NCBI GenBank assembly: GCA_019459455.1
Contig: JAIBEX010000014.1
Location: forward strand, 1 to 64,000
DNA: 64,000 bases
Reading direction: 5' to 3'
From: Weeksellaceae bacterium
GTDB taxonomy: Bacteria; Bacteroidota; Bacteroidia; Flavobacteriales; Weeksellaceae
Of the stretch, positions 1 to 64,000 are shown piece by piece. How positions within the stretch are numbered: the stretch's first letter is position 1; each line of letters begins with the position of its first letter. The notes beneath the pieces are model-generated. The model did no database searches. It had not been told where the DNA came from and saw nothing but the letters and a program-made list of their open reading frames with translations. Made by a program: the position numbers and the translations under genes.

Positions 1-59
1 GTCTCGGATTGCTTCAAGGCGAAGACAATCTGACTTTCTGTAAATCTGCTTTTTTTCAT
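1..59 (-). CDS. IS3-family transposase OrfA, N-terminal fragment (runs off the window)
   Basis: Only the first 19 to 20 codons are present, beginning MKKSRFTESQIVFALKQSET. This is the typical opening of OrfA, the helix-turn-helix half of the two-ORF transposase in IS407-type IS3 elements; the FTESQIVFALKQ segment is the first helix of the DNA-binding domain. The start is the ATG at 57-59 (minus strand). OrfA binds the ends of the element, while the DDE catalytic domain is in OrfB, which is out of view. The gene is cut by the window edge and not necessarily broken. Confidence 0.8.
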   Translation of the reverse strand, partial: MKKSRFTESQIVFALKQSE

Positions 60-140
60 TTGATTTTTCTTGTATTAAAGTTAATTACTTTATCGAAAAA
101 TCTCTACTTTTAGGTGTTACGGTTTTGTGGGAGAAGGTCA
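1..140 (-). mobile_element. End of an IS3-family insertion sequence (IS407-like group)
   Basis: The left edge of the window is inside an insertion sequence. Read on the minus strand the element begins at base 140 with TGACCTTCTCCCACAAAACC, a TGA-initiated, C-rich terminus of the kind found in IS407-group elements, followed by about 80 bases of leader and the transposase start at base 59. The rest, including the other inverted repeat and the target duplication, lies outside the window. The exact border at 140 is inferred from the TGA rule and not from comparison of two ends. Confidence 0.6.
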
Positions 141-146
141 ACCACG

Positions 147-503
147 ATGTTGATCTTTACGTTAATCAGTAGCTTTCTTTTCATTAGTACATATGATCTT
201 ATTTTCCAGTTCCAAGAAACAAATTATACAAATATTTCCAAGGATAATTATATAATGGTGTTTCTTATTATGGGATGCTTAATAAGTATTTATCTTTACA
301 AGGAAGGATTTAAAGACCTGGATAGATATAAATACTATCATAAAAAATATTACATTTACTTTCTTCTCATTGTCATTGGCACTTTCGCACTGACAATTTG
401 GGCGGGATCTATTAGCCGGAAGAGAATTTTTGAAAAAAGGAAAGCGGAAAAAGCACACATACAACAGGGCGACCGAGAGAATCCTTTCGCCTGGGTTAGC
501 TAA
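147..503 (+). CDS. Small two-helix membrane protein abutting the IS end, possibly 5'-truncated
   Basis: The product is not recognised. From the ATG at 147 it is about 118 residues, with one hydrophobic helix at the N-terminus, a second around residues 30-50 and a third after a Tyr/Lys-rich stretch (DRYKYYHKKYYIYF), then a basic tail. The reading frame stays open into the IS terminus, where ten IS-derived codons precede the ATG. Either the gene starts at 147 or its true 5' end was removed by the insertion. No promoter of its own is visible, so it may be transcribed from the element or not at all. Confidence 0.45.
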   Translation: MLIFTLISSFLFISTYDLIFQFQETNYTNISKDNYIMVFLIMGCLISIYLYKEGFKDLDRYKYYHKKYYIYFLLIVIGTFALTIWAGSISRKRIFEKRKAEKAHIQQGDRENPFAWVS

Positions 504-854
504 AATATAGTCTTCGCATTAGTTCGCACATTGGTACCTATTGCCGTTCCTAAAATATTTAAATAGCTCAAACATAATTCAATTTAACATAATATAAATT
601 ATAGGCATTTTTAAACTGAACGTTATGGTGCACTTTTAATATCCTTTTCTAAGAACCACTCCAATACTTCCTATCTCAACATTGCATCAGCCGTGCTGTC
701 ATTCATCAGGATTTTTCTACCACATTCTCAGCGGTTACGGTTTGCTCGGCGGATCACTGCATCATTTTCTTTAAAGCAAATTACCTCGATTTCTATTACC
801 GGTAACATTCCGGTTCCAGAATTTTTTATACATTTAAAGTTGTAAAAAAATATT
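504..854. other. Non-coding gap of about 350 bases
   Basis: I see no convincing gene. The stretch contains only short AT-rich sequence and a small inverted repeat near 800-815 (ACCGGTAACATTCCGGT). An 82-codon open frame on the minus strand crosses into the next gene and looks accidental. The gap probably holds the promoter of the lipoprotein at 855. Confidence 0.4.
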
Positions 855-1352
855 ATGAAGAAGATTGTTTTATCACTCCTCGTTTTCGGATTTGCACTGA
901 GCTGTGAAAAAAAGAATGAAACGGTAATGAAAGACGTTACCAACAAAGATTCGCTGACCCTTAACAAAAGTGACATCCAGATTGATGAAATCCCGGAAAA
1001 CTGCTATATGGAAGCCACCGGTAAAGATTCCCTTTTCGTGAAATTCAGCGATAATCTCGGCACCGTGACGGGAAAAATGCATTACAAAAACTTCCAGAAA
1101 GACAGTTCCTCTGGCGATATTGTCGGTATTTCCGATGGGGACACCATTAAGGTTGATTACACTTTTCAGGCGGAAGGAACGACTTCAACCCGCGAAATCT
1201 GGTTCCTGAAAAAAGACGGAAATCTGGTCGAAGGTATTGGCGACTACAATGAGACCGGCGAGCAGTACAAAGATCCAAAAAGTGTTAAATTTGACGGTGG
1301 CCACAAACTGAAACCGGCAGCGTGTGAAAAGTTTGACCGTAATCTGAAATAA
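855..1352 (+). CDS. Putative lipoprotein, unknown function
   Basis: This 165-residue protein has a lipoprotein signal peptide: a basic MKK start, a hydrophobic core and the lipobox LSC around residues 15-17, so the mature protein would begin at Cys17. The mature part is hydrophilic, Asp/Lys-rich and probably a small beta-rich domain. Its FSDNLGTVTGKMHYKNF and STREIWFLKK segments suggest alternating strands. It stands alone, followed about 55 bases later by the Nudix gene on the same strand. No enzymatic motif is visible and I do not assign a function. Confidence 0.7.
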   Translation: MKKIVLSLLVFGFALSCEKKNETVMKDVTNKDSLTLNKSDIQIDEIPENCYMEATGKDSLFVKFSDNLGTVTGKMHYKNFQKDSSSGDIVGISDGDTIKVDYTFQAEGTTSTREIWFLKKDGNLVEGIGDYNETGEQYKDPKSVKFDGGHKLKPAACEKFDRNLK

Positions 1353-1425
1353 AGGCAATGTTTTCAGTCCTACTGTTTGAACGAACGTCCTTTTTTTATA
1401 AATTAGGTTGGTTAATGTTCCTGAA

Positions 1426-2169
1426 ATGAAATACAGCGATTCCAAAAATAAACAGAGCCTGAGTGAACTCCTGGAGACCAAGCACTTCGTGGAGCATATT
1501 TCCGTGGACTGTGTTATCTTTGGATTTCATAACCACAAACTCAAAGTTCTGCTCCTTAAATATCCGGAACTGGACATGTGGTCCGTACCCGGAGGTTTCG
1601 TATTTGAAGATGAAAATGTAGAGGACGCCGCACACCGCACGCTTTTTGAGAGAACAGGTTTTGAAAAACTTTTCCTGGAGCAGTTTCACACTTTTGGTAA
1701 TATTAACCGCACGGATTTAAACAATCCGCACCGCATCCTGCTGGAAAACCGGAACATTTCTGTTGATGAGAACCACTGGATTTATCAGCGGTTCGTTACG
1801 GTGGGATATTATGCACTGATTGATTACAGCCTTTCCGCTTCATTTCCCGATTCGCTGAATGAGACCTGCTGTTGGTTCGATATGGATTCTTTGCCTCCCA
1901 TGGCCTTTGATCATCAGGAAATTGTAGAGAAAGGCCTTTCTTACCTTCGTAAAAACCTTGACTATAAAATTGTAGGGAGCAACCTGCTGCCTGAAAAATT
2001 CACGATGAAGGACCTTCAGAACCTTTATGAGACCATACTTGATGAAAAATTTGTACGCAACAATTTTCAGCGGAAGATTTTAAGCCTTAACATGCTGGAG
2101 CGCCTTGAAAAATTTTATGACGGCTCGGCCAATAAAGCGCCCTATCTGTACCGTTTTCTGGAAAGATAA
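1426..2169 (+). CDS. Nudix-domain protein with C-terminal winged helix (NrtR-type regulator)
   Basis: The N-terminal half (residues about 20-150 of 247) is a Nudix fold beginning VDCVIFGFHNHKLKVLLLKY with WSVPGGFVFEDENVEDAA. The Nudix box is degenerate at the catalytic Glu positions, as in members that bind a nucleotide ligand instead of hydrolysing it. The C-terminal part (MKDLQNLYETIL, FQRKILSLNMLERL) matches the winged helix of the NrtR family, which represses sugar or NAD-related operons. I chose the ATG at 1426; a TTG 18 bases upstream (1408) is also possible. The stop codon abuts the stop of the convergent aldolase gene with no spacer. Its target operon is not evident here. Confidence 0.75.
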   Translation: MKYSDSKNKQSLSELLETKHFVEHISVDCVIFGFHNHKLKVLLLKYPELDMWSVPGGFVFEDENVEDAAHRTLFERTGFEKLFLEQFHTFGNINRTDLNNPHRILLENRNISVDENHWIYQRFVTVGYYALIDYSLSASFPDSLNETCCWFDMDSLPPMAFDHQEIVEKGLSYLRKNLDYKIVGSNLLPEKFTMKDLQNLYETILDEKFVRNNFQRKILSLNMLERLEKFYDGSANKAPYLYRFLER

Positions 2170-3201
2170 TTAATTCAGGGCACTGATCTCCTCTATGAAT
2201 TTGTCCACAGTTTCCTCTTGGGTAGCCCATGAAGTGATGATTCTAATGGCAGACGTCCCATCTCCTATTTTTTTCCAGACATAAAAATCAAAGTTTTGCG
2301 ATAATTTATCAATCATTCCTAGGTTTAGAATCGGGAAAATCTGATTGGTATAGGTTTCCGCAAGAAAGCTGCACCCGATATTTCGAAACGCTTCCTTGAG
2401 TCTCATCGCCTGCATGTTTGCATGCGCGGCCAACTCAAAATAGAGATCATCCTTCAGCAATTCATGAAACTGTATACCGAGAAGCCTTCCTTTCGCCAGC
2501 ATCGCGCCTTTCTGTTTTATATGAAATCCAAATTCCGCCTGCAGGTCCGGATTGTTAATTACAATGGCCTCCCCTATCAATGCGCCGTTTTTTGTGCCTC
2601 CCACGTAAAAGGCATCGGTCAGGCGTCCTATATCCTCCAGCGCGAGGTCGTTGTGTTCAGAGGTCAGTGCGTTTCCGAGCCTGGCGCCGTCCATAAAGAG
2701 ATAAAGTTTGTGCTTTCTGCAAAATTCGGATAGATCCTCCAGTTCTGTTTTGGAATACTGCGTTCCGATTTCCGTTGAATTTGAAATATAAACTAGTTTC
2801 TGCTTTACCTGATGCGGAACATTGGTATGTATGTCAAGTACGTTTTGGATGTCTTCGCACCGAAGTTTTCCGTCCCCGGTTTCCACCCCGTGAACTTTAT
2901 GACCGGTGGATTCGATCGCGCCGCTTTCATTGGTGAAAATATGGCCCGTTGCGGCTGCCACAACACTTTCATGTGGACGTAAGATTGCCGATATTACAAT
3001 CAGGTTAGCCTGGGTGCCACCGGAAACAAAATAAACCCTGGAGACGGAATTGTTTAGTTTTTCCTGAATCAGTTTTTCAGCAGCGAGGCTAAACTCATCG
3101 AGACCATAACCGTTTTGCTGTTCCATGTTGGATTTCAACAAGGCCTCCAGAATCCGTGGGTGTGCACCCTCGGAATAGTCGTTTTTGAAAGAATATTTCA
3201 T
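2170..3201 (-). CDS. Threonine aldolase / beta-eliminating lyase family, PLP enzyme
   Basis: This 343-residue protein belongs to the fold-type I PLP enzymes that cleave L-threonine (or L-allo-threonine) to glycine and acetaldehyde in the cytosol. Visible signatures are the start FKNDYSEGAHPRILEAL, the cofactor-binding SGGTQANL, the aspartate in LFMDGARLGNAL that contacts the pyridine nitrogen, and the PLP lysine in YVGGTKNGAL. Length is normal. I chose the ATG at 3201 instead of one nine codons upstream, because family members start with MKYSFKNDY. It is divergent from the DtxR-type regulator. A near-consensus -7 box (CATCTTTG) lies at 3226-3233 on its strand. Confidence 0.85.
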   Translation of the reverse strand: MKYSFKNDYSEGAHPRILEALLKSNMEQQNGYGLDEFSLAAEKLIQEKLNNSVSRVYFVSGGTQANLIVISAILRPHESVVAAATGHIFTNESGAIESTGHKVHGVETGDGKLRCEDIQNVLDIHTNVPHQVKQKLVYISNSTEIGTQYSKTELEDLSEFCRKHKLYLFMDGARLGNALTSEHNDLALEDIGRLTDAFYVGGTKNGALIGEAIVINNPDLQAEFGFHIKQKGAMLAKGRLLGIQFHELLKDDLYFELAAHANMQAMRLKEAFRNIGCSFLAETYTNQIFPILNLGMIDKLSQNFDFYVWKKIGDGTSAIRIITSWATQEETVDKFIEEISALN

Positions 3202-3270
3202 ACGGTAAAAATAGGAATGCTGGAACAAAGATGAAACACCTGATCTGCTGTTTTTTTTAAACTTGAAAAT

Positions 3271-3304
3271 AATGTTAGTTTTGTATAATATTTAATCTAA
3301 CATT
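3271..3304. promoter_or_regulatory. Inverted repeat covering promoter and start of the DtxR-family gene
   Basis: AATGTTAG at 3271-3278 and CTAACATT at 3297-3304 are perfect inverted arms separated by 18 bases. The left arm overlaps a flavobacterial -7 box (TAGTTTTG, 3276-3283) and the right arm ends directly at the TTG start codon at 3305. A dimeric metalloregulator bound here would block both promoter and translation start. Autoregulation by the downstream gene is therefore the likely role, which is inference from position. Confidence 0.55.
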
Positions 3305-3958
3305 TTGAGAAATACCCTGACCGAAGAAAATTATCTGAAAGCCATCTTTCATCTGATAAACGACGAACATACGGTGACAATCAACGAACTGAGCAAGTTC
3401 CTGAAAGTAAAAATGCCATCTGTAAACAACATGATGAAGAAATTTGTGGAAAAGAAATGGGTAATCTATGAAACCTATAAGCCCTTGGTAATTACCGGCA
3501 AAGGTATGAAGGAAGCCGCGCTTGTGGTGCGTAAACACCGCCTTACTGAAATGTTTCTCGTCGAAAAAATGAACTTCGGATGGGAAAATGTGCATGAAAT
3601 CGCGGAGCAGCTGGAACATGTCCATTCCACTATATTTTTTGAGAAGATGGACGAAATCCTGAACTTCCCGAAGTTTGACCCACACGGGGAGCCGATTCCC
3701 GATAAGGAGGGTAATATTATCGCCCAGGACCTAAAGAAACTCAGCAGCTGTAAAGTGGGAGATATAGTCATCTTCAAGGCTGTAACGTATTCCGAACAGG
3801 ATTTCCTGCGATACTTAAATGAAAGGAAGTTGAACCTTGAATCAACTCTGGAAATCATCAAGATTGAAAATTTCGACCTTTCGGTGAAGGTCAGGTTAGG
3901 AACTAAAAATGTAATCCTGAGTTCGAATGCGGCGGACAAAATGCTGGTTAAAGAATAA
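3305..3958 (+). CDS. DtxR/MntR-family metal-dependent transcriptional regulator
   Basis: The 217-residue protein has the DtxR layout: an N-terminal winged helix (residues 1-65; NYLKAIFHLI, SVNNMMKKFVEKKWV), a dimerisation and metal-binding helical domain (about 70-140; RKHRLTEMFLVEKM, HEIAEQLEHVHS, FPKFDPHGEPIP) and a C-terminal SH3-like/FeoA-type domain. Such proteins repress metal uptake genes when loaded with Mn2+ or Fe2+. The start is TTG at 3305; no in-frame ATG precedes it, and the expected transcription start is only about 15 bases upstream, so the leader is very short. No metal transporter is adjacent, so its regulon lies elsewhere. An inverted repeat covers its start. Confidence 0.85.
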   Translation: MRNTLTEENYLKAIFHLINDEHTVTINELSKFLKVKMPSVNNMMKKFVEKKWVIYETYKPLVITGKGMKEAALVVRKHRLTEMFLVEKMNFGWENVHEIAEQLEHVHSTIFFEKMDEILNFPKFDPHGEPIPDKEGNIIAQDLKKLSSCKVGDIVIFKAVTYSEQDFLRYLNERKLNLESTLEIIKIENFDLSVKVRLGTKNVILSSNAADKMLVKE

Positions 3959-3960
3959 AA

Positions 3961-3986
3961 AAAACAGTGCAGAAATGCACTGTTTT
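3961..3986. terminator. Bidirectional intrinsic terminator
   Basis: AAAACAGTGCA and TGCACTGTTTT form a perfect 11-bp stem with a four-base GAAA loop, with A/T runs on both sides. It separates the convergent DtxR-family and TPR genes. Confidence 0.85.
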
Positions 3987-4010
3987 ATACCTACAAATGG
4001 AAATTATATT

Positions 4011-5387
4011 TTATTTTCCCTTTGCCTTTAAAGCTTCTTCTTTTGCTTTAAACTCCTTCTGTTTCGCTTCGTTTCGGGTCGTTGTGTACAATCCTTTCAG
4101 TAGCGTAACAGCATCTATGTTGTTGGGATCCGCACTGTGCCATCTCTCCACGACCGGAATAGCCAACTTAAACCGCTCCCTTCTTGCATCCATCACTTTA
4201 TTGGCCTGTTCTACCTTCCCGGATTTTCTTAAGGACTCGTACTCGCTAATCGTAGCATCATCGTCTCCCATCGTCAGATATGCGAGATTCTGATAAGCGT
4301 TGGACAGTTTGGGATCAAGATCAATTGCTTTCTTAAAAGCAGTTTCTGCATCCGTTTTAAGAGCTGGATCTTTACTTTGAAGTACGCCTAAGTTGTACCA
4401 GCTTACTGCATCGTTAGGATTTTTGCTGATATAATTTTTCAGTGAGGCTGTAAACTCGGCAGTTTTTCCTGCTTTATAATAGGAGTGGCTTTGCAATTCC
4501 GAAAGCTTAACGCTGGTTGGGAATTTTTTAAGTCCTTTCTCAGTAAAGGCAATCGCATCATCATATTTTTCGGCATCCACGAGAATTGACGCGTAGGTTT
4601 CATAAATCTCAGGTTCAATGCTTTTTGACGTCTCAATTTTAAAATCTGAGTAATCAGCACTTTTTTTCAAGGCTTCCCAACTTGTCCTGTCAAAATCAAA
4701 AGTCTTCCCTGTAGCTTTCTCTTTTGCCGTGTACGTTGTTTCAACACCGTTATAACCGGAATTAATCAGTTCGTTGAAGCTTTCCAGCGCCTTCAGGTTA
4801 TCCTTCGCATATACATGACTCAGCGCGGAATTATAAAGCAACTGCCCGTTTACCTGACCTGCGGCCTTCAGAAGATGATAGGCCTCACGGAATTTTTCAG
4901 CGGATGTTGAGTAATTTTTTGCGTTATAGGCATCAATTGCCATCTTGTTAGCCGACTGTACCAAAGGGTTTACCGCAGCAGCAAGTTTTGTGGACGTTGA
5001 AGGCACGTAAGTTTCCTCCTTTAACCCTGCAATACCTGAAGCATCCGCGGCAGCTTTACCTACAAAATAGACCTTAGCTTTACCATCCTTACCGGTGTAT
5101 ATTTTAGATTTTCCCAAGTCGTTAATCTTCGCAAGGTAAGCTGCCCCCTCTGTCGCTTTTCCGGACTTCAGTAAAGCAAGACCTTTGGCATAGTAATACT
5201 GCTCCAGAACTTCGGGTTCCAGAACCTGTGTTTTACCACCCATTGCAGCTTCTGCAGCACTGATTTGTGCATTTGCGGTTGCAATATCTCCGGCTTCAAC
5301 CGCTTTAAAAGCAGCGGCTACCTCTTTTTTCTGCGCCAAAGCAATGGTAAAGGACACCAGTGCTATACTTAAAAATATTTTTTTCAT
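4011..5387 (-). CDS. Secreted tetratricopeptide-repeat protein
   Basis: The 458-residue product begins with a signal peptide (MKKIFLSIALVSFTIALAQ, cleavage after AQ about residue 19) and continues as helical repeats. TPR-like units are clear near residues 160-220 (AKNYSTSAEKFREAYHLL, NSALSHVYAKDNLKAL) and 260-380 (YDDAIAFTEKGLKKFP, NDAVSWYNLGVLQSKDP, DPKLSNAYQNLAYLTM). TPR proteins in the periplasm scaffold protein complexes; no partner is indicated. It follows gyrA by 43 bases on the same strand and is probably co-transcribed. A conserved TPR gene next to gyrA in this group is my recollection, not checked. Confidence 0.8.
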   Translation of the reverse strand: MKKIFLSIALVSFTIALAQKKEVAAAFKAVEAGDIATANAQISAAEAAMGGKTQVLEPEVLEQYYYAKGLALLKSGKATEGAAYLAKINDLGKSKIYTGKDGKAKVYFVGKAAADASGIAGLKEETYVPSTSTKLAAAVNPLVQSANKMAIDAYNAKNYSTSAEKFREAYHLLKAAGQVNGQLLYNSALSHVYAKDNLKALESFNELINSGYNGVETTYTAKEKATGKTFDFDRTSWEALKKSADYSDFKIETSKSIEPEIYETYASILVDAEKYDDAIAFTEKGLKKFPTSVKLSELQSHSYYKAGKTAEFTASLKNYISKNPNDAVSWYNLGVLQSKDPALKTDAETAFKKAIDLDPKLSNAYQNLAYLTMGDDDATISEYESLRKSGKVEQANKVMDARRERFKLAIPVVERWHSADPNNIDAVTLLKGLYTTTRNEAKQKEFKAKEEALKAKGK

Positions 5388-5430
5388 TTAGATATACTTA
5401 TAAAATTCTGTTTAAAATTAATTATAAATT

Positions 5431-8109
5431 TTACAATTCAGCATCTTCATCTTCCTGATTTTCATCATCTCCGTCTTCTTTTTCTATCTGTTTCTGTTCC
5501 TTTTCTTCCTCTTTCTCCACTTTTTTCAGATAATTTTCATCGCCCATATTGGTCATGGAATTGTCTCCGGATAAAGGCACCTCACTGAACTCAACCTGGT
5601 CGCTGATTACCCCTGCAGGTAAATCCTCACCCTCCAATTCTTCAACCGCTTCAACTTCCTTATCCATTTCAACTTTGGCAATCGCAGCGATCTCGTCCGT
5701 ACTTTTCAGGTTAATCACTTTTACTCCCTGGGTATTCCGGCCCATTACGCGGAGTTCGTCTACACCCATTCTAATGGCAACTCCGGATTTATTTATAATC
5801 ATAAGTCCGTCCCCATCCTTCACATTTTGGATAGCAATCAGATTGCCTGTTTTTTCCGTTATGTTCAAAGTAATTACTCCTTTTCCTCCCCTGTTGGTAA
5901 CTCGGTAATCTTCCACCGCGGAACGTTTGCCATAACCTTTCTCTGAAACAACCAAAACGCTTTCATTCGCGACATCGTTCGCAATTATCATACCAATAAC
6001 CTCATCATCATTCTCGAGTGTAATACCCCGGACACCAATGGATCCCCTGCCTACAGCCCTTGCTTTCTCTTCAGGGAAACGGATACATTTTCCTTTCTTG
6101 GTCGCAATCATAATTTCCGAATTACCGTCTGTTAAACGCGCACCCAAAAGCATGTCCTTATCGCGGATTTCTATCGCATTAATTCCATTCGTCCGGGGTC
6201 TTGAATAAGCTTCCAGAGATGTTTTCTTAACAGTGCCGTTCTTCGTAATCATCACCACGTTCATCTGATTCACGTATTCCTCGTCCTTCAGGTCGTTGGT
6301 CCTGATGTATGCCTTAACTTTATCATCAGCCTCAATATTGATAAGGTTCTGAATTGCCCTCCCTTTTGCAGTTCTGGACCCTTCCGGAATCTCAAATACC
6401 CGGAGCCAGTAACATTTCCCTTTTTCAGTGAAGAAGAGCATATACTGGTGGTTGGTAGCGGAAACGATGTATTCCAGGAAGTCTTCGTCTCTGGTCGTGG
6501 CGGCTTTGTTACCTACACCTCCCCTGCTCTGAACGCGGTATTCTGAAAGTGATGTACGCTTGATGTATCCTGCGTGGGAAATGGTGACCACCACCGTTTC
6601 ATTCGGGATGAAATCCTCAATGGACATATCGCCGCCGGCATAATCGATCTCCGTTCTTCTTTCGTCGCCATATTTTTCCTTGATTTCAAGCATCTCCTCT
6701 TTAATGATCTCGAATCTCCTCACTTCGTTTGCAAGGATGTCTTCAAAATTCTTGATCATGTTCATTATTTCTTCGTACTCCGCACGGATCTTGTCCAGTT
6801 CCATACCTGTAAGACGGGCAAGCCTTAAATCCAGGATGGCCTGTGCCTGAAGATCCGACAGGTCGAATTCAGCGATTAGTCCGTCCTTCGCATCGGAAGG
6901 ATTTGCACTGTTCCGTATAATGGCAATGGCTTTGTCCAGGCTGGCCTGAGTAGCAATCACTTTCATGAACCCTTCAAGAATATGGGCTCTTTCCTTCGCT
7001 TTTTTCAGTTCATATTCGGTCCTTCTGATGATGATTTCATGCCGGTGCTCCACAAAGTGATGAATGATATCCTTTACATTAAGCTGTTCCGGTCTGCCGT
7101 GAACAAGTGCAATATTGTTTACGCTGAAAGAAGTTTGTAGGGCTGTATATTTGTAAAGCAGGTTCAGGACAACGTTCGGGATGGCGTCGTTTTTCAGTTC
7201 ATAAACGATCCGCATCCCTCTCCGGTCAGATTCATCACGGATTTCGTAGATACCCGGGATCTTTTCCTCCTTCACCAAATCGGAAGTACGGGCAATCATC
7301 TCTGCCTTGTTTACCTGATAAGGGATTTCTGTGATGATAATCGCGTTCCTGTTGTGAACCTCTTCAAAATTCACCTTTGCGCGAACCACAATCCTGCCCC
7401 GCCCGGTATGGAAAGCATCACGGACACCATCGTAACCGTAGATTATTCCTCCTGTCGGAAAATCGGGAGCAATGATGTGCTTCATTAACTCATCTATCGT
7501 GATGTCTCTGTTATCGATATAGGCACAAATCCCGTCAATCGCCTCCGAAAGGTTGTGAGGAGCCATGTTTGTGGCCATACCCACCGCAATACCTGAGGCT
7601 CCGTTTACCAATAGATTTGGGATACGCGTTGGCATAACGGTAGGTTCCGTCATACTGTCATCAAAGTTGTTCTGGAAATTTACCGTATCCTTATCCAGGT
7701 CGGCAAGGACCTCGTCTGAAATTTTCTTAAGCCTTGCTTCGGTGTAACGCATCGCAGCAGGCGGATCGCCGTCCATAGAACCAAAGTTACCCTGTCCATC
7801 TACCTGCGGATACCGCAGACTCCACGGCTGGGCCATCCTTACCATCGCATCATAAACCGAACTGTCTCCGTGCGGGTGGTATTTACCAAGAACGTCACCG
7901 ACAATCCTTGCTGATTTTAAATGTTTCCTGTTTGAAAATACATTGAGTCCATACATCCCGTAAAGTACCCGCCTGTGAACCGGCTTCAAGCCGTCTCTCA
8001 CATCCGGCAAAGCTCGGGATACGATTACTGACATCGAATAATCGATGTAAGAAGCCTTCATTTCATCAACAATGTTAATCGGTATTACCCGTTCTCCTTC
8101 TGTATTCAT
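5431..8109 (-). CDS. gyrA: DNA gyrase subunit A
   Basis: The 892-residue subunit cuts and rejoins DNA for ATP-driven negative supercoiling with GyrB. The catalytic tyrosine is Tyr122 ([10 protein letters not shown]). The quinolone-determining region is [15 protein letters not shown], with Ser83 and Asp87 as in drug-sensitive enzymes. The C-terminal pinwheel starts with a variant GyrA box, QSRGGVG at residues 527-533, in place of QRRGGKG, followed by the repeated blades ([38 protein letters not shown]). The last 30 residues are highly acidic. ParC is less likely because the complete six-blade pinwheel and the box are present. Start ATG at 8109; the upstream region has no clear -7 box. Confidence 0.96.
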
Positions 8110-8256
8110 ATATAACTATTAAAATGATTTTCAGGGTCTTGAGAACCCTGTAAAATTTTATTGAAATTCAATTTATAATAACGGGCTAATTTACAAAAAT
8201 TATAGCGATTTTTGTCCTGGAATTTATCAACAATCATCATAAAAATAGTTAAATAA

Positions 8257-8571
8257 ATGAGCATACTGAGCCTTACATTTCATGCCCCGGTACTGAGTTT
8301 GGATGAATGGGAGAAATACTCGCGAAATGAGTTGACAGAGATGGTTAATAATCTTTTTGATGTGGAAAAATACATCCTTTCCGATGTAGAAAGTGAGATG
8401 ATCAGCGAAGGCCGGAATACAAATTTACTTCTTCTCTTCGATAATGATGAAATACGTGCTTCATTCCTTGAAAATGAGCTCGAAAATATAAGTGACCGAA
8501 TCGACCAGAGGTTCGGCGAAGAGGTCATGATTTTCAAGACCCTGCTCAATTCATTTTCGCAAAGGATATAA
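8257..8571 (+). CDS. DUF4286-type small protein
   Basis: This 104-residue cytosolic protein resembles the DUF4286 family of Bacteroidota by its opening (MSILSLTFHAPVLSLDEWE), the central VEKYILSDVESEMISEGRNT and the C-terminal ISDRIDQRFGEEVMIF. The fold is probably a ferredoxin-like antibiotic-biosynthesis-monooxygenase (ABM)-type barrel, but no function is known to me. It is a single gene divergent from gyrA and followed by a strong terminator. The assignment is from memory of family sequences. Confidence 0.7.
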   Translation: MSILSLTFHAPVLSLDEWEKYSRNELTEMVNNLFDVEKYILSDVESEMISEGRNTNLLLLFDNDEIRASFLENELENISDRIDQRFGEEVMIFKTLLNSFSQRI

Positions 8572-8574
8572 ACA

Positions 8575-8603
8575 GATAAAGCGGGAAATTTTCCCGCTTT
8601 ATC
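8575..8603. terminator. Intrinsic terminator
   Basis: GATAAAGCGGGA and TCCCGCTTTATC form a long stem around AATT, four bases after the stop of the DUF4286-type gene and 21 bases before the stop of the convergent lipoprotein gene, so it can serve both. Confidence 0.85.
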
Positions 8604-8624
8604 TTTAATCAGAGACCCTGTCTC

Positions 8625-9104
8625 CTACTTTTTATTTTTGTTTTTGTACTTCTTGTTTTTGTTCTTGTTGTGTTTGTGGTCATCGTCATCCCAACGGTCA
8701 TTGTCCCAGTTCCCATTTCTTTTTTTCACCTGACCCGGTGCATAGTCCTTGGCACTTCCACCGTAAACCTTTTTAGCCTGTCCGGGAGGCAAATTCTGGT
8801 TGTTTCTTGGATATACGGCTCCACCATTACCCGATAAAACTCCGGGTCTTCCGTATACATCGCCGGATCTGATTACACGTCCGTCCTGATATACGTTCCC
8901 ACTACGGTCCCTGTAAACTTCGCCCTGTCTGTACACGCTTCCGTCCGGACTTCTGTAGACTCTACCGTCGTTCGGATATCCTTGAGGATAATTATTGGGA
9001 TAGTTGTTCGGATTGTTGTTTCCGAAAGGATCATTCATTACACCACAGGAAGTTAAAGTGAGCGCTAATCCTGAGGTCAGCATTATTTTGAAGATGTTTT
9101 TCAT
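8625..9104 (-). CDS. Tyr/Asn-rich lipoprotein, tandem paralogue 1
   Basis: The 159-residue protein has a lipoprotein signal with lipobox TSC (Cys20), then an Asn/Pro/Tyr linker (NNPNNYPNNYPQGYPND), then short repeats of the form VYRxxxGxVYRxGxVYRDxxGxVYQ (residues about 48-80), and a very basic Lys/Asn tail. The repeats predict a small beta meander at the outer membrane. The tail sequence (HKHNKNKNKKYKNKNKK) suggests binding to an anionic surface, which is inference. A paralogue with the same core and the same upstream sequence lies at 9382-9786. No enzymatic motif. Confidence 0.7.
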   Translation of the reverse strand: MKNIFKIMLTSGLALTLTSCGVMNDPFGNNNPNNYPNNYPQGYPNDGRVYRSPDGSVYRQGEVYRDRSGNVYQDGRVIRSGDVYGRPGVLSGNGGAVYPRNNQNLPPGQAKKVYGGSAKDYAPGQVKKRNGNWDNDRWDDDDHKHNKNKNKKYKNKNKK

Positions 9105-9170
9105 TATAAAAGATTTAAAGATTTACATAAACTGTTCAATGTTGATGCCAAACTCTCAAAAGCTCCTTCT
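9105..9170 (-). repeat. Upstream part of the lipoprotein duplication, copy 1
   Basis: About 65 bases upstream of this gene match the 9787-9851 stretch before the paralogue with only a few substitutions. The shared core on the minus strand is TTTGGCATCRACATTGAACA (9133-9152 here, with flanking bases also conserved). It resembles a -24/-12 sigma-54 promoter (TGGCA-N6-TTG), although the expected C of the -12 GC is A. Both genes are therefore likely to be controlled alike. Confidence 0.55.
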
Positions 9171-9381
9171 GCCTTAAGCTTATACCGCTTTACCTATTTC
9201 TTCAAGTACAAAAGAAGCTTCGCCTTATGAACTGTACTGGGATCCAATTCTTTGCAAGAAATTTCAGGTGTGGACTTACCTGTTTTTAGATGTTTTCCCG
9301 ATGTGGGCCTGTTTTTTTATGAAGGACGAGATATAAAAAAAAGCCGAAATTTCCTTCTTTTGGTATGAGATGGTGATATTA
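9171..9381. other. Non-coding gap between the duplicated lipoprotein genes
   Basis: No gene, hairpin or promoter is convincing here. The 264-base plus-strand open frame starting at 9370 is antisense to the second lipoprotein gene and is rejected. Confidence 0.4.
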
Positions 9382-9786
9382 TTAATATTTTTGTTTGTTG
9401 TTCTGCAAGTTTTCTTGCTTGCCGTTCTTACGGTCTTTGTGAGTTTCCGTAGCTGTTTTAATGGAATCCTTAATAAAATCTTTGCGCGATTTTCGGGTAG
9501 TATGACGCCTACTTATAAATTTTCCGGTATTTCCATACCAGGGCTTAGGAACAACATCTCCGGACCTGATGACCAGTCCGTTTTGATAAAAATCACCATT
9601 GCTGTCTCTGTAAATGTCACCTTCCCGATATAAAGTCCCGTCCGGGCTTCGGTATACTTTGCTTTCAATCTGGTTACCTACTACATAGTTCCGACCGTTT
9701 TCAGCAGACGCCGGCTCATTTACACCGCAGGAAGCAAAAGTGAATGCCAATCCTGAAGTCAGTACTAATTTTGATAGATTTTTCAT
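9382..9786 (-). CDS. Lipoprotein, tandem paralogue 2
   Basis: The 134-residue protein shares with its neighbour the signal and lipobox (ASC, Cys20) and the core VYRSPDGTLYREGDIYRDSN followed by GDFYQNGLVIRSGDVVPKPW, but lacks the Asn/Pro linker and has an unrelated basic C-terminus (KSRKDFIKDSIKTATETHKD). The conserved promoter-proximal DNA and N-terminal half against divergent C-termini show an old tandem duplication with one tail replaced. Function unknown. Confidence 0.7.
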   Translation of the reverse strand: MKNLSKLVLTSGLAFTFASCGVNEPASAENGRNYVVGNQIESKVYRSPDGTLYREGDIYRDSNGDFYQNGLVIRSGDVVPKPWYGNTGKFISRRHTTRKSRKDFIKDSIKTATETHKDRKNGKQENLQNNKQKY

Positions 9787-9851
9787 TATAAAAAATTTAA
9801 AGATTTACATACACTGTTCAATGTCGATGCCAAACTCACAAACGCTCTTTA
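9787..9851 (-). repeat. Upstream part of the lipoprotein duplication, copy 2
   Basis: This is the counterpart of 9105-9170. The same promoter-like core (minus strand TTTGGCATCGACATTGAACA, about 9815-9834) and the AT-rich leader are preserved up to the start codon. Confidence 0.55.
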
Positions 9852-9860
9852 GTCCATTAA

Positions 9861-10355
9861 TTATAGCACTTTACTTCTTCTTTCCATGAGGACAACATCA
9901 CGCCAAACCCCGTTCATTTCCGCAATCCTTTCTCGTGTGCCGACAGTCCTGAATCCCAATTTGGAGTGGATAGCGATGGACGCTTCATTTTCCGGGAATA
10001 TACCGGACTGAAGGGTCCAGAAACCATGCTCCTCGCTGTCAAGGATCAGTTTTTTCATCAAAACCGTTCCAAGGCCTTTTCCCTGAACGGAATCATGCAG
10101 GTAAATGCTCACCTCGGCGACGCCCTTAAAACATTCCCGGCTGCTCATTGGTTTAAGCGCTGCCCAACCCACCACGGTTTCATCTTCATCCTCCAGGACC
10201 CATCGGCATACATGGAAAAATGTCATGTCCCAGTTTTCCCAGTTTGGCGCATCCTTGTCAAATGTAGCATTTCCTCCGTCAATCCCCTGTTTAAATATTT
10301 CTATGACACGCTTCCCATCTTCAGCGTGCATGTGTCTTATCTCGTAGTTCATCAT
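9861..10355 (-). CDS. GNAT acetyltransferase, phosphinothricin-acetyltransferase-like
   Basis: From the ATG at 10355 the protein has about 164 residues with the GNAT fold: IRHMHAEDGKRVIEIF opens strand 1, VSIYLHDSVQGKGLGTVLMK is the acetyl-CoA-binding motif A (Q/RxxGxG/A), and SIAIHSKLGFRTVGTRERI is motif B. The ASIAIHSKLGF and MNGVWRDVVLMER elements are typical of the Pat/YwnH/MnaT subgroup that acetylates methionine sulfone, sulfoximine or phosphinothricin. Substrate is not proven. Two tandem ATGs occur; an in-frame ATG 13 codons upstream is less likely. It lies after uvrA on the same strand. Confidence 0.8.
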   Translation of the reverse strand: MMNYEIRHMHAEDGKRVIEIFKQGIDGGNATFDKDAPNWENWDMTFFHVCRWVLEDEDETVVGWAALKPMSSRECFKGVAEVSIYLHDSVQGKGLGTVLMKKLILDSEEHGFWTLQSGIFPENEASIAIHSKLGFRTVGTRERIAEMNGVWRDVVLMERRSKVL

Positions 10356-10436
10356 CTTCTTGCTTTTCAGATTTACAATACCGTCGTTAGGCAATACCGT
10401 TCAAAATTCAAATTCCGTTAACGCTGTGATTGCCTA

Positions 10437-13271
10437 TTACTCTTCCAGTTCTTTTTTCAGAAATTTGCCCGTCATCGACTTCCTGTTTTTCACCACCTCT
10501 TCGGGCGTTCCTTCGGCCACGATCTTACCGCCATATTTGCCGCCTTCCGGACCTACATCAATCATATGATCGGCCAGTTTTATGACATCCATGTTGTGCT
10601 CAATGATGATAAAGGAGTTTCCAAGATTAACGAGTTTGTTTATGGCCTCCATCAAAACCTTCACATCCTCAAAATGAAGTCCGGTCGTAGGTTCGTCGAG
10701 GATATAAAGGGTATTCCCCGTTTGCCTTTTTGCAAGTTCTGTTGCCAGTTTGATCCGCTGGGCTTCCCCGCCCGAAACGGTGGTGGATTGTTGCCCTAAG
10801 GTAATATAGCCCAAACCAACATCCTGCAGGGTCTTTACCTTATTGAAAATCTTTGGAATGGGAGCGAAAAAGTCCACGGCCTCATCAATGGTCATTTCCA
10901 GGACATCTGATATGGATTTCCCTTTATAACGAACCTCCAACGTTTCGCGGTTGAAGCGTTTTCCGTTACAGGTTTCGCAGTGCACGTAAACATCCGGCAG
11001 AAAATTCATTTCTATCACCTTTAATCCGCCTCCCTGACAGGTCTCACAGCGGCCGCCTTTCACATTAAAGGAAAAACGTCCCGGTTTATAGCCCCGGATC
11101 TTACTTTCGGGGAGTTCAGCGAAGAGCGTGCGGATGTCGGTGAACATGCCGGTATACGTTGCAGGATTGGAACGTGGGGTCCGGCCAATCGGCGTTTGGT
11201 CCACATCAACAATTTTATCAATATGATCAATACCCTCAATTTTCTTATAAGGCAAGGGCTCCTGAACACTACGGTAAAAATGATGGTTCAGGATTGGATA
11301 CAGGGTGCCGTTGATTAGGGATGATTTTCCGCTTCCGGAAATCCCTGTTACAACTACCAGTTTACCCAAAGGAATCTCAAGGATTACATTTTTCAGGTTG
11401 TTTCCGGAGGCACCTTTCAGTACAATGCTTTTGCCATTCCCTTTACGCCGGACCTTCGGAATCTCGATCTTTTTCCTGCCTGTGATGTAATCTGCAGTTA
11501 CCGTATCTGCTTTCAGAAGCTCATCCGGTTTTCCCTGCCACAGGATTTCGCCGCCATATTTCCCGGCTTTCGGGCCAATATCCAGAACATGGTCTGCGCC
11601 CAAAATCATTTCCTTGTCATGTTCCACTACAATCACGGAATTTCCGATATCGCGAAGGTTTTTCAGGGAATTGATGAGTCTGGCGTTATCGCGCTGGTGC
11701 AGCCCGATGGAGGGTTCATCCAGGATATACAGTACATTTACGAGTTGAGATCCAATCTGCGTAGCCAGGCGTATCCTTTGGCTTTCTCCACCGGAAAGAG
11801 TTCGGGAGCTACGGCTTAAACTGAGATAATCCAGTCCCATGTCCAGCAGGAACTGGAGTCTTGTTTCTATTTCTTTCAGGATTTCATGAGCGATGATGCT
11901 GTTCTTTTTTGAGAATTTTGGCCTCACCTGCTCAAGCCAGTCTTTAAAATCGGCCAGGGAAAGGGCACTGATCTCGGCGATATGACTGCCGTCTATCCTG
12001 AAACTTAAACTTTCTGCCTGAAGTCTTGTTCCTGCACACTGAGGACAGGTCTCCTCCGTTGTAAAATGCCTCTCAAGAAGCACCGCATCATAGCTTTCCT
12101 TGTCGTTGATGATGTCTTCCATAAAAGGAATCAACCCTTCGAAATTGACTTTAATTTTCTTGGAAATACCGGCATATTTCAGATCCTTGCTTATCTCTTT
12201 GGAAAGCCCGTAATACATATAGTCCAGAACCTCCTTTGGAATATCTTTAAACGGTGTCTGCAAATCCAGGTTGGAAATCTCCAGGATGTTTTTGATCTGG
12301 GCGAGCACCCATTTGTTGTTTTTTATATCCTCCAGAGGCAACAGGGCACCCTGACTGATGGACAGCTTGGGATTATCAACAAAATAATCCGTATTAATTT
12401 TTTTTATGACGCCGAGTCCCTTGCAGTTGGGGCAACTTCCTTTTGGGGAATTAAAGGAAAAGGTATTGGGTTCGGGCAATGCCAGGGAATGACCGGTGTC
12501 ATCGTCCATCAGGTTTTTTGAAAAATACTGGATATCGCTGTCGTCCAATTTTTGAATTCCAATAACACCCTCTCCCATATCCAAAGCGGTACGCAGCGAT
12601 TTTTCCATGCGGTTCTCCGTCGCATTTTCGCCGATGATCCAGCGGTCAATCACGATATCGATATCGTGGGTTTTGTAACGGTCCAGTTTCAGGTCGTATT
12701 CTATGTCCTGAAGTACACCGTCGATTCGAGCCTGACTGTAACCTTTTTTAGCCATCTGGACAAAAAGTTCATGATAATGCCCTTTTCGTGAGCGTACCAC
12801 GGGGGCCAGGAGCATGATCTTTTCACCTTTGAAATTTTCCTTGATTGTTTCCAGAATCTGTTCTTCGGTATAACTGACTAATTTTTTTCCGGAACTTAAT
12901 GAATAGGCATCGGACACCCGCGCAAACAAAAGTCGCAGAAAATCATAGAGTTCTGTAACGGTTCCAACGGTTGAACGGGGGTTTTTATTGGTGGTTTTCT
13001 GCTCAATAGCGATCACAGGGGAAAGCCCTTCAATCTTATCCACGTCAGGCCGCTCGAGACCTCCCAGGAACTGCCGTGCATACGCGGAAAACGTTTCTAT
13101 GTACCGCCTTTGGCCTTCTGCAAAAATGGTATCAAACGCAAGTGAAGATTTTCCACTGCCGGAAAGGCCGGTAATCACGACCAGTTCGTTGCGGGGAATC
13201 TTTACATCAATGTTCTTTAAATTGTGTTCACGTGCTCCGTAAACCTCTATATATTCTTTGGTATCGCTCAT
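10437..13271 (-). CDS. uvrA: Excinuclease ABC subunit A
   Basis: The 944-residue ATPase finds bulky DNA damage and loads UvrB in nucleotide excision repair. It has two ABC modules: Walker A at [14 protein letters not shown] and [14 protein letters not shown], signature [16 protein letters not shown] and [16 protein letters not shown], and Walker [12 protein letters not shown] and [11 protein letters not shown]. Zinc-binding pairs are [16 protein letters not shown] and CETCQGGG with CETCNGKR. Length and order are normal. The promoter is a TATTTTTG box at 13307-13314 (minus). It is followed by the acetyltransferase after 81 bases. Confidence 0.97.
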
Positions 13272-13306
13272 TTTATGTTCCGTCTTTTTTTGAAAAACCG
13301 AATGTG

Positions 13307-13314
13307 CAAAAATA
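13307..13314 (-). promoter_or_regulatory. -7 promoter box of uvrA
   Basis: TATTTTTG (reads CAAAAATA on the plus strand) fits the Bacteroidota TAnnTTTG element, 36 bases upstream of the start. No good -33 TTG at the usual distance. Confidence 0.5.
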
Positions 13315-13462
13315 CGGAAATTAATGTAAATTTCTTACCGTAATCATGCTTCACATAAAAAATTAGGACAAAGAAAGTTACTGATTATGACCGTGGTCTG
13401 TCCCCCAAATGCATATGGATGGAAAGGAAATTACTTAAATAAAGTTGCAAACAGGTTAAAAG

Positions 13463-13484
13463 AAAAAACCCGGTAATTCCGGGT
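13463..13484 (-). terminator. Terminator of the DEAD-box helicase gene
   Basis: ACCCGG-TAATT-CCGGGT at 13468-13484 directly follows the stop codon on the minus strand, and the minus strand continues with a T run. Confidence 0.8.
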
Positions 13485-14837
13485 CTATTTTTTCCTCTTG
13501 GCTTTGCTTTTGGCCTTTGCCTGGGCCCGGTTCACACCCGGCTTTGTTTTAGGCGGGTTCCGTTTGTGCGGACCACCCCAGTTTTCCTTTTTGTTTTTAT
13601 CTTTCTTTTCATGAAATGCCCCACCGCCTTCTACAATCTTGACCGTATGTGCATTTTTCATCACGACATCGTCCTGCTCCGAAGCAATCTTTTTTGGGTT
13701 AACCTTCACGGTCTCAGGGAAAGGAATTATTTTCAATTCCTTATCCATAAGAAGTTCTATATCAAGCAGAAAAGGCTCCTCTCTTAAAGTTAAAAAAGAG
13801 ACCGATTTACCGTCCTTGTCAGCACGTCCGGTCCGACCGATCCGGTGAATGTACTGTTCGGGAACCTCCGGAATTTCAAAGTTAAATACATGGGTAATGT
13901 CAGAAATATCGAGACCCCTGGCCATTACATCGGTGGTTATGAGTCCGCGTATTTCGCCCTCCTGAAACTGTTTCATGGCCTTCAGACGGTAATTCTGGGA
14001 TTTGTTGGAGTGAATAACGTCAAATTTACCGGGGAACAGCTCTTCAATTTTAGTGAACAGAAGGTCTGCGTGCTTTTTATTGTTTGTGAATATGAGCACC
14101 TTGGACATATCGGGCTGAGTTTCCAAAAGATGTTTCAGCAGGTTGACCTTGGTGTTGAAGTTGGTCACACGATATGCGGTCTGTTCAATCTTCTCCAGCG
14201 GTGTTCCGGATTTAGCAAGGGAAATCTCTACAGGATTTGCGAAATACTCTTCCAGCATTGCATCAACGGCATCCGTCATTGTCGCAGAAAAGAGGATATT
14301 TTGCCGCTTTGCCTTCATCATTTCAAAAATATGGGTAAGTTGTGGTCTGAAACCTAGACTTAACATCTCGTCAAATTCATCAACTACGAGTTTCTGCACC
14401 TCTTTCAGCGAAATTGCATTATCTATTGCCAAATCCATCACCCTACCCGGCGTACCTACCAAAATATCGCATCCATCGTTAAAAAGCAGTTTTTGGGTAT
14501 TGATGTTTTTTCCGCCATAAATTCCAATCACCCTGGCGGTCGTATTCTCCGCAAGCTTTTCCAAAACTTCCGTTACCTGCACTACCAGTTCGCGCGTCGG
14601 AACCAAAACCAGGACGGTCGGATTTCCTGTTCTGTTATATTTCCACATTTGAAGGACCGGCAGCAGATAGGCAAGTGTTTTTCCGGTTCCGGTTTGGGCA
14701 ATTCCCATGATATCCCGTCCGGAAAGGATTGCCCTGTAGCTTTTTTCCTGAATTGGAGTCGGTTCAAAAAGATTGATATCCGCCAAAACATCGAGGATCT
14801 TTTCAGACAAATCAAAATCTGCAAAAGTGATTTTCAT
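13485..14837 (-). CDS. DEAD/DEAH-box RNA helicase with DEFD motif II
   Basis: The 450-residue helicase unwinds RNA duplexes, probably in ribosome assembly or mRNA turnover. Motifs in order are the Q motif (FEPTPIQEKSY), Walker A AQTGTGKT (about 48-54), PTREL, TPGR, motif II DEFD at 153-156, SAT near 185, ARGLD and HRIGRTGR. Motif II carries Phe where the family has Ala. The C-terminus is a basic extension (GPHKRNPPKTKPGVNRAQAK) that would help RNA binding. Length fits the RhlE/CshA-like class, though motif II is unusual. A TAGCTTTG box lies at 14888-14895. Confidence 0.9.
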   Translation of the reverse strand: MKITFADFDLSEKILDVLADINLFEPTPIQEKSYRAILSGRDIMGIAQTGTGKTLAYLLPVLQMWKYNRTGNPTVLVLVPTRELVVQVTEVLEKLAENTTARVIGIYGGKNINTQKLLFNDGCDILVGTPGRVMDLAIDNAISLKEVQKLVVDEFDEMLSLGFRPQLTHIFEMMKAKRQNILFSATMTDAVDAMLEEYFANPVEISLAKSGTPLEKIEQTAYRVTNFNTKVNLLKHLLETQPDMSKVLIFTNNKKHADLLFTKIEELFPGKFDVIHSNKSQNYRLKAMKQFQEGEIRGLITTDVMARGLDISDITHVFNFEIPEVPEQYIHRIGRTGRADKDGKSVSFLTLREEPFLLDIELLMDKELKIIPFPETVKVNPKKIASEQDDVVMKNAHTVKIVEGGGAFHEKKDKNKKENWGGPHKRNPPKTKPGVNRAQAKAKSKAKRKK

Positions 14838-14887
14838 GTGTATTCTATAATTTAATGGAGTGCGCCAGAGGCAGCGGTTTAATGCTG

Positions 14888-14910
14888 CAAAGCTAAGGAA
14901 ATTAATTTTG
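14888..14910. promoter_or_regulatory. Divergent -7 boxes for the helicase and patatin genes
   Basis: TAGCTTTG on the minus strand (14888-14895) points to the helicase, and TAATTTTG on the plus strand (14903-14910) points to the patatin gene 73 bases downstream. Both match TAnnTTTG. Confidence 0.4.
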
Positions 14911-14982
14911 AGAGCCCTGTAGTCGTCTGAGGGCTGACCTTTCCTTTATTTTTTGTAATTTTAAATCATTAAAAAAGTAAAA

Positions 14983-15819
14983 TTGCTATCGATATTTAAT
15001 TCACCAAAAAAAAAGAAGTCGTACAGAGAAGTTTCACTTGTGCTATCGGGCGGAGGAGCGCGGGGATTTGGTCATATAGGGGTCATTGAAGTCCTTGTGG
15101 AAAAAGGATTCCACATTCACAGTGTCAGCGGCACTTCAATGGGAGCCCTGATTGGAGGCCTGTATGCGATGGGGAAACTTCACGATTTCAAGCAATGGGT
15201 GACTACCATGGGGAAGTTCCAGGCGCTTGACCTCATTGATTTCTCCATCCGGAGAAGAGGATTTCTAAAGGGAAACCGCGTCTTCAGAAAAATGAAGAAA
15301 CTCTTTCCCACGGTCAATATAGAAGAGTTGGAAACCGGATATTCGGCCATCGCTACTCAACTTTACGCAAAGAAAACGGTGTGTTTTGAAAAAGGGGATA
15401 TTTATGACGCCATACGGGCCTCCATCGCTATTCCAACTATTTTTTCTCCTGTCGAGATTGAAAATGATGTTTATATTGACGGTGGTGTCCTTAACAATAT
15501 TCCCGTTGAATACGCCAAAAGGAAAAAGAAAGACCTTCTGATTGTGGTGGATGTGAATGCCTTTATCCCGTATGAGGGTACAAAAAGCAAGGTACGGAAC
15601 TTAAGTTCAAACGTAAATGTCTTTACAAATGCACTTAGCCTACTTATAGAGACCAATGCCCGGAATTCACTGAAGGCTTTTCCTCCCGATATCTTAATAC
15701 AGCTTTCCAGGGAGTCCTGTAACATGCATGATTTCTTTAAGGTAAAGCAACAAATTGAATATGGAAGGCAGTGCGCGGAAAAAGCAATCGATGACTTCCT
15801 GAAAGATGAGAAAAAATGA
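14983..15819 (+). CDS. Patatin-like phospholipase
   Basis: The 278-residue protein has the patatin catalytic dyad context: oxyanion glycines in LSGGGARGFGHIG (about residues 21-33), nucleophile serine in GTSMG, and the aspartate in DGGVLNN. Such enzymes hydrolyse acyl lipids, often at the membrane. No signal peptide is present; the N-terminus is basic (SPKKKKSYREV). The start used is TTG at 14983 because no ATG precedes the conserved domain. It overlaps the next gene by four bases (ATGA), which indicates translational coupling. Confidence 0.85.
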   Translation: MLSIFNSPKKKKSYREVSLVLSGGGARGFGHIGVIEVLVEKGFHIHSVSGTSMGALIGGLYAMGKLHDFKQWVTTMGKFQALDLIDFSIRRRGFLKGNRVFRKMKKLFPTVNIEELETGYSAIATQLYAKKTVCFEKGDIYDAIRASIAIPTIFSPVEIENDVYIDGGVLNNIPVEYAKRKKKDLLIVVDVNAFIPYEGTKSKVRNLSSNVNVFTNALSLLIETNARNSLKAFPPDILIQLSRESCNMHDFFKVKQQIEYGRQCAEKAIDDFLKDEKK

Positions 15820-16460
15820 AATCAAACTATATTTTACTATCCGCATTTCTTTTTTTTGCCGCCTGTGGTGAGAAGAAAGACCAAAGTGACCCTGCTGTTA
15901 AAACTTCAGGTCCAGTGAGGTCATCCAATAATACGGTTCGTGTAAATGAAAATCTGGAAAAATGGCTGCGTTTTTACCGTGCAGGGAATCCCGACTTTTC
16001 TTTTGACCGGTTCACTTTAACTGACAGTGCGTCCATCAACTATAATTCAAGCAATGTTCCCGCAAATTTTGAAGTGAATTTCAATAAGGTTTATGAACCC
16101 TTTCTGGTGTACAGTCCTGACAGGACAAAGTACATTGACTTCGACAGCTATCACTGGATACCGGATGAAAATGGAAATCCGGGTTTTGAAGCAGACCAGC
16201 AAATTACCCTCGTTCATCTCCCTTCCAAAAACGTAAGGCAACTGGCTTTTTTCGGACCATCCTTTACCATCGAGGAAGCATTTTGGGAAGGCGACAGTGT
16301 AGCAGTTATGCTGGGGAACACCTATGAGAAAGTACCTTTTTACATTAAATATAATCTGAACAGAAATATACAGCACACGTACCGCTACCCCGATACCCTG
16401 ACGTTCGAAAAATCCTATATAGAAGAGCGCCTGAAATTAAAGGGCATTGGTGGAAAATAA
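15816..16460 (+). CDS. Lipoprotein coupled to the patatin gene
   Basis: The 214-residue protein has a lipoprotein signal with lipobox AAC (about residue 17) and a hydrophilic mature domain without known motifs. Recurrent aromatic and Asp-rich stretches (YIDFDSYHWIPDENGNPG, EAFWEGDSVAVML) suggest a beta-rich fold. Overlap with the patatin gene suggests that they work together, perhaps with both at the envelope, but this is inference from the operon only. Confidence 0.7.
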   Translation: MKSNYILLSAFLFFAACGEKKDQSDPAVKTSGPVRSSNNTVRVNENLEKWLRFYRAGNPDFSFDRFTLTDSASINYNSSNVPANFEVNFNKVYEPFLVYSPDRTKYIDFDSYHWIPDENGNPGFEADQQITLVHLPSKNVRQLAFFGPSFTIEEAFWEGDSVAVMLGNTYEKVPFYIKYNLNRNIQHTYRYPDTLTFEKSYIEERLKLKGIGGK

Positions 16461-16504
16461 ATTTTTACGATCTTATAGCTCTTCAGATTGGGCTTACTGA
16501 AATA

Positions 16505-16540
16505 AGAAAGCCTTGAAAAAATTTCAAGGCTTTCTTTTTA
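16505..16540. terminator. Bidirectional terminator
   Basis: AGAAAGCCTTGAAA and TTTCAAGGCTTTCT form a 14-bp stem around AAA, followed by a T run. It ends the patatin operon and, on the other strand, guaA. Confidence 0.9.
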
Positions 16541-16558
16541 TAAGCTAAATTCTTAAGG

Positions 16559-18088
16559 TTATTCCCATTCAATCGTTGCCGGCGGCTTACTCGAAATATC
16601 GTACGCTACACGGTTTATTCCACGAACTTCGTTTATAATCCTGTTCGAGACGTGTTCCAGAAATTCCCACGGAAACTTGCTAAAGGTCGCCGTCATGAAA
16701 TCGATGGTATTGGCGGACCGAACTACCGCAGTGTACTCATAGGTCCTCTCATCGCCCATTACACCGACTGATTTTACCGGGAGCAACACCACAAAAGCCT
16801 GAGAAACCTGTTCATAAAGTTTGTTTTTATACAGTTCCTCAATGAAAATATCATCCGCTTCCTGCAGAATTTTCACCTTTTCTTCATCCACCGCACCCAA
16901 GATCCTGATCCCAAGTCCCGGACCCGGAAAAGGATGACGCATCACCAGATGGTGTGGGATACCGAGCTCTTCACCCACCTTACGAACTTCATCTTTAAAG
17001 AGTTCGCGCAGAGGCTCAAGCAGTTCCAGGTTCATGACCTCAGGAAGTCCACCCACATTGTGGTGGGACTTGATTACTGCCGATGGACCCTTCACAGACT
17101 GGCTTTCAATGACGTCCGGATAAATGGTCCCTTGGGCCAGGAACTTTGCACCTTCAATCTTGTGGGATTCTTCGTCGAAAACTGCGACGAACTCATTACC
17201 GATTACTTTTCTTTTTTCTTCGGGGTCGGAAATTCCCTGCAGTTTTTTCAAAAACCGTTCTGAAGCATCCACCATATCAATTTTCATATGGAAATGCTCC
17301 CCGTAATTTTCCATCACTTTTCGGCCTTCCTCTTTACGCAGAAGACCGGTATCAACAAAGATGCAGGTAAGCTGGTCTCCAATTGCCTTATGTATTAAAA
17401 CTGCAGCTACAGATGAATCTACGCCTCCGGACAGTCCCAGAATTACCTTTTCAGAACCTACTTTCTGCTTTATTTCAGCAACTGTTTTATCAATATAGTT
17501 GCTAAGTTTCCAGTTTCTGGGGGCACGGCAGATGATTGAAACAAAATTTTCAATCATCCGGGAGCCCTCTTCTGTGTGCGAAACCTCCGGGTGAAACTGT
17601 ACGCAATAGATTTTTCTGGCTTCGTTGGAGATGGCCGAAATTACATCGGTGTTCGCATTAACCACAAAACCTTCCGGAACGGTTTCCACCTCATCAAAAT
17701 GACTCATCCACACCGTTGAAAACCTGCTTACACCGGCGAGAAGTGCATTGGTGCGGTCGATCTGAAGTTTTGCTTTTCCATATTCACCTTTTACTCCTTT
17801 TTTCACTTTTCCACCCAATAAATGAGTGGTTAGCTGCATGCCGTAGCAGATTCCGAGAATGGGAATATTCTGGTCGAATAGCCTTTGATCCACCAGATTG
17901 GCATTTTCTGCATTCACAGAACTTGGACCTCCGGAAAGAACGATTCCGGAAGGGTTTCTGGCTAAAATCTCCTCTAATGGGGTATTGAAAGGAATAACTT
18001 CGGAGTATACTTCCATTTCCCGAATCCGGCGCGCTATTAACTGATTGTATTGAGAGCCGAAGTCCAGGATGATGATACCGTTGTTCAT
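16559..18088 (-). CDS. guaA: GMP synthase (glutamine-hydrolysing)
   Basis: The 509-residue enzyme converts XMP to GMP using glutamine and ATP. The N-terminal class I amidotransferase has the nucleophile Cys in GICYGMQL and the His-Glu pair in FHPEVSHTEEG. The ATP-pyrophosphatase domain has the P-loop GLSGGVDSSVAAVLIHKA. The C-terminal dimer domain ends PPATIEWE, the usual terminus. It is the last gene of the purine block on this strand, but a hairpin between purD and guaA suggests partly separate transcription. Confidence 0.97.
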   Translation of the reverse strand: MNNGIIILDFGSQYNQLIARRIREMEVYSEVIPFNTPLEEILARNPSGIVLSGGPSSVNAENANLVDQRLFDQNIPILGICYGMQLTTHLLGGKVKKGVKGEYGKAKLQIDRTNALLAGVSRFSTVWMSHFDEVETVPEGFVVNANTDVISAISNEARKIYCVQFHPEVSHTEEGSRMIENFVSIICRAPRNWKLSNYIDKTVAEIKQKVGSEKVILGLSGGVDSSVAAVLIHKAIGDQLTCIFVDTGLLRKEEGRKVMENYGEHFHMKIDMVDASERFLKKLQGISDPEEKRKVIGNEFVAVFDEESHKIEGAKFLAQGTIYPDVIESQSVKGPSAVIKSHHNVGGLPEVMNLELLEPLRELFKDEVRKVGEELGIPHHLVMRHPFPGPGLGIRILGAVDEEKVKILQEADDIFIEELYKNKLYEQVSQAFVVLLPVKSVGVMGDERTYEYTAVVRSANTIDFMTATFSKFPWEFLEHVSNRIINEVRGINRVAYDISSKPPATIEWE

Positions 18089-18118
18089 ACGTACTTTGAT
18101 TTACTTACTGTTTTGATT

Positions 18119-18144
18119 AAAAAAAACGTGAAAACTCACGTTTT
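18119..18144 (-). terminator. Terminator between purD and guaA
   Basis: AAAACGTG and CACGTTTT form an 8-bp stem; on the minus strand a run of eight T follows. It lies 3' of purD and 31 bases before the guaA start, so guaA needs read-through or its own promoter. Confidence 0.75.
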
Positions 18145-18150
18145 AATATT

Positions 18151-19389
18151 TTAGAATTTGCCGATATCCTCTCTGTAGAAAGCGTAGTCGAACTGAATGG
18201 CTTTTGCGTCATTATACACTTTGTTCCTGGCTTCGTCGAAACTTTTTCCGGTAGCAACCAGATTTACTACACGTCCGCCTGCAGTATACACTCCGCCTGC
18301 TTTAGTGGAGGCGCCTGCAAGCAGAACACTGCTTTCCTGTACACGGTCCAGATGACGGATTTCGTACCCTGTTTCATATTTTCCGGGATAGCCTCCCGAA
18401 GCCATTACGAGACATACGGCTTTTTCGTCACTGAACTTAAGTTCAATATCTTTTCCGTCTATACAGTTGTTGATGGTGTCCAGAAGGTTGTTTTCCAGAA
18501 GAGGCAAAATAACCTGCGTCTCGGGATCACCGGAACGCATGTTGTATTCGAGAAGGTGACAGCCTTTCTCCGTAATCATGAGCCCGAAGAAAATAAAACC
18601 GGTAAACATCAGGTAATTGTCCTTCAGACCTTTGATGGTGGGTTCAAGAATGTTTTTTCTGAAATCCTGGTCATGTTCCGCCGTGTATTCCGGACTTGGT
18701 GCTACACTGCCCATTCCCCCTGTGTTCGGTCCGCGGTTTCCGGCTCCCGCGCGCTTATAATCCTTTGCGGCGATACAAGGAAACAGATCTTTACCATTGG
18801 AAAAACAGATGATTGAAGCTTCGAAGCCACGCAGATATTCTTCGATGACGACCTTGATGCCTGCATCGCCATAAATCTTGTCTATCATGAAATCGTGGAT
18901 CGTTTTCATTGCTTCATCCCTGTCTTCAGCGAGTACTACGCCTTTTCCCTGCGCAAGTCCGGAAGCTTTGATGATTAAAGGATAATGGGCAGTTTCCAGG
19001 TAAGCCTTGGCATCCACATAGGAACTGAAGATCTGAGCTGCAGCCGTCTTTACGCCATAATCCTGCATGAATTTTTTAGAATAAGCCTTACTTCCTTCCA
19101 GATTAGCCACCTTTTTTGAAGGACCAAAAATGCGGAGCCCTGCTCGGGTAAAATCGTCTACAATTCCACTTACCAGAAAGGCTTCAGGACCAACGATGGT
19201 CAGATCTATTGCTTCTTTCACTGCGAAATTAACCAGTTCCTGATTGTCCGTAAGTGAGATATTTTTCCCAATCTGCTCGGTAGTCGCGTTACCTTTAGCA
19301 AAAAAAATCTTTGAAATCCTGCGGTCCTCAGAAAGCTTTTTGCCAATTGCAGCCTCACGGCCACCATTTCCTATGATAAGTACTCTCAT
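18151..19389 (-). CDS. purD: Phosphoribosylamine-glycine ligase
   Basis: The 412-residue ATP-grasp enzyme joins phosphoribosylamine and glycine to GAR in purine synthesis. The N-domain starts VLIIGNGGREAAIGKKL. ATP-grasp signatures are IKASGLAQGKGVVLAED and VIEEYLRGFEASIICFS, and the metal-binding RSGDPETQVILPLL is intact. It has its own well-formed promoter (TTG-N19-TAATTTTG) in the gap after purH, so it can be expressed apart from the upstream pur genes. Confidence 0.96.
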   Translation of the reverse strand: MRVLIIGNGGREAAIGKKLSEDRRISKIFFAKGNATTEQIGKNISLTDNQELVNFAVKEAIDLTIVGPEAFLVSGIVDDFTRAGLRIFGPSKKVANLEGSKAYSKKFMQDYGVKTAAAQIFSSYVDAKAYLETAHYPLIIKASGLAQGKGVVLAEDRDEAMKTIHDFMIDKIYGDAGIKVVIEEYLRGFEASIICFSNGKDLFPCIAAKDYKRAGAGNRGPNTGGMGSVAPSPEYTAEHDQDFRKNILEPTIKGLKDNYLMFTGFIFFGLMITEKGCHLLEYNMRSGDPETQVILPLLENNLLDTINNCIDGKDIELKFSDEKAVCLVMASGGYPGKYETGYEIRHLDRVQESSVLLAGASTKAGGVYTAGGRVVNLVATGKSFDEARNKVYNDAKAIQFDYAFYREDIGKF

Positions 19390-19415
19390 TATAAAGTTTA
19401 TTTTTTTAGATGATA

Positions 19416-19445
19416 CAAAATTACTAATTTGAAAGGGGAATTCAA
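19416..19445 (-). promoter_or_regulatory. Promoter of purD
   Basis: On the minus strand TTG (19443-19445) is followed after exactly 19 bases by TAATTTTG (19416-19423), the best match to the Bacteroidota promoter (TTG-N17-19-TAnnTTTG) that I checked in the window. It is 27 bases upstream of the purD start. Confidence 0.7.
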
Positions 19446-19485
19446 ATCCACCTGAAGGTAAAAAGTCTTAATTAAAGTTAAATTT

Positions 19486-21003
19486 TTAGTGGAAAAAATG
19501 ACGCATACCCGTGAACATCATTGGAAGGCCATGTTCGTTCGCAGTTTCAATGCTTTCCTCGTCGCGCAGGCTGCCCCCAGGCTGAATGATGGCTTTGATC
19601 CCTTCCTTAGCGCAGAAATCCACTACATCGCGAAACGGGAAAAAGGCGTCTGAAGCCAGAACGAGATCACCGTCAAATTTCTCTTTCGCACGCTGTACCG
19701 CGTGCTCGGTCGCCCAGATTCTGTTGACCTGTCCGCCGCCAATACCAAGGGCCTGATTTCCGTTAGAAACTACGATGGCATTAGATTTTACATATTTCAC
19801 GACTCTTTGAGCAAAAAGCAGGGCCTTTTCCTGTTCTGTGGTAGGCTTTGCAGTTGTTACGGTCTTAATCTGATCCGAAAACTGATTGTCTGCGCCCTGA
19901 ACTAAAATCCCACCGTCTACCTTGACCCAGGTCTGCGGGTCCGACACTGGATTCTTTATTTTAATGATTCTTAAATTTTTCTTTTTCCTTAAAATTTCCA
20001 GGGCAGCGCCATCAAAATCCGGCGCCATCACAATTTCCAGGAAGGTTTTGTTGAGTTCTTCAGCCGTTGCAGCATCTACTTTAAAGTTCATGCCGATGAT
20101 TCCGCCAAAGATGGAGACCGGATCGCACTCAAAAGTCTTTTTGTATGTTTCCAGTGCTGACGTTCCTACGGCTACGCCACAAGGTGTTGAATGCTTCACT
20201 GCACAGCACGCCAGGTCGTCTTTAAACTCGCTTACCACCTTCCAGCAAAGATCCATATCGCGGAGATTATTGAAAGAGAGTTCTTTTCCGCCAAGGGTTT
20301 CGAAGTCTTTCATGGCGCCACTGTCTGTGGTAGAAACGTAATAAGAAGCGGACTGATGTGGGTTTTCGCCGTAACGCAGATCAGAGACTTTTTTGAAGGA
20401 GGCGTTAAGATACTGCGGATAATCCTCATCCAGTAGCATTTTGGAGATGGCACCGTCGTAAGCGGAAGTTAGGTTGAATACCTTGCCCGCGAGTTTTTTG
20501 CGGGTTTCCAGTGTGGTATTGCCGGTTTCTGTAATCTCTTTCTTTACCTTATCATAATCCGCGACATCGGTGATTACCGTCACGGAGTTGAAATTCTTTG
20601 CGCCAGACCGTAGCATGGACGGACCGCCGATATCTATGAATTCCACTTTTTCGTCCAGCGAAATAGCTGCATTCGCGTGTTCAAAAAAAGGATAAAGGTT
20701 TACGATTACCATATCGATAAGCCCGATTCCGTGTTCCTGAACAGTTTTCATATGCTCCTCACTGTCGCGCACGGCCAGTAATCCACCGTGGACCTTAGGA
20801 TGCAACGTTTTTACGCGTCCGTCCAGCATTTCCGGGAATTCGGTTACCTCATCGATCTGGACCGGATGAAGACCGGCTTCTTTCAGGTGTTTGAATGTTC
20901 CACCGGTTGAAACAAGTTCGTAGTCGTTTTCTTCTAAAAATTTTGCAAAATCAATGAGTCCGGATTTATCGGAAACAGAGATCAGTGCTCTTTTTTTTGA
21001 CAT
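19486..21003 (-). CDS. purH: Bifunctional AICAR transformylase / IMP cyclohydrolase
   Basis: The 505-residue protein performs the last two steps to IMP. The N-terminal cyclohydrolase (MGS-like, residues about 1-195) contains [24 protein letters not shown] and [19 protein letters not shown]. The transformylase domain carries the catalytic Lys-His pair in [14 protein letters not shown] and the C-terminal [10 protein letters not shown]. Length is typical for the family. Its coding region ends before the purD promoter; upstream lies a 115-base gap with imperfect repeats. Confidence 0.97.
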
Positions 21004-21034
21004 TTCTTTCTTTTTTACTTTTTAATTTGTCTTT

Positions 21035-21126
21035 TTGTCATCGGTTCCAATGCTGATACCGGTCGATTCATTTCTTTTTTTGTCGGAATGAATTCCAACG
21101 CTAAGGTATCGGTCGTTCCTACGGAA
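21035..21126. repeat. Imperfect repeat and palindromes between purN and purH
   Basis: Two similar segments, TTCCAATGCTGATACCGGTCGATT (about 21047-21070) and TTCCAACGCTAAGGTATCGGTCGTT (about 21093-21117), form an imperfect direct repeat roughly 45 bases apart. Between them ATTCATT and AATGAAT are inverted, and TTCCTACGGAA (21116-21126) is palindromic and overlaps the purN stop codon. This looks like a short interspersed palindromic element. No function assigned. Confidence 0.4.
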
Positions 21127-21691
21127 CTCTCTCTTTTAATACTTTATTAATGGCAACCGGGAGGATTTCATGTTCAATCCTGTGAATCTTTTCGGCTAAA
21201 CTTTCCACCGTTTCATTATCTGCGATTTCAAACGGTTTCTGCAGAATGATCTGGCCTTCATCAATTCCGGGGGTTACAAAATGAACGGTAGCACCGCTTT
21301 CCTTCTCTCCTGCTTCCAGCACTGCTTCATGGACATGATGCCCCCACATTCCTTTCCCGCCGAACTTCGGCAAAAGTGCCGGATGTATATTGATGATTTT
21401 TCCGCTGAAACTCCCGCAGAATTCCCTGTTTAAGATTGACAGGAAACCTGCAAGGACAATTAAATCGGTAACTTGCGGTAAGACCTTAGCCAGATTTGCA
21501 GAAAAATCCTGCCCTCTTTTTATCAGCATATTTGGGATGCCGTGGTTCGCAGCACGCTGAAGTCCAAAACATTCGCGGTCTGCCACCACCAGAGTAACCT
21601 GCGCATTCGGAATCTCCCCCGATGCAGTACAGTCAATGATTCTCTGGAGATTGGTCCCTCCACCGGAAACTAAAACAACAATATTCTTCAT
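21119..21691 (-). CDS. purN: Phosphoribosylglycinamide formyltransferase
   Basis: The 190-residue enzyme transfers a formyl group from 10-formyl-THF to GAR. Seen are the phosphate-binding VLVSGGGTNLQRII, the catalytic Asn and His in INIHPALLPKFGG, and the catalytic Asp in VTPGIDEGQIILQ. Length is usual. The stop codon is within a small palindrome (TTCCTACGGAA). It follows purM by 53 bases and is probably co-transcribed with it. Confidence 0.95.
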   Translation of the reverse strand: MKNIVVLVSGGGTNLQRIIDCTASGEIPNAQVTLVVADRECFGLQRAANHGIPNMLIKRGQDFSANLAKVLPQVTDLIVLAGFLSILNREFCGSFSGKIINIHPALLPKFGGKGMWGHHVHEAVLEAGEKESGATVHFVTPGIDEGQIILQKPFEIADNETVESLAEKIHRIEHEILPVAINKVLKERVP

Positions 21692-21744
21692 ATTCAGAGG
21701 TCATGTATCAGACGCAGGAAGACCTGCCGTACACCATCCGTTAT

Positions 21745-22734
21745 CTAGTTCAAGATGATTTTCTCCGGACCTTCCGTTATTTCACCGATCTCATAAGCAT
21801 CATCCAGGAGGTCCAGTACTTTTTCGGCATGTTTGGGATCAATCACGATAACCATACCGACTCCCATATTAAAGGTTCCGTACATTTCTATTCTGTCAAT
21901 GTTCCCGCGCTTTTCCAGTTCGAGCATTACGGTTGGAATTTTGATGGCCGCGGTGTCAATGTTTGCACATAAACCGTCTGCAATGATCCGCGGAACGTTT
22001 TCTATAAGTCCTCCACCCGTAATGTGGGCGATTCCGTACACCTTCACCTCTTCAAGCAGGCTGTGAATCGGTTTGTAATACAGTCTTGTAGGAACCAAAA
22101 GGGTTTCGTAGAGCGGTTTTCCTTCAAACTCTTCGTTAAAGTCCGGAAAAATTTTTCTTACCAAAGAGAAGCCGTTGCTGTGAAAACCTGAACTTGGAAG
22201 GGCAATGATCTTATGGCCGGCCCTAATCTCTGATCCGTCTATGATCTGGTCTTTTTCCACGATTCCTACACAAAAACCCGCCACATCATAGTCGCCGGGT
22301 TTGTACATTCCGGGCATTTCTGCGGTCTCACCGCCAATGAGGGCGCATTCGTTATCCTTGCACGCTTTCACCATTCCCATAACAATTTCAGCAGCAATTT
22401 CGGAATCCAGTTTGCCACACGCGAGGTAATCAAGGAAAAAAAGCGGTTTTGCCCCATGACACAGGATGTCGTTTGCACACATGGCAAAACAGTCTACGCC
22501 GATGGAATCGTATTTTTTGGAGTCCAGGGCCACCTTCAGTTTGGTGCCCACCCCATCGGTACCGCTTACAAGCACGGGATTTTTGTACCCTGCAATTTGG
22601 TAGAATGCACCAAAACTTCCCAGGTTATTCAGTACATTTTCATTATGGGTTTCGGCAACGGCCGATTTTATCTTGTCAACGGTTTTGTAGCCTTCTTCCT
22701 TGTCTACACCGGCGGATTTGTAGGTATTGCTCAT
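21745..22734 (-). CDS. purM: Phosphoribosylformylglycinamidine cyclo-ligase
   Basis: The 329-residue AIR synthetase closes the imidazole ring with ATP. Recognised by LVSGTDGVGTKLKVALDSK, the ADILCHG-type segment (CANDILCHGAKPLFFLDYL), GGETAEMPGMY and GGGLIENVPRII. Start ATG at 22734. It is first in the purM-purN-purH run. Its 5' leader contains an intrinsic terminator about 29 bases upstream of the start and a folded RNA before it, which suggests transcription attenuation. Confidence 0.95.
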   Translation of the reverse strand: MSNTYKSAGVDKEEGYKTVDKIKSAVAETHNENVLNNLGSFGAFYQIAGYKNPVLVSGTDGVGTKLKVALDSKKYDSIGVDCFAMCANDILCHGAKPLFFLDYLACGKLDSEIAAEIVMGMVKACKDNECALIGGETAEMPGMYKPGDYDVAGFCVGIVEKDQIIDGSEIRAGHKIIALPSSGFHSNGFSLVRKIFPDFNEEFEGKPLYETLLVPTRLYYKPIHSLLEEVKVYGIAHITGGGLIENVPRIIADGLCANIDTAAIKIPTVMLELEKRGNIDRIEMYGTFNMGVGMVIVIDPKHAEKVLDLLDDAYEIGEITEGPEKIILN

Positions 22735-22762
22735 TTTACGTTTACTTTAGATTTTAGCTAAA

Positions 22763-22794
22763 TAAAAAAGCCGACAGTCATTCAGACGTCGGCT
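22763..22794 (-). terminator. Intrinsic terminator in the purM leader
   Basis: AGCCGAC-N12-GTCGGCT followed on the minus strand by TTTTTTATTT. It faces into purM, with 28 bases left to the start codon. Confidence 0.8.
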
Positions 22795-22893
22795 CACAAT
22801 TATTTTTCGGCGAAGATTACGCATCCAGAATCCTGGAAATTTTCTATTAGCGAATGTAATCTCTGCAGTTTCAATGTGAAAAAATTTGGTTCT
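22763..22893 (-). ncRNA. Structured RNA upstream of purM: attenuator leader or small RNA
   Basis: On the minus strand, a stem of AGATTAC (22856-22862) with GTAATCT (22814-22820) encloses a CCAG-GATT-CTGG hairpin (22825-22836). Weaker pairing (CACA with TGTG, 22875-22878 and 22795-22798) closes the outside. A terminator, AGCCGAC/GTCGGCT (22769-22794) plus a T-rich tail, ends it before the purM start. A near-consensus -7 box (TATTTTCG) lies just upstream at about 22895-22902. It does not match purine, ZTP or PRPP aptamers that I know. It could be a new attenuator of pur expression or a stand-alone RNA. Confidence 0.4.
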
Positions 22894-22968
22894 GCGAAAA
22901 TATGGTTTTTAAATGAAATTTGAAAGTGGTATTTGAAAAAATAAACCTTTACTTCTGATTGAATTTCC

Positions 22969-22976
22969 TACTTTTG
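22969..22976 (+). promoter_or_regulatory. -7 promoter box of the DUF808 gene
   Basis: TACTTTTG fits TAnnTTTG, 22 bases before the ATG at 22998, the usual short leader in this group. Confidence 0.55.
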
Positions 22977-22997
22977 TTCCTTCAAAAAAATAAATTT

Positions 22998-23906
22998 ATG
23001 GCGTCAGGCTTTTTTGCGATATTGGATGATATTGCTGCTTTAATGGACGATGTTGCAGTAACTGCAAAATTAGCTACCCAAAAAACAGCTGGAATTTTAG
23101 GAGACGACCTGGCGGTAAATGCCGAGAAAGCGACCGGTTTTCTGGAGTCCCGCGAGATTCCTGTTTTAATGAAGATCATGAAAGGCTCTTTCATTAACAA
23201 ACTCATCATTGTGCCTGTCGTTTTCCTGCTTCAATGGATGTATGAGCCCGCAATTAACATTATTTTGATCTTCGGGGGATTTTATCTGGCATATGAAGGG
23301 GTAGAGAAAATCATTGAATTCCTTTTTCACCGGGATAAGACAGGACACGAGGTCATAGAAGAAGCGGAAGAAGTTTCAGAAAACGGGGAAGAAATTGAAA
23401 AAACCAAAGTCCGGTCCGCTGTTACCACAGACTTTATTTTATCGCTGGAGATTGTAATCATTGCACTGGCTTCCGCCAAAGAAGGTTATGAAGTACTAAA
23501 ATCCAAATTTGACCCTTTGCTTGTAGAAATTGTAACGGTTTCTATTGTGGCCATCATTGCTACCGTAGGTGTTTACGGGATTGTCGCTTTAATCGTGCGT
23601 ATGGATGATGCAGGCTATAAAATCATCAAGAGATCAGGAAAGGAAAGCGGATTTTTATTTTTTCTTGGAACTTTTCTCGTAAAAGCATTGCCGTGGGTGA
23701 TCAAAGGATTGGCTGTTGTTGGTACAATCGCTTTAATTTTAGTTGCAGGTGGCATCTTTGTGCATAACATCGAATGGCTTCATCATCATTTCCTTCCGAA
23801 CCTAAATTCACTTGTCAGGGAGACGCTGGCGGGTATTATTGGAGGTCTGGTCGCAATTCCGGTTTTCGCCTTAGGAAAAAAGGGTCTAGCACTGGTAAAG
23901 AAATAG
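22998..23906 (+). CDS. DUF808 family membrane protein (YedI-like)
   Basis: From the ATG at 22998 the protein has 302 residues and starts MASGFFAILDDIAALMDDVA, the signature of DUF808, with the following AKLATQKTAGILGDDLAVNA also conserved. Several membrane helices follow (about residues 70-100, 145-165, 175-200, 225-255, 275-295), separated by an acidic loop (EEAEEVSENGEEIEKTK). Function is unknown; it is an integral inner-membrane protein. It is monocistronic, with a promoter box and a strong terminator. Confidence 0.88.
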   Translation: MASGFFAILDDIAALMDDVAVTAKLATQKTAGILGDDLAVNAEKATGFLESREIPVLMKIMKGSFINKLIIVPVVFLLQWMYEPAINIILIFGGFYLAYEGVEKIIEFLFHRDKTGHEVIEEAEEVSENGEEIEKTKVRSAVTTDFILSLEIVIIALASAKEGYEVLKSKFDPLLVEIVTVSIVAIIATVGVYGIVALIVRMDDAGYKIIKRSGKESGFLFFLGTFLVKALPWVIKGLAVVGTIALILVAGGIFVHNIEWLHHHFLPNLNSLVRETLAGIIGGLVAIPVFALGKKGLALVKK

Positions 23907-23928
23907 CATCTGATTAATTTATAAACTT

Positions 23929-23960
23929 AAAAAGCGGGAAAATTTTCCCGCTTTTTTTTT
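23929..23960. terminator. Terminator after the DUF808 gene
   Basis: AAAAGCGGGAAAA and TTTTCCCGCTTTT form a near-perfect stem followed by T nine times. It also faces the convergent reductase gene. Confidence 0.9.
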
Positions 23961-23971
23961 GACCAATGTTT

Positions 23972-24514
23972 TTATTTAGTAGTGAAATGTTGTTTTACAA
24001 CTTCCACTTTTGATTTCAGTTCTTCCAGTTTTTCAGCATCAATAACTCCTTTTCCTTCCTCAAATCTTTCCTTGAAATTGGGTAAAGAAAATGAAGCAAT
24101 CACATTGGCACCGCTAAAAGGAGCACGTTTCATGAAGACTTCTATTACATTCTTTCCGCCGCCGTTTCCGGGTGCAGTTGCCATCAGGAAGATGGGTTTG
24201 TCACCGAAATGTTTCCGGTCTTTGATTCGTGATACCCAGTCAAATACATTCTTGAAAGCCGTTGAGTATGCAGAGTTGTGTTCAGCAAGGGACATGAGGA
24301 TCAGATCATTGCTGTCAATTTTCGCAGCGAAATCTTTTGCCAATTGTGGGATTCCGTTTTCCAGCTCTCTTTCATGCTTATAAATGGGCATTTCAAAATC
24401 ATTCAGATCAATAAGATCCACCTCATCGTCTGGAAAAAATGAAGAGGCAAAGGTGACGAGTTTTTTGTTGATGGATACTTCGGAATTGCTTCCGGCAAAA
24501 GCAAGTATTTTCAT
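23972..24514 (-). CDS. NADPH-dependent FMN reductase-like flavoprotein
   Basis: The 180-residue protein has the flavodoxin-like fold of the FMN-reductase/chromate-reductase family. FAGSNSEVSINKKLVTFA is the phosphate-binding loop, and LMSLAEHNSAYSTAFKNVFDWVSR with MATAPGNGGGKNV bind the flavin ring. Such enzymes reduce quinones, azo dyes or chromate with NAD(P)H in the cytosol. The pirin gene lies 48 bases upstream on the same strand, so the pair may form a redox-related operon. Confidence 0.85.
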   Translation of the reverse strand: MKILAFAGSNSEVSINKKLVTFASSFFPDDEVDLIDLNDFEMPIYKHERELENGIPQLAKDFAAKIDSNDLILMSLAEHNSAYSTAFKNVFDWVSRIKDRKHFGDKPIFLMATAPGNGGGKNVIEVFMKRAPFSGANVIASFSLPNFKERFEEGKGVIDAEKLEELKSKVEVVKQHFTTK

Positions 24515-24562
24515 AAGGTTAGATTAGGTTTAGGTGAGTAAATTCGGTTAAATATAATGAAT

Positions 24563-25276
24563 TTAAAATTCCATTGGTACTTCCATCAGTAATATTTCTG
24601 AGTCTTCCAGTGTTTCCAGCATGAAGGTTTCCGCTTCCCAAATACCGAAGCCGTCTCTTGTTCCCAAAATCTGACCGGCAACTTTTGCAGAACCTTTCAG
24701 CACAAAAACATAGACTCCGTTTCTTGGTTTCTTAACCCTGTATTCCTGGGTATGTCCTTGTTCGAAATTTGCCAGGCTAAACCAGGCATCCTGATGAATC
24801 CAAACGCCCTCATCACCCTGATCTGGAGATAAAATCTGCTGGAAATCATTGATTTTTTCGTTTTCCTTTATGCTGATTTGGTCGTAGCGCGGCGTAACAT
24901 TCTTCTTATTAGGAATCACCCAAATCTGTAAGAATTTCACGAGTTCATCCTTATTTCTGTTGTATTCGCTGTGCTGAACCCCTGTTCCGGCGCTCATGAC
25001 CTGGATTTCCCCTTTTCGGATGACCGCGCTGGTGCCCATGGAATCCTTGTGTTCCAGATCTCCTTCCAGCGGAATGGATATGATTTCCATGTCGCGATGC
25101 GGATGAGTACCGAAACCCATTCCGGAGGCCACTTGGTCATCATTCAATACCCTGAGGGCCCCGAAATTCATTCTTTCAGGATTATAATAATTGGCAAAAC
25201 TGAAGGTATGATAGGATTTCAGCCAGCCATGGTCGGCGAAACCTCTTGTATCTGCTCTGTGGTAAACTGTATTCAT
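24563..25276 (-). CDS. Pirin family protein (YhhW-like)
   Basis: The 237-residue bicupin starts with HRADTRGFADHGWLKSYHTF. The metal-binding HPH (GTHPHRDMEIISIP) and the HxE pair (GTGVQHSEYN) are intact in the first cupin, so iron or zinc binding is expected. Bacterial YhhW-type members oxidise quercetin in vitro; the physiological substrate is unknown. Promoter box TAGATTTG at 25299-25306. It is likely co-transcribed with the FMN reductase downstream. Confidence 0.88.
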   Translation of the reverse strand: MNTVYHRADTRGFADHGWLKSYHTFSFANYYNPERMNFGALRVLNDDQVASGMGFGTHPHRDMEIISIPLEGDLEHKDSMGTSAVIRKGEIQVMSAGTGVQHSEYNRNKDELVKFLQIWVIPNKKNVTPRYDQISIKENEKINDFQQILSPDQGDEGVWIHQDAWFSLANFEQGHTQEYRVKKPRNGVYVFVLKGSAKVAGQILGTRDGFGIWEAETFMLETLEDSEILLMEVPMEF

Positions 25277-25298
25277 CTTTAAGAATTTATTAATAATG

Positions 25299-25306
25299 CA
25301 AATCTA
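25299..25306 (-). promoter_or_regulatory. -7 promoter box of the pirin operon
   Basis: TAGATTTG on the minus strand matches TAnnTTTG, 23 bases before the pirin start. Confidence 0.5.
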
Positions 25307-25366
25307 CCGCATTAACAGTCGCAAAACATTGATATAGGGTAAGTTCGCACCTTTTAAAAATTAAAA

Positions 25367-25390
25367 TTCCGCCAAAGAATTTCGGCGGAA
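25367..25390 (-). terminator. Terminator after the sugar transporter gene
   Basis: TTCCGCC and GGCGGAA form the stem; on the minus strand TTTTAATTTTT follows. It marks the 3' end of the starch/maltose locus. Confidence 0.8.
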
Positions 25391-25410
25391 CTGTTTAATT
25401 TCACTCTTGG

Positions 25411-26808
25411 TTATGCATATTTATCAACCGTCGCTGACCCTGCAATTGCTGCTTCCACAGCGGTATCGTCGTCGTGATCCACGCCCTTTAGCGTGAGAGA
25501 AATAATAGCGGCGATTATCATTGCGATTCCTCCAACCACAACATACCCGATTGCATAATTTCCAAATACACTGTGCACAATGGGTCCGCCAAAGATTCCG
25601 TTCACAATTTGAGGCAGTACAATAAAGAAGTTAAAAATTCCCATATAAACCCCCATTTTTTTAAGCGGTATGGCATTAATCAACATGGCGTATGGCATCG
25701 CTAAGATACTTGCCCAGGCGAACCCTATGCCTACCATCGGGATCCAAAGCAAGGAAGTATCTTTGATGAAATACATGGAAATAAGACCTATCCCTCCGCA
25801 CAATAAAGCCAAAGCATGGGTCTGTTTCTTTCCTATTTTCTTAGCCAGGGGAATGAGCGCAAAAGCAAAACCGATGGCAAACAAATTATAGTAACCGAAC
25901 AGTTCGCCAACTAGATTTCCGGCGTTGTTAAACTGCTCGGACTTGGCATCATCCGGCTTAAGTCCGAAGTGATGAGTAGCAATTGAACTTGTAGTGTAAA
26001 CCCACATTGTGAAGAGCGCAAACCAGGAAAAGAACTGGACAACGCCTAAACTCTTCATCAGGGGCGGAATTTTGGCAAAATCTCTTAAGATATCGGAAAA
26101 CCTCGGTTTTACGTCAGACGGCTCCTCTTCTGTAAAATCTGCAAAATCCTGCGGTGAATATTCCTTTGTCGATAATACGGTATATAAGATGGTGAGCAGA
26201 AGTACCGCTGCTCCCACGTAGAAGGAATAAATTACCGAATCTGGGACAAAACCTTCAGGCGCAATATTGGACACGCCGAGTTTTGTGAGCCAAGCAGGCA
26301 TATTGGATCCGATTACAGCACCTATTCCAATTAAAATGGTCTGAACTGAAAAGCCTACCGTTCCCTGATGTTTTGGTAACATATCCCCCACCAAGGCCCG
26401 AAACGGCTCCATTGCAACATTAATTGAAGCGTCCATAAGGGCAAGGAAAAGCACCGCGAACAGTAATACACCTCCGGCCATAAAAATGCTTACAGAAGCG
26501 GCATTCGGCAGGAAAACCAAACCGACCGCCGTTAAAACTGCCCCAATCAGGAAATAAGGTTTTCTTCTTCCCCATTTGTCAGACCAGGTATGATCGCCCA
26601 TATGTCCGATGATGGGCTGCACAATAAGCCCTGTAAATGGAGCCACAAGCCAAAACCACGACAGATGGTGAACATCTGCTCCGAAATTCTGGAGGATCCT
26701 GCTCGCATTACCATTTTGAAGACCAAAAGCCATCTGGATTCCCATAAACCCCATGCTCATGTTGATGATTTGTGCAAGGGCTAAATTTGGTTTTATTCTT
26801 TTAGACAT
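25411..26808 (-). CDS. MFS sugar transporter, SLC45/sucrose-maltose type
   Basis: The 465-residue membrane protein has 12 predicted helices. The loop between helices 2 and 3, GHMGDHTWSDKWGRRKPYFL, is the hallmark of glycoside-proton symporters (SLC45/SUT-like), as is the long acidic central loop (FADFTEEEPSDVKPRF). It should import maltose or a short malto-oligosaccharide across the inner membrane with protons. Its position at the end of a SusCD-amylase locus supports this; the exact sugar is inference. The NTF2-like gene lies 25 bases upstream. Confidence 0.85.
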   Translation of the reverse strand: MSKRIKPNLALAQIINMSMGFMGIQMAFGLQNGNASRILQNFGADVHHLSWFWLVAPFTGLIVQPIIGHMGDHTWSDKWGRRKPYFLIGAVLTAVGLVFLPNAASVSIFMAGGVLLFAVLFLALMDASINVAMEPFRALVGDMLPKHQGTVGFSVQTILIGIGAVIGSNMPAWLTKLGVSNIAPEGFVPDSVIYSFYVGAAVLLLTILYTVLSTKEYSPQDFADFTEEEPSDVKPRFSDILRDFAKIPPLMKSLGVVQFFSWFALFTMWVYTTSSIATHHFGLKPDDAKSEQFNNAGNLVGELFGYYNLFAIGFAFALIPLAKKIGKKQTHALALLCGGIGLISMYFIKDTSLLWIPMVGIGFAWASILAMPYAMLINAIPLKKMGVYMGIFNFFIVLPQIVNGIFGGPIVHSVFGNYAIGYVVVGGIAMIIAAIISLTLKGVDHDDDTAVEAAIAGSATVDKYA

Positions 26809-26833
26809 AATCAGTTTGTATTATTATGGATTT

Positions 26834-27358
26834 TTAATTCTGTTTTTTCTTTAGCTCAAGAAGCAATGCGTCCTCGATGGGAGTTTTTGTTTTGATCACG
26901 TTGTCGGAAACGTCATTGGGTACCGTCATGGATAAAACGTAGTGCCTGATTTTCCATTTACCACCTATCTTTTCCATAACGCCTGAGCCGCGGCAGATTT
27001 TCATCTGGGTATCCAGCAGTTCATCGAACCAGGCATAATTACCGTCTTTGCTAAAGGTTATATTTCTTTTAATTGAATTGAAATTCCAGGCCTTTCCTTT
27101 ATCAAAATGAGGCTTTGCATAGGCCATAAAGGCTTTTTTATCCCAGATTTCGGTGGCATCGGTTCCAATGAATGTGAATTCGTCGGCATAGAGGTCAAAA
27201 TAGTTTTTAAAATCGGCTTTTGCTGCGAATGCATTGAGATCATCGAGAACTTTATTGATGTTTTTCTTTTGAACGTTCTCGTAAAAGCCTTTGGTCTGGG
27301 CACTTATGTTTACGAAAGAGAAGAGTAATATTGCGAGGAGAAGAGTGAGTTTTTTCAT
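26834..27358 (-). CDS. Secreted NTF2-like (DUF4440/SnoaL-type) protein
   Basis: I start it at the ATG 27356-27358, giving a clean signal peptide (MKKLTLLLAILLFSFVNISA, cut after AQ) and about 174 residues; a longer frame upstream lacks this logic. The mature part is an SnoaL/NTF2-like cone: NAFAAKADFKNYFDLYADEF, ATEIWDKKAFMAYAKPHF and GKWKIRHYVLSMTVPND. Such domains bind small ligands or have simple enzymatic roles. It is placed between transporter and amylase, but a link to starch use is not shown by sequence. Confidence 0.75.
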   Translation of the reverse strand: MKKLTLLLAILLFSFVNISAQTKGFYENVQKKNINKVLDDLNAFAAKADFKNYFDLYADEFTFIGTDATEIWDKKAFMAYAKPHFDKGKAWNFNSIKRNITFSKDGNYAWFDELLDTQMKICRGSGVMEKIGGKWKIRHYVLSMTVPNDVSDNVIKTKTPIEDALLLELKKKQN

Positions 27359-27384
27359 GTTATTAATTTTGGATGAACGGTTTG

Positions 27385-27493
27385 CGTATTGGCGATGGTG
27401 CGGCTTTAACGCGTATACTTTCTGATTATAAATTAATCTTCGGAACATCTGAAATAGTTAAACTTGCGCTTTACCCGCACTATTGCCAATACG
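27385..27493. repeat. 19-bp inverted repeat next to the AT-rich gene
   Basis: CGTATTGGCGATGGTGCGG (27385-27403) and CCGCACTATTGCCAATACG (27475-27493) are inverted copies with 17 of 19 matching positions, separated by 71 bases. With the GTTATCTGCAGGC motif right after the second arm they form a complex border on one side of the orphan gene. The pattern recalls recombination sites or palindromic repeats at cassette junctions; which one is unresolved. Confidence 0.6.
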
Positions 27494-27495
27494 AT

Positions 27496-28224
27496 GTTAT
27501 CTGCAGGCGTTGTTATTTATTTACTTTATTTACTTTGCAAATATAAGCTGGTAATGGATCAAATATTTTTTCAGTTAAATAATCTCTAAATTCTGTTGTT
27601 TCATTTACGGTATCATATAATCCATTTTTATTAAGCTTAAGTCCAAACTTATTTTCTATTTCATCTGAATTATAACAAATAATACTATGAAAGGAACCAT
27701 CACAATCAACTCCAATTAAATCATAGCCTAAAAATTTTTCTTTTGGATTTTCTGGAGTTTTTTTCATTAAATTTTTCCTGAGTATAAAGTCTCCATTGTT
27801 AAAATTGTATTCACTTGCTTTATAATTTTCATCAAAATCGTTTATCAATAAATTTGTGTCTTTTTCTGAAAAGTTTATACTATAAATTTCAATATCAGAA
27901 ACGTTATTAAGAAATAGATCTTTAAATTCTTCAGCTAATTCAAGATTAGGAAAAAGATTTGCCAAGTTTTGAAATTTTGAATCAGTCCAATTTTGTATTT
28001 CCAATATTTTTTTATCATTAAGCTTTAATTCGGATTTTTGGACATCATTTAGTTTCTGATTAACCCAACTTTGAGTCCACGAATCAAAAACAGAAAAATT
28101 AATACAAGACGAACAGGTATGTGATATTTTACCTCTTAAAGTTCCAAAATTTATTGGCTTAATTTTAATAATATTATATCCTCCTAAATAATATGTAGTA
28201 CTATTCATATGCTTGCAGATAACT
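27496..28224. repeat. 13-bp inverted repeats flanking the orphan gene
   Basis: GTTATCTGCAGGC at 27496-27508 and its inverted copy GCTTGCAGATAAC at 28212-28224 (12 of 13 identical) lie within 16 bases of the two ends of the gene at 27513-28208. The enclosed DNA is clearly richer in A and T than its neighbours. The arrangement suggests that a one-gene module was inserted here. Confidence 0.55.
27513..28208 (-). CDS. Orphan AT-rich gene inside the starch locus
   Basis: The 231-residue product is not recognised. It has no signal peptide or membrane helix, an early CSSC pair (SHTCSSCINFSVFDSW), many Asn/Lys/Asp residues and a C-terminal region with DLIGVDCDGSFHSIICYNSD. Base composition is visibly poorer in G and C than the flanking genes, which indicates recent acquisition. 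It is enclosed by 13-bp inverted repeats, with a second palindrome on one side. Size and composition would fit an immunity or defence-associated cargo gene, but nothing in the sequence proves this. Confidence 0.6.
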   Translation of the reverse strand: MNSTTYYLGGYNIIKIKPINFGTLRGKISHTCSSCINFSVFDSWTQSWVNQKLNDVQKSELKLNDKKILEIQNWTDSKFQNLANLFPNLELAEEFKDLFLNNVSDIEIYSINFSEKDTNLLINDFDENYKASEYNFNNGDFILRKNLMKKTPENPKEKFLGYDLIGVDCDGSFHSIICYNSDEIENKFGLKLNKNGLYDTVNETTEFRDYLTEKIFDPLPAYICKVNKVNK

Positions 28225-28277
28225 TGCGGATAGACGCAATAATATTTTTTTAAATTTATATTTTATTGCATCCAATC

Positions 28278-30134
28278 TTATCTCAACTCTAAAATTAAAG
28301 AAGATTTTGCGGAAACCGTCAGTTTATTTTTAGAGTCAATTGCTATTTTTTTTCCTGAAAGAATATCCGTTCCGGTAGAAATCCCTTTCAATGATTCCGC
28401 GAAACGGATCAGGTCAAAATTCTGTTCCTTATCATTGTTGTTAATGACAACCATCAATCTCTCCTTGTCATTGTAGCGGAAATAGACATATACCTTATCT
28501 TTAGGCATGTAATGCGTGGTTTGTCCGGTGTGAATGACCTCTTTTCCTTTTCTCCAATTCAGCAGTTTCTGCGTGAAATCGTAAAATTCCCTCTGTTCCG
28601 ATGTTTGGGTTTGGGGATTGAAAGCATTCTGTGAATCGCCTTTCCAGCCTCCCGGAAAATCTCTTCTGATATCCGCGTCGCCTTTTGATTTTTCACCGCG
28701 CATCCCGATTTCTGAACCGTAGTAAATCTGTGGAATCCCGCGAACTGTAGAAATTAAGGTCATCGCCATTTTGTAGTAGCGTGAATCACCATTAAAAATC
28801 TCGTTAAACCTTTCCGTATCATGGTTTTCAAAGAAAACTAAGATATTGTTAATGTCGGGATACAGAAAATCGTTTCCGAAGGAATTGTAGATTTTAATCA
28901 TTCCTTTATCCCAGTTGTCCTCTTCTTTCAATGCTGACGGTAAATCGGTGTAGAGCGTAAAATCCATCACCGAAGGGAGATTGGAGTTGTAATTGTCGAT
29001 CTCACCAATTTTAGAATTTTTCTGCCAATAGGAAATGTGAGCCGGACTGTACATCCACGCTTCGCCCACGATATTGAATTTGGGATATTCGTCTGTAATC
29101 GCTTTTGCCCATTTCGCCATCGCCACTTTATCATTGTAGGGATAAGTATCAACACGGAGACCGCCAAGTTCAGCGTACTCAATCCACCAGATTGCGTTTT
29201 GAGTCAAATATTTTAAGACTAAAGGGTTGCTTTGGTTAAGGTCGGGCATCGTGGTGTCGAACCAGCCGTTCAGGGCTTCTTTTTTATCCACTTCTGCCAC
29301 ATTTTTATCGAACTGTGACGTTGTTCTGTAATTGGAGCGTTTGAAACCGTATTTTCCTTCACCGTCCGGAAACTGATGGATCCAGTCTTTCGTGGGCAAA
29401 TCCTGAATGAGCCAGTGCGAAATTCCCCAGTGATTCGTCACATAATCCTGGATCAGCATCATGCCGCGTTTCTGAAGTTCACGGGAAAGTTCCAGATATT
29501 CTTCGTTGGTTCCGTATCTGCCATCGATTTTGTACAGATCGGTTTGCGCATAACCGTGATAAGAAGTCTGTTTTTCGTTGTCTTCATTAGCCGGCGTAAG
29601 CCAAAGTGCGGTTGCTCCAAGGTTTTTTAAATAATCCAAATTGTTGATGATCCCACGCAAATCACCGCCATGCCTTCCGTTTGGTGCATTTCTGTTGAGT
29701 TTGTCGGCCAAATTTTGCTGGGAATCATTGGATGGATCACCATTTGCAAATCGGTCCGGCATTATCAGATACATCACATCTTTGGAAGTGAAAGAATTTC
29801 TGTCGGCAGAATTTGGCTTTCTGGTTTTGAGCTCGTAATTGTAGGAATAAACCGGTTTATTCTTTTCCTTAAAATTAATTTTGAAAGCAGAAGCGTTAAT
29901 TTCATCGGTATTTACGGTAATGAAAACGTAATTGGGATTTTCGGTTTTCGTAAGATTTTTTACCTGAATTTTATCTGATAATTCAACCGAGTATTTTGAA
30001 ATGTCTTTCCCATAAACCAAAATTTGGAGTTCGGGGTTTTTCATTCCTTTCCACCAGAAGGCGGGTTCTACTTTCTGGATCTGAGCAACACCAAAGGCGG
30101 AAACGAACAGAAAAAGTAATGATAGTTTTTTCAT
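28278..30134 (-). CDS. GH13 alpha-amylase/neopullulanase (SusA-like)
   Basis: From the ATG at 30134 the protein has 618 residues: signal peptide (MKKLSLLFLFVSAFGVAQ), an N-terminal cyclomaltodextrinase beta-sandwich (about 20-105), the GH13 barrel (about 110-530) and a C-terminal beta domain. Conserved regions are DYVTNHWG, GLRVDTYPY with the nucleophile Asp, IVGEAWMYS with the acid Glu, and FFENHDTERF with the third carboxylate. It should cut alpha-1,4 bonds of malto-oligosaccharides in the periplasm. Its 5' leader holds two hairpins. It is downstream of GH97 and followed by the inserted orphan gene. Confidence 0.9.
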   Translation of the reverse strand: MKKLSLLFLFVSAFGVAQIQKVEPAFWWKGMKNPELQILVYGKDISKYSVELSDKIQVKNLTKTENPNYVFITVNTDEINASAFKINFKEKNKPVYSYNYELKTRKPNSADRNSFTSKDVMYLIMPDRFANGDPSNDSQQNLADKLNRNAPNGRHGGDLRGIINNLDYLKNLGATALWLTPANEDNEKQTSYHGYAQTDLYKIDGRYGTNEEYLELSRELQKRGMMLIQDYVTNHWGISHWLIQDLPTKDWIHQFPDGEGKYGFKRSNYRTTSQFDKNVAEVDKKEALNGWFDTTMPDLNQSNPLVLKYLTQNAIWWIEYAELGGLRVDTYPYNDKVAMAKWAKAITDEYPKFNIVGEAWMYSPAHISYWQKNSKIGEIDNYNSNLPSVMDFTLYTDLPSALKEEDNWDKGMIKIYNSFGNDFLYPDINNILVFFENHDTERFNEIFNGDSRYYKMAMTLISTVRGIPQIYYGSEIGMRGEKSKGDADIRRDFPGGWKGDSQNAFNPQTQTSEQREFYDFTQKLLNWRKGKEVIHTGQTTHYMPKDKVYVYFRYNDKERLMVVINNNDKEQNFDLIRFAESLKGISTGTDILSGKKIAIDSKNKLTVSAKSSLILELR

Positions 30135-30150
30135 TTTTTTTAATTTGAAA

Positions 30151-30230
30151 ACAACCTTGTGAAGTTCGAGGTTTGACAAGGTTGTTGGTGTTTTGAGGTG
30201 AAGCGAGCGAAGCGAGCGCTAATTTTCACC
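30151..30230 (-). repeat. Two hairpins in the GH97-GH13 intergenic gap
   Basis: ACAACCTTGT (30151-30160) pairs with ACAAGGTTGT (30176-30185), a perfect 10-bp stem 17 bases before the amylase start. Next to it GGTGAA (30197-30202) and TTCACC (30225-30230) enclose a tandem AAGCGAGCG repeat (30201-30218). Neither has a strong T tail, so mRNA processing or stability control between the two glycosidase genes is as likely as termination. Confidence 0.5.
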
Positions 30231-30304
30231 CAGTTATAAAATAGCCCCGATGGAAGCGGCATCCGCGGCTGGATACAGCAGGATAAAAACTCCCGAAAAA
30301 ATAA

Positions 30305-32461
30305 TTATTTAACCACCTTAACCGAAATCGCGTAACCGCCGCTTCTCGCCATTTTCATCGGCAGTTTGGATTTGCTGGTCACTGTTTTCTTATAGATTTT
30401 ATAAGACTGCGGGTTGTTAATATAGTCTGCATTGTCGCCATCGGCATATACGGTAGCTTCATATTTTTTCCCTTTGGGAAGGAAAGAAAAATCTACTGTA
30501 TAGTTTCTTGCATTTTCATCAGTAATTCCGCCGACATACCATTCATCTTTTCCTTTTGCTTTTCTCGCCGTGTGAATATATTCTCCCGGCTCTGCAGAAA
30601 GGATTTTGGTATCGTCCCAATCAACGGCCACATCTTTAATAAACTGGAATGCATCCATATGCTTCGCGTAATTTTCCGGTAAATCTGCCGCCATTTGGAG
30701 CGGAGAATACATCACGACATATAAAGCCATTTGCTTCACCAGGGTGGTTTTCACAAATCTGGTGTCCCCCGGAAAATAATAGTCGAGTTTGGTCTGGAAA
30801 ATTCCCGGAGTGTAATCCATCGGTCCACCCATGAATCTGGTAAACGGTAAAATTGTCTGATGATCAGGATTATTTCCGCCAAAAGCTTCGAATTCCGTTC
30901 CACGTGCAGCTTCGGCCGCAATCCAGTTCGGATAGGTTCTGCTTAAACCCGTCGGTCGAACTGATTCATGTGAGTTGACCATGATTTTATAGTCATTTGC
31001 TTTCTCAGCAATGCGTAAATAATGGTTGATGGTCCATTGTGAATAATGATGTTCGCCACGTGGAATGATGTTCCCTACATAACCGGTTTTTACAGAAGGA
31101 TAATCGTATTTGTTCATCAGTTTAAAAGCTTCATCGGCCCACCTTTCATAGTTTGTCGCTGACCCTGAGGTTTCGTGGTGCATCATGAATTTCATGCCTT
31201 TGGAATGGGCATAATCGTTCAACATTTTGATGTCGAAATCCGGATATGGCGTAATAAAATCAAAAACAAATTCTTTGCTGTGCCCAAACCAGTCCTCCCA
31301 GCCGGTGTTCCAGCCTTCAATAAGCAGGGCGTCGAACCCGTTCGCCGAGGCAAAATCGATATATTCTTTTACTTTTGTATTGTTCGCGGCGTGTTTTCCG
31401 TTTGGTGTTAGTTTTGAAAAATCGGTCTTGCCGATATGAACGTTATTGGCGGTGGAATAAGACCAGTTGGATTTCCCGATGATCATTTCCCACCAAACAC
31501 CCATGTATTTTGTCGGTTTGATGTAGGAAGTGTCTTTGTACTGCGTAGGTTCGTTCAGGTTAAAAATCATTTTCGAAGCCAGAACCTCTTCTGCTTTAGG
31601 CGAAGCAATAATTGTTCTCCACGGGGAAACTGCCGGAGTCTGAATATATCCTTTTGCTCCCTGAGCGTCAGGAGTTAAATGCGTTTTAAACTTGAAATTT
31701 GCCGCATCCAGTTCCAGGTTGGAAGCGGGATAGTTGATAACCGCAGCCTCAGAAAGATTCACATACAGCTGGTCTTTCCCTTCTTTTTTCAGCATTAAAG
31801 GAGTCTGAACGGCATTTTTAATTAAGGTCTGTGAAGCATTACCGTCATAGGAGGTCGGCCATTTTCCAGGAATTTCGGAAAGATTTGTGGTCTGGGTTTG
31901 ATATTCCTGGGAATCATAGTCACCGGCGAGCCACCATGCTTTCATATCAGTAGGAAGGTCAATTTCGGAATCTTCTTCTCTGATGATGAAATAGTTCAGG
32001 TTTTTCTGCTGCGGGAATTCGTAGCGGAAACCAAGTCCGTCATTAAACAAACGGAATTTCACTATGATATGTCTGTCGTTGGCGTCCTGATTCAGCGTAA
32101 CTGCAAGTTCGTTATAGTGATTGATATAGGACTTCTTCTCGCCCATAATCGGCTCCCAGGTTTCGTTTTTGGTATCGAATTTTTCAGCGGTTTTAGTAAA
32201 CCCACTATCCAAATTTTTTCCTTTCTGGTCTTTATTTTCAATTTCTGACGCAAACTGAATGTCGCCGTCGCGCAAAAGTCGTAACCCCAATTTGGAATCT
32301 TCAACAACAGTTTTCCCCTGGTATTTAAGATTGTAAAAAGGAACCCCACTTTTGAGCTGAAAATTCATTTCAAATTTTCCGTCGGGCGATTTTAAAGACT
32401 GTGCGTGAAGCGCGAAACTTCCCATCAGAAGGAAAAGCGCAGAAATTTTTATGTTTTTCAT
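30305..32461 (-). CDS. GH97 alpha-glucosidase (SusB-like)
   Basis: The 718-residue glycosidase has a signal peptide (MKNIKISALFLLMGSFALHA) and the GH97 order: an N-terminal beta-sandwich (about 20-290), the catalytic barrel (about 300-620; ALLIEGWNTGWEDWFG, MMHHETSGSATNYERW, MVNSHESVRPTGLSRTYPNW, AARGTEFEAFGG) and a C-terminal sandwich. The glutamates in HHETS, NSHE and GTEFE match the acid/base group of inverting members such as SusB, so it is expected to release glucose from malto-oligosaccharides in the periplasm. It follows susE by 135 bases. Confidence 0.92.
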   Translation of the reverse strand: MKNIKISALFLLMGSFALHAQSLKSPDGKFEMNFQLKSGVPFYNLKYQGKTVVEDSKLGLRLLRDGDIQFASEIENKDQKGKNLDSGFTKTAEKFDTKNETWEPIMGEKKSYINHYNELAVTLNQDANDRHIIVKFRLFNDGLGFRYEFPQQKNLNYFIIREEDSEIDLPTDMKAWWLAGDYDSQEYQTQTTNLSEIPGKWPTSYDGNASQTLIKNAVQTPLMLKKEGKDQLYVNLSEAAVINYPASNLELDAANFKFKTHLTPDAQGAKGYIQTPAVSPWRTIIASPKAEEVLASKMIFNLNEPTQYKDTSYIKPTKYMGVWWEMIIGKSNWSYSTANNVHIGKTDFSKLTPNGKHAANNTKVKEYIDFASANGFDALLIEGWNTGWEDWFGHSKEFVFDFITPYPDFDIKMLNDYAHSKGMKFMMHHETSGSATNYERWADEAFKLMNKYDYPSVKTGYVGNIIPRGEHHYSQWTINHYLRIAEKANDYKIMVNSHESVRPTGLSRTYPNWIAAEAARGTEFEAFGGNNPDHQTILPFTRFMGGPMDYTPGIFQTKLDYYFPGDTRFVKTTLVKQMALYVVMYSPLQMAADLPENYAKHMDAFQFIKDVAVDWDDTKILSAEPGEYIHTARKAKGKDEWYVGGITDENARNYTVDFSFLPKGKKYEATVYADGDNADYINNPQSYKIYKKTVTSKSKLPMKMARSGGYAISVKVVK

Positions 32462-32596
32462 AATGAAATTTTCGAATCAATAAATTTAGAGAAAATACAG
32501 GTGCTGGCAAAGGAATCGGGGCAACATTTAACAATAAAAATAAAAAACTGCTGCTTAAAAAGCAACAGTTTCCTTGTGTTAAAATATAAATGTTAA

Positions 32597-33709
32597 TTAA
32601 AGTTTGGTAAGGGTCAATTTATAGAATGCGGAGTTGTGCAGGTCTAAGACAATCTTGTAATTTCCTGCCACATCGATCTTATAACTTGGGTCACCTGTAA
32701 CTGTTCCTTCAGCATTCAGGAAGGTCTTAACACCTGTTCCTGAAGTCAAGGTCTGATCCGCACTTGCCGGCTGAAATTTCATTTGCCAGTCATCGTTCGC
32801 CCTGAATTTGAAGATTCCTCCTGTACTTAGCGCTATGGAAGCGATTTCCCAGTTTTTGGTGGAAGGGTTGTACACGAAATCGGTATCAGATCCCCAACCT
32901 CCGGGCGTGGCATCACCAATAATCCCAAAGTTTGCTATAGTAGAGTTATAGGTGTTTCCGGTCCAGTCTACCTTAATGTAGTAAGTACCTGCAAGGGCGG
33001 CCGGAATATTGGATTCGCCGTCTTCAACAAGGATTCCTGTGAAGCTTCCGTTGTCTCCTTTGTCACCAGCCCAGTCCTGATTGATGGTGAATTTATATTC
33101 GCTGTTCGGGTTGGTTACATAAATGAAACCTCTGTATTTACCGTCGCTTGAAGGGGAATAAAGATTAAAAGTATTTGCCGGGTTCCAGTCCGCATAGCCT
33201 GCGGCTCCTGCATAACCACCGGGAACGTTGATTTTTGGATAAATTAAATCCGGGTTCGGAGCGTAAGGAGTCACTGAGAGTGTGATTGCATCTGAATAGT
33301 AAGTATTCACAGAATTTAACTCTGAAAGTAACCTTACCTCCACCTGTCCGATTTGATCGGGTGTCAAACCAAGAGCAGCCACAAGATTGTTCATTTCAAG
33401 GTGCGTCAAACTTACGGTGTTTACTCCCTGCGGTAATAAATAAAGTTGGCTTGGGCTAAAATTGGTGCCTTTCTTCCCAAATTCAAGATAACTTTTCTCA
33501 GCGATGTTCGCGCTGAAAACAGGATTTACCCATGTAAAAGTTACCACATTGGTATTTGCTGTAGTCTCGGTCAGGACAAGGGCCTGCGTATTTGCTGTAA
33601 CGCTTCCCTTTGCCGTCAGTCCCAGAACTGGGTCAGTTTCGGCATCCTTACAAGCAAAAAGGATAATCCCTAAAACTGAGAGTATCATTAATCTAATAAC
33701 ATTTTTCAT
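32597..33709 (-). CDS. susE: SusE-like surface starch-binding lipoprotein
   Basis: The 370-residue lipoprotein has lipobox FAC (about residue 20), an N-terminal Ig-like SusE domain (about 25-150; FTWVNPVFSANIAEKSYLEF) and two C-terminal starch-binding repeats with the pattern IYVTNPNSEYKFTINQDWAG, GIIGDATPGGWGSDTDF and FKFRANDDWQMKF. The WxxD and NDDW aromatic pairs are typical of SusE/SusF carbohydrate-binding modules. It would hold malto-oligosaccharide at the cell surface near SusCD. It is 20 bases downstream of susD. Confidence 0.88.
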   Translation of the reverse strand: MKNVIRLMILSVLGIILFACKDAETDPVLGLTAKGSVTANTQALVLTETTANTNVVTFTWVNPVFSANIAEKSYLEFGKKGTNFSPSQLYLLPQGVNTVSLTHLEMNNLVAALGLTPDQIGQVEVRLLSELNSVNTYYSDAITLSVTPYAPNPDLIYPKINVPGGYAGAAGYADWNPANTFNLYSPSSDGKYRGFIYVTNPNSEYKFTINQDWAGDKGDNGSFTGILVEDGESNIPAALAGTYYIKVDWTGNTYNSTIANFGIIGDATPGGWGSDTDFVYNPSTKNWEIASIALSTGGIFKFRANDDWQMKFQPASADQTLTSGTGVKTFLNAEGTVTGDPSYKIDVAGNYKIVLDLHNSAFYKLTLTKL

Positions 33710-33729
33710 TTTAAATAATTAAAGTTTTG

Positions 33730-35286
33730 TTAATAACCGTTGTTTTGAGTCAGGTTGGTATTAGCCTGACGTGCAGAGGCTGGTATAGGGAAAACCCTGT
33801 AATCATCAGAGATTGCAGTTCCGTCTTTTTGACCTCCTTTCCAAGGCCACAGGTATGAACCTCCGGTAAATTTACCAAATCTAATAAGGTCCTGCCTTCT
33901 GTGACCTTCCATTCCCAATTCTCTTGCTCTCTCATCCAAAACAGTCTGCAGGGTCATGGAACCTAACACAGTTGCGCCTGATCTCTGTCTGACCTGATTC
34001 AGGTAAACTAACCCCTGTGCAGTGGTAGCAGTGGTAGCTCCTCTCAATGCACATTCAGCATACATCAGATATGCGTCTGATAATCTGAATAACGGAAAAT
34101 CCGTAGATGAAAATGAAGTTGCTGAACCAGTACCATCGGAGTTCTTGTTCCAGAATTTAATGGATGGGAATCCGTGAGACCATTCTTTGTAGTCCGTCAT
34201 TTCATAGGTATGCCCGGTTGTCCAGAATAACTTGGCACGTTGGTCTGTACTTGCAGCAAGGTCGGCTGCGCTGTTACCAAACAGTCCATACCATGCTTTT
34301 GTTGCCCGGTGACCACCCCAACCTTCTGTTGCGCCATAATCTGAAAGTGTCATTGTGGTAGAGTTAAGACTTCCGTTCACAATATATGTGGTATTACCAA
34401 AACTTTGGGAGGTGGCAGCATCTGCTATTAAAGGAAAAATAATTTCTTTCGAAGTGTTATTATCCATGCTGAAATTCTTCCGGTAATTGGTTTCCAACTG
34501 GTAGCCTGAAGCAATTACTTTGGATACATAAGTTGCCGCATCGTTGTATCTTGCTGTTCCGGTATACACTTCTGCATTCAGATACAGTTTTGCAAGAAGC
34601 ATTTGTACCGTAGCTTTGTTTGCCCGTCCATAGGTATTGGAGGGAGCAATGCTGTTCTCTATAGCCAGTAATTCACTTTCAGCAAAAGCAAACAGTTGCG
34701 CTCTCGAACTTTCGGGCAGCGGTTGGCTGGATCCAAATGTTTCATCATTAACCAGGGCGCCTTTACCAAAGAAATCTATAAGGTAGTAGTAAGACAATGC
34801 TCTGAGATATCTCAGTTCACTGATATACTGCTCTTCATTAGGGACCTCTACTTTTTCTTTAAGGATCAGAATGAGGTTGGTCGTTTGGGGAACGGTATAG
34901 TAAATCCGGTCATAGACATATTTAAAGTACTTGTTGTTCTCATTCCACCCGGAGGTGGTGGTTAGCTGATCTAACCCGTTGTCTCCCCACCTGTTTTTCA
35001 TGTCGTCGGCGGTAAAATCATTAAGATTAATCAAACCTCTAACGAATGGTGATTCTCCCGGGTCGGCTCCCGCAATGTCACTTGCTCCAGGCCCGTTAAC
35101 ACTTGAAAGCGCAAAAGTGGAATACATCCGGGATAGAAGTCCTTCAATGGCTTTTGGATCCTTCTGAAGTAACTGTTCCAGGGTAAGTTCATATTTAGGT
35201 TCAGTTTCCAGATCGTCTAAGCATGAAATCGTCAGAAAACCGAAGACGGCAAGTAAACTTACTATTTTTAGTTTAAAATTTTTCAT
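33730..35286 (-). CDS. susD: SusD/RagB family starch-binding lipoprotein
   Basis: The 518-residue lipoprotein has the lipobox SC (about residue 22) after MKNFKLKIVSLLAVFGFLT and the SusD fold. N-terminal TPR-like helices (YISELRYLRALSYYYLIDFF, NKATVQMLLAKLYLNAEVY) and a C-terminal RagB/SusD domain (FPLFRLSDAYLMYAECALRG, VYLNQVRQRSG, ERARELGMEGHRRQDLIRFG) are clear. It forms the lid over SusC and binds the glycan. It starts 11 bases after susC. Confidence 0.95.
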   Translation of the reverse strand: MKNFKLKIVSLLAVFGFLTISCLDDLETEPKYELTLEQLLQKDPKAIEGLLSRMYSTFALSSVNGPGASDIAGADPGESPFVRGLINLNDFTADDMKNRWGDNGLDQLTTTSGWNENNKYFKYVYDRIYYTVPQTTNLILILKEKVEVPNEEQYISELRYLRALSYYYLIDFFGKGALVNDETFGSSQPLPESSRAQLFAFAESELLAIENSIAPSNTYGRANKATVQMLLAKLYLNAEVYTGTARYNDAATYVSKVIASGYQLETNYRKNFSMDNNTSKEIIFPLIADAATSQSFGNTTYIVNGSLNSTTMTLSDYGATEGWGGHRATKAWYGLFGNSAADLAASTDQRAKLFWTTGHTYEMTDYKEWSHGFPSIKFWNKNSDGTGSATSFSSTDFPLFRLSDAYLMYAECALRGATTATTAQGLVYLNQVRQRSGATVLGSMTLQTVLDERARELGMEGHRRQDLIRFGKFTGGSYLWPWKGGQKDGTAISDDYRVFPIPASARQANTNLTQNNGY

Positions 35287-35297
35287 TTATGTATGTA

Positions 35298-38174
35298 TTA
35301 AAAATTAAAGTTAAATCCAATGGTATAGATCCTTGGTCTTGGATAGAAATTGTTATCGATACCGTTAAAGTTCTCCGGATCCTGCCCGTCGTACTTTGTG
35401 ATGATAAATGCATTGTTCACAGAGCCGTAAACCCTTAAGTCTGCATCTTTAACCACATTCTCAAATTTGTGACCAACTGTTATATTGTCCAGTCTTAGGA
35501 ATGAAGCATCGTGCAGGAAATAATCGGATGCAAACATATTGTCTGTTGGCTGAACGAGGTTAAACGAAGATTCACCATCATAAAAGTTAAGCGCATTATT
35601 CAAATGTTCGGAATTTGATGGGAGCGTTTGATTTACAAATCCCTGTGCCACTTTACGTCCGTTATAGACTTGACCTCCTATCTGACCTCTGAAATTTGCT
35701 GTGAAATCCCAATTCCCTTTGTTTAATGATGTTCCAAAACCGTAGAAGAAATTTGGAACCATCTGTACATAATAACGGTCATCGTTGTTCAGGATTCCGT
35801 CATTATTGCGGTCCACAAATACATCAGCTAGTGGATCTCCATTTGTGTCATAAATCTGTTCAAAAACCCATGCTGAGTTTGGTTGCTGTCCAAGCGCATG
35901 GTAAGAAACATTTACCCCTGTACCTACAGGCAATGTAGTTCCTACTACATTAATCCTTTCATTTTGAAGTTCCAGGATTTCCCCTTTGTTATAGGTCATG
36001 TTACCAAAGATATTCCAGTCTGTTGTTTCAGTTTTCACTGGGTTGATGTTTAAGTTCATCTCAACCCCCCTGTTTCTCAGAGAACCAACATTGGAAATCA
36101 CTTCATTGGTTAACCCCTGTCCTGGGGCAACAGGCGCCGGCAGTAAAAGATCTGCTGTTTTACGGTCATAAACGTCCAATGCTCCGGAAAGCAGTCCACG
36201 TTCCAGGATTGAAAAGTCAAGACCCGCATTCCAGCTCGTGGTTGTTTCCCACTTCAGATCCAGATTAAATGGAAGCGCAGAATAAATATTAAATCCAGGT
36301 AGATATTGTGCATTATCCTGTCCCAATGAGAATAGTGGTCTTGAGGGGTAGAAACCGACTCTTTCGATTGAGGTAACATCCTGCTGACCGGTTTGACCCC
36401 AGCCCAATCTCAGTTTGAGCTCCCTTACCGAAGAGTCACTGAACATTGACTCCTCATGCATTTTCCAGGCAAATGCAACAGAAGGGAAATAACCCCACTG
36501 ATTATCAAATCCTCTGAAAATCGATGATGCATCGGCCCTGAATGTCGCAGTAAAGAGATACTTATTAAGAATGTCAATATTAGTTCTTGCGAAGAACGAC
36601 TGTAAATTCAGGTGGTTAAAATACCCGAAAGTCGGGTTTAAAGCATTTTCCTGAGGAATCCTTATACCTGTCCCAGCAGGGTCTGCAATAAACTGCAGTT
36701 TATCTCCTTCATATCTGAAATCCTGGTAAGAATATCCTCCCTGTATAAGGAAGTTGCTGAAGAACTCATTGATTTTTCTGCTGTAAAGTAAGTATGCATC
36801 CATGTTCTTGTTATCCGTATGCTGATTTTCAGAATAGGCAAGACCTGGGTTATAGATTAAATTGCCAAGCGAATTAGCGGTAAGGTTAATGATGGAGTTT
36901 CTCGCATTTTCGTCATAGGTTTCCCTGATTTCCGTTTTGGAAGTCTCCATACCTAAATTTAAAACTGCTTTTAGATCCGGTAAAAAATGGAATTTATAGT
37001 CAAACTCAACATTACCTAAAAACTTCAGCGTATTTTCCGGACGGTGCCTTTGGGTAAGCAAAGCCAGTGGATTGGAATCATACGTTAAGTTGTACACATT
37101 GTTTTGAATATAGTTGTTCTGATAATATCCCCCAAAATAATTCTGAGATGGAGAATTGCCCCAAACCTGGTCACTATAAACTGGTAAGGTAGGATTTCGC
37201 GAAATTGCGGAACCAATGGCCCCTCCTGCATCTACAGCAGATTTATCAAATGAAAAACCTTTCGCGTTGATGTCTATTTTCAGATGATTGTCAAACAAAC
37301 TTGGAGTAAGTCTTAAAGCGGCAGAAACTCTTTCCAAATCATCGTTCCGTACTACACCCTCGCTTCTGTTGTAACCCAGTGATAACCTTGTAGGAATGCT
37401 AAAAACCCTGCCGGAAGCACTAAAATTATTGTCGGTAGAAACAGAATTACGGTACACCACATCCTGCCAGTCGGTATCGTAGATACGCCCTGCGGTATTG
37501 GTTGCCCTGTCTCCGCCTACGCCAAGTTTCCAGACATGCGTTGGAAAGTATTGGTTCACATAGTCTACATAGGTATCGGAGTCCATTACGTTCATGTATC
37601 TGGTAACGTCACCGATAGAGATGTTTGTGGAAAAGTTAAACTGCGGTTTGTTAGTGCCTTTTTTGGTTGTAATTATAATTACCCCATTGGAAGCACGAGC
37701 ACCGTAAATTGCAGAAGCTGACGCATCCTTTAATACCGAAAAACTCTCAATATCATTTGGATTTACAAGGCTTAACGGGTTCTGTATCCCGGCGCTATTC
37801 GTAGCATCAATCGGAACACCATCAATTACAATCAGTGGGTTATTGTTTGCCAATAATGACGATCCACCTCTGATCCTGATATTCGGTGCTGAATCCGGTG
37901 ATCCGCCTGAATTTGTTATCCTCACACCCGGTGCTTTACCCTGGATTAGCTGATCCGCGGATACGATTGCACCCTTGTTAAAGTCTTTCGCTGTTACTGC
38001 AGTTACGGAACCTGTAAGGTCAGATTTCTTTTTACTGCCATAACCAATAAGCACTACTTCTTCAATTTGTGCCTCGCGGGGCGCGCCAACTGTGTCCGTA
38101 GTTTGTGCCTGCATCATTGTCCCTGCCAGTAAAAAGGCTGGGGCAATTTTCAAAACTGTACTGAAGTTTCTCAC
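35298..38174 (-). CDS. susC: SusC/RagA family TonB-linked outer membrane transporter
   Basis: The 958-residue beta-barrel imports glycans with energy from TonB. After a signal peptide (MRNFSTVLKIAPAFLLAGTM, cut at MQAQ) comes a TonB-box region (QIEEVVLIGYGSKKK), the plug (GKAPGVRITNSGGSPDSAPN, NNPLIVIDGVPID, ASASAIYGARASNGVIIITT) and the barrel ending with the aromatic YTIGFNFNF. The N-terminal carboxypeptidase-like domain of Bacteroides SusC is missing, so the TonB box follows the signal peptide almost directly. The start is GTG. Loss of 30 or more N-terminal residues through wrong start choice is unlikely because the signal peptide is complete. Confidence 0.94.
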   Translation of the reverse strand: MRNFSTVLKIAPAFLLAGTMMQAQTTDTVGAPREAQIEEVVLIGYGSKKKSDLTGSVTAVTAKDFNKGAIVSADQLIQGKAPGVRITNSGGSPDSAPNIRIRGGSSLLANNNPLIVIDGVPIDATNSAGIQNPLSLVNPNDIESFSVLKDASASAIYGARASNGVIIITTKKGTNKPQFNFSTNISIGDVTRYMNVMDSDTYVDYVNQYFPTHVWKLGVGGDRATNTAGRIYDTDWQDVVYRNSVSTDNNFSASGRVFSIPTRLSLGYNRSEGVVRNDDLERVSAALRLTPSLFDNHLKIDINAKGFSFDKSAVDAGGAIGSAISRNPTLPVYSDQVWGNSPSQNYFGGYYQNNYIQNNVYNLTYDSNPLALLTQRHRPENTLKFLGNVEFDYKFHFLPDLKAVLNLGMETSKTEIRETYDENARNSIINLTANSLGNLIYNPGLAYSENQHTDNKNMDAYLLYSRKINEFFSNFLIQGGYSYQDFRYEGDKLQFIADPAGTGIRIPQENALNPTFGYFNHLNLQSFFARTNIDILNKYLFTATFRADASSIFRGFDNQWGYFPSVAFAWKMHEESMFSDSSVRELKLRLGWGQTGQQDVTSIERVGFYPSRPLFSLGQDNAQYLPGFNIYSALPFNLDLKWETTTSWNAGLDFSILERGLLSGALDVYDRKTADLLLPAPVAPGQGLTNEVISNVGSLRNRGVEMNLNINPVKTETTDWNIFGNMTYNKGEILELQNERINVVGTTLPVGTGVNVSYHALGQQPNSAWVFEQIYDTNGDPLADVFVDRNNDGILNNDDRYYVQMVPNFFYGFGTSLNKGNWDFTANFRGQIGGQVYNGRKVAQGFVNQTLPSNSEHLNNALNFYDGESSFNLVQPTDNMFASDYFLHDASFLRLDNITVGHKFENVVKDADLRVYGSVNNAFIITKYDGQDPENFNGIDNNFYPRPRIYTIGFNFNF

Positions 38175-38510
38175 AAAAATAATTTTTAGGTTAATATTCT
38201 GTTAATGTTTAATTCTCGTTTTCGTTATTAAGGTCTCTAAATTACATTTTTTTTACATCACTATCAATTATTCTAAAAAATCTTATAGCTATATGATGGA
38301 AATCATTATATTAAGCAGGTATTTCCGATAATGCGCTCATATACAATCTATTATAACATTTGATTTATATTATATCAATAGGATACAATAGAAAATGTTT
38401 AAACGTTTGTTTAGCTTTTTATCTTGCCATTTTAACTTTTTTCTTAACTTTCTGTTAATATTTGCCAATTTTACATAACATTTCTGTTTTAATATGGACT
38501 GCAGAAGCAC
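38175..38510. promoter_or_regulatory. Divergent susC-metG regulatory gap with a LacI-type palindrome
   Basis: This AT-rich gap of about 335 bases holds no gene. AAACGTTT at 38401-38408, within GTTTAAACGTTTGTTT (38397-38412), has the CG-centred symmetry of LacI-family operators. It lies about 230 bases upstream of susC, far for a simple repressor site. A near-consensus -7 box on the minus strand (TAATTTAG, 38237-38244) could drive susC. No LacI or SusR-type regulator gene is in the window. Confidence 0.4.
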
Positions 38511-38518
38511 TATCTTTG
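38511..38518 (+). promoter_or_regulatory. -7 promoter box of metG
   Basis: TATCTTTG matches TAnnTTTG, 22 bases before the ATG. Confidence 0.6.
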
Positions 38519-38539
38519 CATCTCAAAATTTGATACGCT

Positions 38540-40573
38540 ATGTCTGAAAGAAAGATGATCACGGCAGCACTGCCGTACGCTAACGGTCCCGTCCATATTG
38601 GGCATTTGGCGGGAGTTTATATCCCTGCTGATGTTTATGCGAGATTTCAGAGAAGACTGGGAAAAGAGGTAGCTTTCATCTGCGGTTCCGATGAACACGG
38701 CATCCCCATTACAATCCGGGCGAAGAAGGAAGGTGTGACCCCCCAAAATATTGTTGATAAATATCATGAGGTCATCAGGAAGTCGTTCATGGACCTGGGC
38801 ATTTCGTTTGACGAGTATTCGAGGACCACATCAAAGAAACATTACGAAGTCAGTCAGGATTTTTTCACGACACTCTATAATAAGGATAAATTTACAGAAG
38901 AGGTATCTGAACAGTACTTCGATGAACAGGCCGGTGAGTTTCTTGCCGACCGCTATATCGTAGGAACCTGCCCGAATTGCGGCAATGATGGTGCTTATGG
39001 AGACCAGTGCGAGAAATGCGGGTCCACCCTTTCTCCTTCCGAGCTTCTTAAGCCCAAATCGATGCTGAGCGGGAACGTGCCCGTTTTGAAAGAAACCAAA
39101 AACTGGTATCTGCCGTTAAACGAGTATGAAGATTTTCTAAACGAATGGATTATTGAAGGTCATAAAGACGACTGGAAACCCAACGTTTACGGCCAGGTGA
39201 AGTCATGGCTCAACGACGGCCTGAAACCCAGGGCAATGACCCGGGACCTGAATTGGGGCGTGCCTGTTCCGCTTCCTGATGCTGATGGAAAAGTACTTTA
39301 TGTATGGTTTGACGCTCCAATCGGATATATTTCCTTTACACAGGAATGGGCAGAGAAGAACGGGAAGGACTGGAAAGACTACTGGCAGAATGAAAATTCA
39401 GACCTTATCCATTTCATCGGAAAAGACAATATCGTATTCCACTGCATTATCTTTCCTGCGATGATGAAAGCACATGGCGGCTACATCATGCCAACCAATG
39501 TTCCGGCTTTTGAATTTTTGAACCTTGAGAACGATAAGATTTCCACCTCACGGAACTGGGCGGTGTGGGCACATGAATATGTAGAGGAGTTTCCTGGGCA
39601 GCAGGATGTACTGCGGTTTACCCTCCTTTCTTCCGCTCCCGAAACGAAAGACAACAATTTTACCTGGAAGGATTTTCAAACGAAGAACAATTCGGAGCTC
39701 GTAGGAATCTTCGGGAACTTTATCAACAGAGTCGCCGTCCTGATCCATAAATATTACGGCGGAGTTGTACCCCAGGGCGATGTAAATGCACCCGAACTTG
39801 AAGAAATCGCAAAAGCTGCCAATGAAATTGAGACCTTCCTGGAGAATTTCGAGTTCAGAAATGCCCTGTCTTCGCTAATGAATCTGGCCCGTTTCGGGAA
39901 CCAGTTCCTGCAGACTGAAGAGCCATGGAAAACAATCAAGGACAATCCGGAAAAGGCAGCGCACTCCCTTTTCATCGCCGCACAGATTGCGGTTGGTCTG
40001 GCACAGACCTCTGAACCGTTCATGCCATTCAGCTCAGAGAAACTGTTAAAGATGTTCAATGTCCCTCAAATCACCTGGAAGGAAATCGCAAGCGATAAAA
40101 TACTGATTGAAACCGGACATCAGATCAATACGGCTGAACTGCTGTTTTCCAGGGTTGAAGATGAAACCATTGAATTCCAGATCCGGAAACTGGAAAACAC
40201 CAAGGAGTCCAATAAAAAAACAAATCCAAACGCTAACCCCATGAAAGACGAAATCCAGTTTGATGATTTTACAAAGATCGATTTAAGAACCGCCACCATC
40301 CTCACCGCTGAGAAAGTGGAGAAAGCGGACAAATTGCTGAAGTTTACGGTTGATACCGGAGTAGATGTCAGAACAGTGGTCTCCGGAATCGCGGAAAGTT
40401 TCACACCGGAAGAATGTATTGGCAAACAGGTGATGATTTTGCTGAACCTTGCACCAAGAAAGATACGCGGGATCGAATCCCAGGGCATGCTGTTGCTCGC
40501 AACGAAGCCGGACGGAAAGCTGACCTTCATGTCGCCAGAGGCGGAAGTGGATAACGGAATTGAAGTCTCATAA
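38540..40573 (+). CDS. metG: Methionyl-tRNA synthetase
   Basis: The 677-residue class I synthetase charges tRNA-Met. Seen are HIGH in ANGPVHIGHLAG, the zinc knuckle CPNCGNDGAYGDQCEKCG, the KMSKS equivalent KISTSR, the anticodon-binding helical domain (about 400-540), and a C-terminal EMAP-like tRNA-binding domain (about 570-677; DFTKIDLRTATILTAEKVEK). It is the full-length dimeric type. Monocistronic with its own promoter box and terminator. Confidence 0.96.
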   Translation: MSERKMITAALPYANGPVHIGHLAGVYIPADVYARFQRRLGKEVAFICGSDEHGIPITIRAKKEGVTPQNIVDKYHEVIRKSFMDLGISFDEYSRTTSKKHYEVSQDFFTTLYNKDKFTEEVSEQYFDEQAGEFLADRYIVGTCPNCGNDGAYGDQCEKCGSTLSPSELLKPKSMLSGNVPVLKETKNWYLPLNEYEDFLNEWIIEGHKDDWKPNVYGQVKSWLNDGLKPRAMTRDLNWGVPVPLPDADGKVLYVWFDAPIGYISFTQEWAEKNGKDWKDYWQNENSDLIHFIGKDNIVFHCIIFPAMMKAHGGYIMPTNVPAFEFLNLENDKISTSRNWAVWAHEYVEEFPGQQDVLRFTLLSSAPETKDNNFTWKDFQTKNNSELVGIFGNFINRVAVLIHKYYGGVVPQGDVNAPELEEIAKAANEIETFLENFEFRNALSSLMNLARFGNQFLQTEEPWKTIKDNPEKAAHSLFIAAQIAVGLAQTSEPFMPFSSEKLLKMFNVPQITWKEIASDKILIETGHQINTAELLFSRVEDETIEFQIRKLENTKESNKKTNPNANPMKDEIQFDDFTKIDLRTATILTAEKVEKADKLLKFTVDTGVDVRTVVSGIAESFTPEECIGKQVMILLNLAPRKIRGIESQGMLLLATKPDGKLTFMSPEAEVDNGIEVS

Positions 40574-40593
40574 ACGTTCCCTGGACCACAATT

Positions 40594-40627
40594 AAAAGCA
40601 AATCATTTCGGTTTGCTTTTTTATATT
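40594..40627 (+). terminator. Terminator of metG
   Basis: AAAAGCAAA and TTTGCTTTT form a 9-bp stem followed by TTATATTTTT. Confidence 0.85.
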
Positions 40628-40723
40628 TTTAAAGGTTACTTTAAGATAAATTTTATGGTTATGTTGGGCGATGCACAACAGAACCAGTCACTTTTTCTTA
40701 AATTTAAAAGAAATTAGGAAAGG

Positions 40724-43375
40724 ATGTGGTTTTCAAAGTCTGTTGAAGATACGGTAAAAGAACTGGAGGTAAATCTGGAAACCGGTCTCTCCACGGCCGA
40801 AGTGCGTAGCCGTAAGGAGAAGTACGGCACCAACGAACTGGTTGCAAAGAAGAAGAAAACGGTTTTCCGGATGCTTCTTTCACAGCTGAACGACTGGCTC
40901 ATCTATGTGCTTTTCGCCGCAGTCTTCATCACCCTTCTCATGGGCGAATATGTGGATTCCGCCATCATTGTCATCGTTATAATCATCAATGCTGCCATCG
41001 GCGTATTTCAGGAAGTGAAAGCCGGAAATGCAATTGAGGCACTCATGAAAATTTCCTCCCCAAAAGCCCTTGTACGCAGAGACGGAGTAACAAAGGAAAT
41101 TCCTTCAGCGCAACTCGTTCCGGGAGATGTAGTCGTCCTGGAGGCCGGGCGAATTGTACCCGCGGACCTGCGTTTGACTGAAACTGCAAACCTGCAGACT
41201 GAAGAATCTGCACTTACCGGTGAATCCGTGCCCGAAAATAAGCTTGCTGAAGCCATTTATAAGGACCCGAAAACCCCTGTTGGAGACCGCGAAAACATGG
41301 CCTTCATGTCTTCGGTAGTCACCTACGGCCGTGGAACCGGCGTGGTGGTGGAGACTGGAATGAATACCGAAGTCGGTAGGATTGCGCATCTCATTAACGA
41401 TGAAGAAACCACAAAGACCCCTCTTGAGATGCGGCTCAATGAACTGGGTAAGATGCTAGGAAAAATAGCGGTGGGAATCTGTATTTTTATATTCATATTG
41501 TCCTACTTTCAGGGGCGCGATCTTGCAGAAATGTTCCTGACTGCCGTTTCGCTGGCGGTTGCTTCTATTCCCGAAGGTTTGGCCGCCATTGTTGCTGTGG
41601 TACTTTCGGTAGGTGTTACTGCGATGTCGAAGAACAACGCCATTATCCGAAGGCTCCCTGCGGTGGAAACCCTGGGTTCGGTAAACGTCATCTGTTCGGA
41701 TAAAACCGGAACCCTAACCCAGAATAAAATGACCGTAACGCAGGTCTTTACTTCCGAAGGATTGATTGCTCTCGATGATGATAAAAAGGATGAACCTTCT
41801 CCCTCAGCAGAATTTCTTGCAAAAGGAATGATTCTGTGCTCCGATGCTACCCTGGAAAACGGCGAGGCGACGGGCGACCCAACGGAAATCGCACTGCTTG
41901 TGCTGGGAGACCATATGGGCCTGAACCGTAAAAAAGTCGCCTTCTCCTATAAGAGAATGAATGAGCATGCCTTCGATTCCGACCGTAAACGCATGTCGGT
42001 CCTGGTTGAAGATGAGGAAAAGAATCATTTTGTATTTGCCAAAGGGGCGCTGGCAAGCCTTTTTGAGGTTTCCACAAGGATAATGTCAAAAGGGGAGGCA
42101 CAGCCGCTCACTGAAGAAGGGAAAACCAAACTCCGGGAAGCTGCAAAGGAGATGTCGAACGGTGCATTAAGGACCTTAGCCTTGGCCTACAGGACAGCGA
42201 ATGCCCAGGAGTCACCGGAAAATATGGAATCGGAAATGATCCTGGTGGGTTTGGTTGGCATGTTGGACCCTGCAAGAGATGAAGTGAAACCGTCGATTTT
42301 AGAGGCAATGAATGCCGGCATCCGGACCATTATGATCACCGGCGACCACAGGAATACCGCATTCGCCATTGCAAAGGAACTCGATATCGCCCGGGACATT
42401 AGTGAAGTCATGACCGGGCCGGAACTGGAAGAACTTTCCGAAGTGGAAAGGTTGGATAAAGTAGATCATATCAACGTTTATGCACGGGTATCACCTGAGC
42501 ATAAAGTGAAGATCGTACGCGCACTTAAAGACAAGGGAAACGTCGTCTCCATGACTGGCGACGGCGTTAACGACGCGCCATCCCTCAATGCAGCCGACAT
42601 CGGCGTTGCAATGGGCATAACCGGTACCGATGTGGCCAAAGGTGCAGCCCACATGATTTTGGTAGATGATAATTTCTCCACTATAGTGAAAGCCATTGAA
42701 CAGGGAAGAAACATCTATAATAACATAAAAAAGGCGGTAATATTCCTGCTCACCTGTAATCTGGGTGAAGTGGTGACTATGGTTGCTGCCCTGATGATCG
42801 GATGGGCCTCTCCATTGGTTGCAACACAGCTCCTCTGGATTAATTTAATCACCGATTCACTTCCTGCGATCGCATTGGGCCTTGATATCGGTGATAAGGA
42901 CGTGATGAAGGAAAAACCGAGGTCACCTACCGAAAGTTTTTTTTCCCAGGGCGCCGGAACCATGACGGTACTTGGCGGACTTCTGATCGGGCTCATCACC
43001 GTTTTTGCTTTTTGGTACGGTCATTATGAACTGGGCTACTCCCCATTTGACAGTCATATTCCGGAAAAGGTGCTTGCAAACGGGCGAACCATGGCTTTTA
43101 TGGTCCTCATTGCATCGCAACTTTTCTATTCACTGGGACTTCGGAGTTTTAAAAAACCACTGTATAAAATTGGGCTTTTCAATAATAAATATCTCATCGG
43201 TGCCATCATCCTTGGTTTTGCCTTACAGTTGGTCGTGTTGTTCATTCCCTTTATGCGCGAAGCTTTCAGGCTTCATATGCTGGACCAAAAGGGTTGGGTA
43301 ATGGTTGTGATTCTGGGACTGCTGCCTCTTCTGACGCTGGAGCTCTACAAAATCATTTCTTTTAAAAGGAAATAA
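40724..43375 (+). CDS. P-type cation ATPase, calcium-transporting type (P2A)
   Basis: The 883-residue pump has the P2 layout: an N-terminal cation ATPase domain (VKELEVNLETGLSTAEV), actuator with LTGES, the helix 4 ion site IPEGL (ASIPEGLAAIVAVVLS), the phosphorylation motif DKTGTLTQNKM, the nucleotide domain and hinge TGDGVNDAPSLNAADIG, and C-terminal helices with LLWINLITDSLPAIALGLD. PEGL plus N/D residues in helix 6 match Ca2+-ATPases of the SERCA/PMR1 type; Mn2+ is possible. It exports the ion from the cytosol. Start ATG at 40724 preceded by AGGAAAGG. Confidence 0.9.
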   Translation: MWFSKSVEDTVKELEVNLETGLSTAEVRSRKEKYGTNELVAKKKKTVFRMLLSQLNDWLIYVLFAAVFITLLMGEYVDSAIIVIVIIINAAIGVFQEVKAGNAIEALMKISSPKALVRRDGVTKEIPSAQLVPGDVVVLEAGRIVPADLRLTETANLQTEESALTGESVPENKLAEAIYKDPKTPVGDRENMAFMSSVVTYGRGTGVVVETGMNTEVGRIAHLINDEETTKTPLEMRLNELGKMLGKIAVGICIFIFILSYFQGRDLAEMFLTAVSLAVASIPEGLAAIVAVVLSVGVTAMSKNNAIIRRLPAVETLGSVNVICSDKTGTLTQNKMTVTQVFTSEGLIALDDDKKDEPSPSAEFLAKGMILCSDATLENGEATGDPTEIALLVLGDHMGLNRKKVAFSYKRMNEHAFDSDRKRMSVLVEDEEKNHFVFAKGALASLFEVSTRIMSKGEAQPLTEEGKTKLREAAKEMSNGALRTLALAYRTANAQESPENMESEMILVGLVGMLDPARDEVKPSILEAMNAGIRTIMITGDHRNTAFAIAKELDIARDISEVMTGPELEELSEVERLDKVDHINVYARVSPEHKVKIVRALKDKGNVVSMTGDGVNDAPSLNAADIGVAMGITGTDVAKGAAHMILVDDNFSTIVKAIEQGRNIYNNIKKAVIFLLTCNLGEVVTMVAALMIGWASPLVATQLLWINLITDSLPAIALGLDIGDKDVMKEKPRSPTESFFSQGAGTMTVLGGLLIGLITVFAFWYGHYELGYSPFDSHIPEKVLANGRTMAFMVLIASQLFYSLGLRSFKKPLYKIGLFNNKYLIGAIILGFALQLVVLFIPFMREAFRLHMLDQKGWVMVVILGLLPLLTLELYKIISFKRK

Positions 43376-43458
43376 AATGAGACCAGATAAATTATAAAAG
43401 CTGCACCGTTGAGCAATGCCTTTTAATCATTTATGCCTCAATGACAAAAATAGGATGA

Positions 43459-43632
43459 CTTTTCCACGAAGGCTTCGGAAACCGTTTTGCGGATTCCATT
43501 GCACAGGGTTGGAACACCTTTGTCGGTTTTATGTTAGGACTTGTTTCTCTATGGCCGTTCTTTTTGCTGATTCCTGTCATCATTTTCATTTTTCGCAAGA
43601 GGAAGCGCCGCAAAAAATTCAAAAAAGACTAA
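43459..43632 (+). pseudogene. C-terminal remnant of a DUF4349-like membrane protein
   Basis: A 57-codon frame without a start codon follows an in-frame TGA at 43456-43458. Its sequence, with GFGNRFADSIAQGWNTFVGF, then a hydrophobic helix and a basic tail (RKRKRRKKFKKD), matches the C-terminus of DUF4349 proteins, which end in a membrane helix and basic residues. The N-terminal extracellular domain is missing, so this looks like the stump left by a deletion. It sits between the calcium pump and a lipoprotein. Confidence 0.5.
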
Positions 43633-43655
43633 ATTTGCTATTAAATATTACAAAA

Positions 43656-44066
43656 ATGAAAAACTTTAGAGCAGTTATAACCAAAATCGTACTTCCCGCA
43701 GTATTACTTTCAACAGCGGTGGCATGCGGAAGCAGGGACGATGAATTTTCAAACGAACAGTATGTCGGAACCTGGGACTGGGTAGCCACCATGGGTCCTA
43801 ACGTGAACGAAACACCGGTGAGCACAGGAAAAACTGCAAAGCTGACCTTTACTCCTGAAGGAACATATAAAGTTGAGGAAAACAGCACGGTACTAAGCGA
43901 GGGAAGTTATACACTCTATAAAGGAATTACGTCCACTGACCATGTGGAAAAGATGTACATTGACTTCTCCAACTATCCGGATAAAATGGTGAACAGCGTA
44001 AGCGCAACCGACCTTTCACTGGGCGACGACTCGGTGAACGGACTTACTTATCACTACAAGAAATAA
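43656..44066 (+). CDS. Lipocalin-like lipoprotein
   Basis: From the ATG at 43656 the product has 136 residues with a lipoprotein signal (lipobox VAC, Cys about residue 20) and a short beta-barrel: EQYVGTWDWVATMGPNVNET, KLTFTPEGTYKVEENSTV, DHVEKMYIDFSNYPD. The VGTWxW start and FTPEGTY strand are typical of lipocalin-like domains in Bacteroidota. Upstream codons in the same frame belong to other sequence and are not used. Its stop is three bases from the stop of the convergent methylase gene. Confidence 0.75.
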   Translation: MKNFRAVITKIVLPAVLLSTAVACGSRDDEFSNEQYVGTWDWVATMGPNVNETPVSTGKTAKLTFTPEGTYKVEENSTVLSEGSYTLYKGITSTDHVEKMYIDFSNYPDKMVNSVSATDLSLGDDSVNGLTYHYKK

Positions 44067-44069
44067 ATT

Positions 44070-44768
44070 CTATTTCCCCAGGACAAATACAGCCGGAATT
44101 TTATGAAGTTCCGGCTTGTTTTTTTGCCAGTCTCTGATGCTCATCGTCCTGAGGAACTCATCCTGTGGATCATTGATGTTTGCAGCGATGCACAGTTTGG
44201 CACCCGGCGAAAGGAATCTGCACAAATCCTCGAACAGTGGGTTGTTACGGTACGGTGTCTCCATAAAGATCTGGGAATAACCCGTTTTCTGTACCTGGCT
44301 TTCCAGCCACTGGATCTTAGCCTTCTTCTCCGTTTTGTCGATTGGCAGATACCCGTTGAAGGTAAATTCCTGACCGTTGAAACCGCTTGAAATCAGTGCG
44401 AGAATTATGGAAGAAGGTCCGTTTACCGGAACCACTTTTATCTTATGCTCGTGGCACCATTTTACCATCAGGTTTCCCGGATCGGCGATACACGGGAGGC
44501 CTGCCTCCGACAGCAAACCAAAATCCTGTCCGGCCTTCATTAAAATCTGGGCTTCCTGCAGGTCTGCAGTCTTGGAATACTTATCCAGTAAATACAGTTT
44601 AAGGTCGGCTTGTTTTTTTTCAGGAGCAAAAAATTTAATGACCTTTCTGGCCGTCTTTTCATTTTCTACAAAGAAATGGTCGGTCTTAAGGATATACTCT
44701 CTTATTGACGGTGCAAAATACTCGATGGGCGAATTCTCGGATAAGTATGCAGGGATAAGGAATAACAT
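44070..44768 (-). CDS. RsmI-like SAM-dependent methyltransferase (tetrapyrrole methylase fold)
   Basis: From the ATG at 44768 the protein has 232 residues. The start MLFLIPAYLSENSPIEYFAP and ADPG-type motif (LLSEAGLPCIADPGNLMVKW), the VVPVNGPSSIILALISSGFN block and the GYLPIDKTEKKAKIQ stretch are those of the short RsmI/YraL relatives of Bacteroidota. RsmI 2'-O-methylates C1402 of 16S rRNA. The short class lacks the C-terminal extension of E. coli RsmI, so the target is inferred. The phosphatase gene ends one base upstream and is likely co-transcribed. Confidence 0.82.
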   Translation of the reverse strand: MLFLIPAYLSENSPIEYFAPSIREYILKTDHFFVENEKTARKVIKFFAPEKKQADLKLYLLDKYSKTADLQEAQILMKAGQDFGLLSEAGLPCIADPGNLMVKWCHEHKIKVVPVNGPSSIILALISSGFNGQEFTFNGYLPIDKTEKKAKIQWLESQVQKTGYSQIFMETPYRNNPLFEDLCRFLSPGAKLCIAANINDPQDEFLRTMSIRDWQKNKPELHKIPAVFVLGK

Positions 44769-44769
44769 T

Positions 44770-45231
44770 TTACTTCGTTTTATTGATGAGTTGATGGCTG
44801 ATGATTCCGGAGGCCTGATCCAATAGTGAAAAAGTTTCCTCAAACCCTTCCATCTCACTCCAATACGGATCCTTAACTTCAAAATTATTGATATTCATTC
44901 CGGCTGCTTCAAGAAAAAGAGAAACCTTACTCCTTTCCTGTTCGTTATCCGTCATTTCAATAACATCATGGAGAACCTGCCTGTCCATGCAGTAAATAAC
45001 ATCGTAGCTCTGAAAATCTGAAGTAGTAATGGGCCGTGATCTCTGTTTGGAGATGTCAACTCCGTGATTTTGCGCCGTTTTTACCGCGCGTTTATCCGGA
45101 TGCTCCCCTTCGTGCAGCGAAATGGTACCGGCTGAATCCACCTCGAATCCAAGGGGAAGTTTGGAGGCTAGAATTCCTTCGGCCAGCGGGCTGCGGCAGA
45201 TGTTGCCAAGACATACCATCAGTATTTTCAT
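44770..45231 (-). CDS. Low molecular weight protein-tyrosine phosphatase
   Basis: The 153-residue enzyme has the P-loop CLGNICRS (Cys7, Arg13) and the general acid Asp in VKDPYWSEMEGFEETF. It should dephosphorylate tyrosine residues, perhaps those of a capsule kinase, though no kinase gene is nearby. It lies between dnaA and the RsmI-like gene on the same strand, after a terminator that follows dnaA. Confidence 0.9.
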   Translation of the reverse strand: MKILMVCLGNICRSPLAEGILASKLPLGFEVDSAGTISLHEGEHPDKRAVKTAQNHGVDISKQRSRPITTSDFQSYDVIYCMDRQVLHDVIEMTDNEQERSKVSLFLEAAGMNINNFEVKDPYWSEMEGFEETFSLLDQASGIISHQLINKTK

Positions 45232-45257
45232 TCCTTTTGTTTTGATCTTTTTCTAAA

Positions 45258-45293
45258 AAACCCTTTCAGCCCGGGTAAGGCTGAAAGGGTTTT
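45258..45293 (-). terminator. Terminator after dnaA
   Basis: AAACCCTTTCAGCC and GGCTGAAAGGGTTT pair over 14 bases around CGGGTAA, with TTTTTT on the minus strand. Confidence 0.88.
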
Positions 45294-45313
45294 AAGTTTT
45301 CGCTACAGAAAAA

Positions 45314-46771
45314 TCAATGTTTCAGTTTTTCCGTGAGCTCCTTTACGTATTTCTTTATTTCCTTGTCAATTTTGGAAACATCCTTTATCGTTTCACAAGC
45401 ATACATCACTGTACTGTGGTCCTTTCCTCCCATTTCTTCGCCAATTTTAGTAAAGGTGGCGTTGGTATATTCCTTGGCGAAATACATGGCAAGTTGTCTG
45501 GGCAGTGCAATCTCTCTTTTCCTTGTCTTGGATAGAAGCTGGTCCCGCTGTATTCCGAAATACTCGCAAACCACCTCCTGGATATATGGAATGTTGATGA
45601 CTTTCTTCTTGGTTGATGAGATCTTGCTGATGGTATCTTTCAGAAGTTCAAGCGTAAGTTCCGACTTGTAGATGGTAGAATATGCAATCACCGAATTAAT
45701 GACTCCAATAAGGTCCCGAACGCTGCTCTTTACTTCGTTGGCCAGAAAGTCCAGCATATCTTCCGAAAGTTCAATGCCGTCCCTGCTCAGTTTATCAATG
45801 ATGATCTTTCTTCTGGTATCATAATCAGGCGCCTTTATTTCGGCCGCAAGCCCCCATTTAAATCGGGATACGATACGTTCCTGAATATCCATGATATCTA
45901 CAGGTGCACGGTCAGAAGTCAATACAATCTGCTTTCCGTTTTGATGCAGATAGTCGAAGATGTGGAAGAAACTGTCCTGTGTAGCCGATTTCCCGGAAAG
46001 GAACTGGATATCATCAATGATGAGTACATCCACCATCTGATAAAAATTGGCAAATTCAGTCTGCTTGTGAGCCTTTGCGGCTGATACAAACTGCTGGATG
46101 AACTTTTCGGAAGAAAGGTAAAGTACCACCTTATCCGGTAATGTATTTTTTACCTCCAGACCTATCGCGTGTCCCAGGTGGGTCTTCCCAACCCCATAAC
46201 CTCCGTGCAGGAAAAGTGGGTTAAATGCTGTGGCACCGGGTCTTTTTGCAATTGATTTAGCCACCGTTGAGGCAAATTTATTGCTTTCACCTTCCACGTA
46301 GCTGTCAAATGAAAAATCAGCTTTAAGGTTGGAATCGATGTTTATTTTTTGAATACCCGGAACAACAAACGGATTTACGATCTTGTTTGATGAAAAATTC
46401 TGAGGCATGGTTTCCTGAACTTTCGGCGACGGGGTGGATTTTCCCTTCACGTTAACCGTGATTGGTTTTTCCTTTCCCGCAGGCTTGTTTTCCATCACCT
46501 GATACCAAAGCTTCACGCCTTTCCCGATGTATTTTTTAAGTGCTGCAGAAAGCAGGGACAGGTAATTGTCCTCAATGTATTCCTTGTAAAAGTCACTCGG
46601 AACCATCAGCGTAAGGTTATTGTCAACCAGGGAAACCGGCTGAACCTTATCAAACAGTAAATCGAAAGAGTTTTCGAGCTTTTTCAGGTTGGAAGAATCT
46701 TCTGCAGCATTGAGATTATCCCTCATAAACTGCAGGCATTTCTCCCAGATCAGTACTAAGTTTTCATTCAT
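45314..46771 (-). CDS. dnaA: Chromosomal replication initiator DnaA
   Basis: The 485-residue AAA+ protein binds DnaA boxes at oriC and loads the helicase. Domain I (about 1-90), a Pro/Ser linker, AAA+ domain with Walker A GGYGVGKTHLGHAIG, Walker B IIDDIQFLSG and sensor RFKWGLAAEI, and domain IV helix-turn-helix ending LPRQLAMYFAKEYTNATFTK and GGKDHSTVMYACETI are all seen. The 137-base upstream gap has no visible TTATCCACA boxes, so oriC is probably not adjacent. A near-consensus -7 box (CATCTTTG) lies at 46821-46828 on the minus strand. Confidence 0.96.
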   Translation of the reverse strand: MNENLVLIWEKCLQFMRDNLNAAEDSSNLKKLENSFDLLFDKVQPVSLVDNNLTLMVPSDFYKEYIEDNYLSLLSAALKKYIGKGVKLWYQVMENKPAGKEKPITVNVKGKSTPSPKVQETMPQNFSSNKIVNPFVVPGIQKINIDSNLKADFSFDSYVEGESNKFASTVAKSIAKRPGATAFNPLFLHGGYGVGKTHLGHAIGLEVKNTLPDKVVLYLSSEKFIQQFVSAAKAHKQTEFANFYQMVDVLIIDDIQFLSGKSATQDSFFHIFDYLHQNGKQIVLTSDRAPVDIMDIQERIVSRFKWGLAAEIKAPDYDTRRKIIIDKLSRDGIELSEDMLDFLANEVKSSVRDLIGVINSVIAYSTIYKSELTLELLKDTISKISSTKKKVINIPYIQEVVCEYFGIQRDQLLSKTRKREIALPRQLAMYFAKEYTNATFTKIGEEMGGKDHSTVMYACETIKDVSKIDKEIKKYVKELTEKLKH

Positions 46772-46878
46772 TTGTTCTGCTTCAATTTGGCCTCAGTTAT
46801 TTTTGTTTTTATCGGGAAAGCAAAGATGGAAAATATAATCATTAAAAAAAAACTCTTGTGCTCTTGATTATTAAAAAA

Positions 46879-46886
46879 TATATTTG
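46879..46886 (+). promoter_or_regulatory. -7 promoter box of the thioesterase gene
   Basis: TATATTTG matches TAnnTTTG, with a TTG 20 bases upstream (46856-46858), 22 bases before the start codon. Confidence 0.5.
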
Positions 46887-46908
46887 TATGTATAAATATT
46901 CACTATAG

Positions 46909-47355
46909 ATGATACACTCAATACACACATTACGTGTACGTTACGGAGAAACAGACCCCATGAAGTATGTTTATTACGGCAACTATGCCGAATACTTTGA
47001 GGTCGGTCGGGTGGAACTCTTCCGAAGCATCGGAATGCCATACGACGAAATCGAAAATCAAGGAATTTGGCTGCCGGTATCAGAGTATAAAATTAAGTAT
47101 TTAAAACCAGCTTTGTATGATCAAATTTTAGAAATTCATACCTATATTAAGAAAATTCCTGGCGTTAGGATTGAATTTGAATATGAAATTTATAATGAAT
47201 CCAAACAGATGATCACTGAAGCAGCCACTACCCTCTTTTTTTTGGATTCCACTACAAACCGAATTGTGAAATGTCCGGATTTCCTTATGAACCTGATTCA
47301 GAAAAACTGGAACGGACCACATGAAGAAGAACACAATAGGTCGGAGGATATGTAA
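46909..47355 (+). CDS. Acyl-CoA thioesterase, YbgC-like hotdog fold
   Basis: The 148-residue protein opens with VRYGETDPMKYVYYGNYAEYFEVGR, the YbgC/4HBT signature with the catalytic Asp in ETD (ETDPMKYVYYGNY). It hydrolyses acyl-CoA or acyl-ACP thioesters in the cytosol. Divergent from dnaA, an arrangement common in this group. Length is usual. Start ATG at 46909. Confidence 0.88.
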   Translation: MIHSIHTLRVRYGETDPMKYVYYGNYAEYFEVGRVELFRSIGMPYDEIENQGIWLPVSEYKIKYLKPALYDQILEIHTYIKKIPGVRIEFEYEIYNESKQMITEAATTLFFLDSTTNRIVKCPDFLMNLIQKNWNGPHEEEHNRSEDM

Positions 47356-47403
47356 ATAATCGGAAAATTTTTAAAAAAAATGCCGATACTTCATTCTTTT
47401 TAT

Positions 47404-47411
47404 TATTTTTG
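47404..47411 (+). promoter_or_regulatory. -7 promoter box of the secreted protein gene at 47435
   Basis: TATTTTTG matches TAnnTTTG, 24 bases before the ATG. Confidence 0.55.
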
Positions 47412-47434
47412 TAAAAGATATAAATTAAAAGATT

Positions 47435-47887
47435 ATGAAAAAAATATTCTACCTATTTGCACTTTGTGCGTCTGCAACTGTTTTTGCGCAACAAAACCGT
47501 GCAGAGCCTGTGGTTATTATAGACGGAATGCTCGCTTCCAACGCTCTTATTACCAATGAGAAAAAAAATATTCAGTCCACCACTACGTACAAAAAAACCG
47601 ATTTGCCTGTAAAACTGAAAAACTTTGAAAGTTTGGCCGGAAATGGTTTGGTTTCTGTTCAGGTGAAGGAAAATTATTATGACAAAATATCTTTGAAAGC
47701 ACTGAACAGGGATTTTAATCTTGCGCCTAATAATCCTGTTATGTTTGACGGACACCTTATTACAGATACCGAAATCGTTGTTCTGGGTAACGTTCTCGAA
47801 CAGATGGAAGTGAATGTCGTTGACGGTAAGAAAATACTGAGCATCGGAACATCGCAAAAAGCGCCCTCAGCTACCGCTATAAACTAG
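47435..47887 (+). CDS. Secreted protein, unknown function
   Basis: The 150-residue protein has a signal peptide (MKKIFYLFALCASATVFAQ) and a mature domain with VVIIDGMLASNALITNE, KNFESLAGNGLVSVQVKENY and VMFDGHLITDTEIVVLGNV. The phrase order, with an initial IDG and later an FDG, resembles the carboxypeptidase-regulatory plug-like domain of some outer-membrane proteins, but the match is weak. I leave it unassigned. It has a promoter box and a following terminator. Confidence 0.65.
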   Translation: MKKIFYLFALCASATVFAQQNRAEPVVIIDGMLASNALITNEKKNIQSTTTYKKTDLPVKLKNFESLAGNGLVSVQVKENYYDKISLKALNRDFNLAPNNPVMFDGHLITDTEIVVLGNVLEQMEVNVVDGKKILSIGTSQKAPSATAIN

Positions 47888-47910
47888 ATTTGGATAGCAT
47901 AAATAAATTA

Positions 47911-47936
47911 AGCGTTCTCCGGAGCGCTTTTTTTAT
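47911..47936. terminator. Terminator
   Basis: AGCGTTCTCCGGAGCGCT hairpin followed by TTTTTTTATTT after the secreted protein gene; it faces rarA on the other strand. Confidence 0.75.
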
Positions 47937-47963
47937 TTGATTAATTCGGAACGTAAGTACGGA

Positions 47964-49241
47964 TCAGTACTTCCCCTTCCACTTTTTCTGCAATTCCTCG
48001 GTAATCTTATTTTCAGTGGAATTGTTTCCGGGACTGTAAAACCTGGTGCCTTTTATTTCTTCAGGCAGGAATTCCAGGTCTACAAAGTTGCCTTCATGGG
48101 AATGGGCATAGCCGTAATCTTTTCCGTAGTCCATCTCTTTCATCAGTTTGGTTGGAGCATTGCGCAGATGTAAAGGCACCGGCAGGTTACCAGTCTTCTT
48201 TACATAAGCCATGGCATCATTTATCGCAACATAAGTGGAGTTGCTTTTCGGTGAAACGGCCAGATAAACTGCTGTTTCACTAAGGATGATACGCGCTTCA
48301 GGATTGCCGATGACGTTTACAGCCTGGAAACAGTTATTAGCTATTACAAGGGCATTTGGATTGGCAAGGCCAATATCTTCAGCTGCCAGGATGAGCATTC
48401 GCCGTGCTATGAACTTAATGTCTTCACCTCCCACGAGCATCCTCGCAAGCCAGTACACCGCACCGTTGGGATCAGACCCCCTCATGGATTTTATAAAGGC
48501 TGAAATAATGTCGTAATGCTGTTCCCCATTTTTGTCATAGAGGGCCATAGTTTCCTGCAAAACCTGCAGCACATCTTCATTGTTGATTTCCTTCTTGTTA
48601 GAATTCCTAAAGTTATTCAGCACGTTCTCAACTGCATTGATGAGCTTGCGCGCATCCCCGCCCGAATATTGAATGAAGGCTTCCTTGTCTTTTATTCCGA
48701 AACCGGCCGCATGTTCTTCATTGTATTTTTTCAGGGAAATTTCCGTCAGTTCTTCCAGTTTCTCATAACTTAAAGACTTCAGGACATACACTTGCGAACG
48801 GGAAAGCAAAGCGGAAACCACCTCAAAACTCGGATTTTCCGTAGTCGCACCAATCAGGACAATCCATCCCTTTTCCACGGCGTGGAGTAACGAATCCTGC
48901 TGTGACTTGTTGAAACGGTGGATCTCATCAATAAAAAGTATTGGTGACTTTCCCGAAAAGAGGTTCTGTTTTTTTGCATCCTCGATGACTTCACGAACAT
49001 CCTTTACCCCACTGGAGACCGCTGAAAGCTTGAAGAATTTTCTTCCCGATTTTTCTGAAATAATTTCGGCAAGTGTTGTTTTTCCGGTTCCCGGCGGGCC
49101 CCAGAAAATGAGCGAACTAAGAGTGTCGTTCTCGAGCATTTTCCGGATGGCCCCCTGTTTTCCGGTCAAATGTTCCTGACCCAAGACTTCGTCAAGGGTT
49201 TTGGGGCGCATTCTTTCAGCTAAGGGGGCATTTGAAATCAC
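47964..49241 (-). CDS. rarA: Replication-associated recombination protein A (RarA/MgsA)
   Basis: The 425-residue AAA+ ATPase acts at stalled forks. Seen are the start PLAERMRPKTLDEVLGQEHL, Walker A WGPPGTGKTTLAEII, Walker B ILFIDEIHRFNKSQQD, sensor GATTENPSFEV, and the C-terminal tetramerisation region (AMYAVFKLPT-like PLHLRNAPTKLMKEMDYGKD). Length is usual. Divergent from yidD. A TAACTTTG -7 box lies at about 49260-49267, 18 bases upstream. Confidence 0.95.
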   Translation of the reverse strand: MISNAPLAERMRPKTLDEVLGQEHLTGKQGAIRKMLENDTLSSLIFWGPPGTGKTTLAEIISEKSGRKFFKLSAVSSGVKDVREVIEDAKKQNLFSGKSPILFIDEIHRFNKSQQDSLLHAVEKGWIVLIGATTENPSFEVVSALLSRSQVYVLKSLSYEKLEELTEISLKKYNEEHAAGFGIKDKEAFIQYSGGDARKLINAVENVLNNFRNSNKKEINNEDVLQVLQETMALYDKNGEQHYDIISAFIKSMRGSDPNGAVYWLARMLVGGEDIKFIARRMLILAAEDIGLANPNALVIANNCFQAVNVIGNPEARIILSETAVYLAVSPKSNSTYVAINDAMAYVKKTGNLPVPLHLRNAPTKLMKEMDYGKDYGYAHSHEGNFVDLEFLPEEIKGTRFYSPGNNSTENKITEELQKKWKGKY

Positions 49242-49259
49242 AGGTTCTGTTTAAGGGAC

Positions 49260-49267
49260 CAAAGTTA
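49260..49267 (-). promoter_or_regulatory. -7 promoter box of rarA
   Basis: TAACTTTG on the minus strand matches TAnnTTTG just before the rarA start. Confidence 0.5.
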
Positions 49268-49335
49268 ATGATTATCGGGCAAAATACTTCAGCCAAGAAA
49301 GCGACTAAAAAATTCAAATTATTGATAAATTACAG

Positions 49336-49343
49336 TATTTTTG
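49336..49343 (+). promoter_or_regulatory. -7 promoter box of yidD-lgt
   Basis: TATTTTTG matches TAnnTTTG. The TTG start codon at 49351 follows seven bases later, so transcription would begin at or next to the start codon (a leaderless or nearly leaderless message). Confidence 0.5.
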
Positions 49344-49350
49344 CACTGTC

Positions 49351-49614
49351 TTGAAAATCACATTTAACAAAATCATCACATTTCCTTTGGTTTTACTGAT
49401 AAAGTTCTATCAGTGGTTTATCTCGCCCATCCTACCCAAAAACTGCCGCTACGAACCCACCTGCTCCCATTATATGGTAGAAGCACTTCAGGTCCACGGC
49501 ATCTTCAGAGGATTCTGGCTGGGAGCAAAAAGAATTGCACGGTGCCATCCGTGGGGAGGTGAAGGTTATGATCCGGTTCCGCCAAAATGTGACCATCAAC
49601 ACGTAGAAAAATAA
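49351..49614 (+). CDS. yidD: Membrane protein insertion efficiency factor YidD
   Basis: The 87-residue protein has the YidD hallmarks: [32 protein letters not shown] and [12 protein letters not shown]. It is a small membrane-associated protein that helps YidC-dependent insertion. The start is a TTG with no ATG in reach. A strong promoter box lies only seven bases upstream. It is followed seven bases later by lgt, so the two membrane-biogenesis genes form an operon. Confidence 0.92.
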
Positions 49615-49621
49615 AGAAATT

Positions 49622-50491
49622 ATGCTGAACATTTTATCCACCACCTGGGACCCTTCAACAGGAATACATTTGGGCCCCATCACCCTTCACTACTACAGTT
49701 TAATGTTTGTAATTGCTTTCGGGCTCGGGTACTACCTGATGACGAAAATGTACAGAATTGATAATGTGAACCTTAAATATGTGGAACCCATATTTACCTG
49801 GACCCTGGTAGGAACCATCCTGGGAGCAAGACTCGGCCATGTGATTTTTTATCAGCCCGAACTTTTCCAACAGGATTTCTGGTCGGTTTTTTTGCCCATA
49901 CAGACCAAACCGGAATTTAAATTTACCGGTTTCTCAGGGCTCGCAAGTCATGGTGCCACCATCGCGGTTATTTTGACCACGCTTTACTATTCCTACAAAA
50001 TCATCAGGAAGAACCCACTTTGGGTCTTTGACCGCATAGGAATCGTGGTCGCTTTGGGCGGCACGTTCGTTCGTATCGGTAATTTCTTCAATTCTGAAAT
50101 TATTGGAAAACCTGCTCCGGAAAATTCACCGTTTGCTGTTCTGTTCCCGCAACAGAGTTCCGAATACGGTGCGATAGTGCCACGCTATCCTACCCAACTT
50201 TTTGAAGCAGGGGGTTATTTCCTTTTATTCATTTTACTTTGGATCCTGTACCGATATACCAATAAAAAATATCAGCAGGGCTGGCTGTTTGGCCTTTTCT
50301 TCATCATCCTCTGGGCCATCAGGTTCTTTGTAGAATTTCTAAAGGAACCTCAGGGCGACGAATTCATACAGTTTGCCGGACTGAATACGGGACAGGTACT
50401 TTCACTCCCCTTCATCCTTGCAGGTTTTGTAATCATGTGGTATTCTACAAAGAACAAAATTACCCAGGCAGAAAACGAAAAACCAGAGTAA
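49622..50491 (+). CDS. lgt: Prolipoprotein diacylglyceryl transferase
   Basis: The 289-residue inner-membrane enzyme moves a diacylglyceryl group to the lipobox cysteine of prolipoproteins. Seven membrane helices are predicted. Diagnostic segments are GARLGHVIFYQP, GLASHGATIAVI (the essential His), GTFVRIGNFFNSEIIGKP (the Lgt signature with the catalytic Arg) and the C-terminal GLFFIILWAIRFFVEFLKEP. It serves the many lipoproteins in this genome, several of which are in this window. Operon with yidD. Confidence 0.95.
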   Translation: MLNILSTTWDPSTGIHLGPITLHYYSLMFVIAFGLGYYLMTKMYRIDNVNLKYVEPIFTWTLVGTILGARLGHVIFYQPELFQQDFWSVFLPIQTKPEFKFTGFSGLASHGATIAVILTTLYYSYKIIRKNPLWVFDRIGIVVALGGTFVRIGNFFNSEIIGKPAPENSPFAVLFPQQSSEYGAIVPRYPTQLFEAGGYFLLFILLWILYRYTNKKYQQGWLFGLFFIILWAIRFFVEFLKEPQGDEFIQFAGLNTGQVLSLPFILAGFVIMWYSTKNKITQAENEKPE

Positions 50492-50506
50492 AAAACCTAC
50501 GAATCA

Positions 50507-50541
50507 TAAAAAGCCTCTCAGTTTATCTAAGAGGTTTTTTT
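50507..50541. terminator. Terminator after lgt
   Basis: AAAAGCCTCT pairs with AGAGGTTTTTTT around CAGTTTATCTA; it also faces the small cysteine-rich protein gene. Confidence 0.8.
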
Positions 50542-50545
50542 GCGC

Positions 50546-50842
50546 TTACTTCACTTCGGAAATGCGGATGGTTCCTTTATTCTCATGGTACATCATGCAA
50601 ACAACCTGGCCGTCAAATTCGGGACAACTGTCGGTTTTCGCAAATTTTGCGGTGACCGTGGCACCTTCTTTTTGGTTTTTAAGGATAGCTGCATTGCAGA
50701 CGAGATAGTCTTTACCTTCAACGCGGAGATATGTTCCGGTACAGTCCCGGGTTACGGTGGCCTTCTGTCCGTCTGGTACAGCAGCACAGGCTACAGTAAC
50801 GGCAGATAGTGATAGGGCAAAAGAGAATTGGATGAATTTCAT
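50546..50842 (-). CDS. Small exported protein with cysteines, unknown
   Basis: From the internal ATG (about 50842) the product has 98 residues: a signal peptide MKFIQFSFALSLSAVTVACA, with a possible lipobox VAC, then a compact domain with four cysteines (RDCTGTYLRV, YLVCNAAIL, TDSCPEFDG, VVCMMYHENKG). The conserved VTRDCTGTYLRVEGKDYLVC pattern suggests a small disulfide-stabilised beta domain. Function unknown. It is 29 bases after nnr on the same strand. An earlier in-frame GTG is less likely as start. Confidence 0.65.
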   Translation of the reverse strand: MKFIQFSFALSLSAVTVACAAVPDGQKATVTRDCTGTYLRVEGKDYLVCNAAILKNQKEGATVTAKFAKTDSCPEFDGQVVCMMYHENKGTIRISEVK

Positions 50843-50871
50843 TTTAATGATTTTATTCACCGAAACAAAAT

Positions 50872-52377
50872 TCACACCCTTTTAGCAAGTGAACTGAAAA
50901 CATTCCCGAGTTCCATCACCAAATCGGAAGCCACCATAGCCTCTCTGGAATGTTTCTCTGCAGCCCGGTCACCGGCACTTCCATGGAGCCAGACACCAAA
51001 GATGGCCGCCTGCTCGGATGAATATCCCTGCGCCAAAAGAGCCGTGATGATTCCGAGTAATATGTCACCGCTTCCACCCTTTGCCATGCCGGAATTACCT
51101 GTGACGTTATAGTAGACCTTTTGGGTTGGGGTGATGATTTGCGTGTGATGGTCCTTTAAAACGATGAATATTCCCAAATCTCTTGCCTTTTGTTTTGCGA
51201 GTTCCAGCCTTCCGAATGAATTCTCTGACGTTCCGAATAGCCGTTCAAATTCCCGCGGATGAGGCGTGATAACTGAATTTTCAGGGATGAATTTCAAATG
51301 TGCAGGACTCTTTGAAATGATGTTGAGGGCGTCTGCATCCAAAACAAGCGGTTTTTTGTAATCCAGTAAAAAAATCAGTAGAGCCTCTGCTGTTTCGGGA
51401 TCCTGGCCCAAACCGGGCCCCATTCCCACTACCGATTCCTCATCGACCTCAATTTTGTTGATGAAATCTTCGCCTCCGTAACGGTACATCGCCTCCGGGC
51501 AGGTTGTCTGCAGAATTTCATATCCGCATTTTGGAGCTAAGGTATAGGTAATCCCAGAACCTGCTTTCAGGGCTGCGTGTGTTGCCAAAACGGCTGCTCC
51601 CATCTTGCCAAAACTGCCGGTAATTAACATTGTTTTTCCATAGTTTCCTTTATGAGAAAATTCATTTCTGGGCCGATAGATTGCTGTGATTAAAGACAAG
51701 TCGATCACAAATTCATCCGAAAGTTCGGTACTGATGAATTCCGCACTCAGACCAATATCACGAACATGTATTTTTCCGCAGAAAAAACCGGTTTCAGGAT
51801 GCAAGAAACTCTTTTTCCAGAACTGCAAACTAAGCGTATGATCTGCGAGAAACACAGCCGAATCCGGTTCGTGTAAACGGTCGGCAAAAAGTCCGGAAGG
51901 GATATCTATAGAAATTTTAGGGATGCAAATCTTATTCAGGCGAAGAATTAAATCCGCAGATTTACCTTCAACCTTCCGGTTGAGTCCGGTACCGAAAAGG
52001 GCATCAATCACCACGGATTCCACAGCTATATTAATACGTTCCAATTCTGCAAAATCAAAGATATCAATGCCTGAAATACCTTGCATAGCTACAAAATTTG
52101 CCCGGGCGTCAGTGGTGAAGTTTTCATTTTTTTTATCAACGAAAACATCCACATTAAATCCTTTCTGGTAAAGCAACCTCGCGATTGCCAAACCGTCGCC
52201 ACCATTGTTTCCATTGCCACAGAATATGTAAAAGTATTCCGTCTCAGCATAATGAGTGGATAACCAATCCGCACAGGATAGGGCCGCTCTTTCCATCAGA
52301 CTCAGAGAGGAAACCGGTTCGCTTTCTATAGTAAAAGCATCACATTTTCTGATCTGTGCTGCAGAAAATATTTTCAT
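50872..52377 (-). CDS. nnr: Bifunctional NAD(P)HX epimerase/dehydratase
   Basis: The 501-residue protein repairs hydrated NAD(P)H. The N-terminal epimerase (YjeF_N, about 1-210) shows CGNGNNGGDGLAIARLL and DALFGTGLN; the C-terminal ADP-dependent dehydratase (carbohydrate-kinase fold, about 220-501) shows GSFGKMGAAVLATHAALKAG, VGMGPGLGQDPET, the acceptor-site NVTGNSGMAKGGSGDILLGI and LVLDADALNII. Both halves look intact. Start ATG at 52377. Confidence 0.93.
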   Translation of the reverse strand: MKIFSAAQIRKCDAFTIESEPVSSLSLMERAALSCADWLSTHYAETEYFYIFCGNGNNGGDGLAIARLLYQKGFNVDVFVDKKNENFTTDARANFVAMQGISGIDIFDFAELERINIAVESVVIDALFGTGLNRKVEGKSADLILRLNKICIPKISIDIPSGLFADRLHEPDSAVFLADHTLSLQFWKKSFLHPETGFFCGKIHVRDIGLSAEFISTELSDEFVIDLSLITAIYRPRNEFSHKGNYGKTMLITGSFGKMGAAVLATHAALKAGSGITYTLAPKCGYEILQTTCPEAMYRYGGEDFINKIEVDEESVVGMGPGLGQDPETAEALLIFLLDYKKPLVLDADALNIISKSPAHLKFIPENSVITPHPREFERLFGTSENSFGRLELAKQKARDLGIFIVLKDHHTQIITPTQKVYYNVTGNSGMAKGGSGDILLGIITALLAQGYSSEQAAIFGVWLHGSAGDRAAEKHSREAMVASDLVMELGNVFSSLAKRV

Positions 52378-52500
52378 GGAGAATTTTTTTTGCTTCCTTA
52401 AATTTAGTAAAATTAAGTGAAGAGGGCGCTAGTCATTCAACACAATAAAATCTGGTGAAATTTTAGAAACAATTGGCGTGCATTTTAAATAATAATTAAT

Positions 52501-52508
52501 TAATTTTG
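52501..52508 (+). promoter_or_regulatory. -7 promoter box of mscL
   Basis: TAATTTTG matches TAnnTTTG, 22 bases before the ATG at 52530. Confidence 0.5.
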
Positions 52509-52529
52509 ATTGCATTAAAAAATATAATT

Positions 52530-52901
52530 ATGGGATTTGTACAGGAATTTAAGGATTTTGCATTCAAAGGGAATGTAATGGATTTGGCAGTCGCTGTAAT
52601 CATCGGTACTGCGTTTGGTAAGATCGTATCTTCACTCGTTGAGGATGTGATTACCCCATTGTTATTGAACCCTGCGCTGAAAGCCGCCGGTGCTGAGAAT
52701 ATTGCAACCCTCACGTGGAATGGTGTAAAGTATGGTAATTTCCTGTCGGCGATTATCAGTTTCCTCTGCATTGCCATGGTGCTGTTCTGGTTGATTAAAG
52801 GAGCAAACAGATTCAACAGACCTGCTGAAGTGGTACCTCCGGGACCAACCAACGAAGAAATACTGCTGACTGAAATCAGGGATTTGCTTAAAACCAAATA
52901 G
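52530..52901 (+). CDS. mscL: Large-conductance mechanosensitive channel
   Basis: From the ATG at 52530 the protein has 123 residues with the MscL pattern: FVQEFKDFAFKGNVMDLAVA, the glycine-rich pore helix AVIIGTAFGKIVSSLVEDVI, a periplasmic loop, the second helix ISFLCIAMVLFWLIKGANRF, and the C-terminal bundle EEILLTEIRDLLKTK. It opens under membrane tension to release solutes in osmotic downshock. A start eight codons upstream is possible but gives an unusual N-terminus. Confidence 0.95.
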   Translation: MGFVQEFKDFAFKGNVMDLAVAVIIGTAFGKIVSSLVEDVITPLLLNPALKAAGAENIATLTWNGVKYGNFLSAIISFLCIAMVLFWLIKGANRFNRPAEVVPPGPTNEEILLTEIRDLLKTK

Positions 52902-52924
52902 AAAACCCGAACATTGCTTCTTAT

Positions 52925-52947
52925 AACCCGGAAAAGTCCGGGTTTTT
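52925..52947. terminator. Terminator between mscL and the dehydrogenase gene
   Basis: AACCCGGA-AAA-GTCCGGGTT hairpin followed by TTTTCT. Convergent genes share it. Confidence 0.85.
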
Positions 52948-52948
52948 T

Positions 52949-53908
52949 CTACTGCACCTGCAAAATACTGCAGATCTGGTGGGCTAAAGAAAGGCCAATC
53001 CGGTCCTGCGCCTCTAGGGTAGAGGCTCCCGTGTGAGGCGTGAGCGAGATCTTAGGGTGATTTAAGATTTCTCTGGACGGTGTGGGTTCGTTGATGAACA
53101 CATCCAGTCCGGCGAAACTCACTTTCCCGGAGTCCAGGGCGGCAATGAGTGCATTTTCGTCAATTACGCCGCCCCTCGAGCAGTTGATAATGGCCACGCC
53201 TTCTTTCATCATTGAAAATTCCTTTTCGCCAATCATATATCCTTCCGCCTGCGCAGGTACATGAAGGGTTATAAAATCAGCGTGTCTCAAAATCCCTTCC
53301 ATAGGTTCTGTCTCGATATCGACGTTGATATACTGGTGGTTGTAAAATTTCACCTTAATGCTGGCTTTTCCCACATTACTGTCGGCGGCAATCACCCGCA
53401 TTCCCAAACCGAGCGCTATCCGGGCCACCTCCTGCCCGATTCTGCCCATACCGATGATTCCTATGGTTTTTCCGCGGAGTTCAATACCTTTTTCGTACGA
53501 TTTTTTCAGTTTTGAAAAAGCAGAATCACCGATAAGTGGCATTTGCCTGTTGGAGTCCTGCAGAAATCTCGCTCCCGAAAACAAATGGGCAAAAACAAGC
53601 TCCGCGACTGATTCAGATGAGGCAGAGGGGGTATTGATTACATGAATGCCTTTGGAACGGGCATATTCAACATCAATATTATCCATCCCTACTCCGCCTC
53701 TTCCGACGATCTCGAGCGAGGGACAGGCATCTATCAGTTCCTTGCGGACCTCGGTTGCGCTGCGGACAAGCAACGTCCTGATTTTATTTTGATTGATGAA
53801 ATCAATAAGAGATTCCTGAGGGACTTTCCCGGTAATCACTTCGAAACCCTTCTCACTCAGAGCATCAATCCCCGACTGGTCTAAACCGTCATTTGCTAAA
53901 ACCTTCAT
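52949..53908 (-). CDS. D-2-hydroxyacid dehydrogenase, 3-phosphoglycerate dehydrogenase-like
   Basis: From the ATG at 53908 the enzyme has 319 residues. Seen are the substrate-site EIVGRGGVGMDNIDVEYA, the NAD-binding GKTIGIIGMGRIGQEVARIA, catalytic Arg (IINCSRGGVIDE), Glu (VFINEPTP) and His (LTPHTGAST). It matches short SerA-like enzymes without ACT domain, which make 3-phosphohydroxypyruvate for serine synthesis; other 2-hydroxyacids are possible. The HAD gene ends seven bases upstream, so the two form an operon. Confidence 0.85.
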   Translation of the reverse strand: MKVLANDGLDQSGIDALSEKGFEVITGKVPQESLIDFINQNKIRTLLVRSATEVRKELIDACPSLEIVGRGGVGMDNIDVEYARSKGIHVINTPSASSESVAELVFAHLFSGARFLQDSNRQMPLIGDSAFSKLKKSYEKGIELRGKTIGIIGMGRIGQEVARIALGLGMRVIAADSNVGKASIKVKFYNHQYINVDIETEPMEGILRHADFITLHVPAQAEGYMIGEKEFSMMKEGVAIINCSRGGVIDENALIAALDSGKVSFAGLDVFINEPTPSREILNHPKISLTPHTGASTLEAQDRIGLSLAHQICSILQVQ

Positions 53909-53915
53909 CCTGTTA

Positions 53916-54317
53916 CTAATCTTTAAATACTTCAATCGTTACCTGCTTCTCCACCATATCGGTAAACTTACCTTTATATCTTGTCGCTTTAACAAGGTGA
54001 TTATCTATCCAGTGATAGTTGCCACCGCGCGGTTTTCCGCAGAGTACACTGTGATACTTGAAACCGTGCTTGTCCAGCCAGTCGATGGTGAGTTGCTTAA
54101 GATTTTCCGTTCTTGAGGTAAAGAAACAGATGATATGACCCTGGTCGTACCAGCGGTTGATCGTTTCCAGTGCATCAGGATAAGGTTCACAGTCCACCAT
54201 CCTTTCCGGTTCCTCATTCGGTACATCGTCGGTTATGGTACCGTCAATATCAATCAGATAGTTTTTGATATCTCCTTTCAGCATTGGGCTTACGTGCCCT
54301 TTATATTCTAATTCCAT
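53916..54317 (-). CDS. HAD-superfamily phosphatase-like protein
   Basis: The 133-residue protein has HAD motifs LIDIDGTITDD (nucleophile Asp23 and Asp25), FFTSRTENLKQ (motif II) and KPRGGNYHWIDNHL (motifs III/IV). Its small size means no cap domain, as in phosphosugar or nucleotide phosphatases of this fold. The gene is in an operon ahead of the dehydrogenase. Substrate unknown. A TAATTTTG promoter box lies at 54337-54344. Confidence 0.78.
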   Translation of the reverse strand: MELEYKGHVSPMLKGDIKNYLIDIDGTITDDVPNEEPERMVDCEPYPDALETINRWYDQGHIICFFTSRTENLKQLTIDWLDKHGFKYHSVLCGKPRGGNYHWIDNHLVKATRYKGKFTDMVEKQVTIEVFKD

Positions 54318-54336
54318 TCAGATGTATTTCAAGTGT

Positions 54337-54344
54337 CAAAATTA
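54337..54344 (-). promoter_or_regulatory. -7 promoter box of the HAD-dehydrogenase operon
   Basis: TAATTTTG on the minus strand matches TAnnTTTG, 20 bases upstream of the start. Confidence 0.5.
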
Positions 54345-54448
54345 CAATTTTTGATTGGTTTGCAGGAGGTTAAAATTGGTTTTATGGATAATTGACTCCT
54401 TTTAACGGAATATACTTCAAAAAATTTTATCAGCCGCCTTTTAAGTCT

Positions 54449-54456
54449 TAATTTTG
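54449..54456 (+). promoter_or_regulatory. -7 promoter box of idi
   Basis: TAATTTTG at 54449-54456 is followed by the ATG at 54462 only five bases later, so the message should be leaderless or nearly so. A GTG two codons upstream of the ATG would overlap the box and is rejected as start. Confidence 0.45.
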
Positions 54457-54461
54457 TGAGA

Positions 54462-54971
54462 ATGGAAGAGCAAGTGGTTTTAGTGTCGGAAAATGATGAG
54501 ATTTTGGGTACAATGGAAAAAATGCAGGCCCATGAGAACGGCATCCTCCACCGCGCTTTTTCGGTCTTTTTATTTAATGATATAGGTGAAATGCTCCTTC
54601 AGAAAAGGGCTGCAGAAAAATACCATTCGCCAAACCAATGGACCAACGCCGTATGTTCCCATCCAAGGGTAGACGAATCTTACCTGCAGGGTGCCAAACG
54701 CCGTATGAAAGAAGAACTGGGCATTGATACCGAACTCACGGAGAAATTCAGTTTCATATATAAAGCGGATGTGGGCCAAAACCTTTGGGAACACGAACTG
54801 GACCATGTGTTTACCGGTACCTTTAATGGTGCTTTTAATTTGAATGAAGAAGAAGTTTCTGAAGTTCGCTATATCGGCATGGATGACCTTAACAAGGAAA
54901 TGAAGGAGAGGCCGGAACATTTTACAGAATGGTTCAAAATTATTCTGGAGGAATACCAACATCACTTATAA
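54462..54971 (+). CDS. idi: Isopentenyl-diphosphate delta-isomerase, type 1
   Basis: The 169-residue Nudix-fold enzyme converts IPP to DMAPP for isoprenoid (menaquinone, undecaprenol) synthesis. Seen are the catalytic Cys in WTNAVCSHPRVDES, metal-binding His in HRAFSVFLF and HSPNQW, and the Glu in NLWEHELDHVFTG. Start at ATG 54462, directly after a promoter box. It precedes gcvT by 76 bases on the same strand. Confidence 0.93.
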   Translation: MEEQVVLVSENDEILGTMEKMQAHENGILHRAFSVFLFNDIGEMLLQKRAAEKYHSPNQWTNAVCSHPRVDESYLQGAKRRMKEELGIDTELTEKFSFIYKADVGQNLWEHELDHVFTGTFNGAFNLNEEEVSEVRYIGMDDLNKEMKERPEHFTEWFKIILEEYQHHL

Positions 54972-55047
54972 AGCTGAACTCGGAACCGAAAACACTCGTT
55001 TTCAACTGACTGTAAAACAATAAAAAAATCTAAATAAAATTTTAAAA

Positions 55048-56130
55048 ATGGATAAAAGAACTTCCCTGTTTGACAAACATGTTTCTTTGGGTGCTAAAAT
55101 GGTACCTTTTGCGGGTTTTGAAATGCCTGTGCAGTATTCCGGCGTCACGGAAGAGCATTTTGCCGTGCGTGAAAAAGTTGGAATCTTTGATGTTTCCCAT
55201 ATGGGGCAATTTTTTGTAGAAGGGCCGTCAGCGAAAGACCTGCTGCAGTATGTAACCACCAACAATGTAGATGCTCTGGAAAACGGAAAAGCACAGTATA
55301 CCTGTCTGCCAAACGGCCGGGGTGGAATTGTAGATGACCTGATTGTCTATAAAATGGCCGACGAAAAATATTTTGTGGTGGTAAATGCGTCCAATATTGA
55401 TAAAGACTGGGCCCACATTTCAAAATATAACGAAAAATTTGGCGCCAAACTGACGAATGCTTCCGATGAAATGTCCCTCATCGCCCTCCAGGGTCCCCAA
55501 GCTTCAGAAACACTGCAAAAACTGACCGAAACTGATCTTTCGGGGCTTCCTTACTACCATTTTACGGTTGGTTCTGTGGCAGGCGTATCGGAGGTGATCA
55601 TTTCCAATACAGGATATACCGGCAGCGGTGGATTTGAGCTTTATTTTAAAAATGAGGATGCCCTGAAAATTTGGGAAGCACTGACGGAAGCAGGTCAGGA
55701 ATATGGTCTAATCCCGTGCGGACTGGCTTCAAGGGATACCTTACGGCTTGAGAAAGGATTCTGCCTTTACGGAAACGATATTGACGACACTACTTCGCCA
55801 CTGGAAGCAGGCTTAGGTTGGATTACGAAATTCGACAAGGACTTTGTGGATAAGGAAACTTTTGCAAAGCAAAAAGAGGAAGGGGCAACCCGAAAACTGG
55901 TTGGCTTTGAAATGCAGGAAAGAGCAATTCCGAGACACGATTATCCGGTGGTTGATACGGAAGGAAATGTTATCGGAAAAGTGACCTCCGGCACCATGAG
56001 TCCGATGAAGTCTGTAGGAATAGGTCTGGCGTATGTAGCAAAACCGCATTTTAAAATAGGATCAGAGATTTTCATCCAGATCAGAAATAAAAATGTACCG
56101 GCAAAGGTGGTTAAACTTCCATTTGTTTAA
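55048..56130 (+). CDS. gcvT: Aminomethyltransferase of the glycine cleavage system (T protein)
   Basis: The 360-residue protein transfers the methylene group of H-protein-bound aminomethyl to THF and releases ammonia. Seen are [20 protein letters not shown], the folate-site segment VFDVSHMGQ-like ([20 protein letters not shown]), [36 protein letters not shown] and C-terminal [19 protein letters not shown]. The catalytic Asp is in [19 protein letters not shown]. Other gcv genes are not adjacent. Confidence 0.95.
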
Positions 56131-56170
56131 ACAAAGCATTAAAGTGGTCCCCAAGGCCAGAATAATATTA

Positions 56171-56200
56171 AAACCGTTGGATTTTCAGACGGTTTTTTCT
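56171..56200 (+). terminator. Terminator of gcvT
   Basis: AAACCGT and ACGGTTT form the stem around TGGATTTTCAG, followed by TTTCTTT. Confidence 0.82.
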
Positions 56201-56374
56201 TTGGAAAAATAGTTCGCGGCACTATATCAAAGGCAACAAACTGCGGCAGAAAAACTTCTGCCGAATTTTATTTGGAGGTGTGGGATGGCCGACAATATTT
56301 CATAACACCGTTGCCATGATATTATGTCAGAATATTGTATTAGCATTATACAGGCGCTGAAATTATATCGTTGT
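56201..56374. other. Non-coding gap with a small hairpin
   Basis: No gene is convincing. CGGCAGAA-AAAC-TTCTGCCG (about 56243-56262) is a perfect 8-bp hairpin without a clear T tail. A 60-codon open frame on the minus strand here is judged accidental because it overlaps the frameshifted gene and has no signal. Confidence 0.4.
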
Positions 56375-56705
56375 TTATGGGAGGTGCTGGAAACAGAAAT
56401 TATTTCCAATCCTGGTGCTCCGCTTGCACCGGCTACCTGCTTTAGTAGTTCCGAAACAGCGGTTTGCAGAATTCACTCCGGAAGTTTTCTTTGCGTTTGA
56501 GTATACTCCGATGCCCTGCCTCGTGGATGGCTGACAAATCATGCAGGCCGCTAGACCTTGACGCAACGCCTTATCGGTGCCAAGAGCTGTCGATACATTC
56601 TTTACCATCCGACAGATGATACTTAGACCCCGATGGAGTTTTGTAGACGGTTTGTGATGTTAAGTTTATCGATATAAACAGAAGAAATACCGCAAGGAAT
56701 TTCAT
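56375..56705 (-). pseudogene. Frameshifted small secreted cysteine-rich protein gene
   Basis: The start at 56705 reads MKFLAVFLLFISINLTSQTV, a signal peptide followed by KTPSGSKYHLSDG, then the frame is lost. The other frame resumes at about 56608 with MVKNVSTALGTDKALRQGLA and ACMICQP, and ends with CFGTTKAGSRCKRSTRIGNN and FCFQHLP. Related proteins that I recall continue KYHLxxCRMVKNVS, so the natural reading is loss of about eight bases next to a CGGAT repeat. It sits two bases after the ArsC-like gene. Function unknown; its four-cysteine layout suggests metal or disulfide use. Confidence 0.65.
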
Positions 56706-56707
56706 TT

Positions 56708-57058
56708 TTAATCGGCAAAGTGCGAACGCAGTGCTTCGAGATTCTTTTTATCGTTTCCGATGAATATCTCGGTGTCTGTTACAAACACGGGTCTCTTAAG
56801 AAAGGTGTAATGATCCAGAATAAGTTCTTTAAAATCCTCTTCCTGCAATGTCTTCAGGTCAAGCTCCCGAAGTTTGATCTGATTAGACTTTTTGCTGAAA
56901 ATCGCCTCATACGAACCTGCAAGTTTATACATGTGCTCCACCTCCTCTTCAGTAATTGGATTTATCTTAATTTCGCGCATTTCCCAGTCTTTCAGACTAA
57001 ATTTTTTTAGAATTTTAAGGCACGTATCGCAGGTTTTAAGGTAAAAAACTTTTTTCAT
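56708..57058 (-). CDS. ArsC/Spx-family thioredoxin-fold protein
   Basis: The 116-residue protein has CDTC at residues 10-13 (YLKTCDTCLKILKKF), helix patterns of ArsC/YffB, and the conserved Arg-Pro in TFLKRPVFVTDTEIFIGND. Family members are arsenate reductases or RNA-polymerase-binding Spx-type regulators; nothing here decides. Without arsenic genes nearby an oxidoreductase or unknown role is more prudent. It shares an operon with the broken secreted protein gene. Confidence 0.75.
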   Translation of the reverse strand: MKKVFYLKTCDTCLKILKKFSLKDWEMREIKINPITEEEVEHMYKLAGSYEAIFSKKSNQIKLRELDLKTLQEEDFKELILDHYTFLKRPVFVTDTEIFIGNDKKNLEALRSHFAD

Positions 57059-57115
57059 TTTGCTAATTTAAAAAAAATTAAATGTCTACCTACAAAAGGG
57101 GTGATTATTTTAATC

Positions 57116-57158
57116 AAAAAACATCCGAATTATCAAAATCCGGATGCTTTTTTTTATT
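57116..57158. terminator. Bidirectional terminator
   Basis: CATCCG (57122-57127) and CGGATG (57141-57146) with partial inner pairing, A run before and T run after. It ends the Kbp-like gene on the minus strand. Confidence 0.75.
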
Positions 57159-57168
57159 TTATACCTCT

Positions 57169-57633
57169 TTATTGAGGAATTACGAGAACCTGTCCCGGAT
57201 AAATTTTGTCCGGATCAGAAAGCATTGGCTTATTTGCTTCAAAAATTCTGTTGTACGCATTAACGTCACCGTAAACTTCCTTCGCGATTTTGGAAAGGGT
57301 ATCCCCGCCTTCCACCGTATGATATTTAGGCTGCACCACCGGTGCTACAGGGGCTGCCGTCTGTGCCGGTGCAGGCCGTACAGTCATCTGGTCGTTCACC
57401 CCGTCGATACCTTGCACATTTCCCGCTGCTACATAAATTTTCCCTTTTTCGTCCCAGTTTTTAGCTTCACCCTGCACGGTTACCTTATCATCAGCTACTG
57501 TAAAGGTCAGTCCGGAAAGATCGAATCCGTATTTGGCCACGTGATCACGCACTTTTTTTGCCTGTTCTTCAGGTTTTTCACCTCCTCCAAAAATTTTCTC
57601 GCCTACGTTTTTTAAAAATGAACCTAGTCCCAT
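57169..57633 (-). CDS. BON-LysM protein (Kbp/YgaU-like)
   Basis: The 154-residue protein has a BON domain (about 20-85; VRDHVAKYGFDLSGLTFTVA, KIYVAAGNVQGIDGVNDQMT), a Pro/Ala linker (APAQTAAPVAPVVQP) and a LysM domain (about 104-152; YHTVEGGDTLSKIAKEVYGD, YPGQVLVIPQ). This layout and size match Kbp of E. coli, a cytosolic potassium-binding protein; some relatives attach to peptidoglycan. No signal peptide is seen, which supports the cytosolic form. Confidence 0.88.
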   Translation of the reverse strand: MGLGSFLKNVGEKIFGGGEKPEEQAKKVRDHVAKYGFDLSGLTFTVADDKVTVQGEAKNWDEKGKIYVAAGNVQGIDGVNDQMTVRPAPAQTAAPVAPVVQPKYHTVEGGDTLSKIAKEVYGDVNAYNRIFEANKPMLSDPDKIYPGQVLVIPQ

Positions 57634-57811
57634 GTGATTTTAATTTTAATGTTATTTTTACTTAAGATTTTCTTTAGTTTATTAAAGGTATCAACTTTTA
57701 TGCTTCCCAACCGTTAACAGGTTGTTAAATATACAGGAGTGATTTCAATTCCATTGTGAGTCAATATCTTATACTGTCGAATTTTCTTTAATTTTAAATT
57801 AAATAATTAAA

Positions 57812-58279
57812 ATGCAAAACATCCCCATCAGTTTCCAGTTCATATCCGAACCCAGCGACGTCAACTACAGCGGCAATGTTCATGGTGGAAGTGTTATGAA
57901 GTGGATCGATCAGGCCGGTTATGCGTGTGCGACCACCTGGAGCGGCAACTATTCGGTGACCGTGTATGTTGGTGGTATCAGGTTTTACGAACCGATTAAG
58001 ATAGGCGAAATCGTAAAGGTAGAAGCCCAGGTCATTTACACAGGCACTTCAAGCATGCATATTTCCATCAACGTATTTTCCAGGAATCTTAAGCAACCGG
58101 ATTTCGACAAGAAAACGCACTGCATCATTGTGTTTGTGGCTGTGGACGAAAACGGAAAAAAACTCCCGGTGACCAAATGGCTTCCCGAAACCGAAAAGGA
58201 AAAGCAAAATGAGGCGTATGCAATCCGGCTTATGCAGTTGAGAGAACAGATTGAGGATGAGATGAAGCCTTTTCTTTAA
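57812..58279 (+). CDS. Acyl-CoA thioesterase, YciA-like hotdog fold
   Basis: The 155-residue protein has the hotdog signature NVHGGSVMKWIDQAGYACAT, with catalytic Asp in KWIDQAG, followed by VYVGGIRFYEPIKIGEIVKV and YTGTSSMHISINVFSRN. It matches the YciA/ACOT family, which hydrolyses medium- or long-chain acyl-CoA. Single gene; the 178-base gap upstream has no -7 box that fits well. Confidence 0.85.
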   Translation: MQNIPISFQFISEPSDVNYSGNVHGGSVMKWIDQAGYACATTWSGNYSVTVYVGGIRFYEPIKIGEIVKVEAQVIYTGTSSMHISINVFSRNLKQPDFDKKTHCIIVFVAVDENGKKLPVTKWLPETEKEKQNEAYAIRLMQLREQIEDEMKPFL

Positions 58280-58348
58280 ATGCTTAGTGTTTTTATATAT
58301 ACTTATCAGGTAAACGTGCAGTTTAACGTCCAACACTTACGCTTACTG

Positions 58349-58750
58349 TCAGATTGCTGTTGCCCTCTTTTTAGCAAGTGTGAAACGCACGAGATACTGG
58401 GCAAGTGAAATGAACATAATAAAATGTGCGCTTACTACAATCTCAGATGATCCAATGAGATAATAAATAAAGGGTTGTGAAACCGTAAAAAGAGCGGCTG
58501 TCATAAATGCATTATGCATTAATATCGCACGTAGGTACCTGATAGAATCATTCTCAGTTTTTTCCGCGGCAAACGCGGCCACCGACATTGCAGCAATAAT
58601 CAATGTTAGTGCAACCAAATAATCTGCTTCATTTAAAAGCATTTGTAAATAACCCGACGTTTGCAGCAGGAATATTGCAACTCCAGCTGCTGCCAGAAGA
58701 GCCGCTATGATCTTGAAGTAGTTGGGCAAAAGAGGAAATGTAAATTTCAT
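58349..58750 (-). CDS. Four-helix inner membrane protein, unknown
   Basis: The 133-residue protein has four predicted membrane helices (about 10-30, 42-62, 75-95, 103-123) and short loops, with ends that are basic (LAKKRATAI). No motif is recognised. It lies after rny, with a terminator between. It may belong to a family of small conserved proteins in Bacteroidota, but I cannot name it. Confidence 0.65.
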   Translation of the reverse strand: MKFTFPLLPNYFKIIAALLAAAGVAIFLLQTSGYLQMLLNEADYLVALTLIIAAMSVAAFAAEKTENDSIRYLRAILMHNAFMTAALFTVSQPFIYYLIGSSEIVVSAHFIMFISLAQYLVRFTLAKKRATAI

Positions 58751-58816
58751 ATGGATTTAATTTTAGTTGATCATTTAGATGAGTAATAAGATGCCAATTA
58801 TCTTAGTAAAAATAAC

Positions 58817-58842
58817 AAATCCCTCCAAAACTGGAAGGATTT
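58817..58842 (-). terminator. Terminator of rny
   Basis: AAATCC-C-TCCA and TGGA-A-GGATTT form a stem with one mismatch around AAAC; on the minus strand a T-rich tail follows. Confidence 0.7.
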
Positions 58843-58870
58843 ACCATTACTATTATCTGTTGCTGAAGAT

Positions 58871-60442
58871 CTATCTTGCAATATTCACCGATCTGGTCTC
58901 GCGGATCACAGTCACCCGAACTTGTCCCGGATAGGTCAGTTCATTCTGAATCTTTTCAGAAATATCATAAGAAAGTTGTGAGGACTGATCGTCGTTCACC
59001 TTGTTGCTTTCCACCATCACCCGAAGTTCACGTCCGGCCTGTATCGCATAAGCACTGGAAACACCGTCAAAACTCATTGCAGCCGCTTCCAGGTCTTTTA
59101 AACGCTGAATATAGGATTCCAACACCTGACGTCTTGCGCCCGGCCTTGCACCTGAGATCGCATCGGCAACCTGAATGATCGGAGAAAGAAGGGAAGTCAT
59201 TTCCACTTCGTCGTGGTGCGCACCGATGGCATTTACCACCTCGGCATTTTCACCGTATTTTTCAGCCCACTGCATCCCCAACAGGGCGTGTGGAAGTTCG
59301 GATTCCTGTTCCGGAACCTTTCCTATATCGTGCAGTAAACCTGCTCTTTTTGCCATCTTAACATTCAGTCCAAGTTCTGCAGCCATTGTAGCGGCAATGT
59401 TGGCCACCTCACGAGAGTGCTGAAGAAGGTTTTGGCCATAAGAGGACCTGAATTTCATTCTTCCCACAATTTTCACCAGCTCCGGGTGAAGTCCGTGGAT
59501 TCCCAAATCAATGATTGTCCTCTTACCTACTTCAATGATTTCTTCTTCAATCATCTTTCTCGTTTTATCTACCACTTCTTCAATCCTTGCAGGATGTATT
59601 CTGCCGTCGGTTACAAGTCTGTGTAGGGAAAGTCTTGCAATCTCTCTTCTTACTGGATCGAAGCATGAAAGAAGAATTGCTTCGGGCGTGTCATCTACGA
59701 TGATCTCAACACCGGTCGCAGCTTCAAGGGCGCGGATGTTTCTTCCTTCCCTCCCGATGATACGTCCTTTAATCTCATCAGATTCAATATTGAAGACTGA
59801 TACTGAGTTCTCGATTGCCTGTTCGGTACCGATTCTCTGAATGGTCTGTATGACGATTTTTCTAGCTTCCTGCTTTGCATTGAGCTGCGCTTCTTCCATG
59901 ATACTCTGTACATGCGCCTGGGCTCTGCTTTTCGCCTCTGACTTCATGGCCTCTACGAGTTCAACTTTTGCTTCCTCCGCACTGTAGTTGGCTATTTTCT
60001 CAAGGGTTTCAACTTTCTGCGCCATTACAGTGTCCAGTTCCTGCTGTTTCTTCTCAAGGATCTCATGCTTTTTGGAATAATCTGCAATCTGTCTGTCCAA
60101 ATCTTTCTCCAGTTTTCCAGCTTTGCTCAGTTCGTCATTCAGTTTCTGTTCCTTGTCTTTCGTTCTCTTCTCGGCATCCTGCATCTTTTTTTCTCTGCTT
60201 TGGATTTCGGCATCGTGCTGGGATTTAAGCTCCAAAAACTTCACCTTTGCCTGAGATTCTTTTTCCTTTCTTACAGCCTCTGCTTTCACATTTGCTGTTT
60301 CTATAATGTTTTCGGCATTTTTCTTTGCATCCTGAACAATGAATTTTGCTTTAGTATTAAGGGAACTTTTAGAAAAAACAATTCCTAAAATGGCTCCGAT
60401 AATTAATGCTGCAATGCCGACGATAATAACGGTTAGTGTCAT
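58871..60442 (-). CDS. rny: Ribonuclease Y
   Basis: The 523-residue membrane-anchored endoribonuclease starts mRNA decay. It has an N-terminal membrane helix (about 1-22), a long coiled coil (about 30-195; [39 protein letters not shown]), a KH domain ([20 protein letters not shown]), and an HD domain with [20 protein letters not shown] and [11 protein letters not shown]. Length is usual. The gap to zapA upstream holds a structured RNA. Confidence 0.96.
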
Positions 60443-60497
60443 ATATATTGAGTTTTATGTATTTGTCCTGTGTTTATGTTTGGTTATATTTTAAAAA

Positions 60498-60672
60498 TAA
60501 AAAACCTACAACAGTTCAGTGATATAGAGTAAACTCCTAATCAACACGATTTGAACTGATTTCCACTGTCTGTAATCCGCGGTTGCGGCACGCCATTCAC
60601 TGGACTTTTGCTCGGTAATTGTTTAGCGTTGAGTTTACCTTTAATGTGTTAGAACTATTGTAGGCAGTACTG
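60498..60672 (-). ncRNA. ssrS: Candidate 6S RNA between zapA and rny
   Basis: On the minus strand CCTACAATAGTTC (60652-60664) pairs with GAACTGTTGTAGG (60505-60517) over 13 bases with one G-U pair, and TTTTTTATTTTT follows the 3' arm. Inside, GTAAACTC/GAGTTTAC (60631-60638 with 60529-60536), AACGC/GTGTT, and a terminal CCGC-AACC-GCGG hairpin (60577-60588) are separated by large internal loops. A long stem with a central bubble, about 170 bases, directly after zapA, is the 6S RNA arrangement known from E. coli (zapA-ssrS). 6S RNA mimics an open promoter and binds the housekeeping polymerase. Strand is inferred from the T-run; a plus-strand RNA is possible. Confidence 0.6.
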
Positions 60673-60688
60673 TATGAAAAAGAAAAAT

Positions 60689-60976
60689 CTACTTTTCCAG
60701 GTCTTCCAGCAACTTACTGATTTTCACCAGCCGGTCGTTGGAAGCATTTATATTTTTTTCGTTGACTGCGGAGGATACTTCAGCATTGGTTCCCAGTTTT
60801 AGGGCACACATTGCAAGTGCATCCTGCTTATCCCTGACATCGAAATTAAGTTCAAAATCCTTAATCATAGTTTCAATCAGCTTCCCAACTTTTCTCAGGG
60901 TTTCTTCCTCTGCTGCAGGAACATTCAGCGGATAAACCCTACCGGCAATGTTGATGGTAATTCGTCTTACATCCAT
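60689..60976 (-). CDS. zapA: Cell division protein ZapA
   Basis: The 95-residue protein binds FtsZ and stabilises Z-ring bundles. The start (DVRRITINIAGRVYPLNVPA) is the ZapA beta-hairpin globular part, followed by EEETLRKVGKLIETMIKDFE and a C-terminal coiled coil. The helix segment DKQDALAMCALKLGTNAEVS is conserved. The upstream coiled-coil gene overlaps by one base; the candidate 6S RNA begins about 17 bases after the stop. Confidence 0.93.
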   Translation of the reverse strand: MDVRRITINIAGRVYPLNVPAAEEETLRKVGKLIETMIKDFELNFDVRDKQDALAMCALKLGTNAEVSSAVNEKNINASNDRLVKISKLLEDLEK

Positions 60977-61278
60977 TACAGTCCACTGTTTTGAAGCTCT
61001 GCAATACAGAAATCCACTTCTTTCATTAACCTGTTGATGTGATTCTTCATCAGTCGGTTATGTTCGGGATTTCCAGATATTGCTGAATAAAGTTTTATTT
61101 TCTTTTGTTCTTCTGCGAGTACCTGACTTTTCTTACGCTCTTCATCATATTTCTTTTTCAGCTCTTCATGTTCCTTATCCAACTCCGCATATTTTTCATA
61201 GAGGGTCCGGTAACTTTTGCTGACATTAGAAATCTTTTTCTCCAGTTCCGAAAAATTATTTTCTAATTCTTTGAGCAT
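60976..61278 (-). CDS. Coiled-coil protein encoded with zapA
   Basis: The 100-residue protein is almost entirely coiled coil (ELENNFSELEKKISNVSKSY, HEELKKKYDEERKKSQVLAE) with a short C-terminal part (NPEHNRLMKNHINRLMKEVD). It overlaps zapA by one base, so the two are translationally coupled. A role in division as partner of ZapA is a fair inference; I cannot name it. A TATTTTTG promoter box lies at 61308-61315. Confidence 0.75.
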   Translation of the reverse strand: MLKELENNFSELEKKISNVSKSYRTLYEKYAELDKEHEELKKKYDEERKKSQVLAEEQKKIKLYSAISGNPEHNRLMKNHINRLMKEVDFCIAELQNSGL

Positions 61279-61307
61279 TTCAGGTCTTTAAAATTCTAAC
61301 AATTAAG

Positions 61308-61315
61308 CAAAAATA
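61308..61315 (-). promoter_or_regulatory. -7 promoter box of the zapA operon
   Basis: TATTTTTG on the minus strand matches TAnnTTTG, 30 bases before the start of the coiled-coil gene. Confidence 0.55.
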
Positions 61316-61377
61316 TAAAATTTAATTTTGAATTGACATAAAACCCCTCTAATTTTTTGGCTTTAATGAAAATAAAA

Positions 61378-61403
61378 AGAGAAGGTCATCACTAACCTTC
61401 TCT
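61378..61403 (-). terminator. Terminator after porT
   Basis: AGAGAAGGT and ACCTTCTCT form a 9-bp stem around CATCACTA; TTTTTATTTT follows on the minus strand. Confidence 0.88.
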
Positions 61404-61427
61404 TATGCTTTGTTTTAACGTTCTTTA

Positions 61428-62210
61428 TTACTCAAACTTCAGGATAAACATGAACGCCCTGGACTGTGCCGTCGAGATGGCTTTAGCCCAGTAAGGTGGC
61501 GTGGTTGGATCGTCGGAAACCATTTCATTGTTCAGGAAAAATGTTCCGCGGAAACCCGGTGTCAGTTTAAACCTGTTAAAATAAATCTGCACCCCCATTT
61601 CTGCCGACCAGGCAAAGTTGTGCTGTGTAGATCTGAATACTCCCTGCAGGTTGTCGTCGTTGTTTTTCGCATTGGATTGGAGGTTCATAATGTAATTTAC
61701 CCCTGTTGCGGCATACGGACGGGTATTGTACCAACGGTCTCCATGGATTTCTATCAGGACCGGAATATCAAGCAGTGTTGCTTTTATGTTCCTCACCTTA
61801 TCGGCCTCCGTCAGAGTTTTAGGGGTAAAAGGTGGATTCGTAAGGGTTCCTGCTGAATACTGGTCGTTAGTTTGTGTTTCAAAACGGACTTCTCTCTGAA
61901 TGAACTGCAGTCCAGGCTCCAGTCTTAAATCGAAATAGTCGTTAAGACGCATCTTTCCAATCAGACCAGCGCCGAAGCCATAACTGGGTTTGGCAGTGAC
62001 TAAATTATGATTTACATCCATCCCGTACCTTGGATCCAGTACCAAACGGTAATCGTAAAGTGCCCCGTTAAGATAAAAACCCCAACTGAATTTCTGCTGG
62101 TCAAAACTCTCCAGTTTATCCATCCTGTTGCGGGTTCTGAATTGTGCATCAGCAAAAGTAGCAAATGCTAATGATGTTAAAACCAACGATTTAAATAAAA
62201 TTCTATTCAT
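61428..62210 (-). CDS. porT: PorT-family outer membrane protein (type IX secretion)
   Basis: The 260-residue protein has a signal peptide (MNRILFKSLVLTSLAFATFA, cut at DAQ) and an eight-strand-type barrel with repeated strand pairs (GFYLNGALYDYRLVLDP, YFDLRLEPGLQFIQREVRFE, EMGVQIYFNRFKLTPGFRGT) ending in aromatic FMFILKFE. PorT is part of the type IX secretion machinery and helps gliding/secretion in Bacteroidota. The porT-ubiE neighbourhood is known for this group. Assignment from family sequence and context. Confidence 0.85.
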   Translation of the reverse strand: MNRILFKSLVLTSLAFATFADAQFRTRNRMDKLESFDQQKFSWGFYLNGALYDYRLVLDPRYGMDVNHNLVTAKPSYGFGAGLIGKMRLNDYFDLRLEPGLQFIQREVRFETQTNDQYSAGTLTNPPFTPKTLTEADKVRNIKATLLDIPVLIEIHGDRWYNTRPYAATGVNYIMNLQSNAKNNDDNLQGVFRSTQHNFAWSAEMGVQIYFNRFKLTPGFRGTFFLNNEMVSDDPTTPPYWAKAISTAQSRAFMFILKFE

Positions 62211-62255
62211 GTGTAAAATTAATTTTTTATACCTTTTATAATGCTCCTTAGACTT

Positions 62256-62975
62256 CTACTTCGTCGCTTTATAAATGGTGGCAATGCCCAAACTTAGTTT
62301 TTTATATTCTACATTTTTAAAACCGGTATCCAAAAGAATCTGCTTCATCTTTTCCCCGAAAGGAAATGCATTCACCGAATCCGGCAGGTAGGTGTATGCC
62401 CTGTTATCCTTGGAAACCAGTTTCCCGATCTGCGGCAGTATGTTTTTAAAATAAAACATATAGAAAGGAGCGAGTATACCTTCGACTTTTGAAAATTCCA
62501 AAATATAGACACTGTGGTTTTCCTTTACTACCCTTCTCAGCTCTGCCAGTCCTTTTGTCAGATTTTCGAAATTCCGTACACCAAAAGAGACAGAAACTGC
62601 ATCGAACCGGTTATCTTCAAAGGGAAGATTTTCCGCATCACCCTTCTGCATGGAAATTCTGCCGTCTAAATTAAGTTTTTTTATTTTAATAATCCCAACA
62701 TTTAACATTTGCTGAGATAAATCCAGTCCAACAACCTCTGCCTGCGTGCCTTTTTGAACGGCAATCGCCAAATCGCCGGTACCGGTTGCAACATCCAGCA
62801 CTTCCTTTACATTATCTTTCTTCATCCAGTTCACAAGCGTATTCCTCCAGGCAACATCAATCTTCATGGAGAGCAAATGATTCAGCAAATCATATTTAGG
62901 AGCGATGTTATCAAACATATCCTCCACTTCACTTTTCTTGCTGGCGTCCGAATTATAGGGTTTTACCTGTTCCAA
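62256..62975 (-). CDS. ubiE: Demethylmenaquinone methyltransferase
   Basis: The 239-residue SAM-dependent enzyme makes menaquinone in the last step (MenG activity). Seen are the start VEDMFDNIAPKYDLLNHLLS, SAM motif EVLDVATGTGDLAIAVQK, the QKGDAENLPFEDNRFDAVSVSF block and AFPFGEKMKQILLDTGFKNV. It is in the operon hypothetical-ubiE-porT. Flavobacteria use menaquinone, so MenG is the likely function. Confidence 0.95.
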   Translation of the reverse strand: MEQVKPYNSDASKKSEVEDMFDNIAPKYDLLNHLLSMKIDVAWRNTLVNWMKKDNVKEVLDVATGTGDLAIAVQKGTQAEVVGLDLSQQMLNVGIIKIKKLNLDGRISMQKGDAENLPFEDNRFDAVSVSFGVRNFENLTKGLAELRRVVKENHSVYILEFSKVEGILAPFYMFYFKNILPQIGKLVSKDNRAYTYLPDSVNAFPFGEKMKQILLDTGFKNVEYKKLSLGIATIYKATK

Positions 62976-62984
62976 ATTTATGTT

Positions 62985-63554
62985 TTAAAATTGATAATAT
63001 TCTTTATAGTAGTTCAGGAAGTCCTGCTTCCTGTAAATCTTGGTTCTGGCCTCAGTTTTCTGGATATTCTTAATCACTTTATCGAACTCCTGGTCCACAT
63101 TGTAGTAAAAGTCTTCTGTATAAAGGCCTTTAAACAGCTTAGGTGCCCCATGATAGGTCTTGCCGTCAATTATTGTTGTACCCAATGCCAAAAGTAATGA
63201 ATCTTTCTTTACATCATAACCGTAATACTGGGTGTTGATATAATAGTCCTGATGTGCAATATTAACGAGTCCTCTCACTTTATTCACCGTAAATACAGAA
63301 TCATAAAGCTTTTTCTTATTGCTGTCAAAAACCTGTATGCTGTTTTTCCCTTTAGGCATATACATCTTTACATACTGGCCCGAGGTAATTATCCGTTCTT
63401 CCGTGTTGTTTATCTTAAAATAATAGACATCAGGAGTCGGATTGTCAACCAAAATATAATCTTCCTTAGCGAGAAAAAGAAAATACACCCCGAAAGCCAT
63501 AACAACCATAAATACCGAAATTACAAGACCGGTGACGGCGGGATTCTTCTTCAT
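62985..63554 (-). CDS. Membrane-anchored protein upstream of ubiE, unknown
   Basis: The 189-residue protein has one N-terminal membrane helix (VTGLVISVFMVVMAFGVYFL) and a periplasmic domain with Tyr-rich strands (DYILVDNPTPDVYYFKINN, HQDYYINTQYYGYDVKKDSL, YTEDFYYNVDQEFDKVIKNI). No family is recognised. It is nine bases upstream of ubiE and shares its operon. Confidence 0.7.
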   Translation of the reverse strand: MKKNPAVTGLVISVFMVVMAFGVYFLFLAKEDYILVDNPTPDVYYFKINNTEERIITSGQYVKMYMPKGKNSIQVFDSNKKKLYDSVFTVNKVRGLVNIAHQDYYINTQYYGYDVKKDSLLLALGTTIIDGKTYHGAPKLFKGLYTEDFYYNVDQEFDKVIKNIQKTEARTKIYRKQDFLNYYKEYYQF

Positions 63555-63575
63555 ATTATTACACAGCTATTTTTG

Positions 63576-63628
63576 CAAATTTACTAATATTTTTGGTTCT
63601 GCCTTATAGATTTTAATTCATACATTTG
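63576..63628. promoter_or_regulatory. Divergent promoters for the ubiE operon and fabH
   Basis: TAAATTTG on the minus strand (63576-63583) serves the gene at 63554; TACATTTG on the plus strand (63621-63628) lies 22 bases before the fabH ATG. Both match TAnnTTTG. Confidence 0.6.
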
Positions 63629-63650
63629 CATTTATATTTTATTTTTAAAG

Positions 63651-64000
63651 ATGCCGAGTACAATCATAATAGGCTCTGGGAGCTATCTTCCGCCCAGAGT
63701 AATAGGTAGAGACCATTTTTTAGACAGTGAGTTTTATACCGATGCAGGCGACAGGATAAATAAACCCAATGGTGAAGTCATTGACAAGTTTGTTGAAATT
63801 ACTGAAATTGAGACAAGGAGGTATGTTGATGACAACCAGGTGAACTCCGATATAGGTCTGGCAGCAGCAAAAGAAGCGATTTACGACGCTGCAATAGACC
63901 CTGAGCAACTGGATTATATTATTTACGCCAGCAACTTTGGGGAGGTGAGCGAAGGTACACGGTCTAATTTCATGCCCAACATGGCAGCCCGGGTAAAAAG
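63651..64000 (+). CDS. fabH: 3-oxoacyl-ACP synthase III family, N-terminal part (runs off the window)
   Basis: The visible 116 codons begin STIIIGSGSYLPPRVIG and contain ITEIETRRYVDDNQVNSDIG and LDYIIYASNFGEVSEGTRSN. This is the thiolase-fold N-domain of FabH-like enzymes, which condense acetyl-CoA or branched starters with malonyl-ACP. The catalytic Cys and the His/Asn pair lie beyond the window edge. Bacteroidota have several FabH paralogues, so the symbol is tentative. Confidence 0.8.
   Translation, partial: MPSTIIIGSGSYLPPRVIGRDHFLDSEFYTDAGDRINKPNGEVIDKFVEITEIETRRYVDDNQVNSDIGLAAAKEAIYDAAIDPEQLDYIIYASNFGEVSEGTRSNFMPNMAARVK

Follow-up and report, generated by a model that had tools for sequence, protein, structure and literature searches.

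In the window, meaning the whole stretch of 64,000 nucleotides that was analysed, the genes zapA and rny (RNase Y) are separated by a gap that contains a structured RNA on the same strand (Table 1). The original prediction had placed a flavobacterial 6S RNA in this gap, and profile matches to PF05164 and TIGR03319 identify the two flanking genes as it had named them. A short coiled-coil ORF precedes zapA (60976-61278) and has a weak ZapB match below the cut-off (E 3.7e-4); if this ORF is ZapB, the resulting zapB-zapA-6S arrangement would parallel that of beta/gamma-proteobacteria (PMC7641849). A nucleotide search showed that a 6S-like RNA is kept in 113 of 149 sampled Weeksellaceae genomes, mostly at 74-98% identity, and the order zapA-RNA-rny was found in every Weeksellaceae locus fetched.

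Table 1. Genes, RNA elements and candidate signals at the zapA-rny locus, in window coordinates.
Feature	Position	Strand	Basis or remark
rny (RNase Y)	58871..60442	minus	TIGR03319, 628 bits
6S RNA, structured part and terminal T-run	60499..60667	minus	Fold, covariation, sub-threshold Rfam matches, model R1
Closing stem, 3' arm	60504..60517	minus	T-run after the arm
Inner stem, 3' arm, GAGTTTACT	60528..60536	minus	Fold and conservation
Probable central bubble, 3' strand	60537..60552	minus	Cross-family conservation
Candidate -7-like element, AAATCGTG	60545-60552	minus	(T/A)AA(A/T)CnTG across families; putative assignment
Apical arm	60553..60613	minus	Terminal CCGC-AACC-GCGG hairpin at 60577-60588
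Probable central bubble, 5' strand	60614..60630	minus	Unpaired in the consensus structure
Putative product-RNA template	60623..60639	minus	Analogy with E. coli and B. subtilis (PMC8876501), conservation
Inner stem, 5' arm	60631..60639	minus	Pairs with 60528-60536, 9 bp in the fold
Closing stem, 5' arm	60652..60665	minus	Pairs with 60504-60517, 14 bp
Hairpin GGAAAAG-TAGATTTTT-CTTTTTC	60676..60698	minus	Spans the zapA stop codon, 5' of 6S
Possible weak own promoter, TAGATTTT	60684..60691	minus	5/6 match to TAnnTTTG, TTG 18 nt upstream
zapA	60689..60976	minus	PF05164, 54.2 bits (cut-off 23.8)

The minus strand of positions 60490-60675 folds with an energy of -53.3 kcal/mol (z -4.39), and the long hairpin spans 60504-60665. 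A plus-strand RNA was ruled out by the unremarkable fold of the same stretch on that strand (z -1.15), where the match of the covariance model R1, described below, is also weak (25.9 bits). The elements originally described are present, the closing stem with 14 bp instead of 13 and the inner stem with 9 bp instead of 8, together with the terminal hairpin of the apical arm. The T-run on the minus strand, also part of that description, can be read directly from the sequence (60499-60504, followed by one A and then by five further T), and because it comes after the 3' arm of the closing stem, this arm probably doubles as an intrinsic terminator. Overall, the RNA has the architecture of the 6S class, namely a rod of about 160-200 nt with a closing stem, a large central bubble and an apical arm.

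Covariation was analysed in an alignment of 39 Weeksellaceae sequences. Standard pairs occupy 98.6% of the pair cells, compared with 90.5% after shuffling and 32-45% in slid controls. Changes on both sides were found in 19 of the 41 pairs (none of 500 shuffles was as high), and 153 double-change cells were observed, while 45 are expected from shuffles. The signal is carried by the closing stem, with five of 14 pairs changed on both sides and 99.6% of the cells paired, and by the apical arm, which holds most of the double-change pairs. The inner stem adds little because it is nearly invariant in the 39 sequences, which is what one would expect of a stem whose sequence is also important. A lack of covariation in the stems had been named beforehand as grounds for refuting the 6S proposal; the proposal survives this test, covariation being strong overall, with the inner stem contributing weakly. 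A mere intrinsic terminator, or a chance inverted repeat after zapA, would account for the stem and T-run at the 3' end, and yet this explanation is hardly credible: it is refuted by the extensive covariation along the whole rod, none of 200 shuffles of the sequence folds equally well, and at least 74% identity is kept across genera in an intergenic gap.

A search of the Rfam models at their gathering thresholds found nothing in the window RNA. With relaxed thresholds, in 1 kb of sequence, Bacteroidales-1 (RF01693; 40.1 bits, E 5.8e-05) and 6S-Flavo (RF01685; 35.4 bits, E 0.0021) both matched the minus strand end to end. The covariance search proposed with the original prediction therefore gave a full-length match to 6S-Flavo, though with a score below the cut-off. 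The gathering thresholds are 85 bits for RF01685 and 60 bits for RF01693, and the window RNA is unannotated because it scores below both. Across the whole genome, the window locus is the top match of RF01685; a candidate second copy was rejected as a chance match only (E 9.8). Over the order, RF01685 has matches in 101 of 196 genomes, of which 12 are above the cut-off, and all 30 loci that were retrieved, these 12 included, lie between zapA and rny. As so few genomes pass despite this uniform gene order, the threshold, and not homology, looks to be at fault. Similarly, none of the fetched Weeksellaceae loci gave a match at the Rfam gathering threshold. Three reduced f16 genomes of the same order (G163, G174 and G183, 0.3-0.6 Mb) had no 6S-Flavo match.

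The covariance model R1 was built solely from the 39 Weeksellaceae sequences, and its score for the window RNA (193.8 bits) is high by construction. R1 recovers, in full length, both the RF01685 loci (E ~1e-17 to 1e-8) and all seven Bacteroidales-1 RF01693 loci that are above the cut-off (E ~1e-8 to 4e-6). It gives one match per genome in the order sample; in a permissive run on 40 relatives, the second matches lie on the opposite strand at the same place, with one weak exception. Because R1 finds both families, the window RNA bridges RF01685 and RF01693, which appear to describe one RNA. The common locus, the reciprocal model matches and the strong covariation identify the window RNA as the Weeksellaceae orthologue of 6S-Flavo, the 6S RNA described from Bacteroidota. 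The same three lines of evidence, with the position identical in 30 of 30 RF01685 loci, bear out the original identification, and we consider it very probable that this Weeksellaceae species encodes its 6S RNA at 60499-60667 on the minus strand. This kind of 6S RNA is already known, and the window RNA is a previously unannotated member. In the same phylum, dRNA-seq revealed the 6S RNA of Bacteroides together with its product RNAs (PMC7366714), and Flavobacterium psychrophilum is another species in which a 6S RNA has been detected (PMC9723704).

Comparison across families delimits the functional parts of the rod. The constant elements across Bacteroidota are AAACTCA(A/T)C, with which the 5' strand of the central bubble begins, and (T/A)AA(A/T)CnTGT...GGAGTTT on the 3' strand. 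These conserved strands favour 60614-60630/60537-60552 as the central bubble, and they suggest that the template of a product RNA lies at about 60623-60639, a candidate that runs from the 5' bubble strand into the inner stem. The single-sequence fold forms four weak pairs inside this bubble (60620-60623 with 60543-60546). The outer bubble (60640-60651/60518-60527) was also considered as the central bubble and is less likely, since its sequence and length vary outside Weeksellaceae while the inner bubble is conserved.

6S RNA is among the few RNAs known to control RNA polymerase itself. The 6S RNAs of E. coli and B. subtilis mimic a promoter in its open state: the apical arm supplies a -35-like region, the central bubble supplies a -10-like region on its 3' strand, and product-RNA synthesis proceeds from the 5' strand of this bubble into the helix next to it (PMC8876501). 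By analogy, the rod of the window RNA with its central bubble would pose as an open promoter and occupy RNA polymerase with the housekeeping sigma factor, chiefly once growth has ceased. The motif (T/A)AA(A/T)CnTG of the 3' bubble strand resembles the -7 element TAnnTTTG. A position scan for a strict TAnnTTTG mimic in 6S gave no clear peak, and as the scan does not single out (T/A)AA(A/T)CnTG, promoter mimicry in this register is only suggested by the resemblance. The polymerase would then use the 5' bubble strand and the inner stem next to it as the template of a short product RNA, and this synthesis would melt the inner stem, refold the RNA and free the polymerase. When the template was blocked in silico, a new hairpin was predicted in the 3' strand, reminiscent of the release hairpin of E. 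coli. Nearly all members can form it; a permutation test showed no covariation of this hairpin within Weeksellaceae, and in other families there is a slight excess (29 of 500 permutations as low). An alternative pairing, GGTAA/TTACC, had been suggested to refold the RNA. Both sequences are present, one arm shifted by a single base (60635-60639 with 60614-60618), and the pairing is possible in 92% of the cells; with zero compensatory changes, refolding by this pairing is not established. A 6S-shaped RNA could also bind the core polymerase without promoter mimicry or product RNAs, as suggested by Ms1, which is described as structurally related to 6S and yet a binder of the core enzyme (PMC9130861). 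We regard this as highly improbable for the window RNA, because the homologous Bacteroides 6S has product RNAs (PMC7366714) and cross-family conservation is highest in the bubble strands.

Regarding transcription, a perfect TAnnTTTG precedes the free-standing 6S genes of Bacteroidales in seven of seven cases, at a distance of 14-32 nt. In Flavobacteriales, a perfect TAnnTTTG is almost absent from the 400 nt upstream of 6S, which suggests co-transcription with zapA; the 6S RNA would be trimmed from the common transcript afterwards. A weak promoter of its own is possible in the window, because TAGATTTT matches at five of six positions and lies where the Bacteroidales promoters would lie; it is not decisive, as it overlaps the stop codon of zapA. 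The hairpin over this stop codon has counterparts in most of the sampled Weeksellaceae, where the arm sequences differ between genera yet still pair. The energy support of these hairpins is modest (mean z -1.06), and they are possibly the 3' end or a processing signal of the zapA mRNA.

Downstream of the RNA, no perfect TAnnTTTG is found between 6S and rny in the window (60442-60498), and in nearly all loci it is absent from the 250 nt after 6S, so that transcription of rny may depend on readthrough at the end of 6S. This dependence of rny on readthrough, the position between two co-directional genes and the final stem with its T-run would also fit a cis-acting element of the zapA-rny transcript, such as a leaky terminator or a leader setting the amount of rny, in place of a free 6S RNA. 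Such an explanation is very unlikely: in Bacteroidales the same RNA is free-standing, away from rny and with its own promoter, the Bacteroides 6S has product RNAs (PMC7366714), and it is mainly the bubble strands that are conserved, parts for which a simple terminator has no use. A cis-acting role could nevertheless coexist with the function as 6S RNA.

Most relatives that carry the 6S RNA between zapA and rny have a further conserved element before it. The pattern G(T/C)TC(A/T)TT, usually in the form ACGTTCTTTA(A/C)A, occurs within 45 nt before 6S in 61 of 68 non-Weeksellaceae Flavobacteriales loci; shuffles of the 68 loci give about one such site, and any other 45-nt bin has at most 2 of 68. 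Ten of 11 rny-linked loci from other families of the class have the site within 85 nt, f87 being the one without it. The element follows the zapA stop codon and precedes 6S by about 12-72 nt (loci L073-L102, L190-L229 and L240-L253). In some loci of other orders (L241, L247 and L249-L252), short inverted repeats of differing sequence lie between this site and 6S, for instance CAACGC...GCGTTG in L247. Just two of the 39 loci in the Weeksellaceae sample have the element, and the window is without it, the stop-codon hairpin standing there instead. No such site was seen beside the free-standing Bacteroidales-type 6S genes; at one free-standing locus (L244), a distant match to the pattern lies upstream of the promoter.

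The element resembles the boxA of rrn operons, as the 16S leaders of several relatives of the same order carry a similar core (e.g., AACGTTCATAGACATATTGG and AAAGTTCATTGACATAACA); in the 6S leader, G(T/C)TC(A/T)TTA stands before a regulatory RNA and not before rRNA. The exact pattern ACGTTCTTTAMA is rare genome-wide and missing from the rrn leaders, so this comparison relies on the looser core, and the leaders were taken from relatives because the draft genome containing the window yielded no 16S rRNA. The E. coli boxA, TGCTCTTTAACA, matches the GCTCTTT variants in L096, L214 and L224; it was not seen in the 41-nt zapA-ssrS gap of E. coli. Based on sequence resemblance and position, we propose that the upstream element is a boxA; alternatively, it is possibly a conserved promoter or processing site. 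The complete scheme, to which we give an even chance, would be that 6S RNAs of Bacteroidota embedded between zapA and rny are made from the zapA transcript under boxA, the same Nus-factor antitermination signal by which rRNA is protected, that free-standing 6S genes have their own promoter and no boxA, and that most Weeksellaceae have the stop-codon hairpin. If this is true, boxA would tie the level of an RNA that inhibits transcription globally to the machinery of rRNA synthesis; a functional leader would mean that an antitermination signal stands ahead of a regulatory RNA. A survey of boxA targets from 2017 states that non-coding RNAs were not considered (PMC5725501), and our literature search showed no paper joining boxA and 6S RNA among the 30 listed, which is not proof of absence. 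The boxA-like leader may be the part of these observations that is new.

These results place 6S RNA firmly in Weeksellaceae (Chryseobacterium, Riemerella and relatives), where it is missed by the Rfam cut-offs; those of RF01685 and RF01693 exclude most true members. The Weeksellaceae alignment also offers a testable view of how a 6S RNA might imitate the divergent promoter of Bacteroidota.

Among named systems, 6S-Flavo (RF01685; Weinberg et al. 2010, PMC2864571) has the fold and the zapA-RNA-rny locus in common with the window RNA. They differ in the 3' bubble strand, which is AAATCGTG in Weeksellaceae and mostly AAAACTTG or TAAAC(C/T)TG in the 6S-Flavo of Flavobacteriaceae, and the boxA-like leader of the 6S-Flavo loci is lost in the window. 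Bacteroidales-1 (RF01693), for which a 6S function was suggested, shares the bubble strands and the GGATTACA of the apical arm. In contrast to the window RNA between zapA and rny, Bacteroidales-1 genes are free-standing, away from both, and have their own TAnnTTTG promoter; in one locus examined, the 6S gene sits after rplT. Regarding E. coli, ssrS is followed by fau where the window 6S is followed by rny, the housekeeping promoters differ from those of Bacteroidota, and our analysis demonstrated no sequence homology between the two RNAs. The adjacency to zapA invoked by the original prediction is confirmed, as the E. coli 6S RNA lies directly after zapA and forms a rod with a central bubble, as in the window, and the zapA-6S order is also present in beta/gamma-proteobacteria (PMC7641849).
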